Positions 1 to 64,000 of a stretch of DNA of 64,000 nt are shown piece after piece. Under the pieces are notes generated by a model. It was not told the origin of the DNA, did not search any database, and saw only the letters and a program-made list of their open reading frames with translations. Source of the stretch: Schizosaccharomyces osmophilus (lineage: Eukaryota; Ascomycota; Schizosaccharomycetes; Schizosaccharomycetales; Schizosaccharomycetaceae); contig NC_079240.1 of NCBI RefSeq assembly GCF_027921745.1, forward strand, positions 923,001-987,000. The letters run 5' to 3'. Positions within the stretch are counted from its first letter, which is position 1. Each line of letters begins with the position of its first letter. The position numbers were made by a program, and so were the translations under genes.

Positions 1-696
1 AAGCGGTATACCTGATTTCTGATTTCTGATTTCTGATCCTTGATTCTTAAATCGTTCTTTCTGAAAGCTGGAAAAGCTGGAGGAACGAATGAACCGGTTT
101 CCTAGCTCATATCGGATGGTGAATGAAAGAAATCATATGCTTCCTTTCTCGGAATCTCACACGAAGCATACCATCACCCAATTCTGGTTCCACCCTTCGT
201 CCTAATATGCATGCATGGCATAGAAAGATACAAGGAAACCAGATTTCAAACATTTCCTTTCGCTACGAATTCTTATAAATTTCTATTATATTTCTTTCTC
301 CTTTCTTTTATTATACAAATGAATCCATATTTGTTTCTTAACAAACCTGCCCTTCCTCCATTCCCATGCAATTCAATATCAACCTTAGATGTTTCACTCG
401 TGAAAAATATCACTCGCCACGTAACCCATGAAAAAAAAAAAAAAAATAAAAGAAAAAAAAAGGAAAATTATCAAATGCCGTCTTCTCATCAAGTGTTATT
501 CTATGATTCTTCTTTCATTCATTACTTAATGACTCATTACGTGGATAAACATCAGAGAAATGCGCTAAGGCTATATAAATAGCATAGAAAGGAAAGGGCC
601 AAAGCATCTAAATCCGTGAATATTTATAGTAAACAAAGGTTTCTTTTCCCTTTTCCCTTTTCCCTTTTTTTTTTAATTTGCTAAATAAGATCAATC
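1..696. other. gene-free left flank and promoter of the SDR gene
   Basis: No coding sequence is supported here; the open frame at 211-582 runs through A- and T-homopolymers and looks non-coding. Visible elements are a short tandem run of tgatttc units at about 11-36, an AP-1-like TGACTCA (530-536) followed directly by TTACGTGG (537-544), a TATATAAAT box (572-580) about 117 bp before the downstream ATG, and a forkhead/FLEX-like GTAAACAAA (629-637). The AP-1 and ATF-like sites suggest stress control, which is inference. Confidence 0.5.
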
Positions 697-1560
697 ATGT
701 CTGAACCCGTACCTACCACTGATACTCAAGACTGGCCTGGTCATCACAAAGACTTAAATCCTCAGCCTGATTTACTGACATACCGTGATGGAAGAGAACA
801 TGTTGGTACCGGAAAATTGAAGAACAAGCGCAGCTTAATTACTGGAGGAGACTCTGGAATTGGTAAAGCCGCCGCACTTATGTTTGCTCGTGAAGGCAGT
901 GATATCGTGATCACTTGCTTACCAGAAGAGCGCCATGATGCAGAGCATACCAAGCAAATGATAGAAAAAGAAGGTCGCAAGTGCTTTTATTTAGCTACTG
1001 ATCTCAGTTCTGCTGAAAACTGCAGAAAGCTGGTTCACTTCACAGTCGAAAAGTTGGGAGGCATCGATGTCCTCGTAAATAACGCTGGTTTCCAGAAAAT
1101 CGCAAATACCATTGAAGACATCTCCGATGAACAATGGGACTTTACCTTTAAAACCAACATCTATTCTTTCTTTTGGATCACAAAGGCCGCCCTTAAGCAC
1201 ATGAAGCCTGGTAGTTCCATCGTCAATGCTGCTAGTATTAACGCCTATGTCGGACGACCCGACTTGTCAGATTATACATCCACGAAGGGTGCAATCGTAA
1301 GCTTCACGAGAGCCGTGAGTAATCAATATGCCAGCCGTGGCATTCGTGTCAACGCCGTTGCCCCAGGCCCTATATATACGCCGCTTGTCCAATCTACATT
1401 TCCTTCAGAAATGATTGAGATCTCAAATCAAGTACCTATGGGACGCATGGGCCAGCCCTCTGAAGTGGCTTCCTGTTATCTTTTCTTGGCTTGCTCTGAA
1501 GCTGGATATATTACCGGCCAAACAATTCACGTCAACGGTGGTACCGTTGTAAATGGCTAA
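697..1560 (+). CDS. short-chain dehydrogenase/reductase, glucose dehydrogenase-like
   Basis: A single-exon 287-residue NAD(P)-dependent oxidoreductase of the classical/extended SDR type. The cofactor-binding motif TGGDSGIG is at residues 49-56, NNAG at 128-131, the catalytic Ser near 180 and the YxxxK pair at Y193/K197, so all active-site residues are present. The N-terminal extension containing [13 protein letters not shown] and the overall length are typical of the YghA/YhdF-like general-stress SDRs found in bacteria and fungi. The substrate cannot be told from sequence. The ATG is preceded by a TATA box and by AP-1-like sites, in keeping with a stress-induced gene. The gene stands alone; its left neighbour lies outside the window. 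Confidence 0.85.
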
Positions 1561-1914
1561 AAAGCATACTGTCACGTTTTGAACCTTTTAAATAGTGTAC
1601 ATTAAAAGCAGAAAGCATTATGATGGTTAATGATTATACGGTGATACGAGTGTTTTCAAATAATATTTGTTTGTGAGTAACGGGTTTTTCGTTAGCAAGT
1701 TTCCGTTTTGTCTGTAATTCCTTTGTTTTTCAAGGCCTCAATATTTATTAGTATAAACCTTTTTTGATAAATCACTTTTCAAACGGTAAAGATCAATTTC
1801 GATAGTGTCATTTTGGTAGTATTGCAATGCAGAGTTTTGCATGATCCTCTACCAATGTTTACGTCTAAAAACAGCGAAGCATTGGTTTTTATATACATGG
1901 TCATTTTTTACAAC

Positions 1915-1948
1915 AGTTGTCATTGTTTACTTGTAAACAATGACAACT
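1915..1948. repeat. perfect inverted repeat, 16-bp arms with 2-bp spacer
   Basis: The left arm AGTTGTCATTGTTTAC (1915-1930) and the right arm (1933-1948) are exact reverse complements separated by TT. The inner part of each arm contains GTAAACAA, the core of the forkhead/FLEX motif, so the structure could be a double forkhead-factor site or a hairpin. It is too short to call a MITE, and no target-site duplication or longer terminal repeats were seen around it. Confidence 0.85.
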
Positions 1949-2419
1949 ATGTAGAAACCTACACAACTAGGCGACCACAATATACAAGTCTTTTGTATTA
2001 CACTACTAGGTTCATGAAACATTGTAGTTTTAATACTAAACCAAGATTTAAAGTGGCTCTTCAATGTTTCGCATTTAAAAGGCTTGCCCTGATTTCATGA
2101 AAGAATTTTTGGTATATACAAATATCATTTGTTTATTTGTTTACATAAAGGAAATCTGCATGCTAAGGAGTCGTCGCTTTTACCAACTGGGATTTTACCT
2201 ATAGATTTGAAGGATTCTCATTTAAAAACCATAAAATACATATTTATTCACTTTGCTGCGGCTATTTATGCCTTGAGAATATCTAATTGTCGCATCCTCA
2301 TTTCTTCAATTGGTAAAGAGAAAAAGGAGCCAGTTTATTGAAAAACATTCAGAAATTTAAAAAGTATCTCACTTTCACTATATTGTCTTCTATAATCTTT
2401 TGTATTCATATTTTATTCG

Positions 2420-2779
2420 ATGAGTCCGAAAGAATTCTTTCAATGGATTGTATGCATCATAAAGGACTTGTTCGCAAAATGTACGTTGGTTTTCAAAAAA
2501 AAAAGGCCTGCGACAAAATGCGTTCAAGATGACATTGGTTTACGATCGCTGTTCTTTGTCTCTGAGAATTCGTCTGCAGAGGCATTAACTTTGCCAACTG
2601 ACGCAAGCGAAGAAAGGACTCTTACTGGAATGTCTGAAAAAGGAAGAGTTTATTCCCTCTCTGTAAAGTCTCAGAAAATCAATGTTTTTCTCAGCTGCAA
2701 CAACACTGTACCCCAGCAGGCAGAGCTTTGTGAGCTAAGTACTGAACGTGAATCTCCTCGTAATCTAAAATCCACATAA
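2420..2779 (+). CDS. hypothetical orphan protein, 119 residues
   Basis: An ATG-started open frame of 119 residues. The N-terminal third has a short hydrophobic stretch (residues 5-28) with Lys-rich sequence after it; the rest is Ser/Thr/Glu-rich and protein-like in composition. I recognise no family. A frame stop lies about eight codons before the ATG, so there is little room for extension in this exon, though an upstream spliced exon is not excluded. It may be a species-specific orphan, or chance; poly-A runs at 2490-2505 argue for caution. Confidence 0.3.
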   Translation: MSPKEFFQWIVCIIKDLFAKCTLVFKKKRPATKCVQDDIGLRSLFFVSENSSAEALTLPTDASEERTLTGMSEKGRVYSLSVKSQKINVFLSCNNTVPQQAELCELSTERESPRNLKST

Positions 2780-3358
2780 GCAATAGAGAAAGAAAGAAGG
2801 GAAACTTCAAATTGAAGCTAAGTTTTCTGCTTTGTACATGTCCGTCTTCAAGCTAGAAACATCCAAATTTCGCTGCTCCAACACGTTAAGGAATTTAATT
2901 ATCTAGAGAAACCGAAGGAACTCAAACATCTCAAACTCATTCATACCATATAGTTTAGAGCAAAACAAACAAACAGACAAACTCTTCAACTATGAATTTT
3001 CAACACTCGTCCCTGAATTCACTTAAAGAAGCCTATTTTTAAACCTTTTATTAGAAAAATATTCAATATTTTCAACTGCCAGCAATTTCCTATACCAAAG
3101 ACTTGATACAATCTTCAATCAAAAGATGCATTTTCCATTGCTAAAGTTACAAGAGCAAATAATAAACAACAGATGTAAAATTCTTCTTAGCAGGTTAATT
3201 TAGCGACAGCAGATACTTCCTCTCTCAAACAAAATATAGAGTACTCTCCGATTCATTACTTTCTACCACTGGAAGAAGATTCCCTTTTTGCAAAACAAAA
3301 TTAAATCCCTTCATCCGCTCCCTTCGAGTTATAAGCTTAAAATCAAACTCCAGAAAGT

Positions 3359-3909
3359 ATGAATGAAGAAAAGAGAGGACTTTGCTTGAACATTCGGTAT
3401 TTGAAGAGTATGTCAATAAGTTTTGAGATTATGACTTCTTTGCGGAAGTCACTAACAAGCTTTACTTTGTAGATGTTTTAAGAAAGGCACGAAAGATGGA
3501 TGATACAATACAATTATCTCTTAATTCTGCTAAATGGGAATCACCGAGCCAAGCCAGAGAATCTCAAGAGCAACGATGCAATCGAGTCAAGCAAGAGTTA
3601 TTTCGAGGCTGGCTTAGTAGAGATAATTTCTTGAAGGAGTGCATTTCAGTTACCGAAGAGGAATTATCCAAAGGTACTCCGTCATCAAATACTATTCCAA
3701 TCTCCGAAAAACCACTGGTTTCTGAACGCTTGGACCCTTATGCTAAAGAACAAGAAATAAAAATAACACCACCAGAGGAGGTTAAAATGACGCTTAAGTC
3801 TGAGCAGACTGTTGAAAATATTATACGAGACCAGACTTGGGAAACACTTACGAATGCTTGCCCGGGAATGTTTGGCAACTGGGAAGCGGACTATAATAAA
3901 GCCAAATAA
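3359..3909 (+). CDS. cid2: Cid2/MIX23 family protein (caffeine-induced death protein 2)
   Basis: Two exons, 3359-3407 and 3473-3909, encode 161 residues. The donor is gtatgt at 3408, the branch point actaac lies at about 3450 and the acceptor is tttgtag at 3466-3472. The spliced frame gives a Cys at residue 9 followed, with the spacing of human MIX23, by KMDDTIQLSLN, then a second cysteine pair with 20 residues between the cysteines (CNRVKQ...KECIS), and a C-terminal VENIIRDQTWE resembling the VEEVVNDRSW region of MIX23. MIX23 is a mitochondrial intermembrane-space twin-cysteine protein; the S. pombe homologue was named for caffeine-induced death. The gene is convergent with mms2, as in the S. 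pombe SPCC338 block. The first exon is short and rests on splice logic and motif spacing. Confidence 0.8.
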
Positions 3910-4253
3910 TAATATCATCGAGCTTTTATAAACGAAAACTATGACTCATTTCCGTTAATTCTCTTTCTTTTCTAACTACCAGCGATCGATACTCTTATCC
4001 TTTACAGGTTTATCGTTTGCAGCTTACATCTAAGTTTTATGGTAATAGATAAAAACCCGTATTCTTTAGGTAAAGTAATTTATTGATGAAGTTAAGGTGA
4101 TGGTATCTTGACAGAGACATAACTAAGGTCATTGCTGAAAAATGAATGAGTGGGAGCTCTGAATGTGAAAAGCACTACATCCAAATAAAATCTAAAATTT
4201 TTTCTTCCTATGAGAACTCCAGAATCACCGAGACGGCTTTGTTTAATTCGCAC
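3910..4253. other. convergent intergenic region cid2/mms2
   Basis: This is shared 3' flank of two convergent genes. It is AT-rich and I see no gene or structured RNA in it. Confidence 0.5.
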
Positions 4254-5079
4254 CTACTCATAAGTACTACCTTCAGCAGGTTGAGGTAATTTGCGGTTCG
4301 ATGGAGATGCCATCTCTCTAATCTATGTTAGTACTCCATTTCATTACGATCCACAAATTCGCTTACTTTTTCAACTCCAAAAGAATCGTTTCCATCGTAT
4401 ATTCTCGTTTCCAATGACGAAGACAACCAATTTTGTTCGGATTAATCTTAGATTTAGTTAATAAACATTTTGTATATAAATTGGAAGTAAGCGATTGAAA
4501 CCATGAAACACTCAAAAACGGCTGACGTTTGATATTGTGTCCCAGTATTCCTTCTTCATAGCATCAATTACTCATGGCAATTATGGTTTTCTTTTTTCTT
4601 TACTTACCTCTCCAGTTTCAGCGTCAACGCCAGGTAAATTAATTTTGGAGACAAAAGTTACACGAGGAGGAGCATCCGGATATTTAAAATCACAGTGTAT
4701 TTTTACGCTATAAATTCGATTTTCATGGACGCTCTAAAGTTGAACAGTTAGTACAATCCCATGTTTGAAGTGACAATAAAAAGGCGATGGCTATTTGGCA
4801 CAACAAAAAACCATGCTACATAAAAGTACTGAACTTTCCCTAAAAAGGATAAAAGCATGCTCCCTTTAATTCATTGAAACATACATGAGCAGGTCCTAAT
4901 ATGGTAGCATTCCAATCAGACAAGCTAATGTCATCAGCATTAGTCAATCCATAAGAACAAGAATTGTCTCCGAGACCTTTTTCGCCTTTTTCAAGTTCTT
5001 CTAGAAGTCGAAAATTACGAGGACTATACATAATTGTTAGTTTTGAACGGGATTTCAAAGGTTCTTACACTTTAGCCAT
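4254..5079 (-). CDS. mms2: ubiquitin-conjugating enzyme variant Mms2/UEV1
   Basis: Five exons on the minus strand (5069-5079, 4885-5023, 4608-4733, 4367-4446, 4254-4317) give exactly 140 codons, a 139-residue UEV. The first exon holds only 11 nt (ATGGCTAAAGT), and every junction keeps frame: MAKV then PRNFRLLEELEKGEKGLGD, the SVHENRIYSVKIHCD block, NLPGVDAETGE, CLRHWKREYTMET and a C-terminal NRKLPQPAEGSTYE. UEVs have the E2 fold but lack the catalytic cysteine. Mms2 pairs with Ubc13 to build K63-linked chains on PCNA in error-free post-replication repair (known for the family). Donors are gtaaga, gtatgt, gtaagt and gtaagc; the last intron has a canonical tactaac branch point. In S. pombe the orthologue (also called spm2) lies between cid2 and hsp20, as here. 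Confidence 0.95.
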
Positions 5080-5881
5080 AGTTGCAGTGTTTGGTAGATG
5101 ACAAAATGAAGCAATGTACCTGAAGTTTATGCTAGATCAAAGTAATCTTGAGCGATTACTGTTAAAAAATAAACTAAAATGCTATGTTATTTTCAATTAC
5201 TTTGATCTTTATTTATGACTGTGTTGAAAGGCTAAATACGTCAAGAAAAACTACCATGTTTACAAAATAGAGAACCCTCTACGTAACTAGTAGGATGTGC
5301 AATAATATTATTCTTTGTTAAAAAAGTAAAAATTCCAAGACCATCATTGTAAGTAGTCCTTCAAAGCAACGAGAAGATACTCTCTTTTCTGGTTAGACAG
5401 TCTTCCATTGCTAGTTTTTTTCTTTTCTGATGAACAAAGCATCTTAAATAACGTGCGTAGGCTTTTATTTCTTTATATTTGATAAAAAATACCGAATCAA
5501 GCAAGCTAAAAGGCGAAAAAGGGTACATTTGCAATAAATATTGGTATGTGCTTTAACTTTCCTAAATGTTGATGTTAGAGCAACTTCTAATACAGAGAAA
5601 CAAGTCTCTGCATCTGTAGGACTAATTAAATCACCGTATATCCAAGTGTATCGCTTAATGGGCAAATTCGTGTAGAAGAAAATCCGAGTAATAATGTGGA
5701 TTTTTACTTTCCAACAAATTTGTTTCCATTTTTAGATATATAAAAGGCATTAAGCCATTGTTGAAAGAAGCTCGAACTCTCAATCATGTTCATATATCTA
5801 TAAGTAATAGGGTTATACCCATTATCACCTTCTCAGACTCAGATCATTAAAGAGGAGGAAAAACGTTTCAAAAAACATAAC
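5080..5881. other. 0.8-kb spacer, mms2 promoter and hsp20 3' flank
   Basis: No gene is supported. The minus-strand frame at 5465-5665 has no ATG (it would begin with TTG) and no recognisable motif. A TATATAAAA sequence near 5735-5745 reads on the plus strand without an obvious gene behind it. Confidence 0.45.
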
Positions 5882-6298
5882 TTATTGGATTTCAACAATT
5901 TTCGTGCTAGATTCTGTCTGTTTCTTGTTCATGATGATACTCAGTATACCATCTTTCAAAGAGGCCTGTACCATCCGATCATCAACGAATTGAGGCAAAG
6001 CTATAGTCCGAGAAAAAACACCAAAACATCTTTCACTCCAGCGAATGAGAGGACCAGCTTGAGATTCGTCAGGTTTACGCTCTCCGGAAACAGTTAACTT
6101 TCGACCATCCAAGTCTATGTGCAAGTTGTCTTTTGGAATTCCCGGAACTTCAACGTCGACTTCAACAGTAGTATCCGTTTCCCTTAATTCAAAGGCAGGT
6201 CCCCAGCAAGCAAACCATGCAGACTTTGCCTGTTTCGAGCGGTCATGAAGGTCAAAGATATCATCAAAGATGTGGTCTGTGAACGCGTCGAACAACAT
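5882..6298 (-). CDS. hsp20: small heat-shock protein, alpha-crystallin family
   Basis: A single-exon 138-residue small heat-shock protein. The alpha-crystallin domain spans roughly residues 33-130, with WGPAFELRETD opening it, VDVEVPGIPKDNLHIDLDG in the first sheet, and the diagnostic ASLKDGILSI near the end of the domain; the C-terminus KIVEIQ carries an I-x-x-I tail of the kind that docks neighbouring subunits. Such proteins form oligomeric ATP-independent chaperones that hold unfolding proteins. The position between mms2 and naa15 matches S. pombe hsp20 rather than its paralogue hsp16. A TATAAA reading on the minus strand (6471-6476) lies about 175 bp upstream, and a TTCnnGAA heat-shock-like unit (6415-6422) lies between it and the ATG, a weak match to a heat-shock element. 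Confidence 0.92.
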   Translation of the reverse strand: MLFDAFTDHIFDDIFDLHDRSKQAKSAWFACWGPAFELRETDTTVEVDVEVPGIPKDNLHIDLDGRKLTVSGERKPDESQAGPLIRWSERCFGVFSRTIALPQFVDDRMVQASLKDGILSIIMNKKQTESSTKIVEIQ

Positions 6299-6608
6299 TT
6301 CAACAATAATATTCTTGCCAGGAATAACTGGTACCTTATTAGCCTAATTTACGTTTCTCTCAGCGTAAGGAGGGTATGGTTGTAGTAAAGACATTCCAAA
6401 TGTTTCCATGCGCTTTCCAGAATTCAGCGTCGGAAATGTGAGATGGATACACGCTATTCGTATTGGGAGCTTTATAAGCCTAATACTATTATTTAACAAA
6501 ATAGGATCAGTTTGCATTTCTCTCATATTCTTTACTATTTACTGCATACCAATGCTTAACGCTATGTATTTTTTGTTGCAATATGTAACATTCAATTTTC
6601 TTTAAATT

Positions 6609-8838
6609 CTAATCTCTTTTGGTGGTCAGGTATTCTTTTGCTTCTATGATAGACGCATGATCTTGGTCCAAAATTTGGGTTGCCTGCTCCAAATAGTGGT
6701 TCGCAGCTTCTGAGTCGCCCTGGCGACCATACAATTTCGCAGCCAAAAGCAAAGTTGTTGGATTTTCTTTTGAAACTGACAATAATTTATCCATGTACTT
6801 TTGGGCATCCTTTAGCGGGGTATTCGTACTAACTAACTCTTCACCAAGAGGGTCTTCGTCAAACTTCACAGGCGTACCATCCTCTGACTTTGCACGAGCT
6901 TTGTCTGTTTCTTTTATCTTCTCTGCACGCTCATGACGCTTGGAGTTGTCTTTTTTCAGCTTTTTCATTAATTTTTTTCTCTCTTCCTCGTCAAGATTTC
7001 CTTGCAATAACTTTTCATATTCTGCAGGCTTGGGCCCATAGCGAGCAAAAGGATGATCGAAGAGATCTAAATAAATTTGAGTAGCAAGTTGACAAGCTTC
7101 ATAAAAAGCAGAATTATTGAATACGCCGTCTTCCCAAGAGAGCAGATCCAAGTAATTACGAATGGTGTTCTTACGAAAAGCAAAGAAATGAAAATCGAAT
7201 TGGTCATCAGCCCAAGCTTCAAAGATAGAGAAAACAATGTTGAAACGCTTCAATGCCATAGCATATTTCTTTTGACGATAAAACGACTTTGCGTCTTCCA
7301 ACATATACCAAAGGCATTGCATATCAGCAAGGTCACCTACGGAACCGCCGACAGCTTCATTTCTAGTGAATAATCCGACGGTGTTCGCAGCAAGTTCATT
7401 TTCATGATTGCGTAACATGTATTTTGCACACTTGTTGTTCACGAAACGATCTTGTAAATCTAATTTGCGGGAAAAATCCATAGTTTCCATAGCTTCCTGT
7501 AATTTCCCTTGGTGCTTGAAAATTCTTGCCTGTGTCATGTAAAGTTCAACGAGGGTAGGAGTATGTTGAAGTGCTAGAGAAATATAATGTTCAGCTTGAT
7601 TCAACTCGCGTTTATAATCAAAGTGTTGAGCCAAATAATAGTATGTCCAAAGCAGGGAAGTAGGAATTTGCACTTCAGTATCTGCAGTCGAAAACTTTGC
7701 ATGGTCCAACAAAGACGAGGCATAACCGGAAACCAACTTTTCGACTATCTCACATTTAGAAGTATCTTTGTATAAAGACTTGATGTCTACAAATACAGAA
7801 GGAATTCCTCGTTTAAGCTTGGCACGCAAATACAAATCTACTCTCTGAGCGAATAAATCACCAGTTAGCATATCCAAAGGTATTCTTCTGGGACATTCGG
7901 ATCTAGGATAAATCACAGAAATCTTATCATAAAGAGAGAGCCACTTATCGTAGTTAAGTACATTGTGCTTATCATCTTCATAGCCATAAGCTTGTTGCAA
8001 CTTGTGAAAATAATCATGGTTGTCAGAATTGCGATCTAACAATCTGATGAGAGTAGCCTTTGCTTCGTCAAATTTTTCCAAAGTTAACTCGTATTCAACC
8101 TTGATCTCCAAAAATGCAGTAAGATCTAAAATCTTCTTTTCTTCGGAAAGCAAGTGTTCATAAGCAGCATTTGCACCATCTTTCTTCAAAATAACCAAGT
8201 TGATAAAAAGTTGAGACTCGGACTCTTCTTGTGGATCAACGGGAATTCCCTGACTGATAGTAGTCTCAAAGGCGTCCAAAATTTTGAACGAACTAGCGAA
8301 TTCGCCTCGAAGATATTGGGCTACAGCCAAGGCGCTCCAATTACCACGGACACCGGGGTTGGTTTGTAAGAGAGAGTTTCTTGTATCAGCCAAAGGCTTG
8401 AATTGACGAAGTTGACTCTGCAAAAGGGCAAGGTCGCGCAAAAGACTAGTATTCCCCCTTTCCAGCTTTTGGGCATTAATGTAGCATTTAGCTGCTTGTA
8501 CATAATCTTTATCTGCTTTGCAAACAAGACCATAAATATGCCAACAAACACCGGAAGCAACATCGTGACGAAGACCGCAACGAACGTTTTCATAACCTTC
8601 TTTGATTTGTCCTAACGAATGAAGAAGAATACCTTTAAGGGCGATTGATTCACCATGTTCAGGATGCTTTTCGATTACAGACTCAATAGCCTTGAGACCC
8701 TTTTTGTATTGTCTAGTCTCGTAGCATTTCTACGAACGTTAGCAATGTTTCTCAAAATAAAAATTTTTTGGCAAGTAAACTTACTAAAGCCGTACGAAAT
8801 TGAGTAATATCCTTTGGACTCAGTTGTACTTTGGCCAT
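6609..8838 (-). CDS. naa15: NatA N-terminal acetyltransferase auxiliary subunit Naa15
   Basis: Two exons, 8785-8838 and 6609-8729, encode 724 residues. Exon 1 ([18 protein letters not shown]) ends at a gtaagt donor; the acceptor cgtag opens exon 2 at [13 protein letters not shown], the first TPR-like helix pair of Naa15. Later helices ([47 protein letters not shown]) follow the human NAA15 pattern. The C-terminal third is highly charged ([20 protein letters not shown]), as in the family. Naa15 wraps the catalytic Naa10 subunit and anchors NatA at the ribosome exit, acetylating N-terminal Ser/Ala/Thr after Met removal. The in-frame TTG at 8441 is not the start; the frame continues upstream to the splice site. 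Length is close to that of S. pombe Naa15. Confidence 0.95.
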
Positions 8839-9818
8839 TCCAGGGTACTTGTTGAGGACAGAGGTGGTGTCTCAGAAGCGGTTCCCGCAGAATCATTCGT
8901 ATGCTCAAGTTTTCACCCAAAGGTCTAGCCATTCCTGTAAGCTTATGTAAAGAAAAAAAATGAATATTTTCCTTTATTTTTAATTCCATCTTCAAGAAGC
9001 ACAAACCGGAAATCTTCGGAGAAGCACCTTTTCCCTTGCAACTCTCTTCTTCATACAAAGTTGCTGCTAAATTTGCAAATAAATTCTATAAAGTTGTTCA
9101 TCAAATAAGGAGCTACCAAAGGGCTTTTAGTTTGATTTGGACATGAGTGACCTGTTAGGGCCAAATGAGCAAATTCTGAATTGTAAAAACCAAGGAGTGC
9201 ATCTAGAAATTGAGAAGAATAAATAATATTCTTCACTTGAATTAGTGCCAATCTTCTCCTATACTGAAACTCCGCAGGCCACGATTTGGCCGGACTGTAG
9301 TTGGTTATAGCATTGGTCATCATTGAAAACAAAAAGCAGAGTAACTGTTCATTGTTTCATTTTTTATATATGAGAATCCTTTCCATAATATGTTTGCCCA
9401 ATAATACCACGACTGTTTTGTAAAGAGGCCTATGCCCTTGGTGCTTAGATTAAGAGAATTGTAGTTTCCTTCAGTTTTCTCTTTAAAGCTTGTCTCATTT
9501 ATAAAGTAGTGTATAGTAAATAAGCTTTAACTTTTCCTTTCTCCCTTCCAAGCTCGAAGTGATTCACAATGGAATGCACTGTTTACATTCAATCCTCAGA
9601 AACCACTTGACCATTTCTAATTATCCTGGAAAGCAAGAACTCTCTTAGGTTAGTTACATATATGTGAGCCTAAGATACATACGTAAGGTAGAAAGACGAT
9701 TCATACACTCTCGTTTAAGTCTTCTTCGTTCCAAATTTCCTACTTGGCCATCTTCAAGTTTGGTTTTGATATACATCTTAAACTACATATAGGTATAACC
9801 ATATCAAATTACAGATCA
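8839..9818. other. 1-kb spacer naa15 promoter to tRNA-Thr
   Basis: This contains the divergent upstream side of naa15 and the 5' flank of the tRNA gene. Minus-strand frames at 8675-9058 and 9051-9332 lack ATG starts and overlap naa15 exon 1 or each other. No gene is supported. A TATA-like TATAGGTATAA at 9788-9798 belongs to the tRNA promoter. Confidence 0.5.
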
Positions 9819-9890
9819 GCCCTTATGGCTTAGTGGTACAGCATCGCACTTGTAATGCGAAGATCCTCGGTTCGATTCCGAGTGAGGGCA
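9819..9890 (+). tRNA. tRNA-Thr (anticodon TGT)
   Basis: A 72-nt intronless cloverleaf. The acceptor stem GCCCTTA pairs with TGAGGGC (one G-T pair) and the discriminator is A. The anticodon loop CTTGTAA sits on a TCGCA/TGCGA stem. Box A lies in the D arm (TGGCTTAGTGG) and box B is GGTTCGATTCC. An upstream TATA-like element at about -31 to -21, as fission-yeast Pol III genes require, and a TTTT terminator from 9897 are present. Confidence 0.95.
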
Positions 9891-10410
9891 GTCTAATTTT
9901 CTTTTTTCCTTTCCTTTTTTTAAAAGAAAACTGTACACTATATATTGTTTCATAGCTTCTTTTTTTTTTGATTGATTTTTAAAGAAACCCAAATTCAACA
10001 TTTCTACTTCTCATTATAGCCTGTAGCAGACTTATTCCATTCCTTTACTTAATTGACTTGGTCCCTACACTTTTAGACCACAATTTTTAAACTTAGGAAT
10101 TCCTAAGTTTTAACTCGTTTGCAACCTTCACTTCCACAATTTATATACTTACAATAAACTCAAAAAAAAAATTTCTCGCACACAATATATTCATAAACAA
10201 GGTACCTATCTATATCTAAACAAATACTCTAAAATATGTAGGCCATCCTCTCATCTTGCAAGGCGTAATTTGCACATAAAAATACAAGTCGCAAGAGTTC
10301 AAGCGCTTCTTCTCTGCACCCCGTAGCACGAGCAGTTGACATCTGCTATTCTCGGTATGGAGTAAACCAAGTTCGTGACTCTGCGGGTTGCAATGACATT
10401 GTAAAGAATA
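9891..10410. other. spacer between tRNA-Thr and the ctp1 region
   Basis: AT-rich with short homopolymers. No gene was found on either strand. Confidence 0.45.
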
Positions 10411-10910
10411 ATGAATGAAAGCGTGACCTTATATAGAAAAAGTGAGTGACTGCTTTCTGTTTAACGGTTTGCAGTGAAACGGAAGGAGACTTGACGCGAC
10501 GCGTCGCGATCTATTGTTTACATTTCGTATAGTTTGCAGCACTCTACTTTTCCCATTCACTAGCTACGTGAATCAGAATTGAACGGCAACTGGAAATTGG
10601 AGGCCGTCTAACCCATTTTTGTTGAAGATTCAAAATTAAGCGGAAACACAGTTTTGGTGACGCAGACTCCCCTTTCGAGGAACGTGGATTTTATAAAAGG
10701 ACAAGACCTCTGGAATCGCCAAAGCCAGTCGAATCCCAAATTCAGCCATACACTGCAACCAATGCTTTGTTATATTCTTTGCATGTGGAACGTGAAAAGA
10801 GGATTCATCGTGTAGCGCAAGAAGAATCTAAATTTATCGACGAATATTACTCTCATCAAAATCACGTCCTTAGCGAAACAGCTTTGAATCGACAAAAGCG
10901 GTCCGAGTAA
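10411..10910 (+). CDS. probable small gene with a clear coding exon, unknown protein
   Basis: A reading frame free of stops runs from 10626 to a TAA at 10908-10910, and its translation is strongly protein-like: SPFEERGFYKRTRPLESPKP, then NALLYSLHVEREKRIHRV and a charged end. It has no in-frame ATG, so a 5' exon is required. One model that keeps frame is exon 1 at 10411-10441 (MNESVTLYRK, donor gtgagt) joined to 10666-10910 (acceptor gacgcag), giving 91 residues; the long intron would contain the MCB palindrome and a CTAAC at about 10604. An acceptor at 10627 after that CTAAC is an alternative that needs another first exon. The stop lies only 51 bp before the ctp1 ATG. I recognise no family. 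Coding nature is fairly likely; the gene structure is tentative. Confidence 0.45.
10495..10508. promoter_or_regulatory. MluI cell-cycle box (MCB) palindrome
   Basis: CGCGACGCGTCGCG is a 14-bp perfect palindrome centred on an ACGCGT core (10499-10504). MBF binds ACGCGT boxes to drive G1/S transcription in fission yeast. It lies about 460 bp upstream of the ctp1 ATG. Ctp1 abundance is cell-cycle regulated in S. pombe, so ctp1 or the small gene before it is the likely target (inference). Confidence 0.65.
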
Positions 10911-10961
10911 CTTACTTTTTGCTATAACTGTTTACTTTTAAGTAGCGTGTCTGCCTCACTT

Positions 10962-11900
10962 ATGACTACTGAACAAACGAGCTTAACTCACCGACACTGG
11001 AGTAGCCTGTATCATGAACTAGGAAACGCCATTGAACGTTTGGAAGAAGAAAATCTTCAACTAAAAACAGAGCTGACATATGAAAAAAAGATTCGCGTTC
11101 AAGTAGAACAAGAACTTGCTAATGAGCGTTCTGAAAAAAAGACACTTCCATCTACCAATTCTCCTCGAAAGTCAACGGCGCAAGGCGTTTCCTCAGTGCC
11201 CTCTCTACCAAATTCCCAAGCTTCTACCACGGAAGAAGAAGATGAAATTCCAGGGAGCGAGACTGCTGAGGAGGATTTCAAAGACCATGAAGTACCGAAG
11301 CAGGAACCCATGTCTCCCAAACTCCCCCTCCAAGCTGATGTAAAACCCGAGCATACAAAGAATGCATCCTTTCCAATTTTCAAGGATGAGCCGAATGAGG
11401 ATGCCATGTTATCCAGTGAAAATTCTTATCAAAGCTCTCCCGGCGAAGCCCGTTTACAAGCTCGTGCTCCCGAAGACATGGCTTTGTTACGTGAAACCCA
11501 ACCTTTGGCTCCAGTAGACGTAAATAGTCTTCCTCGATTTCCAGTCCCCAAACAGCCTGAATTTGGAAGTAAAAAAGAAACTAACCAGGATGAATTTGAC
11601 GATGTCATTCGTGGAAAGAAACGAAAGTTATTACCAGCATTTGATTGTCCTGATTGTCAAAAAGTATGCTTTTCTCTTAGTTGTTGAATTTAACTAACCA
11701 AGAAATAGTTTTACAAGTTACACGGCCCTCTCAAGGACACTGGCATTGCACTAGCGTGGAACGACGAGAATCGCAAACCAAATGGCTTGCCTCATACTTG
11801 TCCCCATAATACACTTGTTCAAAAAGTTGGCCGTCATCGACGTATGGCGCCTCCGAAAAAGATACCTGACGGGTTTTGGGAAAGCGACTTTATAGATTAA
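10962..11900 (+). CDS. ctp1: Ctp1 (CtIP/Sae2 family), cofactor of the MRN nuclease
   Basis: Two exons, 10962-11663 and 11709-11900, encode 297 residues, close to the 294 of S. pombe Ctp1. The N-terminus (residues about 8-60: [20 protein letters not shown]) is the coiled coil that tetramerises. A long acidic Ser/Pro-rich middle follows. The conserved C-terminal domain crosses the intron: FDCPDCQK, then FYKLHG, the RHR-containing [19 protein letters not shown], ending SDFID. Donor gtatgc, branch ctaac at about 11692, acceptor aaatag. Ctp1 activates the Mre11 complex to start resection of double-strand breaks and removes Spo11/Rec12 and Ku from ends. The in-frame GTG at 10947 is not used: ATG 10962 gives the family length. 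Confidence 0.95.
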
Positions 11901-12532
11901 AATCTATAGATATGATAATGGATATTGTTGTGGAATATTATAACTTGTGACGTTTTCGTCAACCTTTTGGATTGCATATGTTCGATGGTTTGTGAAACAA
12001 CAATCATGTTGCTGCAGATAAAAAGGAAAGGGTGCAAAAGCCAGGGTTTATCCCCAAGACAAATATTTTTACAAATGAAAAATGATGATGATTTTAGATG
12101 TTACAACATACTTTTTTGAACTTGCTATTCGTCGCTGCAAGCAACATTGGTATATAACTGAAGAGTATCGATGGGCCCGGAAAACTTGAATTCATGAACT
12201 TACTCTTCTGTATTAATTTACTGCAAAGTGATGGCTCTACAACTTGAAAGGAGAAGTAAAATAAACTAAAGATTAATAGATACTAAATTTCAAGTAAGGG
12301 GGATCAAATTTTTAAATTAAGGAAGCATAAAACAAAGAAAAACTAGTATTCCAAGACAATTGCCTTCATTCTGTATTCGTATAGAAGCAGTCAAAAGAAT
12401 ACTGATACTAAGCTCCGATTACGAGTGAAAAATAGCAGAGAATATGAGTGTAAGAAAGCAAACCAAGAATAAAGCTTCGTTACGAAGGTACAGAAAAGAA
12501 AGATAAGATAATATCAAAAGTAAAAGGGAAAC
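11901..12532. other. convergent spacer ctp1/cox5
   Basis: AT-rich 3' flanks of two convergent genes. The small frame at 11925-12119 has no support as a gene. Confidence 0.5.
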
Positions 12533-13090
12533 TTAAGCTTGCTTACCAGAAGGAGAGAACATACCACCGCTAATTTGACCACGTCCGTTGAAACCTTCAC
12601 TGGCTTCACCACTAATGGGGTTAATCCTGTTCTCCTTCATGTATTCGTTAGATTTTTCTTGCCATTCACGGGTCATGGTATGAGGAGCAGGGGCAGCTTG
12701 AGTACGAATCAAAGCAAACAAGGCAACGGCAATTATGAGACCAGCAGCGGTTCCCCAGAAGACCGTCTTTTGGTTGATATTACTGTAGGCACGGGGTCCG
12801 TGTTCACCGAAAGCAATCCAGTAAGCAGCACGCTTTTCATCGACCGACAATTCTGTCCAAGGAAGCTTTTGACGAGCGTACAAATCGGTAATTAAAGTGT
12901 CTTTTTCTTCTTGAGGCATTATATCCCATCGCTGCTGCAAATCGACGAGACGAGGACGAGCAATCATGGCATCTGCCAAAGGAGTTTCCTTCTGTAAAGA
13001 GGCAGTACTGTTGGCACCAATGCTAGCCGCGTTACGAAGGCCAAGCAACTGCTTGGGAAGTCGTTGCATTAACAATTTTCCGGACAACAT
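12533..13090 (-). CDS. cox5: cytochrome c oxidase subunit V (mammalian COX IV)
   Basis: A single-exon 185-residue subunit of respiratory complex IV in the mitochondrial inner membrane. The N-terminus (MLSGKLLMQRLPKQLLGLRN) is an Arg/Lys-rich amphipathic transit peptide. The COX IV domain follows: RPRLVDLQQRWDIMP and LPWTELSVDEKRAAYWIAFG. One transmembrane helix (TVFWGTAAGLIIAVALFAL, about residues 107-126) is followed by the matrix-to-intermembrane tail ending in TREWQEKSNEYMKENRINPI. Length and order match S. pombe Cox5, which also lies between ctp1 and rrg1. The upstream region carries a HomolE-like box. Confidence 0.95.
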   Translation of the reverse strand: MLSGKLLMQRLPKQLLGLRNAASIGANSTASLQKETPLADAMIARPRLVDLQQRWDIMPQEEKDTLITDLYARQKLPWTELSVDEKRAAYWIAFGEHGPRAYSNINQKTVFWGTAAGLIIAVALFALIRTQAAPAPHTMTREWQEKSNEYMKENRINPISGEASEGFNGRGQISGGMFSPSGKQA

Positions 13091-13524
13091 TACTAAAAGA
13101 ATTGAAAGTTACTAAAACTCTGTTCCTGCTGATGAGAGGAGGGTTGGTCGTGGATGGGAAAGGATCAGTTATACGAACGGACATTGGGTGGTAGCCTTTC
13201 CCATGCCTTCTCCGTTAGGGTAGGGTTAAGTAAACAAAAACTGCAGTAAGTCAGATACAATAGTAAAAGAATGGAAAAACGAAATAATAAAAAATAATCT
13301 TATTTTTATCTCATTGGTATCAAAAAAATTCTTTTACTGGCAGACCAACAACCTTGATTTGGCAAAACCGATTTGTAAATACGTATATTCTATGTTTTAT
13401 GTTTGGATGCTTCACACTGTCAACATGAGACTTGTGTTCGTAAAACGAGGACACATCAGAGCGAAAGACATGAAATAAAAGAATGAGTACAGTAATTTAG
13501 GGGTAGACGGATACAAAGCTTGCA
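13091..13524. other. cox5 promoter and rrg1 3' flank
   Basis: Besides the HomolE-like box listed separately, no gene or RNA was seen. The sequence is AT-rich with poly-A runs near 13285. Confidence 0.5.
13217..13226 (-). promoter_or_regulatory. HomolE-like box upstream of cox5
   Basis: The plus strand reads AGGGTAGGGT, so on the cox5 strand it is ACCCTACCCT, the HomolE sequence usually found with HomolD in fission-yeast ribosomal protein promoters. It lies about 127 bp upstream of the cox5 ATG. No HomolD box (CAGTCACA) was seen beside it. The adjoining GGGTTA also resembles the Teb1/telomere-type repeat. Confidence 0.5.
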
Positions 13525-14427
13525 TTATTTGGAGTTACTATACCTCCACCGACTCCAACGGCAAGCGACGGGATATCGCGAGCCAAAATCTTCTTGACCA
13601 GTTTCTTCGCCAGTTTCCCGTACAAACCCAGCTTCGTGCATCAATTCTTCGAATTCGGCAATCTCACCCAAATGTGTCTGACGAAGAGGGTATTCGGTGA
13701 TTGCAATACCGTCCTTCGCTAGATATTTCAAGAATAAAGCAATTGCAAGTCTTCCAAAATTCGTTTCGTAGACACAGTCACTGGCAATAATACGTTCAAA
13801 AGGCTGCGCAAGCCAATTTGGAAGATCATCGTCAGGAGGAGGGTTCATCCAGTCCAACACATGACATTCAACAGCACCGTTGTTTTCATGGACGAGATCT
13901 TCATTTTCCAAAACATTATGCTCCATATTTTTTACGATTTCCGGCAAGTCAGTGCAGACCATTTGCCATCCTAATTGATGAGCAGCACTAATTCCCAAAA
14001 GCCCGGTGCCAGATCCCAGCTCAAGTGCTCGGAGGGATGAGTTGGGTGTTTCCCACTCAGGAAGGTGGGCAGATAATAAAGGAGCAGAGCCCCATGTTTT
14101 GAATCCGAGCGTATCGTAGGTAAGACTTGGTTCTAAAATACGAATGTCCTTATGATTGTTCATGGTGAATGTCCGTACTTTTGTAGGTGCAGCCAAGCGG
14201 CCGCTGCGTTCAGCTATCATCTGACAAATTGTAACCAAAAGTTCTTCTTTCTCATCCGTATTGTCAATCCATTCCATGTTTGTCGCGATGAGTCCTACCA
14301 GCCAATTCAAAATACGCTTTTCATCATCACCGTCTAGATCCCAAACATGATCGCCGGAAGGGATCCTGTTCAACACAGCCTTAATTTGTTGATATGAGGG
14401 TTTCGCTTTAATCAGAGGGAGATCCAT
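13525..14427 (-). CDS. rrg1: Rrg1-type methyltransferase (Methyltransf_16 family)
   Basis: A single-exon 300-residue seven-beta-strand methyltransferase. The SAM-binding motif LELGSGTGLLGISAA lies at about residues 135-150 and the next acidic loop is CTDLPEIVKN. A later FERIIASDCVYE carries the post-II Asp/Glu motif typical of METTL21/FAM86-type protein-lysine methyltransferases. S. pombe Rrg1 was named for a rapid response to glucose; the related budding-yeast Efm2 methylates elongation factor lysines, so eEF2 or eEF3 is a reasonable substrate (inference). It is divergent from pbi2 and downstream of cox5, as in S. pombe. Confidence 0.9.
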   Translation of the reverse strand: MDLPLIKAKPSYQQIKAVLNRIPSGDHVWDLDGDDEKRILNWLVGLIATNMEWIDNTDEKEELLVTICQMIAERSGRLAAPTKVRTFTMNNHKDIRILEPSLTYDTLGFKTWGSAPLLSAHLPEWETPNSSLRALELGSGTGLLGISAAHQLGWQMVCTDLPEIVKNMEHNVLENEDLVHENNGAVECHVLDWMNPPPDDDLPNWLAQPFERIIASDCVYETNFGRLAIALFLKYLAKDGIAITEYPLRQTHLGEIAEFEELMHEAGFVRETGEETGQEDFGSRYPVACRWSRWRYSNSK

Positions 14428-15153
14428 TGAAGTCTATTTGTTTCGACACGTTGAATCGCACTTGTCCTAATATTCAAAAAAGCCCGCGAAATATGGTCAA
14501 ATGTTAATTCCCTATAAAACTTTCAAAAACAAACTCAAAAAAGCGACGACTTACACCTAAAGCATACTATATTTCGTCTCTCTTCACTTCCTATGTACTA
14601 CGCTAATTTTTAACCAAATGGTTTGTTTGTTTTACGCAGGTAACGTGTTACCTGTCTCTAAGAAAAAGAGGTTCTTTGTACATTCTTGTAATTCGTGTTT
14701 AAATTGGGTTTTAAAAGAAAGGAACCCAAGTGATTCTCTTGTCTACTGATCCTCTTTTTGCTGTATTTCTCCATCTTTATGCCCATATTTATTAATGTAC
14801 TCCAATTCCATCGCTAGACCTTTTAAGATACATGCGTTTCAAATCTGTATGTTATTTTAAGAAAGTCGTATTTTGTCCGTTACTATATTTACGGACGTAA
14901 CGCAGAGCAACGTAGTTTGCCTATTGCTTAATATCAATCGCTTGTATGTGTCGATATGATAAGGGCCGCTGATGTGCGATGAACAAAGAGGAAGGGTGAG
15001 ACCATTATGTAAAGCATATAAATACATAGCAGCACGTTTAAGAACTTACCTATAACGCTTACAATTCTTTTGAGGAACAGAATTTTTCGAAAGAATCCAG
15101 TTTTATACTTTTCCAATCCTTTATATTCTACACGCTTATATCAAAATCGTAAA
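14428..15153. other. divergent promoter region rrg1/pbi2
   Basis: This is the shared upstream region of two divergent genes. It contains an 18-bp inverted repeat with 8-bp arms, CAGGTAAC-GT-GTTACCTG, at 14637-14654. The minus-strand frame at 14934-15116 has no ATG. Nothing else was recognised. Confidence 0.5.
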
Positions 15154-15594
15154 ATGAGTGAAAAATCCTACATTGTAAGTTTCTTCAAAGCTTTTGAGCA
15201 GTTTCTAGCTCGCGCCTTGCCATTCTGATTTCTTTTTATAAAAATTGATGTCCGAATAGATAAAAGAATACAACATGGGATGATGAAGCAAGAAATTTAG
15301 GAGTACGAGGAACATTTCACTAACCTAAACGTGATGTAGGTACAATTGAAAGACACTACCGATGTGAACAAGTATGTAGCATTTTCTAGTTAAAGGTACA
15401 GTCTAACGAGTTGGTGATGTAGGGTAAAATCTGATTTGGAAGCATCTGGCGTTAAAATCGGTCATGTCTATGATACCGTTTTTAAGGGATTCAGTGTTAC
15501 TCTCCCCGAGAACTCTGTAAGCACTCTGGATGCTCATCCTGAAGTTCAACATTATGAAGCCGACAAGGAAATGCATACCACAAAGAAGGATTAA
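15154..15594 (+). CDS. pbi2: proteinase B inhibitor Pbi2
   Basis: Three exons (15154-15174, 15340-15371, 15423-15594) give 74 residues: MSEKSYI, VQLKDTTDVNK, and VKSDLEASGVKIGHVYDTVF onwards. The family hallmarks are there: the YIVQLKD start, FKGFSVTLPE, and HPEVQHYEADKEMHT near the end. This is the inhibitor I9 fold, like a free-standing subtilisin propeptide; it inhibits vacuolar proteinase B, and in budding yeast also helps vacuole fusion (known for the family). Donors are gtaagt and gtatgt, acceptors gatgtag twice, the second behind a gtctaac branch point. The first intron (165 nt) is long for this genome. Confidence 0.92.
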
Positions 15595-16148
15595 GACCCC
15601 GAATTGTCACTCTCTTTTCAAGGATTGTCCGATCACTTGCAGTCATAGGAGTGTGTGATTCACGACATCTGTCATGAAGTTTTATAGCGCATTACGATGG
15701 TTGTATATTCAAGATATCCTTCTTTTTTTACGCTATTGAGATACGAAATGAATTTATTAACGTGATATCCTTTATATTAGTTGTGAAAATAAAATGTAAT
15801 TGTATTGTTTATTTAGTAAGTAACGAGTAATACTGCGAAACGTTATACATGATAGGACAATGGAACGAGACAAGGAATAACATTATCGCTTGCTAGGAGA
15901 GAGCAACCATGCATGGACCATATTGAATTGCTTTGACCCAGTTCTAAAGCCAACAGGAAAACCGCACTTTTGTTGGACCAATTTCATTGTTTTGTTTGGT
16001 ATAGATAACGTTTCGTCGGATTTTGCCGATTTATTTTGGATTACTGCCGGGATCTCTCATTGTTTACGCGATCTTGTTCCAAACGCGTGACATAGGTCTG
16101 CTCAAATCAAGCATATGAAATTTAGGATTCCTTGATTTATTTTAAATT
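15595..16148. other. spacer pbi2/cog4
   Basis: AT-rich. The frame at 15890-16090 begins with a non-ATG codon and has no recognisable features. No gene called. Confidence 0.45.
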
Positions 16149-18368
16149 ATGACAAATTTATCTGTATATGAATGTACGAATTTAAATCAGATTGAAGCAT
16201 TATTTCAGTCGTTGCAAGTGAAATCAAAACAAACGGATGAACAGCTCGAATCCCTTCTGGACGATCGACAGCCCATTGAAAGCTACAAGTCTACATTTAA
16301 AACTCTTGGGGAACGGTTGGTTTTGTTGGTGACTCAGATCGATGAATTGAAACATGAGTTTTGTGACATCTCTATCGTGGATCAGCAGGTCATTGACAAT
16401 ATCAAAGTTGTGGATAGAGAACAGAATCGTTTAAAGGAATGTCTTTTGTATGTTCGGCAAGTTCGTGATTTTAAGGAATGCCTCATAGAACTGAACCGAG
16501 CTATGCTACGCCAACAGTGGGAAAAAGCGGCAGATTTCGTACATCGAGCGAATTGTACCTCTCCGTCTATTATTCAAGGAAAGTTTGCCCTTGCAGTTGT
16601 TCCAACGAGTGAGCAACCACTTTCTCCTACCGAAACTTTGAACGAAGTTGTTGAATCACTGCATGCGCTTTTTCAGAGAGAATTCCAAAAAGCTGCTCGT
16701 AACAAGGATCAAAAAGAAATTACTAGGTATTTCAAACTTTTTCCTTTAATTGGAAAAGAAAAAGAGGGGTTAGAGGCATACTGGCATTTTTTCGGTGGAA
16801 TCATCGCTTCAAAAGCTAGAGCTACGCTCGACGAACCTCCATCTCATTCTTTATTCTTTTCACAAGCCTTTACTGGCTTGGTTGAACATGTTGCTAGCAT
16901 AGTACGAGCCCATACTCCCCTGGTTCTTCGGTACTATAAGGCAAAGAATACAATCACAGTTATCGAAAACTTACAGTATGATTGTGATAGACAAGGATCC
17001 ATCATTATAAGCACGATGTATGATGTTCGTCGTATCTCTTCCCTTCTGCATTCTATAGAGAGCTATAAATTCCTGCTTTTGAATGCAAAAGTCAAGCACC
17101 GTAACCTACCTTTAGATCAACGTGAAATGGAACGAGTAAGTTTACAAGTCTTACATCCTCTGTTGAATGAGCTTACCTCGATTTTGACTAAGTGGAATAT
17201 GTACAAGGTTTTCATGAGCCGTTTTATATATCGCTTGTTAAATCCCGATCCTTCTTTTAAATCTAACAATGAACGTTCATTTGAATGCGCAAACGTTTTT
17301 TCGAGTTCAGTAGTTGAAGAATTAAATTCCGACCAGCTTATACCCTCCCTCTTGCATTTGGAAACTTATTATTTAAAGCATAGCATGGAAACAGCTTTTG
17401 AGCTAGAGGAACATTATACAAGGGTTCTTCCTTGGACGAGCTCCATTGTTGATGATGTTATGTACGTTACTAAGCAAATCATTCAGCGTGTTTTCTTTTC
17501 TGGCTCATCTGCATACCTCGATAAATTTGTCCACGAAACTTTGTGTCCAATCTTTAAAATATCCTACTTCGCATATATTTCTTCAGACCTGACTGGCTTA
17601 TGTGGAAGTATTCGCAGTCAGTTTCAAAAGTTTAAAGACGCTGGCAAGGTCCAAAAGCCATTCTACGAGCGTTTCGTTATTTTAACGAATAGTGCTTCTT
17701 TGAGTAAGCAGTATCTATGTACAGTTTTAGACGAAATTCAAAAAAAGGATAATGAGGTTTACCCTTTTTATAAAGATAAAGAACAGGTGTCTGCTACATT
17801 GGATAAGTTTCGGAGTGACAGTAGCATGTTTGATAAACTATGCTCCTACGCCTTTAATACCTACTTCCCCATTTTCCTTCTTCCGAAAATTGAAATAACC
17901 ATTGACGACGCGTTTATGGATTGTGAATATGTACTTTCTTACGATGACTATACCAAGGAACTTGCTCGCGAGCGGCCACTTGTGAGTAGGCTCCGAGTAA
18001 TTTGGAATAGGATAACTGCTTTCGATGAATTTACACAGGAAAATCAATTTACGCTAACTAGTATGGCTTGCGAAAAAGCTGCTAGCTACTTGGAACACCT
18101 TGTCCTTTATAAGATTCAATGGAATGAATATGGTGCCATGGCCCTTGAGAGTGATCTTTCACAATGCATTCACGTGCTCTCTAAAGAGCAGGTTCAGTTA
18201 CGTGACAATTTTGAACGATTGCAGGAACTATTGTTATTATTGGTTTGGGAAAGTGAATCGGCATCACCATCTCAAATTGTAGAAGATTTGAGTTTACGTC
18301 TGCTTTCTTTGGATATTGTTGCAGCCATCCAAGAAAAGAAGAAGGCATCGGAGACTAAGGGAGAGTAA
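16149..18368 (+). CDS. cog4: conserved oligomeric Golgi complex subunit Cog4
   Basis: A single-exon 739-residue COG subunit. The N-terminal 130 residues are coiled-coil-like (LESLLDDRQPIESYKSTFKT, DNIKVVDREQNRLKECL), typical of CATCHR tethering proteins, followed by the long helical rods of the Cog4 family (REFQKAARNKDQKEITRYFK, LMSKWNMY-like ILTKWNMYKVFMSRFIYRLL). Cog4 belongs to lobe A of the COG complex, which tethers retrograde vesicles at the Golgi and binds Sly1/Sed5. Length is near-identical to the S. pombe protein, and the flanking pbi2 and ado1 match the S. pombe order. Confidence 0.92.
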   Translation: MTNLSVYECTNLNQIEALFQSLQVKSKQTDEQLESLLDDRQPIESYKSTFKTLGERLVLLVTQIDELKHEFCDISIVDQQVIDNIKVVDREQNRLKECLLYVRQVRDFKECLIELNRAMLRQQWEKAADFVHRANCTSPSIIQGKFALAVVPTSEQPLSPTETLNEVVESLHALFQREFQKAARNKDQKEITRYFKLFPLIGKEKEGLEAYWHFFGGIIASKARATLDEPPSHSLFFSQAFTGLVEHVASIVRAHTPLVLRYYKAKNTITVIENLQYDCDRQGSIIISTMYDVRRISSLLHSIESYKFLLLNAKVKHRNLPLDQREMERVSLQVLHPLLNELTSILTKWNMYKVFMSRFIYRLLNPDPSFKSNNERSFECANVFSSSVVEELNSDQLIPSLLHLETYYLKHSMETAFELEEHYTRVLPWTSSIVDDVMYVTKQIIQRVFFSGSSAYLDKFVHETLCPIFKISYFAYISSDLTGLCGSIRSQFQKFKDAGKVQKPFYERFVILTNSASLSKQYLCTVLDEIQKKDNEVYPFYKDKEQVSATLDKFRSDSSMFDKLCSYAFNTYFPIFLLPKIEITIDDAFMDCEYVLSYDDYTKELARERPLVSRLRVIWNRITAFDEFTQENQFTLTSMACEKAASYLEHLVLYKIQWNEYGAMALESDLSQCIHVLSKEQVQLRDNFERLQELLLLLVWESESASPSQIVEDLSLRLLSLDIVAAIQEKKKASETKGE

Positions 18369-18664
18369 ATCCCACGAAGAGACAACTGTAATGAAAATCC
18401 CTTATAATTTTTGAGACATAAAGAATATAAAAAAAGGAAGAGTATGAGAAAAACTTCTTTAGGAGCCCTTTTTACCTTACTTTATACATTCGATAGATCC
18501 ATTGTTTACAATTTATAGTACTGGTACGAGTTGCGTTGTAAAAGATAACAATGCAATCCCTCGCTATTTCAAGTAGAGTTGCAGAAGCTTTGATCATGGA
18601 AAGTCATGTCAAACCGCAGTTACCCTTTTCCTATATACTTTCTAGAACGTTGTTAATTTCTGCC

Positions 18665-19687
18665 ATGTCTTCTTACGTCTTGTTTGGATTGGAAAACCCT
18701 TTGTTGGATTATTACGTTGGAGGAGAAGATGCTACACTCCAGAAATATGGACTGAAAAGCAACGATGCCGTTTTGGCATCTGAAAAGCAAATGGGTATTT
18801 ACAAAGAGGCCTGTGTCAGTTATGGTGCTGGTGGTGCTGCTCAAAACAGCTGCCGTGCTGCTCAATATGTCCTTCCTCCCAACTCTACCGTTTTTGCTGG
18901 TTGTGTAGGTGATGACGACTTTGCTCGCATGCTTCGTGAGTCTAATGAAAAGGCTGGATTACGCTCTCTTTTTTCTGTTGATCCTTCCACAAGCACTGGT
19001 GTTTGTGCCGTTGTATTGAGTAACAACAACAAATGTCGCTCTTTGTGCACTAATTTGGGAGCCGCGAACAACTATAAGCTTAATAACTTGAAGATTCCTG
19101 AAGTTTGGAGCCTTGTTGAGAGCTCCAAGATTTTATATGTTGGTGGATACCATTTGACTGTCAGCCCCGAGGCCATGTTGGAACTGGCCAAGCACGCTGT
19201 TGAGAAGAACAAGCCTTACATCATGAACCTTAGTGCTCCTTTCCTTTCTCAATTTTTTAAAGAACAAATGGACTCTGTTGTCCCTTATTGTGACTACATC
19301 ATTGGCAACGAGTCTGAAATCCTTAGCTATGGTGAACACCATGGCATTGAAACTAAGGATGTTGGTGAAGTAGCCTTGGCTTTGGCTTCTGTCGAGAAAG
19401 TAAACAAGAAGCGCAGTCGTGCTGTTGTTATTACCCAAGGTGCTGATGCCACTATCGTAGTCCAGGATGGTGAAGTGAAGACCTACAAGCCTAACCACGT
19501 TCCCGCTGAGGAAATCGTCGACACCAATGGTGCAGGTGATGCCTTTGCTGGTGGTTTTATTGCTGCTCTTGCTGGAGAACATGGTATCGACTACGCTATT
19601 ACACTCGGCCACTGGTTGGGTCAAGAGTGTATCAAAGTCAGCGGTACAACCCTTCCCCTTCCCAAAAAGCAATACCCTCTTCCCTAA
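18665..19687 (+). CDS. ado1: adenosine kinase
   Basis: A 340-residue PfkB-family sugar/nucleoside kinase that phosphorylates adenosine to AMP, removing the by-product of S-adenosylhomocysteine hydrolysis. From ATG 18665 it begins MSSYVLFGLENPLLDYYVGG, the normal start of fungal adenosine kinases. Substrate-site motifs include YGAGGAAQNSCRAAQYVL, and the anion-hole/catalytic motif VDTNGAGDAFAGGF is near residues 292-305. The open frame extends in phase to an ATG at 18551, adding 38 residues with weak presequence character; the family length favours 18665. Adenosine kinase lies between cog4 and wbp1 in S. pombe too. Confidence 0.95.
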   Translation: MSSYVLFGLENPLLDYYVGGEDATLQKYGLKSNDAVLASEKQMGIYKEACVSYGAGGAAQNSCRAAQYVLPPNSTVFAGCVGDDDFARMLRESNEKAGLRSLFSVDPSTSTGVCAVVLSNNNKCRSLCTNLGAANNYKLNNLKIPEVWSLVESSKILYVGGYHLTVSPEAMLELAKHAVEKNKPYIMNLSAPFLSQFFKEQMDSVVPYCDYIIGNESEILSYGEHHGIETKDVGEVALALASVEKVNKKRSRAVVITQGADATIVVQDGEVKTYKPNHVPAEEIVDTNGAGDAFAGGFIAALAGEHGIDYAITLGHWLGQECIKVSGTTLPLPKKQYPLP

Positions 19688-20143
19688 TTCAACTGCATGT
19701 AGAAATAGAAACGGGGTGACTTTTGCAAACCTCGCGGCCACATATACGTGATAGGTTGTGGGCTTTTATAGATGAAAAAGCCTCAATAAATTTCAATTTA
19801 TTGATTATTTTCAAGGCAGAATACTCTCGTCGATTGCATGGTTCCTTAGTAGTCTTCCTTATGCTCTGACTTTTAAAAGTTTGTAAGGTTTATCTTTGGT
19901 AGAGTGCTACATTTCCTTGCCATTTATATCGCCAAATGGTCAGAATTTCAAACCATTTCTCCTGTAATTTCCTTCCTTGTTGTTATTTCTACATTATCGT
20001 ATTAAACAGTATTATAGTACAATTTTTTTGAGTGCCTTCTCTTGCTAGCAACATCCTTCAGGCTCACTAAACAGGAAGGTCCACTGCGCATGGGCATTTC
20101 AAACGTGACCTTAGCAAAAGGTAAAAGCTGGTAAAGCACAACG
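19688..20143. other. spacer ado1/wbp1
   Basis: 3' flank of ado1 and promoter of wbp1; nothing else recognised. Confidence 0.5.
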
Positions 20144-21605
20144 ATGAAACGCGCATTGTGCCTATTAATTGCCTTGTCCTGGTCACTTTTTGTCCAGGGC
20201 TTGCGCCATACAATTTTGGCTACAGCAGATCATTCTTTAGAAGACTATAGCACATTTCTGGAATCATTGACAGGTAGTAGAATTGACTAAGCCGACAAAT
20301 TCTAATTTTATGGTTGTAGAGAATGGATTTGATGTTACCGTAGCGAACGTGAAGGACGAAAAGGCAAAGTTGTTTGAATACGGCGAGCGCAAGTATGACA
20401 ATGTTATTTTGTTCTCCACCCAAAGCAAAAGTATGTGATATGTGGTGATATAAAATACAAGATCTACTTAGAGAGCAATTGATTAACCTTTCATTTTAGG
20501 TCTCGGAGCTACATTATCTCCTAAAGCTATTCTAGAGTTTGCGCAAGCTGGCGGTAACGTCTTGTTTGCTGCTGGCTCCAACCTTCCTGAAGGAATCCGT
20601 GAATTGGGCAGACAATTAGATTTGTATATTGGAGAGCGTCATTCCTCAGTTGTGGATCATTTCCATTCTGTTGAGAGTTCCGATGATGATTCTGTCTTGC
20701 TGGATACTGTAACCGAAAATCCTCATATTATTTCAGACGAGACCCGTCAGGCTGGTTCAATCGTTTATAAAGGAAATGGCCATTTCTTAGGAAGTAATCA
20801 TCGTGCTCAGCCTGTGCTTCGTGGACACCCCTCCACGTACGTATACAATAAGAAATCCGAAGATCAAATTTCCGAAGAGCCTTGGGCAGCCGGTGCTCAA
20901 TTATTTTTAGTCAGCGTCTTTCAAAACGATGCTGGTGAACGTATTGGCTTCAGTGGAAGTCCTGAAATGTTTACCAACGCATACCTTTCTCCTAGTTCTC
21001 CCTCCTATTCTGCAGCAAATGCTCTATTTGCTCGTGATTTGACAAACTGGGTTTTCCAACGTGTTGCTGTTTTGCATGCTTCTAACATGACCTACGGAAA
21101 GGTTGGTGAGCCTTACGAACTTCATAATGCTTCTACATACAGAATTAAGGATCAAATGGTAAGTGGGAAGAAATCAATGTTGCTTTGCTAATAATTCTAG
21201 GTTTTTTCCATTGATATTGCTGTTTTGAACGATGGCCAACCTCAACCTTACGTGGCCGATGATGTTCAAATGGAACTGGTAATGCTCGATCCTTATTACC
21301 GTGTGAACATGGTTCCTGTGGCTTCTGATAGTAAAACACATCAACGCTATGAGGCTGTTTTTACTGCTCCTGACCATTATGGTGTATTCACTTATAAAAT
21401 CGCTTACTATCGACGCGGTCTGAACCCTATAGACGAGAAGGCCACCTTTACAATCCGTCAATTCTTCCATAATGAGTATCCCCGTTTCCTACCACACGCT
21501 TATCCTTATTATGTTTCCTGCTTTGCAGTCTTGGGCGCATTCTTAATCTTTTGCGGAATTTGGCTCGTTCAAATCCCCAAGGCCTCTTCAAAAAAGCAAA
21601 AGTGA
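20144..21605 (+). CDS. wbp1: oligosaccharyltransferase subunit Wbp1 (OST48)
   Basis: Four exons (20144-20273, 20320-20430, 20500-21158, 21201-21605) give 434 residues, close to S. pombe Wbp1. Residues 1-19 form a signal peptide (MKRALCLLIALSWSLFVQG). The OST48 fold follows with LRHTILATADHSLEDYSTF, FDVTVANVKDEKAKLFEYGE and a GG-rich NVLFAAGSNLPE segment. The C-terminus has one transmembrane helix (VSCFAVLGAFLIFCGIWLV) and ends KKQK, a dilysine ER-retrieval signal. Wbp1 is a non-catalytic subunit of the ER complex that transfers the lipid-linked oligosaccharide to Asn. All junctions keep frame; donors are gtagta, gtatgt and gtaagt. Confidence 0.95.
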
Positions 21606-22187
21606 AAAATTACTTTTCTTTCTCGTGAACCCTTTTATTATATGTATAAGTTCATTTAAGCACTTAGTTATGTTTTAACCATTCTCTTACGCCAATCAAT
21701 CTTTACGATTCGTTTGCTTTTCAATGGTTTATAGGAAGTAGTGATTCCTACGTAGTTTTCAAAATTGTCCCACTCCATTCCTTTACTTGAATTCAATTGT
21801 TCTTATTTTTGCTTAAGAGGACGATTATTAGTTGCATATTCCAACATAAATGGATCCCCTTCAAATAGCTTAGTTTTCTGGCAAGCTACCAATATTTTAG
21901 TGAACTACGAATATGCTATGTAGCCCAACAGCGTAGAGTAACCATTTTCTACATGATATGAGTACTGAGTTAAGAAAAAAGGAGAAGAGAATCAAAACAT
22001 AAAAGTTACAACCACAAGTGCTGCCTGGTAGCAAAAACGTTGAACGGGCTATCTGACTTTACCAAACCCACTCATAACCAAGGGTATGCTTTAGAAGAGG
22101 TGAAATAAGCTTATTAACTGAAAAGATAGGGTTACATGGCTTTCTTTTCTTTTTTTTGTGAAGTTTTATATTTCTTTTGAATTGTAG
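21606..22187. other. spacer wbp1/pof3
   Basis: The region is AT-rich, and no reading frame or structured RNA is supported. Confidence 0.5.
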
Positions 22188-23921
22188 ATGAATAATTATC
22201 AAATAAAGCATTGGCGAGAGAAGACGAAACAGTACCTTTTAAAGAGAAAGTATGAAGATGCCCTTGCTTATATAACATCATGCATTGAGCAAGAACCAAA
22301 GCCCGTTATTGATCTCTTTGAAATCAGGGCCATTGTACTGAAAGAGATGGGTTTGTATGAAAAAGCCCAAGCTGATGCTCAAAGGATGATTAACCTAAAC
22401 CAGAGAAACGCAAGAGGTTACTTACGCTTGGCTCAACTGCTTCAGTATGATGGACTTGATTCAAAAGCTGACCATGTATACATGCAAGGCTTAAAATATG
22501 TTCACAAACTTGACCCATTGAGACAAAAGTTAAAAGCAGCTAGCGTGCAATTGTTAGATCGAATGCAGAAGACTCGGCCAGTTCAAGATCTTTTCTCTCT
22601 TCTACCTCGGGAAATCCTCTTACACATTTTTCAGTACGTGGAATTTCAAACGATAGTCCGTTGCATGCAAGTTTCAAAAAATTGGAAAGATTCAATCAAA
22701 AGGGAATCTTCTTTGTTTCATAAACTGGACTTTTCTGAAGCGTCTTCACGAAGCAGCAAATTTAGAGATCGCAATGTCATGACTTTGGCTCGCTATTCTG
22801 CATATGCAAACAATAATATACAGGAAGTCATTGGTTTGGAAAAATTAGGTATTTTAACCCCTACAAAGGGTTTGCTTCGATGCGTGAACTCCATCCACAC
22901 TTACAAAACTATTTCACCTTTAAGCCTTCCGCATTTAATGCCCAAAATGTACCTTATATGGTCACCATTCACCGAATTAAAATATTTTTCTTGTTCTACT
23001 TCTATCACATTTTCTACTGTTTCTAAAGTTCTCTCAGCTTGCAAGAAGTTAGAGCGATTGGAATTGGATGATGTTGTTCCTGACTTGCTTTTCGATAACA
23101 TGGACTGGGATAAGCAACTTGACGAGAAGCATATTGTTTTACAATTAAGAAGCTTGCATTTTGTAAGAAACCAAGCGCACCCACTTCATGAAAAGGAGCA
23201 GGAATTTCTTGCCAGCATAATTTCCTGTAGCCCTAATTTGCAAGAGCTCGTGGTTACTTACCAACCAAATCTTATATCCACTTTGAAAGAGAATAAACCA
23301 GATCTCAAGCTTTTACAGATAATTGACGATGCAAAGCAAAAATCTATAAGAGATATATTTTACTTACCCTCTTCTTTGGAAAACTTATCTATCATACCTT
23401 CTAGTCCTTCTATGACAATTGCTTCAGCATACTTATTCCCCATACTTTATCGTCCTATTTCACTTAAAAGTGTGAAATTGAGCCTGTTTATTCGATTAAC
23501 TAATCAGGAAGTTGAAAACACAACTAACTTTCTAATATCAAGTCCTGATTTGAGATCATTAGTTTTACATGATTCATTACCAATTTCTTCAAAATTTATG
23601 GAGCTATTTACATGTCTGTCTCATTTAGAGGCTTTGGACCTCTCTGATAATGCTGAACTAAACAACGATCATCTTTCCCATATCGTGGCTTGCTGCCCAA
23701 AGCTAGAGGTTCTCAACTTCTCTAACTGTATTTCGATAACGGGTTCAGGCTTCATTAGTCTTTTGAGGGGTCTCGCATCGTTAAAAAGGGTAGAAATAGT
23801 CAATTGTGATTCTGTGTCGAAAGATGCAATTGATGCGGCACGAGCTAAAGGCATTGAGGTTATTGTTTCAAACCAGCAAAATGGATCCTTAAGTGGTACA
23901 AAACGAATTCGGCTTTTTTAA
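22188..23921 (+). CDS. pof3: F-box protein Pof3
   Basis: A single-exon 577-residue SCF substrate adaptor. Residues 1-110 contain tetratricopeptide-like repeats (YLLKRKYEDALAYITSCIEQ, RNARGYLRLAQLLQYDGLDS). The F-box follows at about residues 130-180 (SLLPREILLHIFQYVEFQTI, RCMQVSKNWKDSIKRES), then leucine-rich repeats to the end (LEALDLSDNAELNNDHLSHI, CCPKLEVLNFSNCISITGSG). This TPR, F-box, LRR order is that of S. pombe Pof3 and budding-yeast Dia2. Pof3 maintains genome integrity, telomeric silencing and recovery from replication stress through SCF. It precedes rad21 in S. pombe as it does here. Confidence 0.93.
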   Translation: MNNYQIKHWREKTKQYLLKRKYEDALAYITSCIEQEPKPVIDLFEIRAIVLKEMGLYEKAQADAQRMINLNQRNARGYLRLAQLLQYDGLDSKADHVYMQGLKYVHKLDPLRQKLKAASVQLLDRMQKTRPVQDLFSLLPREILLHIFQYVEFQTIVRCMQVSKNWKDSIKRESSLFHKLDFSEASSRSSKFRDRNVMTLARYSAYANNNIQEVIGLEKLGILTPTKGLLRCVNSIHTYKTISPLSLPHLMPKMYLIWSPFTELKYFSCSTSITFSTVSKVLSACKKLERLELDDVVPDLLFDNMDWDKQLDEKHIVLQLRSLHFVRNQAHPLHEKEQEFLASIISCSPNLQELVVTYQPNLISTLKENKPDLKLLQIIDDAKQKSIRDIFYLPSSLENLSIIPSSPSMTIASAYLFPILYRPISLKSVKLSLFIRLTNQEVENTTNFLISSPDLRSLVLHDSLPISSKFMELFTCLSHLEALDLSDNAELNNDHLSHIVACCPKLEVLNFSNCISITGSGFISLLRGLASLKRVEIVNCDSVSKDAIDAARAKGIEVIVSNQQNGSLSGTKRIRLF

Positions 23922-23957
23922 CCCTTTCTTTCTCTTATGGTCTAATGGGTTATTTAG

Positions 23958-24161
23958 ATGTATAATAAAGCATTAATGAAAAACGTTCTGAGTTTGTTGA
24001 TTTTTGGTAGTATAGTCTTCCTGCTTACATTCAAACAAGGTAGGTAACGGACTATGAAAAGACGAAAATCAGTTGCATGTATAGTTCTTAAGAGTAGACA
24101 ATATTCCAGCTTAAATTACGAATCGCATTTGCATAATTTTCTACTGAAACGAAAAAGGTAG
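23958..24161 (+). CDS. probable small single-pass membrane protein, 52 residues, spliced
   Basis: Exon 1 (23958-24039) encodes MYNKALMKNVLSLLIFGSIV and continues FLLTFKQ, a hydrophobic helix with basic flanks. The donor is gtaggt; an acceptor gtatag at 24079-24084 joins it in frame to VLKSRQYSSLNYESHLHNFL and an end LKRKR before TAG (24159-24161). The short helix plus basic tail looks like a small mitochondrial or ER membrane protein. Weak points are the poor branch point (ggactatg) in the 45-nt intron, and translation could also start at ATG 23976. I do not recognise a family. It sits between pof3 and rad21, 37 bp after the pof3 stop. Confidence 0.4.
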
Positions 24162-24493
24162 CTAAATAAACGATTTTTTCTACTTGAATGCACCAAGTAT
24201 ACGAATTAAATAATATTTATTAATCCAACATAAAAATTCATTAGTCCCAAAAAAATTGAAGTCCCTTATCAAAAATATAATACACGTTGTTGAAAATATA
24301 TAAAAACAAGCAAATAAATGTATACACGATGTACGCATAAACATTAAAAGTTAAAGATATGACCGGATATCAGGAAGGATAACTCAAGGCAGCGAGAGAA
24401 GCAGAGGACCTTTTAATTATAACATGTATGCAATTAAAAATGTACAATATCCCCATAACTTAGCTGAAAAATAAGACTCTCAATTCATTTCTT
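24162..24493. other. 3' flank of rad21
   Basis: AT-rich; nothing recognised. Confidence 0.45.
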
Positions 24494-26421
24494 TTAAAGA
24501 GAGTTGAATAACATCTTTTGTTTAGCAGTAAGGATAATGTCACCTTCGGAAGATTCATCTTGATTTACGGATATAGCATCCTTCGTTGCTAATACCAAAA
24601 CATCAAAAAATAGTTGTACAGCGTCATCACGCTTCGTGTTTCCACTCAATTCTTTAAATGATGCTTGTTCTCCTTGTACGCGGGGGGTCCATTTCGATTG
24701 AACAAAGTCTTTAGCAACTTGCGTACTAGGCATAGAATCAAAAGATGCAGGCTCGTTAAAAGTATTATCAGCATTCCATTCATTATCATCCAACATAACA
24801 GGCGGCGCTCCTATCATAGAATCATCGTCAATATTTGCATCCGCTGGAGGAACTGAAGGGGTTTCAGCTGCTAGTTCTACTTGGCCGTCATTATTCATAT
24901 TAGCTGCATCTAAAGCAGACATTTCAGCAGGACTTTGCTCGGCTTCATGCTCTTCGTATACTTCTGAAGCCTCCTGTTCTCCTGCTAAATTCTGTTCTTG
25001 TTGGGGAGCATCATCAGTTTTTCGGTGTTTAGTTACTTCGTCTTCCTCTTCTTCGATTGTGGGGGACAATTTACGCTTTTTTACATCGTCCTGAAGTTTT
25101 TTTAAAAAGTCCATCTTAAAAATTTCAGCCAAATGAGGATTTAAATTGGAAGAAGATAAAGAAGTTTGAATGTTCCCATTGCGCATGAAATTAACCGTAG
25201 CATTTAGTACCACCGGATTAGTGTTCAAACAAAGCGGTGCTGTGATTGAAGAAGTATCAGACAGTTGCTTTTTCATTTGTCGAGACGACAATTCAGTAAC
25301 TGGATCAATAACAGCACGTTGACGGCGTGGGATGCGAGAAACTGAGGCTTGCTGCTCTGTAATGTCGGGCACATCTTCTTGAACCTCCTCTTGTGGAGAT
25401 GAGGCCTGGTCAAGGTGATCAGAAGGGATTTCAATGTGGGAAACTTCATCGTCATTGGTCTCCTCAACTGGTAGTTGTGCGGGAACTGTAGTATCATTCA
25501 TGAGATCGTCCAAACCGAGATCTAATTGTAAGTCATCGACTGGAGCTAGTAGTTCATTATCCAAAGAATTATTTCCAACAGGAAGTAAGCTTGGGGTCCC
25601 AAAACTTCTAGCAGAAGAGGCAGGTGATTTTCCACCCTGCGACCCAACTAGTGCACTAAGGTCAGCAGCACCAGTAGGATCATGGGGGGCATCTCTTCCT
25701 ACTTCTATGGATTGCTCGCTTCTAGGCGTACCAGCGCCTGACTGAAATATCGGTAACTGAAACTGCATATCCATACTATTAAGTTGCAAAGGATCAGAGA
25801 AAAGGTTAGTCTCATGAGGAGCAGCATTTCGTGCTGCCTCAATTGACTGTTCGCTAGAAACAATAGAAGGAGAAGATGAACTAGGAAGGGTATGTAATTC
25901 AAAAGAGCGAGACTTGGGTGTTTGAATAAGTTGAGACCATTGCATGTCGAAAGAGCTATCTGGGGCCAACAGATCAAACTCGGTAATGGTATCAGGAAGG
26001 GTAAGATTAGCACTTTGAGCCATGGCATCCTTTCCTTTTATTGAGGTAACTGAAGGGGCATTGATTTGTTCAGCTTGCCCAGGACGAAAAGCCATTTTAA
26101 TCCTCAACAGAGCTTCATTGCAATCCTCCAACAGGTATCTAGCTTTCCTTGAATAAATACGAACGACGCCAAGCATAAGCTGTCCAGAAAGGCGCAAAGC
26201 CATCGGCGCTGTTTCTTCCGTGACGATGGCATGTACACTTTGTTCAATGTCGGTATGTAAGGTTTGGACTTTGGAAAGTTTCTTTTCCCAGTGAGCAGCG
26301 AGCCATACTTTTGCTAAGGGGCCCTAAAGACATAAAATAGTTAGTTTTGGGGGAAATTGAACCCATTTACAGAATGTAAACAAAGTACCTTTTTTGAGAG
26401 AATGGCTTCAGAATAGAACAT
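24494..26421 (-). CDS. rad21: cohesin kleisin subunit Rad21 (Scc1)
   Basis: Two exons, 26389-26421 (MFYSEAILSKK) and 24494-26323 (GPLAKVWLAAHWEKKLSKVQ onwards), encode 620 residues. The N-terminal domain that binds Smc3 (residues 1-100) contains the invariant SGQLMLGVVRIYSRKARYLL. The middle is acidic and disordered and holds two separase-type ExxR sites, SIEAAR (Arg about 176) and SIEVGR (Arg about 221), matching the two mapped cleavage sites of S. pombe Rad21 near 179 and 231. The C-terminal winged-helix region (AVQLFFDVLVLATKDAISVN) binds Smc1. Rad21 closes the cohesin ring and is cut at anaphase. Donor gtactt and a ctaac branch point bound the first intron. MCB boxes lie upstream. Confidence 0.97.
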
Positions 26422-27277
26422 GTGACAACTATTACTCAAAGATAGTTAAAAGAGAAAGACAACTAAAAGGAATAACAAAAAAAGGGATATATTTTGGCTT
26501 AATTTTAAGCAGGTCGTATACGGTAGTGGATGCGTTTCATTACGATGGGTCGCTATTAAATTGAAACGCGGTACGCGTAAACATTCGTTGCTGTGTACGC
26601 GACTACGCCGTTACGCGGTCACGAAAAATAAACAAACAATCCAACAAAATATTATAATTACTTTAAGCGTCTTGCATAAAATTAGAAAACAGAGATTACT
26701 TTTTAACACTTGAACCCTCACTACAGAAATGAATAAAACACAAATCATGGTTTAAGTGGGTATCAAGGTTGGTATTGAGCATTGAAAAGCAGAAAACATA
26801 ATATGTTAGTTGCGTATGTTCTGAGCAACAGGGTGTATCTACAAACATTTTTTTTTATTGAGCATGAATTTGCTGTATATTGTTAACCAAGCAGTGATTG
26901 ATGATAATTTTCGTTTCTAGCGAATGTTCTCGTGTCGCAATGTCCTAAAAGCATACCTTTCATATTGAGAGAGCAAAGTATATTTAACAAATTTTTTTCG
27001 TTGCAACTAGTCTAACCAAGCATAAATGAACTTTCAATTTCTGAATGCTATTTAGGGATTGCTTTGTGCTACGGCTCATCTAACCATATATGTTCAAAAC
27101 TCAAGCGGTCCGATAACTTGCTTGAATCCTTTTACATTTCAATAAATACTTGGAGAATTCTCAAAGAACTATGAAATGACTAGGTATTCCTTAACGATGA
27201 CCATTACTTGCAAGAGAAGAAAATTTTTCTATATAAATCAACCATAAGTATAAATATTTTAACATAAACAAAAGCAT
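26422..27277. other. rad21 promoter and 5S 5' flank
   Basis: This holds the MCB-like cluster (listed separately) and the Pol III TATA element before the 5S gene. No open frame of interest was found in between. Confidence 0.5.
26564..26624. promoter_or_regulatory. MCB-like cluster upstream of rad21
   Basis: A perfect ACGCGT (26573-26578) is flanked by related ACGCG units at about 26566 (AAACGCGG), 26599 (TACGCGA) and 26613 (TACGCGG). The cluster is 140-200 bp upstream of the rad21 ATG on the minus strand. MBF-driven G1/S transcription of rad21 is the natural reading and agrees with periodic expression of cohesin genes in S. pombe (inference). Confidence 0.6.
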
Positions 27278-27396
27278 GTCTACGGCCACACCTAGGCGAA
27301 AACACCAGTTCCCGTCCGATCACTGCAGTTAAGCGTCTGAGGGCCTCGTTAGTACTATGGTTGGAGACAACATGGGAATCCGGGGTGCTGTAGGCT
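27278..27396 (+). rRNA. 5S ribosomal RNA
   Basis: 119 nt beginning GTCTACGGCCACACCTAGGC and ending GTAGGCT, nearly identical to S. pombe 5S as I recall it. The internal control region (ACTGCAGTTAAGCGTCTGAG) is intact. A TATAAAT at -29 to -23 (27249-27255) and a T8 terminator at 27402-27409 show a functional Pol III unit. Fission yeasts carry 5S genes dispersed singly through the genome, outside the rDNA arrays. Confidence 0.97.
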
Positions 27397-27722
27397 CTAT
27401 CTTTTTTTTGGCTTTATACTTGTTTAACAGTTTATTCTAAACATCGGTAAGTATTTCTATTGTTTGCAAACGTCTTCAAATTCCATAAATGTGCAACCTC
27501 CTACTATTGCAACGAATGGTTACCTGGGAGGTAACACTGGTGAGTTTTTAGAGAAGATTTAATAAAATAAACAAACCGATCGTATTCAAACGTAAATTAA
27601 ATAAATATATAAAGATTTCTTACAATGAATTCTAGAACAGTACCAAAAATTGGCGATGAGGAAAGAGAGGAAGCCAAATAAAACTAATTTAAATAAATAA
27701 TGAGAGCAATAGGGTTGCTTTG
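27397..27722. other. spacer 5S/membrane-protein gene
   Basis: AT-rich; it contains the Pol III terminator and the 3' flank of the minus-strand membrane-protein gene. No second 5S fragment was seen. Confidence 0.5.
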
Positions 27723-28767
27723 TCAATTTTTCTCTTCCTTAAAAATTACCAGCGAAGAAAAAAATGCATCGTCCTTTTGTTGATGCTTTGGAAGCGTAAG
27801 TGAAATGGTTTCCTCAGTTGAGTATCCAAGGATACAAATAAGACTGTGGTAACACATCCAACACACGACACCGACAGTTTGTCCAAGACCTGTGAAAATG
27901 GACTTTATGCCATTGACAAGAAATTTTGCAAGTAATATTGCGACAAAGTTTGTTAATGTCACAATTGCTACCGCGAGAGTACAATGAGATATAATATCTA
28001 GTTTTGAAAAATCCGAAAAACCTACTAAAACTAACACAACGAAAATCGACGTCAATGTAAGCATCACAATAGAACCAACCGCACAAATAAAAAAGACTGG
28101 TGGATAACATACCTGCACCAGAAATAAAAAATGTTCGGAAACGACCCCAAGACCACCCACAATAAAAATTAGTGCTTTAGCCACGAGCCATGCTACCCAA
28201 ATAATAGGCCGACTGAATACTAGTTTTTGTTAGCAAATGCACGCTTAAGAATTGTTTCGATTAGAAAAAATATTACTTACCGTAAAATACACCGAAAGAA
28301 GTTGCCCATGTTAGAAAGAATTGGCCTAAAGGACAAAAGAAATCCCAAGGATATCCAATTTCGCTAGATACATGTAGTAACCAAGAAAGGAAGTCATAGT
28401 GGTAAAAGGCAGCTAATGAGCACAATAATGATAAAACCGATGTCGAAATGCAGTGAACTGTTCTGTTTTCAACGATTACATTTTTAGGAAAGTGATGTTT
28501 TGTTTCTTTCTTATATTCAGCTAAAAAAGTATAGGCGTTGGCTTTAATCTTGTTCTCTTTTATATCATAATAATCCTTATCCGGAAGCAAAAAACCAAGG
28601 AAAGCTACTACCTTGTTTCGTTTGATTTTTGGAGAACCTGACCCGAATGATTCTTTAATATCCTGCGGTGTATTCAAAGGAAGCCCCTTTTCAAGATCAA
28701 TGTTGAAAGCATGGCCCTCAGGAGGAACACTTGAATCCAAGCTAGGCTTCTCTTCAGACATATTCAT
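27723..28767 (-). CDS. 5S-linked multi-pass membrane protein, possible wtf- or wag-type gene
   Basis: Two exons, 28281-28767 and 27723-28219, give 327 residues; the phase-1 junction (TTTTACG, gtaagt, then aactag) is clean. The N-terminal 110 residues are hydrophilic and cytosol-like, with FNIDLEKGLP (about residues 22-31) and FLLPDKDYYDIKENKIK. About six hydrophobic segments follow, among them HCISTSVLSLLCSLAAFYHY, WVAWLVAKALIFIVGGLGVV and SIVMLTLTSIFVVLVLVGF, then a short polar tail. An IDLEKG motif near the N-terminus is seen in Wtf spore-killer proteins, and octosporus-group wtf and companion genes sit beside 5S genes. Against it: no PPxY/LPxY motifs, and exon 1 is long and unbroken rather than short and antidote-specific. 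A UPF0494-type family is another possibility. A FLEX-like GTAAACAAA (28908-28916) lies 141 bp upstream. It reads as an intact gene. The gene itself is likely; the family is uncertain. Confidence 0.7.
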
Positions 28768-30677
28768 ACAAAATTAATATCAATTGGCAAGAATTAAAGG
28801 CAAGGATGTTGGTTTCAATAAGAAATTTCGCATCACTTACGCAACGTTGAGTCACAAGAGCAAGTAACATCTTGTAACTTGGCTTTTATTTACAGAAACA
28901 GAAAAATGTAAACAAAGCAACTTCTTCAAAAAAATCAAAATGCTCACACCCTGGATTTAACAGTAAGTATAGCGTTTGATTGTTAGTGCTTGTCTAACAC
29001 CGAAACTCGAATATAATTTTGATTTCTTGGGAACTAAAGAGTTAAGGAAAAATTATTATTTATTTGAGAGAATGCAATGAGTCTGCAAAGTTAGTTCTTT
29101 TTCCTTTTAGCTTCTCTTGGAGTTTTTCTCAGTTCCTTTACAACCTATCGACCAGTCTCCCTTTATATTTCTTCCGGCTGTTTTACTTGGCATATACAAA
29201 CTGAAAAGTTTCGAATCCTAGCTAAATAGATGGCTCAGACTGGGAGTACTTTCTCTTTAAACTTTCTTGAACAGAAAACCAATGGTAAAGCATCCTTTGT
29301 TTGTTGTGAGTAGTTTGTTTCCAGTCCCAGATGTCAACAAACAAACGTCTTGAAAAGGTACAAATAGAGGTCGAACTCTCCCTTTTTCAACCAAGCAAGC
29401 ATATCAATCACATGCATCCAAAAGCAATTCTCTCTCAAAGTCGAGAGCTTTGTTTCTTGTAGATGAATTGCGAAAACAGGACCTCGTTTTAGTCTTTTGT
29501 TGACAAAACTCACAAAATGAGCGCTCCTTGGATGTATCACTGCTTTGCTTCGTTAAAAGATGAATAAGCAGAAGGCGTTCCACTCGGTTGCTTTCCCATT
29601 GCTCCAATACCTTTTTCCTCATATATCTTAAAAAATTGTGATGAACGTTTCGATACTCTTCTTGAATTTCATTCTCTTATTCTTTTTTTCAATTAATAAC
29701 CTTTTCTCGTGAACCTTTATGACACAATTTTTGAGTATGATCCCTTTGATTCCCTCCTTTTCTAACATTTCAGCTTTCTCTTTGATTGATTCCCTTTTTT
29801 GATTTTAACTTCTTTCCCTTGTAAACTGGTTTTATCCCCCGTTCTTTTCCTTAAGACTCTTGCTTCTAGCATTTGTTTACATTTCAAAAAGCAAAGCAAC
29901 GCACGAGTAATTGTATCTCGTCTACTATTATTATTTATGTACGTGTTGAACAAGACAACTCAGCAGCGAGCATAAGATTTTAGTATTCGACTATAGATTC
30001 GATTCTGGTGGTTGCTGGCGTTTGTTTACATTCCAAAATGTAATTTGCAGCATTCAAAAGGTCGAGTTCCAACTGCTCCTATTATTCATGTACGTGTTAA
30101 ATTGAACCTTTTTAGCAACGAGCATGAGATAAGAGTATTTGAGAACAGACTCAACGGATGTTTGCGTTCCTGGCATAATCGTTTCTCTCAATAGTGATGT
30201 TGAATCAGTCGACCTTTCGAAGCATTGACTCTGGCCAAGTCAAGCTTTGGGGTTTATGTTCCAAAACCGAATTGAGTTGAAATTGATAATATAGAACAGG
30301 AGTTGCATCTTGGCATGAAATACAATACGCTGATCTCTTAAACCAAGTTGATCCTTTTCTTAAGCATCCAGCGTTGATGATTTATTCAGTAAGGGGACGT
30401 CACAGATAATTCCAAAGGTTTCCTAGGACGAATCGAGTAACTCTTTGTCACTAGTCCGCTTTTCTGGTTGTGTCTGTTTGTTTACTGGAGGAAATCTCAA
30501 TGCTACGTCCTTTGAGCAAAGACAACTTGTTTCCTAACTCAAACTAAACTAAAATTCCTTTTTCAATAAATTTCCCTTTCTTTCTCTACTAGTTTGATAC
30601 GTACAAAAGTAAATTAATTTTTTAAAATAAACCCAAAATGTTTTATATAGGTTTTATTTCACTTGTAATCATACAAA
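28768..30677. other. 1.9-kb gene-poor stretch between the membrane gene and tRNA-Ser
   Basis: Frames here are short and mostly without ATG. A degenerate tandem duplication (29872-30172) and several forkhead-like TGTTTAC sites are the only structures seen. No LTR ends, TIRs or gene fragments could be identified by eye. TATATAG at 30644-30650 belongs to the tRNA-Ser promoter. Confidence 0.5.
29872..30172. repeat. degenerate tandem duplication, period about 149 bp
   Basis: Two diverged copies, 29872-30020 and 30021-30172, each open with TTTGTTTACATT and share, in order, a TATTATT(T/C)ATGTACGTGTT block, GCA(G/A)CGAGCAT(A/G)AGAT, an AGTATT block and a TTGC(T/G)... end. The copies contain indels. 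No coding capacity was found. The origin is unknown. Confidence 0.6.
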
Positions 30678-30759
30678 GACACTATGCCTGAGTGGTTAAA
30701 GGGATAGATTAGAAATCTATTGCGGTCTCCGCGCGCAGGTTCAAATCCTGCTGGTGTCG
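30678..30759 (+). tRNA. tRNA-Ser (anticodon AGA)
   Basis: 82 nt with the long variable arm of serine tRNAs (GGTCTCCGCGCGC region). The acceptor stem GACACTA pairs with TGGTGTC, and the discriminator is G. The anticodon loop is TTAGAAA. Box B GGTTCAAATCC is intact. TATATAG lies at about -34 and a T8 run follows at 30761. No intron. Confidence 0.95.
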
Positions 30760-31389
30760 ATTTTTTTTACTCTTGGTTGCTAACAGCTCTCATAGTTCAT
30801 ATAATATAAAAAAAAAATAGTTCATTGGTATTTTTGGATTCTAATCTCTTGGGAGTCGATTAATGCATTTCTCACGAAATATATCTGATTTTAGTAACTT
30901 CGTACCATTGTGATATTTTGTTAGTTTGAATCTAGCTTATCCGTTAAAAAATAAATTTTGTTTTTGTTATAAAAAACTAAAACACCTAAAGTATGAGACG
31001 AAATTTGCTTACATTTTTGTTGTGTTTTCTTTGTTTACCCTCAAGAATATTTTATTACTAAAGGAACCTCTATACTATAATATAACAAAGAATGTTATGA
31101 TTTCTTTGAACCACAAACCTGAATATTGAACTTGTCTTCTTAGGTGAAAAAGAAGGTAAGGAAAATAAATAATATTACGAAGAAAGCTATTACCTTGAAT
31201 ATTTATTGGTAAAATTTGCCCTTCTTGGTATACTCAAGATTTCTGCGATATTCGCCAAAAAATCTTACATTGTTTGTCCACCTGGTCAAATAGCTTAACG
31301 GTTTAGGTGAATAATCCGGTACAAAGTCTACGGTTCAACATTTTTCCCGTCTTTGGATACGGGTCAATGCTTTCGACGTATTGAAAAAA
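30760..31389. other. bub1 upstream region
   Basis: AT-rich. The frame at 30926-31129 has no ATG start and no recognisable motif. A sequence with a good Pol III box A (TAGCTTAACGG, 31291-31301) and a weak box B (GGTTCAACA, 31332-31340) could be a decayed tRNA or an isolated TFIIIC site. Confidence 0.4.
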
Positions 31390-34380
31390 ATGCCCGAATG
31401 GCACTCTTCGGAGGATAAAATTTTGAATGAAGCAGTTTCTGGGAATGACACAAAGATTGCCCAACAAGCAATTAGATCATCAGGCAACCGTTTGGAAGAA
31501 ACACAAACTTTCGCTGTGTTTCAAGAAGAGCTCGAAGTTATCGATGAACTAGACGATCCTGTGGATGTTTGGCATCGCTGCGTGGAATGGCTAGATTCGA
31601 CGCAATATTTAAAAGAAAACATATTACCGAAAGTTTTGGATGATGCTCTTGCTTACTTGGAGAAATGTAAGTTTGCTCAAAACGATGTTCGACATTTACG
31701 TATTTGGCTTGTCAAAATACATCGATTATGCGCTTCTCCCGAGACGTTCCCTAATGCTGCTCATGAGTTTTATCATTTAGCAAGCAAGCGTATTGGGATA
31801 GAGTTATCTTTGTTTTACGAGGAATATACTTCATTATTAATTCGCATGCAGCGATGGAAAGAAGCTTCAGAAGTATTACAGACTGGCATATCGCGAGAGG
31901 CTCGTCCTTTAACTCGACTTCTCCGACATGCCTCAGAGTTTTCAAATGTGTATAATGCTTACTTAAAAAAGCTTTCAGATGAAAATATACCGTTGGAATC
32001 AGTTGCTTATGAAACTCCATTTCCTCCACCCAGGACCATACTCGGAACCAAAGCTAGTACGGTTGCAACTTCTACTTCTGAGCAGCCATCTGCGCGAGAG
32101 CAAAATGTTCCTCAAGCCACTAAGCCTTTTCAAATCTACTCTGACGCTCCTGCTCCTCACCCTGAACATTCTGTCGCCGCGGCATCGGCGGCTCCATCTT
32201 CCAATGTTGTTGGTGAACAGGAACCTGATCTTCCTATGTTTTATGATGCTACTTCTGGAAAACGGATTGAGTATGCTTCTTTTCGCTTTCCTGTTTTATA
32301 TGCGAATGGACAAGAAAAATCAATGGAAGAGTACAGAGCTGAACGATATTTTGATTCAGTTTCCTCATCATTGCAAGCTCCTGATTCTCAGTCTTTTGCT
32401 GTTCCTGTGGGTCCTTCTCTATCCACTCTTCATCAACAAGCTCCACAAACGACCCCTAAAAAGGAAGTGTTTGATGTTTTAACACCCGTCGCGCTTTCAC
32501 CAAAACCCGCTTTTAAACCTCCTTCTCCCACCATTCATACAAAAGCTGCTTTGGCAGATATAATGGATCTTTTTAACCAACCACTCCGGTCTGAAACTCA
32601 ACAGACGCCTCCAAAATCCCCTATTCCAAATCAATACTCTGATTTTGGTACCCCAGCTAACGTAACAAAAACTATATCATTTAACGAGCTTTCTTCTGTA
32701 AAAGAAGATGCGGATAGGAATGCGAAGCCTTCATCGCTAACTGGTCATTTCGCTGAGAGTTCTTACGAGACTAAAGAACACAAAAGTCAGTTACCCCATT
32801 CGCATTTGCCAGATTTCCAATCGTTTCCAGGATTACCTGGTGATACCTTTGTTAATGAATCGTCAATTCCAGCGATTTCTAACGACGCAAAGCGGAGGCG
32901 AACATTTTCAGGATCTCCTCCTTCAGTCCCTTATAAAAGCCATTACGAATCTATCCCTCACTTTGAGGAACGACCCGTGGAACCAACAAACGGATTTACG
33001 GTTAACCCAGTTTCTCTGCCCTTCAATGAAAACAACGACCTTCACACAGTGAATCCCTTCCTACAAACTGAAGCTCTCGCAAGATTTAACGAGCACGATT
33101 TACTTAGCATAAATGAACCCATGAAGCACCCTGTTCTGCCTTCTTTACCTACTACCATTCATCCCCTCGACCAATCTCTGCGCGACTGTTTATTTCAAGC
33201 ACTACGTCCCTATTTAAAATTTGATGAAAACTATCATGAGATCGATAGTAATTTTACTAGTCTAGAAGCTATCGAATCTTTTGTTCATAAACCAAAAGCT
33301 ACGACTAGTGGACGTGGTAGAAGACGAAGCAATAGCACTCGTCTTAGTTTATTAAGCAGCCCCAGTTTTCCTTTGCTTTATCCTCCGAATGTAAAAATTG
33401 GAATCATAAGTAAACTTGGACAAGGGGCTTTTGCTCCGGTTTATCTTGCTAAAGAACTTCCCTTAGAAAGCGAGATTTCTGAAAAAAAAGAGAACGGGAC
33501 CATCGATTCAAAATTATACGCATTAAAGATAGAGAGTCCATCTTCTCCTATTGAGTATTATTTGACACAGGAAGCTCGAAGGCGGATGAGCGGTGACAGA
33601 GATATTGATTCCATACTTCCCGTTTACTATTTAAGTATGTATCAGAATTCAAGCCATTTGTTAATGGAATATCGACCACAAGGATCGGTTTTGGACCTGG
33701 TGAACTCATTACGAAACTCTTCCAGTTCTGTTCCAGGAATTGATGAGATGTTAGTATTTTTTTTCTCGATAGAATTCTTGAGAATCATTGAAGGGTTGCA
33801 TTCACAGCAAATAATTCATGGGGATTTGAAGGCTGACAATGCATTGCTGCGCTTGGAAACTGTGAATGATTTGGAATGGGATCCTAGCTATTCTCCTGAA
33901 GGGTATTGCGGTTGGTCTTCAAAAGGAATTTTTCTTATAGATTTTGGTAGAGGCCTCGATATGTCATTGTTTAAACCAAAAACAAAATTTATGGCAAATT
34001 GGGAAACCGACTTGCAAGATTGTATAGAAATGCGTGAGGGCGAGCCATGGACGTATCAAGTTGATTATCACGGACTAGCCGCTATCATTCACACAATGCT
34101 TTTTGGACAATATATAGAGACAAGACTTGACTATTCTACTGGTCAGAGAAGGCAAGTATTGACTCAGCGGATGAAACGGTATTGGAACCAAGAAATTTGG
34201 AATCAGCTATTTGACGTTTTACTGAACCCTACGTTGCAAACGACAGAAGGTAATCTTCCCATTCCGGATCAATTAAAGGGTATACGGTTAGAAATGGAGA
34301 AATGGCTTGTTTATCATTCCACAAGTGGAATCGGACTGAAAGGCATGCTAAAAAAAATTGAACAAAAGCTTGCTAGCTGA
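31390..34380 (+). CDS. bub1: spindle checkpoint protein kinase Bub1
   Basis: A single-exon 996-residue protein starting at ATG 31390 (MPEWHSSEDKILNEAVSGND); an in-frame TTG nine bases earlier is not a start. The Mad3/Bub1 TPR domain covers about residues 40-170 (VWHRCVEWLDSTQYLKENI, RLCASPETFPNAAHEFYHLA) and includes a KEN sequence. A GLEBS-like Bub3-binding motif (KSMEEYRAERYF) is near residue 310. The kinase domain starts near 668 (ISKLGQGAFAPVYLAKE), with HGDLKADN near 808 and the DFG equivalent DFGRG near 851. Bub1 sits at kinetochores, phosphorylates H2A to recruit shugoshin, and signals unattached chromosomes. The long middle is Ser/Pro-rich and disordered. Confidence 0.96.
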   Translation: MPEWHSSEDKILNEAVSGNDTKIAQQAIRSSGNRLEETQTFAVFQEELEVIDELDDPVDVWHRCVEWLDSTQYLKENILPKVLDDALAYLEKCKFAQNDVRHLRIWLVKIHRLCASPETFPNAAHEFYHLASKRIGIELSLFYEEYTSLLIRMQRWKEASEVLQTGISREARPLTRLLRHASEFSNVYNAYLKKLSDENIPLESVAYETPFPPPRTILGTKASTVATSTSEQPSAREQNVPQATKPFQIYSDAPAPHPEHSVAAASAAPSSNVVGEQEPDLPMFYDATSGKRIEYASFRFPVLYANGQEKSMEEYRAERYFDSVSSSLQAPDSQSFAVPVGPSLSTLHQQAPQTTPKKEVFDVLTPVALSPKPAFKPPSPTIHTKAALADIMDLFNQPLRSETQQTPPKSPIPNQYSDFGTPANVTKTISFNELSSVKEDADRNAKPSSLTGHFAESSYETKEHKSQLPHSHLPDFQSFPGLPGDTFVNESSIPAISNDAKRRRTFSGSPPSVPYKSHYESIPHFEERPVEPTNGFTVNPVSLPFNENNDLHTVNPFLQTEALARFNEHDLLSINEPMKHPVLPSLPTTIHPLDQSLRDCLFQALRPYLKFDENYHEIDSNFTSLEAIESFVHKPKATTSGRGRRRSNSTRLSLLSSPSFPLLYPPNVKIGIISKLGQGAFAPVYLAKELPLESEISEKKENGTIDSKLYALKIESPSSPIEYYLTQEARRRMSGDRDIDSILPVYYLSMYQNSSHLLMEYRPQGSVLDLVNSLRNSSSSVPGIDEMLVFFFSIEFLRIIEGLHSQQIIHGDLKADNALLRLETVNDLEWDPSYSPEGYCGWSSKGIFLIDFGRGLDMSLFKPKTKFMANWETDLQDCIEMREGEPWTYQVDYHGLAAIIHTMLFGQYIETRLDYSTGQRRQVLTQRMKRYWNQEIWNQLFDVLLNPTLQTTEGNLPIPDQLKGIRLEMEKWLVYHSTSGIGLKGMLKKIEQKLAS

Positions 34381-34637
34381 AAAAAAAGGGTTCGAATATC
34401 CTTGTATTTGTAGTAGTTGTGTATAGGAATAATTATTATTTTATTTTTCTTTTACAGCCCAAAAACTCGTTTTATCAAACATTCATGCAACTGTATGTAC
34501 AAGTGGGAGTGGTGTATTTGCGCTTACAATATATGGCATAGCTACAACATACTTACAAAAGGGTTTTTATAACACTAACCAACGAGAAAGACAGAATTTT
34601 TTTTAATAAAATATGCTCGGTATTTTTATTAACTTGT

Positions 34638-35197
34638 TTAAACGACAGTACCGGCGTTAGAAGCAATACGAGGCCAGAGGTCGGCACACTCCTTAGCGAC
34701 GGGACCAGTGATGGCAGAGCCCTTCATTTCACCCTTGGGGTTGACGATGACACCAGCATTATCTTCGAAGTAAAGGAAGACACCGTCCTTACGGCGCCAG
34801 GCCTTACGTTGACGAACAACAATGGCAGGCATGATCTTCTTACGCAAGTCAGGCTTACCCTTCTTGACGGTAGCAAGGATCATATCTAAAAAAAGTTAGT
34901 TGTCAATGCCCACATTGATAAACGACAAGAGTCATTCCGAGGACTGAATTTTCGCTCGTGGAGAATTTTTCCAGGAACGAACCCTGCCCAAAGAGTGATT
35001 TCCCTCGTGTCATGAATATACATACCACCACAGCTTGCAGCAGGGAGACGATTAAGACGAGCACCAGTACCGAAAACGGAAACAATGTAAAGGTTCTTGG
35101 CACCAGAGTTGTCTGCACAGTTCAAGATGGCTTGAACGGGAAGACCCAAGGTCATTCTATACTTAGTACCGGAAGCTGCACCGCGTCCACGAGACAT
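34638..35197 (-). CDS. rpl2302: 60S ribosomal protein uL14 (L23)
   Basis: Two exons, 35026-35197 and 34638-34885, encode the family-standard 139 residues: [40 protein letters not shown] and [11 protein letters not shown], then [37 protein letters not shown] and [20 protein letters not shown]. The junction is gtatgt/ttttttag in phase 1; the intron is 140 nt. uL14 binds 25S rRNA at the subunit interface near eL24 and eIF6. S. pombe has two L23 genes; the position beside bub1 and pwp1 matches rpl2302. Codon use is strongly biased (GTC, CGT, AAG), as in highly expressed genes. A HomolD box is upstream. Confidence 0.96.
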
Positions 35198-35682
35198 TTT
35201 GTGTAATGTTAACTGCTGGTGTTTGGTGTTGGGAAGAGCAAAAAAATACGAGTGTTTGCAGTTTGACACCGTTTCCAAAAAGAGTGTGACTGCTTTTTTG
35301 GGTGACCAAGCGAGAGTGAAAAACTTTTACAAACCCAACCGAATTGGGTTTCTATTGTCTTTTTCTGTCTAGTTTTCTTTGTTTTTCTTTTCGTAAATGT
35401 CAAAAAATCTGAAAAGTGTGTTTCCTGCTCTCTTACACGCTGTTCTTGGGGAACGTATTCTTTTGTAGTCATATACCACCATTTCACTCTGTCGTTTTAA
35501 CAACTTAGTTTTGTACTCTTTTGTCGCAATAAAGCGTCGTATAATGTTTTGGTAGCCATGTAATTGTTTCGCGTAGAAATGTTTTCACTCGTTATACGTT
35601 TTCGAAGGCACATACCATTCAAGCAAAGGCAACACACCTGGTTGGCTATCTATATCATTAGCACGATATGTGTACCAAATCG
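35198..35682. other. rpl23 promoter and tRNA-Lys 5' flank
   Basis: Contains the HomolD box at 35285-35292 and a TATATC element at about 35651 before the tRNA. No genes seen. Confidence 0.5.
35285..35292 (-). promoter_or_regulatory. HomolD box of the ribosomal protein gene
   Basis: TGTGACTG on the plus strand is CAGTCACA on the rpl23 strand, a perfect HomolD box, the TATA-like core promoter element of fission-yeast ribosomal protein genes. It lies 88 bp upstream of the ATG. No clear HomolE box accompanies it. Confidence 0.85.
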
Positions 35683-35765
35683 TCCCGGGTAGCTCAATCG
35701 GTTTAGAGCGTCTGACTCTTAATAAGGTTATCAGAAGGTTGCGAGTTCGAGTCTCGCCTTGGGAG
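35683..35765 (+). tRNA. tRNA-Lys (anticodon CTT) with an 8-nt intron
   Basis: The acceptor stem TCCCGGG pairs with CTTGGGA and the discriminator is G. The anticodon arm TCTGA-CTCTTA is interrupted after position 37 by ATAAGGTT (35722-35729), then continues A-TCAGA; removing the intron leaves 75 nt. Box B GAGTTCGAGTCTC is intact. TATATC lies at about -32 and a T5 run at 35770-35774. Confidence 0.95.
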
Positions 35766-36312
35766 TTCTTTTTCTTTCATACTCCTTTCTCCTCCTAACA
35801 GGAGGAGAACGGCATACATCGAAAACTACGTTCCTTTCCTGGTTTTTTCTTCCTACAAAGCATTCACTACTACTACTTACTCGTTCATAATATATAAAAA
35901 AGTATATGAAAAAAATGCAATAGAGTATTATAATTTAATCAACCATATACGCTCGTAGCTTAAAACAGGTACAACTATATATGCGATACTAATTACTTCA
36001 AACACAATGAAGAAACCTTCAGTAAGGTATGATGATTATGACAAACCAAAGAATTCAAAAAATGCAAATAGGTTGAAATAGAATTTCAAACGATGAGATA
36101 AAACAAATGACTGATCAATACCAATAAATTCGATGCACCATGCAAAGGATCAAAAAACATAGTAGATATGAAATGAAATGCGACAATAAGTAAAGAGAAG
36201 ATTTGCACAGAACAGCAAAGTTGTCTTTTAATCAAGCTATCCTTCTTTTCTCCTTCAAAAAAAAAGGATAAAGATACGACGATTAAAGACACACCACTCG
36301 AACAGGCTTCAT
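35766..36312. other. spacer tRNA-Lys/pwp1
   Basis: This is AT-rich 3' flank in which no gene is supported. Confidence 0.5.
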
Positions 36313-37071
36313 TTAAGCCATAACCATAAGAGCAGCGACTGCAATGCAACCGACGACAGCAACCTTGGTCATACCTTCGGTAGCAGCACCGGAGCTGCTG
36401 CTCGAGCCGTGGCTACTACTAGAGCCATCCTTAGAGTTGGAAGCACTACTGGATTGACCAGACTTAGTAGAGAATCCACTGCTGCTGCTACCGCTGGCAG
36501 TCTTGGCGCCATCGGAGGTAAGGGAGCCAGAAGATGAAACAGAAGAGGAAGGAGCAGAAGAGCTAGAGCCACTGCTGCTGCTGCTGCTGGGAGCAGAGGA
36601 AGAAGAGCCAGAAGAGCTAGCAGAGGAAGAAGAAGCAGGGGTGGAGCTAGCAGAAGAGGAGGTGCTAGAAACGATACCACCGCTGATGCCACCAGAACTG
36701 AGACTCGTGCCACTGCCTTCGATGGTGAAGGTGTGAGATTGGGCCAAAGAACCAGTGTTCATTTCATCGGCACTATCGAGGTAGATTTGCCATCCAGAGT
36801 GAGGGAGATCACTGGATAGTTGAATGTTGGTGGTCAAATGGCCTTCAGATGTATCGACAGTACCGAGATCGTATCTTCTGTTGGGGTAGTTATTCATGTT
36901 CATCAAGATCACCTTGGTCTTATGAGGGTCAGTGCTAACAGCATCCCAAGAGACGGTATTGGTTTGACCAGGCTTCCAAACGGTATCCTTGTTAGGAGAG
37001 TTTAATTGAATAGCCTGAGCGACGAACGCGCTAGCAAGGCAAAGTAAAAATCCGGCACTTTTGAAAAGCAT
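36313..37071 (-). CDS. pwp1: GPI-anchored cell-wall protein Pwp1
   Basis: A single-exon 252-residue secreted protein. It has a signal peptide (MLFKSAGFLLCLASAFVAQA), a Kre9/Knh1-type Ser-Thr-rich anchored-membrane domain (IQLNSPNKDTVWKPGQTNTV, with LPHSGWQIYLDSADE and a closing SHTFTIEG, to about residue 120), then a long Ser/Ala/Gly-rich stalk (residues about 125-228) and a C-terminal hydrophobic GPI signal (VAVVGCIAVAALMVMA). The stalk would be O-mannosylated. The reading frames opposite the stalk look open only because Ser codons repeat. A TATATATAT stretch at 37184-37194 lies about 110 bp upstream. Confidence 0.92.
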   Translation of the reverse strand: MLFKSAGFLLCLASAFVAQAIQLNSPNKDTVWKPGQTNTVSWDAVSTDPHKTKVILMNMNNYPNRRYDLGTVDTSEGHLTTNIQLSSDLPHSGWQIYLDSADEMNTGSLAQSHTFTIEGSGTSLSSGGISGGIVSSTSSSASSTPASSSSASSSGSSSSAPSSSSSSGSSSSAPSSSVSSSGSLTSDGAKTASGSSSSGFSTKSGQSSSASNSKDGSSSSHGSSSSSGAATEGMTKVAVVGCIAVAALMVMA

Positions 37072-38045
37072 TGTGCTAAAGAGAGTCGAAGAAACAAAAG
37101 AATGAAAAACTTGGTAAAAGGAAGCACACCGAGTACACTAAATCTAAAGTTCAGAATGTTTTGTAACGGGGCGTCTACCCGTCAATATATATATCTATTT
37201 TTGATGACAAAGGAAACGTCACGTTTGTTCTGGTGAGGCACAGGAAGTAACAGGTGCCTTGAGCGTGCGACTTAAACCGTTCCCCCCCCTCCAATCACCC
37301 AGCCTTTTAAGGTTCCAGAGAAATGTAAATAGCAACAGGAATGTAAATAAACAACAATAGGAAATTCGAATATTTTCCTGTATAAAAAAGCAAATGGTTC
37401 AATGATTTTTTTTTGTACTGATTTTGTAGTGTTATCCATTCTGCCGTAACGCTTGCTGACTCTCTTATTGTTTACAGTTGCGAATTCTATGGCAACTACC
37501 ATGTTAGATCACATGGCTGGACAATTGAATGATACAAAATTCATGTACTCCTAACATCAGCAAGGAAACCATATTTGCAGTATTCATATCGTTAGTGGTA
37601 TGGATTCAATTTCGGGGTTCGGTGGGAAATTAGCTTAAAGCCGGAAAGGTGTAGGATCCTTTCTGTTTCATCAGCGAGTCCAAGTTTTAGTCTTGGTCAT
37701 GGTTTCATAGTTTCACAGTTCAGTAGCATTTTGGTTTTCATGTTTCGTTTTTCGTAATCTAGTTATAAAATAAAAAGTTGTTGGTCATAAAAAAGAATTC
37801 ATTCACTTTGGTTTGATGACTTGCGAAATTCACCTTGTTGTTTACCATATAATCATACTGTTTCTATGGAGGCGAATGAAAGAGAAATAGAGACAGATTG
37901 AGTGAGTGCAAGTTCCTCAAAAGTACTCTGCACATTGGGTAAAAAAAAACAAAAAGAAAAATAGAAATAGAAAAAGAGGAATCGTTAAAAGTATCTTCAT
38001 TCCAACATTTGGAGACATCGGTTTTGCAGGCATTCACAAACATGC
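37072..38045. other. pwp1 promoter region, about 1 kb
   Basis: No gene is supported; a C8 run at 37284-37291 and AT-rich DNA are the only notable things. The minus-strand frame at 37272-37502 does not have family features. Confidence 0.45.
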
Positions 38046-39473
38046 TTACGTATACACCAAACCATCAAAATAAGCAGATTGTTGCTCTTTTTCTTCTACT
38101 TCGTTTCTCTGTTCCAAGGTAGCAAAGAGCGCTGGATCCCCCAAAGCCATGCGTTTCGAGGTATACATTTGAGCAAGAATCCCTGCAGCAACTGATATAC
38201 AGTTTTCGGTCCATTGATTAGCCCATTCATTTGGAAGTATGGCCGTCGGACCAAACAGCTCGATATACCGATTATCCACAGCCCATTGATGCCATTCTAA
38301 AGGAATTGGCTGAGATGTAGTAAAAAACTCCAGGTCATGGCTGACATCCTTCAAGCATAACAAAAAGCAAAGCTGCTCCGTCTCTGATATTTCTTTCGAT
38401 TTTACTGTAAATGCTTGAATGGACAACAACAAATGTGTAACTCGAATAGAAGATCCTTCCTTTTTCTCGCTGTTTTCCTCTTCGGACTTTGCAGAATTCG
38501 ATTCTTCAACATACTTTTTTGCATGTCGGATTGGTTGCACCAAATTTTCCTTGGCCAGCTTTTTCGCTTCCAATAATCCATTGCATAAGGCAAAGTTTTC
38601 ATACAAATCACCAGTCCTGCTTCGCACCTTGGCCTCTTTGTCCAACAAAACCGTCAAATCACCACCCTCCACTTGAGACATAACCTAGAAACCCGTTAGT
38701 ATCATCTTCCATCTAATAAAAGCTTTTTGCTTACATTATCAAAACTATCGTAAACAATTCGATCCACGTGAGAAAAGCCAGCTAAGTCGTGAAACACCAT
38801 AACCTGCAAGACTTCATGATCCTGAATAGGAGGAGCAACCACATTCATTACATTCTGAAAGGTGTTACTCAATGTCGGTAAGGCCTTGCTTCGAATACCA
38901 TTTCCAATATCTCCTAAACCAGACTTGTTAGTACAATTTTAAATTACCCTTTTCTGGAGGTCTCGTACCAAGCTTATTTAAGTCCATCATTTTTCGGACC
39001 TGGCTGTCCCAATGAGCTGTTTCTTCATGATTCTTAATAGAACGAACATGCTGTTCTGCAGAACGAACGGCTGCTGAAGCACTTGACCATAAACCGCCAA
39101 ACCAGTTATTCTTGTTCTCCTCTTTGGGCGTCTCGTTACCCTCTCGTCCATACTGGGTATCAAACCGTTTGGAAGTGCGGTCATCAGAAGGCTCGTTTTG
39201 CGACTTCTCCTTCGATTCAGCTGGGGCTTTGGAAGTTTCCTGCGTAGCACCTTCAGAAAGTTGTCTGTAAGCTGCTTCGCGCTTTTCATTCTCTAATTCA
39301 TCCAAGAAATCTAAAATCTCCTTTTCATTTTCAGGAGCGTTCACTTGTTCATTCTTTTCAGTGGGTTCTTTCTCTTCGGGTTTTGAGTCTGTCTCTGTAT
39401 TTTCCACTCCCAGATGATCCAAGGAAGCCATTAAAGATTCCACATCATCTGGTACTTCATTTTCTTTCGACAT
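38046..39473 (-). CDS. MTC1-family protein (maintenance of telomere capping 1)
   Basis: Three exons (38948-39473, 38735-38913, 38046-38684) give 447 residues from ATG 39473 (MSKENEVPDDVESLMASLDHL). The N-terminal half is acidic and disordered; NNWFGGLWSSASAAVRSAEQ near residues 122-145 is the family's conserved block, and the C-terminal half is globular (DHEVLQVMVFHDLAGFSHVD, FALCNGLLEAKKLAKENL, LLLSIQAFTVKSKEISETEQ, WANQWTENCISVAAGILAQM). These features resemble budding-yeast Mtc1, a COPI-associated cytosolic protein despite its telomere name. Introns are small, with tactaac and atactaac branch points. The position corresponds to S. pombe SPCC1322.09, as I recall. Confidence 0.75.
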
Positions 39474-40615
39474 TTTCACGTTTGTTTATTTAGTTGTCGT
39501 TCGTTTCGATCACGGTACCCAACGGACGGACCGTTATAATAATAATCGGCGGACGAGATTGGAGGCAGGCTCTATTCCACTTTCTTTTACATTCAAACTA
39601 CGCCTTTCAAAATGGAATCAAAATACATATATACAAAAGGAACCTTATTTCTTCCAATGATCTGAGCGACTAGTCATGGGTGAATACGTTTCCCGACTGC
39701 CTTGAATACTTTTCACTTTTTTTTTAAAAAAAGAATAAAAAGTAATTCTTTTTTCTATGAATAATTTGAATCGCATTCATCCTATATTCATCACATTTTG
39801 CAGTTCATTCATATCGAATAGTAAAGTAACGATCTAGTTCAATATCCTCTTTTGTAATATACATGGAGACTGCCTCTTGTACGTATATCCTCTCCATAGC
39901 CTTTACTAGACGTGGATTTCATTTTTCATTTTCCTTGTCAAATTGTATACGAATAACAATCGACATTTCTTTTCTCGTATTCCAATAGATAGTTTGTTAT
40001 ATTCGGACATTACGTGAACCAAAACAAAATACTTCAAGTGGAAATACAATCCGTTGGAATTTAACATAATAAACAAAGCATAAAAGAGACTATTTTTATC
40101 AGCAAAATAGAAACGTATCTCCTAGGTTATAGCAAAACCTATTTCAAGTTTTGTTGCATTAAATTTTCAACATCATTAATACTAAATAACGTTTCTATCA
40201 AGACAAAAAAAAGCCCCAAAGAATCATATCCGTCTGTCTCAACCATTGTCAATTGAGAATGCATAAGGATGTTACTCCGCGAATGACTGTTGTGAATAGA
40301 TAATATCTAGTTGAGACATTAGCAAAGGATTTTTTTGGTCATCAGCGTCATTAGCGATTTAAAAAGTATTTAACGTCGTCATAACTTAGCATTTGGGTGT
40401 CCTAAAAGAAGAAAAGAAATTATATTAACAAACAGATAGGATCCTACAATCATCAAGCATTCATATTTTTTGACTTTTAATTCAGTCAGGCCGATATAAA
40501 TAAATTTTTAGTCGTAAGCAACACGAAGCAGTAAATAGAGCGAGTGGAAATCATTATTTAAAAGCGTAAATTTTATACGTCGAATGATTAAAGGGCATCC
40601 ATAAACACATAAAAC
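39474..40615. other. 1.1-kb spacer upstream of the MTC1-like gene
   Basis: Very AT-rich sequence with poly-T and poly-A tracts. No frame, tRNA or repeat was recognised. Confidence 0.5.
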
Positions 40616-42274
40616 TCAAAAATCACCGGTGGAAGCTCCTGGTTTGTGCCTCCGATTGTACAGGGTAGCATTGGAAAGGTTTAATTGAAATCCTTTAAAC
40701 CCACTATCATGTTGTTTTTTCGGTTTTTGCTGAGGAGATGCTGTATTGGGTGACCGTGAATTTGGAGAATTTGCTATATTGATTCGTTTTAGGGCATGCT
40801 CAACGTTGGAAGTAGCGGGGTCATATTCGCCCTCTTCCTCTATCAGATCATTCATGTTTCCGTAAAAGTTTGCCATTCCTTGATTACCACGGTAAAGACG
40901 CTTTCGCAATCTTTCTTGCTCCATTCGGTGAGCGGCATACGAGATATTAAATATCTCACGTAAGGAATTAACACCTGGCGTGCGAGCAGAAGGTATTTCA
41001 TCGTCAGCAAATGTGGCAACGTCATAAGAAAATGGACTTTCACTTTTCATAGGAGGAGCATCACTGGCAGGGAATGTAGGCTCCTCGGATTGTGTTATCC
41101 AAGGATGTGCTAACAGCTGATGAATGTCGTAGCGGGAATCTGGATCTACTGTCAACAAATGACTCACCAAGTCCTTGGCGCCCTTTGAAATATCATCCCA
41201 CCATGGAGACAAGAAGGTGTATTGACCATGGGCAACCTTATTAGTAAGAGAAGAAATGCTTTCGTCATAAAAAGGAGGAAACCCACAAAGGACGGTGTAT
41301 AAAACACAACCTAAGGCCCACATATCAACACTTTTGGAATACCTTCCATCGCGTACGATTTCAGGAGCAGTATATCCCATTGTACCACAGGGAGTCTGAG
41401 TGTGAGAATCCCAAATAACTTTACTGAGCCCAAAATCCGCTAAACGGATTCGACCAATTGTTCCGCCGCCAACTCCGGGGCGAAACTCGCCCTCATCAGC
41501 CTTGTCCGGATCATCGCCAGCACGATATTTTCTTATTTTTGATGGAATAAAATCAATCGGGTCAAAGAGCAAATTTTCTGGTTTGATATCGCGATGCACG
41601 ATACCACAGTCTTCATGGAGATAACGAATAGCATGTGCAGTCTGTAAAATTACATGACGAGCTAACTCTTCTGAAAAGTACGTAAAACGTACAATTTGAT
41701 GAAACAATTCGCCGCCCTCGGCTAATTCAAGGACAAGAAAAAAGTTTTCAGGAGTCTGGATAAAATCCAGAAGCTGAATTATGTTTGGGTGTTGAACTCG
41801 ACGCATCAATTGAATCTCTTTTAAAATATTGTGAGACTCGCAACCTTGACGACGGCCTGGGTTAATGGGATCAACGGGTTGAGCGCGTTGAACAGCCTTA
41901 ATAGCCACTTTTTCACCGGTGGTGTTATTAATTGCTTTGTACACATTACTAAACGCACCGTCTCCGGTTTTCGATAATAGGGTATAGTCTTCTAAACCTT
42001 CGTATAAGGGATATCGTTGACCAGAAGATTCTTCAGCAATAGCCTTTTCGATCATAGCTTGGATGGCACGCTCATACTCGGCACCTGTCTCTTCCTTTTT
42101 TCTTGAGCCATTTGGTTCCACTTGAAAAGAGGGAGTAAAGTTTTCGTCAAAATGAGCCCGGCGTGTTGGAAGCCTAGTCTCTGGTTTGCTGGTTTGTTTC
42201 GTGGCACTTGGGAAATTGCCGCTAGAACCCAAGGCTCTGCCTCTTTTGCCAGTGTCAGAAACAGGAGTGTTCAT
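40616..42274 (-). CDS. srk1: MAPK-activated protein kinase Srk1
   Basis: A 552-residue Ser/Thr kinase from ATG 42274 (MNTPVSDTGKRGRALGSSGN). The kinase domain runs from about residue 95 (YTLLSKTGDGAFSNVYKAIN) to about 395, with the VAIK lysine, HRDIKPEN near residue 223, DFGLSK and a CGTMGYTAPEIV activation segment. A fission-yeast-specific insert (KIRKYRAGDDPDKADEGEF) sits between the catalytic loop and DFG. The C-terminal tail (NSLREIFNISYAAHRMEQER and FKGFQLNLSNATLYNRRHK) is that of Srk1. Srk1 is activated by the Sty1 stress MAPK and delays mitosis by phosphorylating Cdc25. The N-terminus before the kinase is shorter and unlike that of S. pombe as I recall it; the open frame continues five codons upstream to a TTG, so a spliced 5' exon is possible. 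Confidence 0.93.
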   Translation of the reverse strand: MNTPVSDTGKRGRALGSSGNFPSATKQTSKPETRLPTRRAHFDENFTPSFQVEPNGSRKKEETGAEYERAIQAMIEKAIAEESSGQRYPLYEGLEDYTLLSKTGDGAFSNVYKAINNTTGEKVAIKAVQRAQPVDPINPGRRQGCESHNILKEIQLMRRVQHPNIIQLLDFIQTPENFFLVLELAEGGELFHQIVRFTYFSEELARHVILQTAHAIRYLHEDCGIVHRDIKPENLLFDPIDFIPSKIRKYRAGDDPDKADEGEFRPGVGGGTIGRIRLADFGLSKVIWDSHTQTPCGTMGYTAPEIVRDGRYSKSVDMWALGCVLYTVLCGFPPFYDESISSLTNKVAHGQYTFLSPWWDDISKGAKDLVSHLLTVDPDSRYDIHQLLAHPWITQSEEPTFPASDAPPMKSESPFSYDVATFADDEIPSARTPGVNSLREIFNISYAAHRMEQERLRKRLYRGNQGMANFYGNMNDLIEEEGEYDPATSNVEHALKRINIANSPNSRSPNTASPQQKPKKQHDSGFKGFQLNLSNATLYNRRHKPGASTGDF

Positions 42275-43783
42275 ATTCTGGGGATTCAACTTTTCTCCCG
42301 CGTTGTTTGATTTTCGGAATGGGTTCTACACGCCAACAGTTAGTAACAAACCGATACTGAAGAAAACCAAAAGAACTGGTCTGAACAAAGAACAAGAAAG
42401 AGAGCAACTTAATAAAGGTGGGCGAATTTAAGATCGAAACGAAACATTTCCAGAGGTATGACCAAACATCAAAGCTGATACTAATCCTGTGACAGATACA
42501 AACAACGCATCGCCGCATTGTATCATGGACTGAGTAACTAGGTAACGATGTAAATAAACTTGCGAAATGTTGTCACACTATTCTTCCAATGTTTGGAATT
42601 CCCCTAGCTTTTGTAAAATGCCCAAGCTCAAGCAAAGACAGTAACTTTTGATTTTACCATCTACGGGTTTGAAGACATACTTTGCCGAATATCATATATA
42701 TTGGTAAATAGACTCAACAGGGATATCCTCTGTTTCAATTTTTATTGAGCTCTTCGTATTAAAACTCGTTTTCTTGGCGTTTTTTTACTTTTCTCTCAGG
42801 GAATCGTGTGTTACGCGCAGATGAAAATAAATATGCGGCATCCTACTTTTGACGTTGCAGTCTACGTCATGATGAATAGAGTTCTGTGCTAAGCTTCGGT
42901 AAATTATCCTTGACGTAAGGGTGAGTAAGAAATACGTATAAGAAACAACAAGTAACAAGCTCTTACAGATGTTTGTTTGTAAATAAACCAGGAGAAACGC
43001 TAGTAAAAAGAAGTTGTACGGGCATTTCGTGTTTTTCAACAACAACAAGAGATACTTTCAGGAGTTTTTATGGAGATATATAGAACTGGTTGAGCTTGAA
43101 ATCTTTTTTTAACGATGGATTGGTCTATTTTGAGAAAACAAACAATAGCACGACAATTACGACTTCGCATGGAGGAGAAACAAGGTAGAGACTGATTTCT
43201 TTTCAATCAATACAACGCTATATCGACATGGCTATGGACAACTTTGGACAGGCGATTCTTGTCACTTTACCTTTAATTTTTTCTTGAAAATGGATTGATT
43301 CCATAAAAATCTCAGTAAGTGATATCGTCTCTTACTTGATGTAGGCGTCGATATACTCTAGGTTTCTTTTTTTATTTGTTTGGGAATCCTAAATAAACAA
43401 ATTCATATAATACAGTATTGTGGGGCAATCTTATTTCTACTATACATTGTAATTTGTACGAACGAAATGGTTTCGTTTAACAAGTCCTATGATCATAAGA
43501 AATTCTCTTGTTAATTGACTTTCCCCATAGTGGGTCTGCATGAGTTCTATTTTAAGTAATCGATTCCATTGTATGATAATAATAATTTACTGATCCCATG
43601 AAATGTAAAACCTTTTGACTCTTTGCTCTCGTTAATTATTTCTCAAATGTCGCTTTTTTTTGGTAATTGTTTCCTCTTACAAATCAGGCATCTACCATCC
43701 AACAACTAAAAGGAAATAGTTTCCACTTTTTATTCCTAACCTATCTACCGTTTATATTTTGTAGTTTCATTTGTTGGTTTTCC
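42275..43783. other. 1.5-kb spacer srk1/kap113
   Basis: Upstream region of srk1 and 3' flank of kap113. S. pombe has an orphan meiotic gene (mug150) between these two, which would read on the plus strand here; the only candidate is a short plus-strand exon from ATG 43115 (MDWSILRKQTIARQLRLRM) to a possible donor at 43185. No convincing second exon was found. The minus-strand frame 42785-43048 has no ATG. Confidence 0.4.
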
Positions 43784-46700
43784 TTATAACATGGAATTCA
43801 TTTGGTCCAAGAGGGCAGGATCCACCATGGTTAAATACTCCTTCTCGAAAATTTCTGCTCCACCATTCTTTTCTTGGCATTCCAAGAACGTGGACACAAA
43901 GAATGTTTTGGACTGTACGCTATGTACAGCATCTTTAGACAAAATCTAAACACATATTAGTCTTTATCTCCTCAAACAGTTCCTTACCATTTTTCGGCGA
44001 TTCATTTCTTCTGAAGACTCATCCAGGTAAAATCCCACAGCGGAATAGTCTTCGTTTTTGTAGTAGATCGGTGCGCTGCCTGTTAGTTTTCTCATCTAAC
44101 ATCTTTTTGCAATAAATTGCACATATATAAGTAACATACTCTCCCTTTTCGTCTTCCTCCACTTCGCTTAAAACGCTAAACCAAAGATGCATGATTGGAT
44201 TCAAGGCCTCCAAGACTTCTTCTGCATTTGTGCGTAGTAACGAAGTAAGTGCAAGAGCCGTTAGCTTTCGATCTTTTGCATGTGTAATATAATCAAACTA
44301 AATAGCTCGTTAATAAATTCTTTGCCCCAACCCCATTTTTTCTTCATACCAATGAAATCCAGTATTGTAAAAGCATGTACACACTTAACCGCTGTGTCAA
44401 ACACGTACTGATGATAACGTTCGGAAATGACAGGCTAATCCTCGATAATAGCAACGAATACTGTACAAGCGTTTGAGCGTGTTTCTATTTCATGTTAGTA
44501 TTCAACTGACATACATACATACTTCTGAGCTTAAGATGGAATTTAACACGACAGGAAGCAATGTAGAGTGACCTAGAGATTCCTGGAGAGAATCTCCTGC
44601 ATTCACTTCAAATATTAAACTGAGCGTTTTACACAAAGCCAAAAGCGTATCATTTTTCACATCGCCTAAAAGGTTCGTTAACCTTTCTAAAACCTCAAGG
44701 GAATAATTGTCAAGAATGACTGAGCTTTTAAGTAAAAGGTAGCTATTCAAAATCATCAAGGTAAAAGGAAGGGATGATGTAGCCTGCGAAAGCTGGTGTA
44801 ACAAATGTGGAACGAGTAGTGTAAACTCTTCAGGAAGTACTTCTACATACTGAAGAAAAGAGCTCCAAAGCTCCACTGCATCTGCTTCATACATAACTTG
44901 GTCTGGAGACTCAGCATTCACGCAGTAGTCGATAATCACAGCCAACATTTGGGAAAATTGTATTGACTTGTGTTTGATTGCCTGAACAAGGTTAGAAAAT
45001 GAAAAATAGTATCACATACGATAACAAATTGGGCCAAAACTCCCAAAATCCTGGTTCGAAGCATAGGCTCACTAGCCCATTCATTCCATAATTGGAATAA
45101 AAGAGAAGCAGTCATTTCTTCCAAAGGAGCTATATTGGATCCGGCTCGAGAAATTAGCGTACCAAGCAACGATAGCGTCGATAATTTGCCTTCCATAGTT
45201 TGGAATTCATTAACTGACGATAAAACACTGTAAAAAAGATCATTCTTGACATTTAAAAATTCGCTTTCTAAAAATGACCAGTCATCCAAGACACCGCGCA
45301 AAGAATCAATAGACGTAAGCCGTACAACAGAATCGTTACAAGGATCATTTCGGTTTAGTAATAGTGCGTACATGTGATATATTAACCCCATCAATGACTC
45401 ACCTGACGGTAAATGTTCTATCCATTGAGACAAAAAGATGGATACCCTTCTTCTCAGGACACGAGCAACTCCGCCATTAGTGATTTTCGCCAAATTGGGG
45501 ATAGCTGCCTTTTTTAACCAGTCAGCAAACGGAAACATATCCTTCAAATGAGATGCACCGGTCCCAATAGAGCACAAAAGAGCGTCTTGCTGTATAGATT
45601 CTTCCAACGTAGATGGACACTGAAATACCGATTCAAGCATACTTTCAAATTGATGGGAATATAACTCCCCGAAATGATCAAAAAGGCAACTCAACAGATT
45701 TTCAGAGCAGGGCTATAATTGTTAGCACAAATTCGACAATGCAATAATCCATGACTTACGCGAATATTATAATCTGCATCGTGGGTGGATTGATCGAGGA
45801 CCCATTGTTCAGGGTCTTCTGACCAATCCTCAAAATCGGATTCAGAAAGAACTAGTAGCTTTGTAATAATAAATTGAAGAAGCACAAAATGTCTATCACC
45901 CATCAAAAATGACTGACGGATGATTTCGCTTGCTTCAGGATGAGAGGATTTTGTATCTTCGATTTCTCTAAGTACAGTTATGAATACTCTCAAGCTCATT
46001 AAGACAAGCTTTTCCAAGTCTTTTAATAACTCCGGGAAACTAGAAGAAGCCGCAAAAAGCTTGTCGACCTGCAGTAACCACGACATATGGACAGATATAT
46101 AATCAATGGTAGATGGGAAGACAGTTAAACATGGCGAGTAAGAAGCGAAATCAAAAAACAACTTGTTGAACAGATATGCATGGGCGACCAATTGTTCGGG
46201 AATACGATCGTCAATCTGCGATGAAGAAGGCGAAATGTAGAGGTTGGAAAGTAAGCTTAAGACTTTTTGTTGAGATACGGCTCCAAAAGAAAGCATTTCT
46301 TTGCTGAGATTACTATCACTTGGGTTTGGTACACCGAAAATAACCAATCTTCTGCATGTCTTGAGAGCATAGCGCGAAATCTGCATTGAGTAATATATGG
46401 CTTCTGAAGAATGTGTAGACGGGGTTTCCAGCGCATGCATCCATTGTGAAATATGCCAGTCCAAAATTGGTTGCAGAGTCAAGAGGAGATGGGGAGTTAT
46501 TTCATAAAACGTTTTTCTAGCTTGAAGCAACCGATTTCCGGCCATGGCTTTGACTATATGATGCAGGGTAATAAGCAATCGTAATGCTAAATGAGGTTGT
46601 TGAGCATCAAAATTTTGATGAAGACTAGATATCAGTTCTTGAAATAGAGAAGGCCACTCAGAGGGGTAATCTTGGCGAGCTATTCTGGATAAAACGAGAG

Positions 46701-47084
46701 CATTTTGAACAACTAACTGATCTTCCGAGTGAACAGATCCAGCAAGTGCATTATTTCGAAAGAATTCTTTTTCACCAGGCAATAGAGATCTAAATTAAGT
46801 AAGTTAGCTATGAAAAGCCATACAAGCAGACAAACGTCGTGTCTATATCCAACTTACGACTTCGTGTTTTTTCTCCAAATAACATCAATAGAATTTCTTA
46901 TTTGAATGATTGCAAGCCACCGTAAGCTAATATCGTTTTGCTTGTCTAAAAAGATACTGTATAATTTAGGAAAGAAACCAGGTTCTTTCTTCCATTCTTG
47001 AAGATACGTCTCTGCATCTTTCACAGAGGCGGGGTCTTGGCTTGCTGCTCGTTTTAGTTGATATAAAACAGGATCTATTTCCAT
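43784..47084 (-). CDS. kap113: importin-beta family karyopherin Kap113 (importin-11-like)
   Basis: Eight exons (46858-47084, 45760-46789, 45020-45712, 44523-44981, 44350-44484, 44140-44297, 43988-44075, 43784-43945) join in frame to 983 residues. The N-terminal importin domain is at MEIDPVLYQLKRAASQDPAS and SIDVIWRKNTKS; HEAT repeats fill the rest. The C-terminal part, FDYITHAKDRKLTALALTSL and DAVHSVQSKTFFVSTFLECQ, follows the end of human IPO11. Exon 5 was chosen as 45 codons starting KHAQTLVQYS because only that frame connects both flanking exons; another frame there looks coding but has a stop. Most introns carry a ctaac branch point. It carries cargo into the nucleus; IPO11 handles E2 enzymes and Kap120 ribosome assembly factors (family knowledge). 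Confidence 0.93.
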
Positions 47085-47953
47085 CAGAGACAGAATACGA
47101 AACCAAGGGCTGTAGATTGTTACAACTCTATAGAAATATACTTGTCTTTACTAGAGGAGGGTTTAATATTACTGAACAGTATTTTATAATTTATAACTAT
47201 AACCAGTATGATTTGTGCGATGCTACCTAAACCTCGATTATACGAACTATCTGAAAAGAGAAACGAGAAATTGTCCTTTATACTTTTTAGAAGAGAATGA
47301 TTCTAAAGAAAGATAAAGATATTAATAAAGAGTCTTTAGTTGATCAGGTTGGCGAGTTGTCTGGTCCCTTAAAAGGCATCACTCGTTTCTCAAGCTTATA
47401 GCAATTTACTTCTTGAAATACATAGTATAGTTGCAACTGTGCAACGAAACCCGAGAGTTTGCAGTATATATACCCATGCATTGTTCTAAATGGTAGTGTT
47501 TTTTATGGCTGCGACGGCTACCTGTTTATTGAATATTTCGACAAATGCTTTCAAGTGTGTTTCCATGCGTATATGTTTATATCATATATATCAACAGTCG
47601 AAGTCAATGAAAAATAAAAAAAGAGAGAAAAACCATCATTGAAATAACACGCATGATTTTTCTGTATTTATTCCTATAGACTTTTATTTATTGTTTACCG
47701 TAGCTACTGCGGCCTTAGAATAACGATATCGCAAATTGTCATTATGGCTTTACTGTGCTTGATATGAGTACCTTTCGTCCCTCCCACCCAACATAAACAA
47801 ACCTTTCTTCATTCATAAAACATAAAGAATTGTTTTATATTTGAAGAGAAATAGACAAAACTTGGATTTTTGGCAGCTTGTTCTACGTTGCAAGATAATT
47901 TTCTTTGGATTTCTGGTATTTTAGTTTGTTCGTAGCGAACACGTGTTTGTACA
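47085..47953. other. divergent promoter region kap113/peptidase
   Basis: Both flanking genes start here in opposite directions. No other feature found. Confidence 0.5.
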
Positions 47954-49850
47954 ATGAAGATTTCGTTGGATCCTTCGACGCAATCGAATTATTATGATGT
48001 TGCTATTCAACATTTACTGTTAGATGCAGAAATCGACTTTGACAAGGAGCTTCTTTTTGGTGCTGTCGAGTACAAAATTCAGTCTGCTCGCATTTCTCAA
48101 CCATTGTCCCACATCATCTTGGATACATCCTACCTAGATGTTAAGGCAGTTTCCTTAAACGACACGTCTGTTCCCTTCCGTGTTGATGAACGCCGTGATT
48201 TCTTAGGAAATGCCCTTCACGTCGTTCCTCCAATGCCAATCCCTGCCGTAGATGTTGCAACTTTACGTATTAGCTTTTCTACTACTAAGGAATGTACAGC
48301 CATTCAATTTCTAGACCCTCAACAGACCATTGGAGGAAACGCTCCCTACATGTTTTCTCAATGCCAAGCCATCCATGCTCGTTCTATGCTCCCCTGCCAA
48401 GACACCCCTTCTGTAAAAGTACCTTGCACTTTTCATATCCGATCTAAACTGCCCGTCATCGCATCTGGCATTCCTTGTGGTACTTGTGATTTTCGCGATG
48501 ATTCTCTCGTATATATGTTTGAGCAACCTCTTGGTATTCCTTCCTATTTGATTTCTATCTTAAGTGGTGATCTTGCTTCTTCTTCGGTGGGCCCTCGTTC
48601 CACCGTTTATACCGAACCCGACAACATCGTCGCTTGTAAGTTTGAATTTGAACATGATATGGAAAATTTCATGAAGGCCGCCGAATCTCTTACCACCCCC
48701 TACGCATGGACTCGCTATGACTTTGTTGTCCTCCCTCCTTCTTTTCCTTATGGTGGTATGGAAAACCCTAATGCGACATTTGCTACTCCCACTCTGATTG
48801 CTGGTGATCGCTCAAATGTCTCCGTCATTGCTCATGAACTTGCTCATTCTTGGAGTGGTAACCTCGTTACCAACGAATCTTGGCAGTGTTTCTGGCTCAA
48901 TGAAGGCATGACTGTATTTTTAGAGAGAAAAATTATCGGTCGCATTCAAGGTGAAAAGCATCGCCAGTTTGATGCCATCATTGGCTGGGGTGAATTGAAA
49001 GAAGCCGTGGAACTTTTCGGTAAAGATCATGAATTTACAAAGCTTATCGTTGACCTCGACGGAAAGGACCCTGATGATGCCTTTTCAACTATTCCTTATG
49101 AAAAGGGTTTCAACTTCCTTTATGAAATCGAGCGTGTTATCGGTGGCCCTACTGTTTTCGAACCTTTCCTGTCGTTCTATTTCAGAAAGTTTGCTAACTC
49201 TACTGTCAACGAAACTAAATTCAAGAATGCTCTCTATGAATACTTTAAGCCTTTAGGTCTTTCTAATGCTCTTGATTCTATTGATTGGGATGCATGGTTT
49301 TATGCACCCGGCATGCCCCCAGTAATTCCCAAATTTGATACCACATTAGCTGACAACTGTTACAAGCTTGCTGACGTATGGGTAACTAGCGCTAAATCAT
49401 CCCAAAGCCCCGATCATTTTAAGCAAGATGACATTAAAGGTTGGTCTGCTGGTCAACTCTCTCTCTTCCTTGATGTTCTTTTTGAGACAGACGCCTTCCC
49501 TCAAAATTATATAGCTGCCATGGACTCTGCTTACTCCTTTTCCAATTCTAAGAATGCTGAAATTTCTTTCCGCTACTTTAAACTTGTCCTAAAAAGCAGA
49601 TACAAACCTCTTTACAAACTTGTTGTTGATCAAGTGGGCAAGGTTGGTCGTATGAAATTCGTTCGGTATGTTCTTTTCTTTGCTGTTTTCTTTAGATTTC
49701 TTACTAACATTTTTCTTTAGTCCTACTTATCGTTTGTTAAACCAAGCTGATCATGAATTGGCAGTGAGGACCTTCAAAAAGTATAGCAATTTCTACCATA
49801 AGATTTGCGCCGGCCTTGTTAAGAAGGATTTAGGCATCACTGAAAACTAA
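47954..49850 (+). CDS. leukotriene-A4-hydrolase-like aminopeptidase (M1 family)
   Basis: Two exons, 47954-49665 and 49721-49850, encode 613 residues. The substrate motif GGMENPN is near residue 265, the zinc site [10 protein letters not shown] (HExxH) near 291-300 and the third ligand in [13 protein letters not shown] near 317. The C-terminal armadillo-like domain ends [20 protein letters not shown]. The family has aminopeptidase and epoxide-hydrolase activity in the cytosol and nucleus; yeasts make no leukotrienes, so peptide trimming is the likely role. Exon 1 runs 18 codons past the donor in frame; splicing (gtatgt/ttttctttag) replaces this with the conserved tail. Matches S. pombe SPCC1322.05c. 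Confidence 0.95.
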
Positions 49851-50156
49851 AGCATCTTACAAGCCTACAGAGTTTACGATTCAGTGAGTTTTTACTAAGT
49901 CTGATTTTCATAAAATAATTTATAAACTTGACTAGACACGTTTTTAGATTAGACATGAAATAATGATAATTTTAAGTACTTTTTTTTTCTGTCGAGCATA
50001 TCATAGAGAACGTAAAGAAATCATATCAAGTCATTTTCCCGCGATCGTTGTGGACAACAGTAATTTACGCTAAAACTAAAGGAAACTTCATAAGGAAAGC
50101 TAATTATAAACATGAAAATCTATGCGAATAATGACTTAATGTAAAAAGAAAGAATC
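49851..50156. other. convergent spacer peptidase/fyu1
   Basis: AT-rich 3' flanks, nothing recognised. Confidence 0.5.
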
Positions 50157-51674
50157 TTAATGTTCGAGAATGTTAAGATTACCAGTTATAACGCAGTTTT
50201 CAAGGACGGAGCCATTAGGAATGTCAATGGTGTTAGAGTCACTGGCGACAATAATTACAGTACCCTTAAGAGTCACATTACGACCAATATTGACGTTACC
50301 GGTAATAGTAAGATGGTCCAACTCCAAAATCTTAGGAATGCTAGGAATATGAGAGGTGAAGTCGGCAACCTTCTTGAAGTGAGTACCCAATTTGACAAGA
50401 GGAGCAGAGCCACCGAAACGACGAGGGTTCATGTCCAATTGGCCATGATTGATTGAGTAGAGATCAGACTTAACAAGGAGCAAATCAGAGCAGGTCTTAA
50501 CAGGCAAGAAACGTCTTCTGGGAACGTTTACACCGTGAGCGTTCTTGAAATGGCGAATAGCAGCACCAGCAGCGGTTTCCAATTGAACGATGTTAATGTT
50601 CTCGCCCTTGTGCTTAATAGTCTTGTTGTTGGGGATAATTTCCATAGAAAGCTCGTGGTTTTGAACAACGCGCTTCACGGAAGGAAGATGGAACCAGAGA
50701 TTGTTGGTGTTAAAGTACCTAAACTTTTTGATAGACTTGAATTCCTCGACGTGTTGAGAAGGAACTTGGGCAATTTCGAGCAAACGAACTTTGCCATCAT
50801 AGTCAATCAAGGTACCACCCTTAACATCGGCTTTAGTCTTGTTGGTCAATTCCATTATGTATTCGGCCTTGGTTTCAACCATGTGGTTTAGGATGTTCAA
50901 ATCCACAACAGCACCCAAGTTGTCGATGTTGCTGACAAACAAGTATTCCTTACCCTCAGCAAGGAGCTTGTCAACAACACCGCTGTTGGAAAGAGCTTCG
51001 AAAACATCACCATGGCCAGGGGGATACCATTGATCGATAGGAGAATCAATGGAGTCAGCAACAGGGAGCAAAGTCTCCTTGTGAACACGAGGATAACGAG
51101 ATTGGTTAAAAGTTAAAATATCAATCTTGTGAGCCTCATACTTCTTGATAAGCTTAGCAGTAGCCTCGTCTGTGTTGAAAGAGTTCATCAAGACAAAAGG
51201 GACGTTCACATTGTACTTTCTGTTCAAGTGTTCGATTTGACGGACGGACAAATCCAAAAAGCTGTTTCCTTCACGAACTTCAATGATAGATTTGGGACCA
51301 ACGCAGCCCATAGTAGTACCCAAACCACCGTTCAACTTCAAGACAGCAAGCTTGTTCAAATAGTCGCGAGTAAGAGTAGTGTCATTCAAAGTATCATACT
51401 CAACAACTTGTTTGGGTTTAGGGGACTTGACCAAATCCCAGTCAATCTCAGTACCCTTAGCGCTCTCTTGCAAGTAGCGGTTAAAGAGGCTGAAGAAATT
51501 GTCCATTTCCTTCTTGAAAGCCTTCTTGGTCTCAGGTTCTTTGACAGTCTCAGTAAGTTGATTCAACTCATTCTTCATAGTACTAGCAGCTATACTAGTG
51601 GCAGTGTTGTCAAAAGCAAAAGCTGATTGTGACTTGCTGTGTTGACGGCCAAGAGGACGAGAAGGGAGCTCCAT
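50157..51674 (-). CDS. fyu1: UTP-glucose-1-phosphate uridylyltransferase (UGPase)
   Basis: A single-exon 505-residue enzyme that makes UDP-glucose from UTP and glucose-1-phosphate for glucan, glycogen and glycosylation. The nucleotide-binding loop [17 protein letters not shown] is at residues 113-129; the uridine site [16 protein letters not shown] and the sugar-phosphate motif [17 protein letters not shown] follow; the C-terminal left-handed beta-helix ([20 protein letters not shown]) drives oligomerisation. The start [20 protein letters not shown] resembles that of S. pombe Fyu1. Codon use is strongly biased, as for an abundant enzyme, which also opens long shadow frames on the other strand. 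A TATA-like element lies at about 51788. Confidence 0.96.
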
Positions 51675-52924
51675 TTTTTCTAAATTTGTTCTTCTATGAA
51701 CGGTCTAAATGGTTCTTAAATGAAAGACTGAATAATAACTCACTGAAGCGGTAATGGTGGAAGTTAAGTTGGGAGTGTGGCTGTACCTATATAAACGCAT
51801 GTCTGACATCAAAAATAGGTAACAGCAGTAACAGTTGTTACAGTGACCATTTAATGGGAGTGCGGATTAAATGGGTAGCATAAACAAACAAAACAATAAT
51901 TAAACCCAAAAACAAAACGATAATTTTTTGAGTTTCTTCCAAACAAACCATAATTTTTTTTTTATTTTCCTATTTATCAAAGAACTTTTTTGTCTTTGAA
52001 AGAAGGTTCTCTCAAATACTGTTGACAATAGAAACATTTAGTTACTCAACATTTTTTTTCATGGACAAATCTACTGTAGTAACAAACAGCCATTGATATT
52101 TGTTTACATTCCAAGTTGCCAGCCGTGTACTGAATATAAGAAAATTTGCATATAAAAGGACGATTGCACTCAAGGAGGAAAACGTCTTTCCGAATGTTGG
52201 AGGGAGACAATAGTTGGATTTCCTACGTTTTGCAAGTTTAATCATTTCCATATATTGCCAAGCATGTTTAAATTTTGGTTCATTCAGACATGTAGATTGA
52301 TTCGTAGAATAGGTGGATAAAATGCTTTTGTTTGCATGTCGAGCATTACTCATCAATGCGGTTTATTTGACAAGGTTTCATAAATTATAATTGTTTGATA
52401 CCGTTTCATGCAAGGTTTTTCTCTTTTTTTTCCAAATACAATGGCATTGCCATTTTTTATTTCATTTGCTTATCGTAAAAAAAGTTTATCTCTTTCATAT
52501 AGACCATGCGCAGGTTCTAACCGTTGCACAGTACATTGCGTGAAGAGGAAGAGACTCAGTATAAAAAAAACAAAATAATAAATAAATTATAAGAATTAAA
52601 TACGAATCCTTAGAAACGATTGTAAAGATTGGACGACTCATACATACCTTTTACCATAAAGTCATTCATTCAACCAAGAAAGCTGGAAGGAAGGAAGGAA
52701 GGAAAGAAGGAAGGGCTAAGAAAATGAATACTCATAAGGTTTTGGGAATATTGGCCAAAAATTAATAAAAAAAAAACGAACGGAGTAACATGGAACCGGC
52801 AAAAGAAGGCCAAGTATTACCACAATAGTGAGCATGTCTAGAAACAAAAGAAACAAATACCATACCAAAGAAACCAATCAATAATGACGTCTTCTTGATC
52901 TAAGATCCAAGGCAACGTCCTCCA
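51675..52924. other. 1.25-kb spacer fyu1/TRP channel
   Basis: Contains the fyu1 promoter, a (GGAA)n tract, and a forkhead-like TTTGTTTACATTCCAA at about 52079-52096 that matches the start of the duplication at 30021. The frame 52042-52356 is unconvincing. No gene called. Confidence 0.45.
52686..52712. repeat. (GGAA)n microsatellite
   Basis: About six GGAA/GAAGG units in a row with one interruption (aaag). A short purine tract, probably of no function. Confidence 0.85.
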
Positions 52925-55468
52925 TCACGGTTTTAAATTCCGAGATTCTGTGGAAGAGGTCACTTTGTTTTCTTCACTTTCATGTTCATCGGAAATGGTT
53001 GGTTGCTCATGAGGTGGTTGCATTCGCCTTGCCGATCGAACAACAACAAATCCTTTTTCCTCGTTTTTCTCTTTTTGTCCAAGTGGATCTCGAATCCTCT
53101 GAAACACATTTTTAACAACATGCCAAGTTTTCATTACTCTACCTGTTGGTACAGGGTCGACTAGCTCGGGTTTACTCTGATTCATACGTATCGACAATTG
53201 CGATAACGAATCAGCATCAGCATCCACCTGAGGATGATACACATCGGCTTCGCGAACCGCGTAATTCGTGTCATGTGCAAACAGACTTGGCTTTTCATTT
53301 AAAAAGTCTAATTGTAGCGTCCGTAATTGATCCCTATCTCTCTGTCGGACATATCGATTCACTTTCGGCGGACGGTAAAACGAATACCCTCGCGTGTCAT
53401 TGAATGGTGATAATGGCGAAACGGGTGACTCCGTATTCAAATTACCCATCTGACCCGGATTATGAGGATCCACATCCGAACTCAACATTCCAATTCCGCT
53501 CGTTTGAATTGTCAGATTGGGGGATTCGTCTTTAGATGCAGGAATAATAGGACTCAGAGGAATGGAGTTACCAATGAATGAACGGTCAGTATTGTCAAGA
53601 GTCGACTGCGCCATCAAACTGTTTTCATAAGGGCTTTTATGACGACGACGTTTCAATTCATTGATACCAAAAACACGAGCCCATCCAAAAGGTCTATCCA
53701 AGGGAACACCTTTCCGTTCACTATTAGCTCCTAGGAGCCGTGCCGAGATTTCAAAAAATCGCTGAGTTGATATTAAGAAAAAAATAACATAAACCAATAT
53801 ATGTATGAAAAGAATTGCGTAAGTCAACAACTTCTCACGACCACTCTGATAATATTGTGGATGAATTAGAGGCATCATTAATACAACTATAATCAGACGA
53901 ACGACAGATAAATAACAACTTAGTACATTCATGTTTGTCTGGGGATAATGTGGCCGAAATATTGAGTATGCGACTAGATTCGCTACTTCTAAAAGGAAAT
54001 AGATTGTAATTTGTGCTGATCCAGAAACACCAAGGACACCAACAGTAATGCCACGTATGAATTGACTTACAATAGGAAACACCCAAAACATCAACCTCTT
54101 CTCGCGATATGAATTGTAAATGGACCCATAAAGGTGCAGATAAGTTTGATCTTCAAAAAGTTTTGATACCGGCTCGACAAACGACAAAAATAAGTATAAA
54201 CATCCAGGGAAAAAGATACCTAAGAATATAAGCAAGAGAACTGGTATAATTTCATATCCACTTGGTTCAATCACAAATTGATATGACATGTACGATATGA
54301 TGGGAAAATATGCTAAAAAATAGAGTCGAATAAAAAACCCACCGATAAAACTCCACGTGTCCCAGCGTGTTTCAACAATTGTATCGTGAAACATTTTTGA
54401 CATAAGCCACTTCAAAAGAATAATTAAAAGAGCCAACAACAGTGCTGCACCAAAATACACCGCCCCTACTATTAAAAATGGAATCCAACAAGATTGCCTG
54501 GTTCCTAAGGAATCAAGAAAGGAAGACATACCGTATTTATCCGGAATATATTCGTGATATTCAACCTTATTAACGTTTGCTAAATCTGTATAATCCGCAA
54601 ACTGATACTTTGCATTTTGGGAAAAGATAGGAAATCGAAAAAGAACAGTACTCCAAGATAGGGCAGCCATAAGATTTATGTAGAATTTTGGAAATGCAAC
54701 ATTCAATTGAGACGTAGATACAGCAAATTGCATATATCCAATAAAATCAGAAAATCCAAGGGCAGTTAAACGGAGAGCATCAGGGTCCATACTAAAGTTG
54801 AATAACGCTCTGAAGGGATCAAGACTTCCAGTCCACGGATTAAGAAAGAGAGCGTAAACTACTGAAAAGGACACGAAAGCAAGACAAATCAACGATGTAT
54901 ACGCTATCACAGGGTAAAAATAACTAAGTTCAATCGACAAATCAAACGAAACACAAGCTATCACGTTCCTCTCAGGAGTTCCATCCACAATAATAAGCCT
55001 GTTCATTAGGGACGTTAGTTCATACTTAGAGTAATCAATAACAGTCGACCCAAATGGGATGTCAATCATAAATGAGACATTCCCGGCAGGCCAGGGACAT
55101 TTGATGGGTACTCCAAAGCTATGTACATCCATGACAGCGTCACAGAGTTTTGTGGACGTGCTTGTAACAAGCGATCCTAAAGCATACGTTTCAGAGTATA
55201 TTGTAGCTGCATGCACATTTTCACCGGATCCTCCAACTACTGTTATTTTTTCAGAAAGATTTCCTATCACTTGAATATAGTAATGTCTGTTTTTTCTGTT
55301 GAAGTGCTTTACCAGCGCGTAAGGGGTAAAGTACGGGACATCGTGCTTCCTACTACTAGCTAAACAGTCTTGAAAATCCCCCAACGTTGGTGATCCTTCC
55401 GTAAATTGAAAAAATGAGCCCAAAAAGAGTAGTAATGTTATAAACAGTAGAAGCACTCGACAAGCCAT
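52925..55468 (-). CDS. trp1322: TRP-like ion channel (Pkd2/Trp1322 family)
   Basis: An 847-residue membrane protein from ATG 55468. Signal peptide MACRVLLLFITLLLFLGSFF; then an extracytoplasmic ML-like domain (LGDFQDCLASSRKHDVPYF onwards, to about residue 190) with cysteines; then a TRP-like domain of about nine transmembrane segments (for example AYTSLICLAFVSFSVVYALF, PFLIVGAVYFGAALLLALLI, GYEIIPVLLLIFLGIFFPG). The cytosolic C-terminal 250 residues are Ser/Pro-rich and end with basic and acidic clusters. Fungal members of this family (Pkd2, Trp663, Trp1322) act in calcium influx, cell-wall stress and ER-plasma-membrane functions. An in-frame GTG 27 codons upstream is rejected as start because ATG 55468 places the signal peptide at the N-terminus. 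Confidence 0.93.
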   Translation of the reverse strand: MACRVLLLFITLLLFLGSFFQFTEGSPTLGDFQDCLASSRKHDVPYFTPYALVKHFNRKNRHYYIQVIGNLSEKITVVGGSGENVHAATIYSETYALGSLVTSTSTKLCDAVMDVHSFGVPIKCPWPAGNVSFMIDIPFGSTVIDYSKYELTSLMNRLIIVDGTPERNVIACVSFDLSIELSYFYPVIAYTSLICLAFVSFSVVYALFLNPWTGSLDPFRALFNFSMDPDALRLTALGFSDFIGYMQFAVSTSQLNVAFPKFYINLMAALSWSTVLFRFPIFSQNAKYQFADYTDLANVNKVEYHEYIPDKYGMSSFLDSLGTRQSCWIPFLIVGAVYFGAALLLALLIILLKWLMSKMFHDTIVETRWDTWSFIGGFFIRLYFLAYFPIISYMSYQFVIEPSGYEIIPVLLLIFLGIFFPGCLYLFLSFVEPVSKLFEDQTYLHLYGSIYNSYREKRLMFWVFPIVSQFIRGITVGVLGVSGSAQITIYFLLEVANLVAYSIFRPHYPQTNMNVLSCYLSVVRLIIVVLMMPLIHPQYYQSGREKLLTYAILFIHILVYVIFFLISTQRFFEISARLLGANSERKGVPLDRPFGWARVFGINELKRRRHKSPYENSLMAQSTLDNTDRSFIGNSIPLSPIIPASKDESPNLTIQTSGIGMLSSDVDPHNPGQMGNLNTESPVSPLSPFNDTRGYSFYRPPKVNRYVRQRDRDQLRTLQLDFLNEKPSLFAHDTNYAVREADVYHPQVDADADSLSQLSIRMNQSKPELVDPVPTGRVMKTWHVVKNVFQRIRDPLGQKEKNEEKGFVVVRSARRMQPPHEQPTISDEHESEENKVTSSTESRNLKP

Positions 55469-55968
55469 TCTTATTTTAAAGCAGACATTATATTGAATTG
55501 TACAAAATAAATAAGCAGCTCCAAACGATAGTCGTGTGAGTAGAACCACTAATTATAGCAAACCTCTTTGTGTTTTGGACGAAAGTGACTATTCAGTATA
55601 GGAAATGCAATTGCACCTCAAAATTTAGTTTCTTCTTTTTTACCAATACTAAAAAATTTAGAAATCGATCTGTCAACAAATCTTTCTTATCGTTGTCTTC
55701 GTTTAGTAAATTTTGGGTTTTCTTTTGACTTACTGGAAGTGTACCAAAGTCATATAGTGTAGGTGGTGCTTCTCAGTATAAGAACATTGACTATTTCATT
55801 ACACCAGTAAATAAGCCAGCATTTGAGTATTAAATAAAATAAAAATTACAAAACAAATCCAGATACAATATTTTCATTTTTTTAAGGTTTCTAAAACTAT
55901 TTGATCATGATTCATCATTAAACGGAAAAACTAATTTACATAACCCAAGTCAACTAAATGCGATAAAG
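55469..55968. other. upstream region of the TRP channel gene
   Basis: The AT-rich sequence here shows no reading frame or RNA that can be supported. Confidence 0.5.
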
Positions 55969-57063
55969 TTATACATAAGGAATATTTCGTTCATTCAACC
56001 AGTTGTTCAATGTTCGAAAGTCAACGTGCACTCCATGACTTACTAAATCATTATGAATTTGACGAAAAGGGATTGAAGCGCTTGCGGCGTCACATTTTAA
56101 AAACTGAGCATATAACCTTCTTCCTTTATGACTCTTAAAAAACCTAGTGATGTTGGAAGAGTTCAACATGCTTGGGATGGCTGCCTCATTAAGCGTATCA
56201 TTCTCATTTTCCACTTCATCAGCAGGTGCTTCCAACAATTCTGAGGAATCAAAAGATTCTTCACTCGAATCCGAAGTAGGAAATTCCAACATTCCAAAAT
56301 ACATTCCACTCTTTTCCAGATCATAGGATTCTTCGTTCCCTTTCAAACTATGCGGGTTTAAATGCAGCCAATAATTCATGTCTATATCAGGGCGTTCGTT
56401 ATACTTGAGATTTCCATGCTCGTCAACAACTTGATTTTTTAAAATCCGAGATGGATAGGTCCATAAATACGGTGTTACTTTTTGCGGCAACTCACTCTCC
56501 GAAAAACCACGTTCGGAATTCTGATTCTTCGATATCGTTGGAAAAACGGCTTTTTGACTCTTGGCATATAAACGTGCTACCCGTGGTTCAAGTAATGCGT
56601 TGTTGACTTTTTTCCTTGCTGCACGCTCCAAGCCTATTCCCGACGAAGGTTTCAAAGGAATAATCGGCTTCTTTTTTGGAATTATGTGACCAAAAAATCC
56701 CAATGGAGATTTCGTTTCCTTCCCAATGTTCTCTTTCCTTGGGTTTTTCTTTGGGCTGGGATTGCTGGGATATAGCTCCCTAAACGACTTTTGCACTCGT
56801 GATGTGATGGTATTCCCAGGAACTTTGGATTTCTTTTCCTTTTCTGTGATTTTTCCAATCTTCGAAAAGTCCTCTACCATCTGCGACTCTTTATTCACGA
56901 AGGAATGAAGCGTTTGCTGTCGCGGTCGACTATGCGATTTCATATGATATCGAAAGTTTTGCAGCCTTTGCGAGAAAGAAGAAATGGAATTGTCCTTCTC
57001 TATTTCTTGTTTCTGTTCCATTTCATTCTTCCCTTCGCTTTCCTGCATCTTTGATTCATTCAT
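55969..57063 (-). CDS. possible Slx4-like endonuclease scaffold
   Basis: A single-exon 364-residue basic, mostly disordered protein. The only clear fold is the C-terminus (residues about 303-364): ITRFFKSHKGRRLYAQFLKC, IPFRQIHNDLVSHGVHV and FRTLNNWLNERNIPYV. The spacing and hydrophobic pattern resemble the conserved C-terminal domain of Slx4, which binds the nuclease Slx1, where the family shows a loosely similar LY..IL, LK..G and FLD..I pattern. Near the N-terminus, RQQTLHSFV (residues 48-56) resembles a PCNA-interacting peptide (QxxLxxF). If right, it would scaffold Slx1 in rDNA maintenance. The position corresponds to S. pombe SPCC1322.02. The family assignment is inference from pattern only. 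Confidence 0.5.
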   Translation of the reverse strand: MNESKMQESEGKNEMEQKQEIEKDNSISSFSQRLQNFRYHMKSHSRPRQQTLHSFVNKESQMVEDFSKIGKITEKEKKSKVPGNTITSRVQKSFRELYPSNPSPKKNPRKENIGKETKSPLGFFGHIIPKKKPIIPLKPSSGIGLERAARKKVNNALLEPRVARLYAKSQKAVFPTISKNQNSERGFSESELPQKVTPYLWTYPSRILKNQVVDEHGNLKYNERPDIDMNYWLHLNPHSLKGNEESYDLEKSGMYFGMLEFPTSDSSEESFDSSELLEAPADEVENENDTLNEAAIPSMLNSSNITRFFKSHKGRRLYAQFLKCDAASASIPFRQIHNDLVSHGVHVDFRTLNNWLNERNIPYV

Positions 57064-57396
57064 ATTTCCTTCCTTTCAAGTTTCCTCGTTATATGACCTA
57101 TAATCTTGTCATTGCAAAATTTGAATATAAGCAGTATCAAAATTCTTTATTCAAGACAATTTTATGTCCCTTTCTCATACTCTTTGAAGCCACTAGACAA
57201 AAAGCAAAGGTATAATTTCGGTTACTGTGGATATTTGATATAGGCTCGCTATCCTTCGCTAGTAAACAACCCATCGCAAGTTGCAAAGTAAGAATATTTT
57301 CAATCGGTATAGGTGACTATTTACAAAGAATGGAAGAAAAAAGCTGTATATTATTAAATATCATTAAAATAGACCATAGTTCCTTAGTATACATAT
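57064..57396. other. spacer Slx4-like/rpm1
   Basis: A gap of 333 bp between two genes on the same strand; it presumably includes the promoter of the former and the 3' end of rpm1. No other feature seen. Confidence 0.45.
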
Positions 57397-60249
57397 TTAA
57401 TCTTCAACGACTGAAACAAAAAGCTGATTTTGAAATGGCTGTACAAGCTCAATACGGACTGCCTTTCTAGTTAAATGGTATTTCTCTAATTCATAATTCA
57501 CGCCAATTTGTGCCTTAAGTCCAAATTCTTCCAAAATTACAGTTGGCTGCCCCTCAGTGTTTATTATGCCATGGCACAAAGGCAGCTTATCTTTTGGAAG
57601 CCGTGCCAAAAATTCCAAAGCCCAAAAACGTTCTGTATATCGACTAGTGTATTTCATAAGTTTTCCTTTGGTACTATACAAAGGTAGCTTTGACTCAATT
57701 TGCTCTTGTGTAATTAACTTGGATGTGTCTTTCAAGAGTACGCATTGCATTTGATAGTGGTTAATCAAATCTGTAAATCGACGAAGAGGAGATGTAGATT
57801 GCATGTATCCAGAATTGATTCCTAAAGAAAAGTGTGGAGACCCTTTCGTCGACATATAAGAGGAAGCCAAGTATGGGGAGATAGGGTACACTTGTTCTAA
57901 GGGAACCCTGCCAAACTCATCGCGGGCACGTAAAAGTTTATCAAAGTTTTCATTGAATGAATTATCAAAGGAACAAGGTATATTTTGACCACGGTACACA
58001 CCTGGAATACGATATTCCTTAAAAAATTTTGCACTAATGTGACCAGCCAAAATCATACACTCTGAAACTAACAACTCTGCGATATTCATTCCAGAATGAT
58101 TTACCGTTAAGGAGATGGAAGGAAAAGAGCTCCAATAAACTGGATTCCTTCCACTAATCATAGTCTCCGGAACCTTTTCTGGCAATAAATCCACGGAAAA
58201 AGACGGTTGCTGAAACATGAAGGAGTTTTTCCTTTGTCTAAAGTAAGTGAACTTTTTCACTTCTTCAAAAATGCTTAAGATTTTCTGTTGGTCATCAGCG
58301 GGTATGTCAGGCTCTTTGCCAAAATCCCGCGCCTGTAAAGAGGAATAAGTTGTTAGATTTTCTTTTTCGTTTAAAGCAGCACAGATTTGGGAGTAAGTGT
58401 AGCGCTTCACACGAGATATCCAGCTAGGTTGAACTTTGAAGTCCAACACTTCACCGTTCTTAGATAACTTCGCGCTGAACGTTAATGCTCTTTGCTTATC
58501 ACTTCCATCCAACGTCCATAGTTGTTTGGTTAGTTCCAATGGTAACATAAACTTCTTTTCAATATGTGTTAAATATAGTGTCTGAAAATTTTTCTCTGCA
58601 AAAGCCATAAGAGGGCTATTAAGATCAATCATACTAGAAGGATTTGCTATATGAATATGCAACCAAAATCCTTTTCTTTTCTTCTCAATTGAAATCGCAT
58701 CATCAACTTCAAGTGTTGATGAGCTGTCGATTGCAAAAGATTTCAGGTGGGTTAAATCCGTTCGCAAATCCTCCAAAACATCATTTGAAACGGAATGGCT
58801 CGGATCAGAGAAATGCTCATAATCCTTTTCGTATTGCTTTCGAGTATCAGAATGTAATTGAGGAAGAGCAAGTTGCGCTTCTGGTGCTAGTAATCTAGAT
58901 AATGTCCATGGAGACCAAACACCAATATCGCACAATAATTTATGAAAGTCACTGGCTGAAAAATCTTCCGTATAGTCGTATAAACCTATATCTTTATATA
59001 TATCAGACAACAGAGAATGAGGAACTTTCTGCAAGTTACACATAATCGTTTGATACTTTATAAAACTAATTATTTTCTTTTCATAATCATTCCATTCAAA
59101 TGATCGCAATGGAACGGGTCTTATAGTTTTAGGACTGGTGGGAAGCGTTTTAAAGCCTTCATTTTGTATGAGTTGCCGTGCTTTTCGTAAAAATGTGAAA
59201 TAACCAGGAGATTTGATACGTATGGTGTGCAAAACGTCTTCAAAAGTTGGATCATTGTATAAGGGGTTTAGAAAAACACTTTGGATTTCCGAGAATAGGT
59301 GGTCCACAATTACGAAACGGTGATTGCGTGTGGTGAGATACATTAGAAGTGCAATCTTTTCAGGAATTCCTATGACTTGATCCCCGTACACGATCTTTAG
59401 GAGTTCAGAAAAGGTAACGTGAAAAGGCATAGGTTCGCGGGCTCGAAGGGTAGGATAGATCTCATTAAATTTTATGAGATTAGTAAAGCATGTTTCTTGA
59501 ACTTTTTTGTTAACATGTTTTAGGCTTTTGGTGATCATTTCCAGATAATTAGGAGGAATCCTCAACTGGCCGTTGAGCTTTTTTTTATGACAGTATTTGT
59601 GAAACTCTTTAAGAAACCGTGGAAATCGAAGCAAGACTCTTGGGATACGAATAAAGATCATATCACCCCCTTCGGTGATGGTTGTTATCAAATTGGCATG
59701 ATTCTTAGGATTTGTTCCCACATATATGCCAACTTGCAATCCTGTAGAATTTGCCAAAACAAGTAAATCTCCATATTCAAACGGATGAGAAACTTCTGGA
59801 GCTACTTGGGTTTGCACAAGTTCGCTCTCTGCTATCTCTTGACCTTCCAGTGTGTCGGAAGACTCTGCATCATAGGAGATGTGCGCCCTTTTTGTGAAAT
59901 CTAAAGAATTTTGAAGTAGGTCTTTTATAGGTACAGACAATTTCTTGTTACGTTCTAAATCCAGGAGCAACCGGTCGACATCCACAGTTGCAGGTATAGT
60001 ACTTTTCGCAGTAATCTTTGATTCATCGACCGGCTCCCTAAAAAATGAAAATGAAGAGAAAGAACTCCTTTTTGAAATAATAAACGTGTTCCATCTTTGA
60101 GAAGGGTTCCAACGAATGCTGCTACACCAACGATGCGTATACCTTTTAGAGCACGAGAACTCATTCACACTTCTACGAGAGAGCGATAATGTCGCGCCAT
60201 GCACCAAAAAAGAACATTTCCGTAAAGAAAAGGACGGCTTTAGAAGCAT
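57397..60249 (-). CDS. rpm1: mitochondrial 3'-5' exoribonuclease Rpm1 (RNase II/Dss1 family)
   Basis: A single-exon 950-residue protein from ATG 60249. The N-terminus (MLLKPSFSLRKCSFLVHGAT, then SLSRRSVNEFSCSKRYTHRW) is Ser/Arg-rich and acid-free, a mitochondrial targeting sequence. The RNB catalytic domain starts near residue 500 with the metal-binding LEVDDAISIEKKRKGFWLHI and HIANPSSMIDLNSPL, and later has STSPLRRFTDLINHYQMQCV, the substrate-anchoring motif of RNase II enzymes. A degenerate S1-like region closes the protein. Rpm1 (called para in S. pombe) degrades and trims mitochondrial RNA with the helicase Rpm2/Suv3. The ORF extends to a TTG 15 codons upstream, not used. Confidence 0.93.
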   Translation of the reverse strand: MLLKPSFSLRKCSFLVHGATLSLSRRSVNEFSCSKRYTHRWCSSIRWNPSQRWNTFIISKRSSFSSFSFFREPVDESKITAKSTIPATVDVDRLLLDLERNKKLSVPIKDLLQNSLDFTKRAHISYDAESSDTLEGQEIAESELVQTQVAPEVSHPFEYGDLLVLANSTGLQVGIYVGTNPKNHANLITTITEGGDMIFIRIPRVLLRFPRFLKEFHKYCHKKKLNGQLRIPPNYLEMITKSLKHVNKKVQETCFTNLIKFNEIYPTLRAREPMPFHVTFSELLKIVYGDQVIGIPEKIALLMYLTTRNHRFVIVDHLFSEIQSVFLNPLYNDPTFEDVLHTIRIKSPGYFTFLRKARQLIQNEGFKTLPTSPKTIRPVPLRSFEWNDYEKKIISFIKYQTIMCNLQKVPHSLLSDIYKDIGLYDYTEDFSASDFHKLLCDIGVWSPWTLSRLLAPEAQLALPQLHSDTRKQYEKDYEHFSDPSHSVSNDVLEDLRTDLTHLKSFAIDSSSTLEVDDAISIEKKRKGFWLHIHIANPSSMIDLNSPLMAFAEKNFQTLYLTHIEKKFMLPLELTKQLWTLDGSDKQRALTFSAKLSKNGEVLDFKVQPSWISRVKRYTYSQICAALNEKENLTTYSSLQARDFGKEPDIPADDQQKILSIFEEVKKFTYFRQRKNSFMFQQPSFSVDLLPEKVPETMISGRNPVYWSSFPSISLTVNHSGMNIAELLVSECMILAGHISAKFFKEYRIPGVYRGQNIPCSFDNSFNENFDKLLRARDEFGRVPLEQVYPISPYLASSYMSTKGSPHFSLGINSGYMQSTSPLRRFTDLINHYQMQCVLLKDTSKLITQEQIESKLPLYSTKGKLMKYTSRYTERFWALEFLARLPKDKLPLCHGIINTEGQPTVILEEFGLKAQIGVNYELEKYHLTRKAVRIELVQPFQNQLFVSVVED

Positions 60250-60746
60250 AAGCAAAGAAAGTGTCCTCGAAGTAGAATAGTTGGCTGCGTACAAGTTTGG
60301 TTTGATAATTTATCCAGATAGGTAACATGTTCCTTGACCTTTAGGAGCATCGCTCGATTTGAATGGTAAATGGAGAGGAAAACAAGCGGTAATTTTCAAG
60401 TTTTATTTACTTTTAAATAAATTACATCTCCGTTCCTCTAGTACATACGCCCAATTCGACAAGAACTCAAATATTTCCCCCGTAAATTCCTGCATTATGA
60501 TTTCCATCAACCGAACACTAATGAAAATAAGACGCTGTTTATTATGAAGTTTAATACACGTTTCCCCTAGAAGACACAGTCTACATGTCAATATGTCTCT
60601 GAAATTGAAGAAACTGTTTACATTTTCAAGTAACAGATGTTTGTTACCTTTTCGTACTTTGTTGTAATATTGTACGGTCTTTGTTCGTGCTACTGTCTCA
60701 GGAGATTCTTTCCTTTCACCATATAAAATATACACATTTATAAAGG
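60250..60746. other. divergent gap rpm1/ssb3
   Basis: Promoters of the two divergent genes lie here. A 110-codon minus-strand frame (60403-60735) lacks an ATG at its start, but its end (VRLMEIIMQEFTGEIFEFLS onwards) looks protein-like behind a possible acceptor tttcattag, so a short spliced gene is possible but unproven. Confidence 0.35.
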
Positions 60747-61064
60747 ATGGAACGCCCTACGCCGCGTGTAACTAGTAATATGCTTGGCGAATGTGCCGGT
60801 AGGACTGTCAGGATCGTTGGAAAAGTAAATGAAGTGAGTGATCGCGCTGCACAGGTGGATTGCAATGGTCAACCTTTCGAAATGAACCTTACCGTGGATA
60901 ATAATTTGGAGCCTATGCATTTTTACGAGTTTGTGGTCTCTGTAAAACCTGATACTTCTGTACAACTTCTTACTTGCGTCGATTTTGGAACCAGCATAGA
61001 TATGGATGCATACAAAAACCTTGTTCAGTTTAGCAACAAGTATAAATCCTTGTTCTACGAATAG
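60747..61064 (+). CDS. ssb3: replication protein A subunit 3 (Ssb3, RPA14)
   Basis: A single-exon 105-residue OB-fold protein: MERPTPRVTSNMLGECAGRT, VRIVGKVNEVSDRAAQVDCN, and a C-terminal helix DMDAYKNLVQFSNKYKSLFY that packs in the RPA trimerisation core. RPA coats single-stranded DNA in replication, repair and checkpoint signalling; the small subunit holds the trimer together. Length and motifs match fungal RPA3. The gene is divergent from rpm1 as in S. pombe. The TATA-like ATATAAAATATAC at 60721 is unusually close to the ATG. Confidence 0.92.
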   Translation: MERPTPRVTSNMLGECAGRTVRIVGKVNEVSDRAAQVDCNGQPFEMNLTVDNNLEPMHFYEFVVSVKPDTSVQLLTCVDFGTSIDMDAYKNLVQFSNKYKSLFYE

Positions 61065-61897
61065 ATACCTTTCTGTTTGAAAGGGAACACTCTTTTTTCC
61101 ATCTAAATCATGACAATTTAGACGTTTTTGACTCCGGGTCAATGTTTGTCGCGACAAACAAGTCTTCGAGCTATTTGATACACCACACTGTCTTCTCACT
61201 TACGAAGGATCTTCTTGAGCTCTTTCAATCTTGAAAACATGTCTCAATCGATCAAATATTCATTTTCTTATTGCTGTCAAGAATTTGTATTTAAGGAGCT
61301 CGAACGATGTTAAGCGTACTTGGTCTCCGGGTACGGAGCCTAGAGTTTGCCGTTTGTTCCTAAAACACTACCAAATTAGCAACTTAGTAAGCTCTATCCA
61401 ACTACCATACACGGTTGTGTTTTTTGGCTAGTGAATCGGAAGGAATTCTGCGAAGGGAAGAAGATTTAAAAAGAATTTGGAGTCCTATAACGAATTCAGC
61501 CTTTAAAAGATTTTACTTAGGCAGGACTATTGTCTCTTCTTTGAAGTGATTAAGAACTGACAGTGAAGCTTTTGATTGCCATTTGAATGATCAATCTGTA
61601 AAGTTCTTTGCTCGTTATATCTTCTAATTCCTGTTTTCTCGCAAGTTTCATTCGTTTTGTTTCTTTCCTTCGGGCTCAACGAGGTAAACATCCGTAAGCA
61701 CACTTCATAGCCAGCTTTTAGAAGAAAAGCCTTTTTCGTTTTAAGTTTGCGTTGCAGGTTATAAAGCATACGAAGACCCATCCGAACGTATCCGTGGGTT
61801 TATTCTTATTCTTTGCAATCTATTGTTTGTCTTAACCATTTAAATATAGACTTTTATCTTCTTAGATTTTAGTTGTGGTTTTTATATTGAGTATACA
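61065..61897. other. spacer ssb3/Sec14-like gene
   Basis: It contains an 18-bp perfect palindrome (61143-61160, listed separately). Frames at 61231-61431 and 61527-61781 are short and unsupported; the latter begins with a non-ATG codon or lacks any motif. Confidence 0.45.
61143..61160. repeat. 18-bp perfect palindrome
   Basis: TGTTTGTCGCGACAAACA is its own reverse complement with no spacer, 80 bp after the ssb3 stop. It may be a dimeric transcription-factor site or part of a 3'-end structure; an NruI-type TCGCGA is at the centre. Function unknown. Confidence 0.85.
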
Positions 61898-64000
61898 ATG
61901 ACACAGAACAATCGTGCGGGCAACAAAAACGGCTTAGGTCGTATTTGCAGTTCTATGCTTGGCATTTGTATTCCAAAGAAAGAACGAAGCGAAAAAAATA
62001 CTCCTATCAGACCTGCTAGAAGCGTGAAAGAACAGAGGCCAAATTTAACTTTAGAGCCTGCTCGTTCCAATTTTAGTGAAGCGTTTCCCTCTCAATTACA
62101 GGATAGCACAACCCCTCATGGTACTCCTAAATTCAAAAACCATTCTTTCTTTAGAAATAACGTTGATTCCTCAAACAACCAACAACCTTCATCCCCTCTA
62201 TCTCCTCTATCTCCTCAACCGGCTACTTTAGACTCAAAGGATGTTGCTTCCGTTTCTTTGGCACAACCGGACACAGTGCAGCAGGTTACTGAGGATAGTT
62301 CTTCACCTTTACCATCCCAGTCACTCCAAGCGACTCCAGGTACTAAAGAAAATAATTCCTTAATGCTTAAGGAGGAGTCGCCGCCGCAATTGTTTTCTAC
62401 TTCTGCAAAAAATAACGACGAGACTGAAACCTCCCAACTGTATACCAAATCTATGAACGATGATTCAACTCCTGTGTCTAATGCAGAGTTTGAATTGCTT
62501 CCTAGTAATTTTACTGAAGAAAAGGTAACCGAAGGAACAGATTCTAGCAAATTGAAGGACGACTTTTCTGCTTCGGGATTGGGGGACACAGAAGCGACAC
62601 CTACTAATTACCCTGAACAACACTCATCTAGTTTTGTACCTTCTGACACTCAGTTCGACAGAAATACGGCATCCGAGCCGGCAAACCAATTGAGATCATC
62701 AATTTCATCGCATGAAACTGTTGTACCCCAGTCTGTGGATGCACGGACGGAAAACAAACACAATGCAGAAAGTCAAGATATGACGAAGGATCAGTCCAAG
62801 CCCAAACATTCTCTTAATTCCTCTACAGTAAAGGGAATGAACAATACCAAAAACACAGAAGGATTTGATCCGACTGCTGTTGGCGATACTGAAAGCAATT
62901 CAAAGGAACAGCCATCAAAAAATAATTGTGGTGCCGATGTTGAGGAATTAAACGAGCGGTCTACATTACCGAACGAAGTGGAACCAGATGGTGCATGGAA
63001 TGCTCCTCTTCCATTTCCCAGTCCTCATTGTCACTTGAAACCTCAGTACCTGGACAAAGACTTAACTGAAGAGCAAAAGAGTATGTATAACGAAGTTCTT
63101 ATCTATTGCAAAGATTTGAAAGGAATTCCTGTTTCTTCCAAATCGGATGAAACGGAAGAATTGTCAGATGTTGAAAAATACTTCCTTACTAGAGAATGCA
63201 TTTTGAGATTTTTACGTGCTACAAAGTGGAACGCAGCTGCTACCAAAAAACGCATTCTTGATACTCTTGTATGGCGTCGTCAGTTTGGTGTCAACAATAT
63301 GGATCCTAATGAGGTACAGGAGGAAAATGCCACCGGAAAGCAGGTTTTATTAGGTTATGATAAAGATGGTCGTCCTTGCTTGTATTTGTACCCTGGTAGA
63401 CAAAACACCAAGACTTCCCCTCTGCAAATTCGTCATTTAGTTTTTTCTCTTGAATGTGCTATTGAGTTGATGCCGCCAGGTGTGGAAACTTTGGCTTTAT
63501 TAATTAATTTTAAAGCTTCTTCCTCTCGATCCAATCCCAGTGTTGGCCAAGGAAAGGAAGTCCTTAATATTCTACAGACTCATTATTGTGAGCGTCTTGG
63601 TAAGGCGTTGGTTATCAATATTCCCTGGGCTGTCTGGGGCTTTTTCAAATTAATATCGCCATTTATAGACCCGATTACACGAGAGAAGCTCAAATTCAAT
63701 GAACCTTTGGACCGCTATGTCCCCATGGATCAGCTTGACACAAACTTTGGAGGCTCTCTGAAATTTGAGTACTTCCATGAAAAGTATTGGCCTAAAATTG
63801 TAGAAATATGTAAAACCCGTCGTCAAACCGGGCTTCAACGATGGAAAAATTTGGGTTCAAAAATTGGAACTAGTGAATGGGATATAAAGGGAGGAAATGA
63901 TTATATAAACGACATGCAAATTTATATTCGTCCCGGACTCAATAATCGTTCCGGTTCAACGACAATGAACGAGGAAAAACAAGAGGAATCATCTATGAAA
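61898..64000 (+). CDS. Sec14/CRAL-TRIO domain protein, 3' end beyond window
   Basis: From ATG 61898 the frame is open for 701 codons to the last base of the window. The first 360 residues are disordered and Ser/Thr/Glu-rich after a basic start (MTQNNRAGNKNGLGRICSSM). Then comes a CRAL-TRIO N-terminal helix region (YFLTRECILRFLRATKWNAA, KKRILDTLVWRRQFGV) and the Sec14 lipid-binding fold (GKQVLLGYDKDGRPCLYLYP, LGKALVINIPWAVWGFFKLI, FIDPITREKLKFNE, QLDTNFGGSLKFEYFHEKYW). Sec14-like proteins exchange phosphatidylinositol and other lipids between membranes. It corresponds to S. pombe SPCC23B6.04c, a large protein of about 1000 residues as I recall, so roughly 300 residues are missing here. Confidence 0.92.
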   Translation, partial: MTQNNRAGNKNGLGRICSSMLGICIPKKERSEKNTPIRPARSVKEQRPNLTLEPARSNFSEAFPSQLQDSTTPHGTPKFKNHSFFRNNVDSSNNQQPSSPLSPLSPQPATLDSKDVASVSLAQPDTVQQVTEDSSSPLPSQSLQATPGTKENNSLMLKEESPPQLFSTSAKNNDETETSQLYTKSMNDDSTPVSNAEFELLPSNFTEEKVTEGTDSSKLKDDFSASGLGDTEATPTNYPEQHSSSFVPSDTQFDRNTASEPANQLRSSISSHETVVPQSVDARTENKHNAESQDMTKDQSKPKHSLNSSTVKGMNNTKNTEGFDPTAVGDTESNSKEQPSKNNCGADVEELNERSTLPNEVEPDGAWNAPLPFPSPHCHLKPQYLDKDLTEEQKSMYNEVLIYCKDLKGIPVSSKSDETEELSDVEKYFLTRECILRFLRATKWNAAATKKRILDTLVWRRQFGVNNMDPNEVQEENATGKQVLLGYDKDGRPCLYLYPGRQNTKTSPLQIRHLVFSLECAIELMPPGVETLALLINFKASSSRSNPSVGQGKEVLNILQTHYCERLGKALVINIPWAVWGFFKLISPFIDPITREKLKFNEPLDRYVPMDQLDTNFGGSLKFEYFHEKYWPKIVEICKTRRQTGLQRWKNLGSKIGTSEWDIKGGNDYINDMQIYIRPGLNNRSGSTTMNEEKQEESSMK

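Follow-up and report, generated by a model that had tools for sequence, protein, structure and literature searches.

In the window analysed here (64,000 nucleotides of Schizosaccharomyces osmophilus, C3:923001-987000, where C1, C2 and C3 denote contigs of one genome), a minus-strand gene beside a 5S rRNA gene belongs, on sequence comparison, to a DUF999-like (PF06198) family of multi-pass membrane proteins. We read it as a 5S-hitchhiking membrane protein gene that has spread with the dispersed 5S rRNA genes, is probably meiotic and is neither a wtf nor a wag gene, and we give this reading a probability of roughly 0.6. An earlier note on this DNA, which rightly placed it in the octosporus group, had proposed a wtf-type gene or a known wtf companion (wag), and the comparisons below support neither proposal.

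The 327-aa protein is the spliced product of two exons (28767-28281 and 28219-27723), and the 61-nt intron between them has good fission-yeast splicing signals (Table 1). This model gains support from the paralog at C1:1600, which keeps the splice sites and the frame; amino acid identity to the window protein is 93% and 88% for the first and second exon, respectively, and there is no indel in the coding region and several in the flanks. The two-exon membrane protein gene described in the earlier note is therefore borne out, as are its N-terminal IDLEKG motif (residues 23-28) and its first exon as an unbroken block without PPxY; the [LP]PxY motif is absent from all 327 residues. The membrane segments claimed there are present and their number, six, is possible: at the same hydropathy threshold, four clear segments were counted in the window copy and six in the C1:1600 paralog. 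Sequence searches of NCBIfam and PDB gave no match. The neighbouring gene (24494-26203, minus strand) encodes a Rad21/Rec8-type cohesin subunit (PF04825 and PF04824).

Table 1. Features of the gene and its surroundings, in window coordinates
Feature	Coordinates	Strand	Remarks
5S rRNA gene, left edge of duplicated block	27278..27396	+	Rfam RF00001, 105.6 bits; C1 homology begins at its first base
Spacer from 5S to stop codon, tail-to-tail, 326 bp	27397..27722	.	18/326 sites differ from C1 copy
Exon 2, stop codon included	27723..28219	-
Intron, 61 nt, GTAAGT...TGCTAAC...CTAG	28220..28280	-	Splice sites same in paralog C1:1600
Exon 1	28281..28767	-	162 codons and one base; N-terminal NIDLEKG; first membrane segments; DUF999 match, 25.7 bits
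Upstream region alignable with other family members, 204 bp	28768..28971	-	Includes GTAAACAAA at 28908-28916; from alignment of 10 A and B upstream regions
Dispersed element X, ~1.65 kb, upstream of gene	28972..30640	.
tRNA-Ser(AGA), right edge of C2-shared block	30678..30759	+

DUF999 was the only Pfam family matched by the spliced window protein (24.2 bits against a curated cut-off of 25), so the earlier suggestion to search with UPF0494, which we take to be the UniProt name of DUF999, was apt. In a genome search with PF06198, exon 1 scored 25.7 bits, and one of 14 control genomes also matched, below the cut-off. The Pfam DUF999 scores of the relatives were 30.7 bits for B_5124, 28.7 bits for B_3001 and 14.8 bits for B_2718, and C_3518 had no Pfam match. 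The subfamilies A, B and C were connected by hhalign (A-B, 98.3% over 254 columns; B-C, 96.7%; A-C, 86.9%), and MS.., DLEKG[LI]P and FPxN[VF] are common to their alignment. Searches with the window protein, PF06198 and one relative yielded 17 family loci in the genome, a count in which the C genes go with their B neighbours and from which the relics C2:1707 and C2:1482 and a weak match at C1:2521 (E 0.0145) are left out. Subfamily A contains the window gene, C1:1600, a pseudogene (C2:1062) and a fragment (C1:2070). Subfamily B contains C1:5124, C1:2718, C1:2224, C1:2517, C1:3519, C3:728, C3:1975 and C2:3001, with fragments at C1:984, C1:1095, C2:985, C2:712 and C3:842, while subfamily C consists of C1:2518 and C1:3518, each adjoining a B gene. 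The resulting tandem arrays of C and B genes, two in number, are nearly identical to each other.

Judged by the listed frames, five of the 17 loci are apparently intact (the window gene and C1:1600 of A; B_5124, B_3001 and B_2718), and twelve are broken or fragments. So much decay would suit a relic, that is, one of two still-open A copies in a mostly dead family, expressed or not and without function, and so would the dN/dS of the two intact A copies, which is moderately below 1 (0.44 to 0.60 depending on the method). We nevertheless hold the relic reading to be unlikely, because neither A copy has acquired a frameshift or stop at a coding divergence of 5.6% and with several indels in the flanks, the splice sites are kept, and the 204-bp promoter region carries a single difference.

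The kinship with wtf was examined with the multi-exon gene at C1:2222, recognised by IGNxxxG-type heptads, which the accessible text of PMC9562144 describes as the S. osmophilus wtf repeat. This query found 33 wtf-like clusters in the genome, a few of them weak; 42 wtf genes are given for another strain in the same text. The window gene departs from wtf as follows: First, the wtf query matched neither the window gene nor its relatives, and hhalign gave 0.3% for subfamily A against wtf and at most 2.1% for any of A, B and C against wtf or wag. Second, in all seven wtf models that we built, exon 1 is short and carries PPPY, and exon 2 has an ATG close to its start (eight regions were tried, one gave no model, and most models stop before the last exon); against a wtf plan of five or six exons and a further start in the second, the window gene comprises two exons, the first of 162 codons. 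Third, the window protein lacks the PY motif that marks the N-terminal tail of the wtf antidote form, it lacks the IGNxxxG heptads that some wtf genes carry, C1:2222 among them, and the 61-nt intron contains no forkhead core. Fourth, the nearest wtf-like cluster found on the same chromosome is 710 kb away. Membership in wtf was rejected on these grounds, and the remark in the earlier note that this is not a textbook wtf gene was correct. Of the two Pfam profiles proposed for a check, UPF0494 gave the marginal DUF999 score, and WTF (PF03303) matches neither the window gene nor an S. osmophilus wtf or its genome; since it misses a wtf of this species as well, we set it aside as a test.

It is thus extremely improbable that the window gene is a wtf-type gene in the sense of a diverged driver, suppressor or antidote-only member of the poison-antidote family, even when the membrane protein, the 5S link and the forkhead site are counted in its favour. 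The N-terminal IDLEKG, which occurs in S. pombe wtf proteins, also counts for a wtf gene, as does FIDLEMA or FSDLEMA in two of five S. osmophilus wtf models. Eight of the 17 DUF999-like loci lie within 4 kb of a wtf. This is about what the 5S link alone predicts, since 59 of 107 5S genes are wtf-associated in S. osmophilus CBS 15792 according to the part of PMC9562144 available to us, and for the same reason 5S adjacency by itself is no evidence of wtf kinship. The sequence NEEIELQ occurs near the C-terminus of two B proteins and one wtf, with partly different codons; as the DNA match between wtf and B is only 13 bases long, it remains a short motif.

The wag genes were identified here by position, at three loci that we read, and by their pairing with wtf; the published position, as worded in the text seen of PMC9562144, is between wtf and its upstream 5S gene. 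Our wag query found 24 loci, of which 19 are within 4 kb of a wtf-like cluster and the other five are the more diverged ones, and it matched neither the window gene nor its relatives. The wag models, too, consist of two exons with an intron that falls mid-protein, and their N-terminal tail bears DLEKG. These features would be expected of a wag gene left without its wtf, but we consider this origin very unlikely, since the window gene is excluded from the 24 loci, the A-wag alignment by hhalign reached 2.1% on an unrelated stretch, and the gene does not lie between a wtf and its upstream 5S. Membership in wag was rejected on the lack of a match to this query and on the hhalign value.

A codon pattern for DLEKG that fits DFEKG as well has 44 matches in the genome versus 10 for the reversed pattern. 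By position, we assign 13 matches to the DUF999-like family and 14 or 15 to wag; among five other matches that were read, two belong to DUF999-like relics and the remainder seem unrelated. DLEKG, common to the tails of DUF999-like and wag proteins, and NEEIELQ are possible short sorting motifs. The wag N-terminus (NKYKKL...) weakly resembles that of wtf (KNKYTPI...; hhalign 30.5% over 71 columns), and on this sequence likeness wag and wtf may be distant relatives.

The link to 5S genes extends over most of the DUF999-like family. At fifteen of the 17 loci, a 5S gene or what is left of one lies less than 500 bp away (197-492 bp), always tail-to-tail: 14 have a 5S gene, two of these diverged to 88%, and C2:3001 has a 48-bp 5S remnant. 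The two loci without a 5S partner are the fragments C2:712 and C3:842. Because copies carry their own 5S along, the 15 loci do not represent independent events. At the window gene, the distance of about 330 bp to a lone 5S gene that had been noted earlier agrees with the 326 bp measured from the stop codon; no other 5S exceeded the Rfam cut-off within the 64-kb window, and Rfam over 26300-31300 returned nothing besides the 5S and one tRNA.

The 5S gene also marks the edge of a duplicated block. Window positions 27278-30619 match C1:1599644-1602979 with 95.9% identity over ~3.35 kb, starting at the first base of the 5S. Differences are spread unevenly over this match, at 55 of 984 coding sites (5.6%) versus 31 of 1813 upstream sites (Fisher p = 5e-8), with 1/204 in the promoter region, 30/1609 in element X and a stretch of 1 kb upstream without any difference. 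This patchwork fits ectopic gene conversion, and it is no mark of coding-specific change because the 3' spacer (Table 1) has diverged as much as the gene. A second block, window 28972-30766, matches C2:983828-985611 with 97.0% identity, and both copies end just past tRNA-Ser(AGA). Pol III genes, 5S on one side and tRNA on the other, are the edges of the copied segment. We infer that 5S genes, and at times a tRNA gene, serve as anchors for the ectopic recombination or gene conversion by which the blocks move. The same route, duplication to pre-existing 5S genes, is argued for the spread of wtf in the accessible part of PMC9562144.

Element X is present in five copies with 92.5-97.6% pairwise identity and in one truncated copy, and all six adjoin a DUF999-like gene or fragment. 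Much of 29210-30580 is near-invariant among the five copies, and three TTTGTTTAC sites are identical across them. The element contains no conserved reading frame: the longest frame, of 72 aa, is partly kept (63 aa) in one of the four other copies, and one of 33 alignment gaps has a length divisible by three. In X, Mmi1-type DSR hexamers showed no clear excess (3 and 2 by strand versus 1.4 and 1.6 expected). An exact FLEX sequence, GTAAACAAACA, lies inside X at 30475-30485 on the minus strand.

Upstream of the window gene, the sole forkhead core within 420 bp is GTAAACAAA, 141 bp from the ATG. The FLEX-like site of the earlier note is found there as GTAAACAAAGC (28908-28918), which shares 9 of 11 letters with FLEX as given in the text seen of PMC9562144 and is not the exact 11-mer. 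In the 64-kb window GTAAACAAA occurs ten times, five of them in 28908-31030. The ten A and B upstream regions align in part and contain a CGTAAGYGATGCGAAATTTCTT-like box, and nine of these ten genes have a forkhead core inside the aligned 300 bp, the core of B_3001 being only at -400, outside the alignment. GTAAACA, a motif held by ~10% of the window's 250-bp stretches, is found in the 420 bp preceding every one of the 12 A, B and C genes examined. The single wag examined has a forkhead core too, at -43. The middle-meiotic genes raised in cuf2-delta in S. pombe are reported to include nine DUF999 and 15 wtf genes, and the rise of the DUF999 gene SPBC1348.01 was confirmed by RNase protection (PMC3338643, in the portion available); the Meu5-target table of PMC7712723, as far as accessible, includes six DUF999 genes. 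Given the forkhead cores of the family and the reports of S. pombe DUF999 genes as middle-meiotic, meiotic expression of the window gene is likely. Mei4 would switch the gene on in mid-meiosis, as for its S. pombe relatives, and the protein would act in the endomembrane or forespore-membrane system at sporulation.

The PY motifs that are absent from the window protein are found within its own family. The intact proteins B_5124 and B_3001 have PPAY, LPLY and LPSY, where A aligns with PP-gap-E, LPLN and LPKH. Rsp5/NEDD4 ligases are brought to wtf proteins by PY motifs, on which both the sorting from Golgi to endosome and the harmlessness of these proteins depend (PMC10721834, from the text available). 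By analogy, B_5124 and B_3001 would be sorted to the endosome and vacuole through Rsp5/NEDD4 ubiquitin ligases, and the window protein, without PY at the aligned places, would stay at earlier membranes. This contrast between A and B, the forkhead cores upstream and a spread with 5S genes like that of wtf could all be taken for a new killer-type meiotic family with antidote-like PY-bearing and poison-like PY-less members. We regard such a family as highly improbable: gene conversion accounts for the divergence pattern, given that the 3' spacer, although non-coding, has diverged as much as the coding region, and PY counts are uneven (two in B_2718, one in B_2224x and none in C). Its fullest form, an independent 5S-hitchhiking killer family in which PY-bearing proteins would be ubiquitinated and harmless or protective, and PY-less ones such as the window protein would be retained in the Golgi and harm unprotected spores, is more doubtful still, and a killer function of the window gene is unsupported. 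A 5S neighbour alone should not signal meiotic drive, because a DUF999-like family in which no sequence kinship with wtf or wag was detected uses the same 5S vehicles. One genome with PY-bearing and PY-less members of one presumed meiotic membrane protein family offers a compact natural test.

As a 5S-hitchhiking DUF999-like gene, the window gene can be set beside four known systems. With the S. pombe DUF999 genes, a subtelomeric family of ten, it has the Pfam family in common through a marginal profile score and transitive similarity; it differs in having one intron and in scoring just under the Pfam cut-off. The S. pombe genes are subtelomeric (PMC6048312, in the text seen), whereas their S. 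osmophilus relatives are dispersed on chromosome arms beside 5S genes, the window gene being 0.95 Mb into a 2.34-Mb contig. The gene descriptions seen in PMC7712723 label DUF999 as S. pombe specific, and our literature search, within the text available to it, found no description of DUF999 outside S. pombe. The present loci indicate relatives outside that species, and with its carriage by 5S genes this modestly known family occupies an unusual niche.

The wag genes (PMC9562144) are alike in their 5S neighbour, two exons and N-terminal DLEKG; they differ in lying between the upstream 5S and wtf, and similarity to the window gene was undetected beyond the motif. The wtf spore killers are alike in a forkhead-type element, 5S-linked spread and homogenisation, and a membrane protein product, but no common sequence, exon plan, PY motif, repeats or dual start were detected in the window gene. 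The FSARs, repeats linked to 5S genes in S. octosporus and S. cryophilus, are likewise anchored in 5S genes and, unlike the window locus, are centromeric; part of the S. octosporus oFSAR-2 resembles 'a family of membrane proteins', a family left unnamed in the accessible text of PMC6538654.
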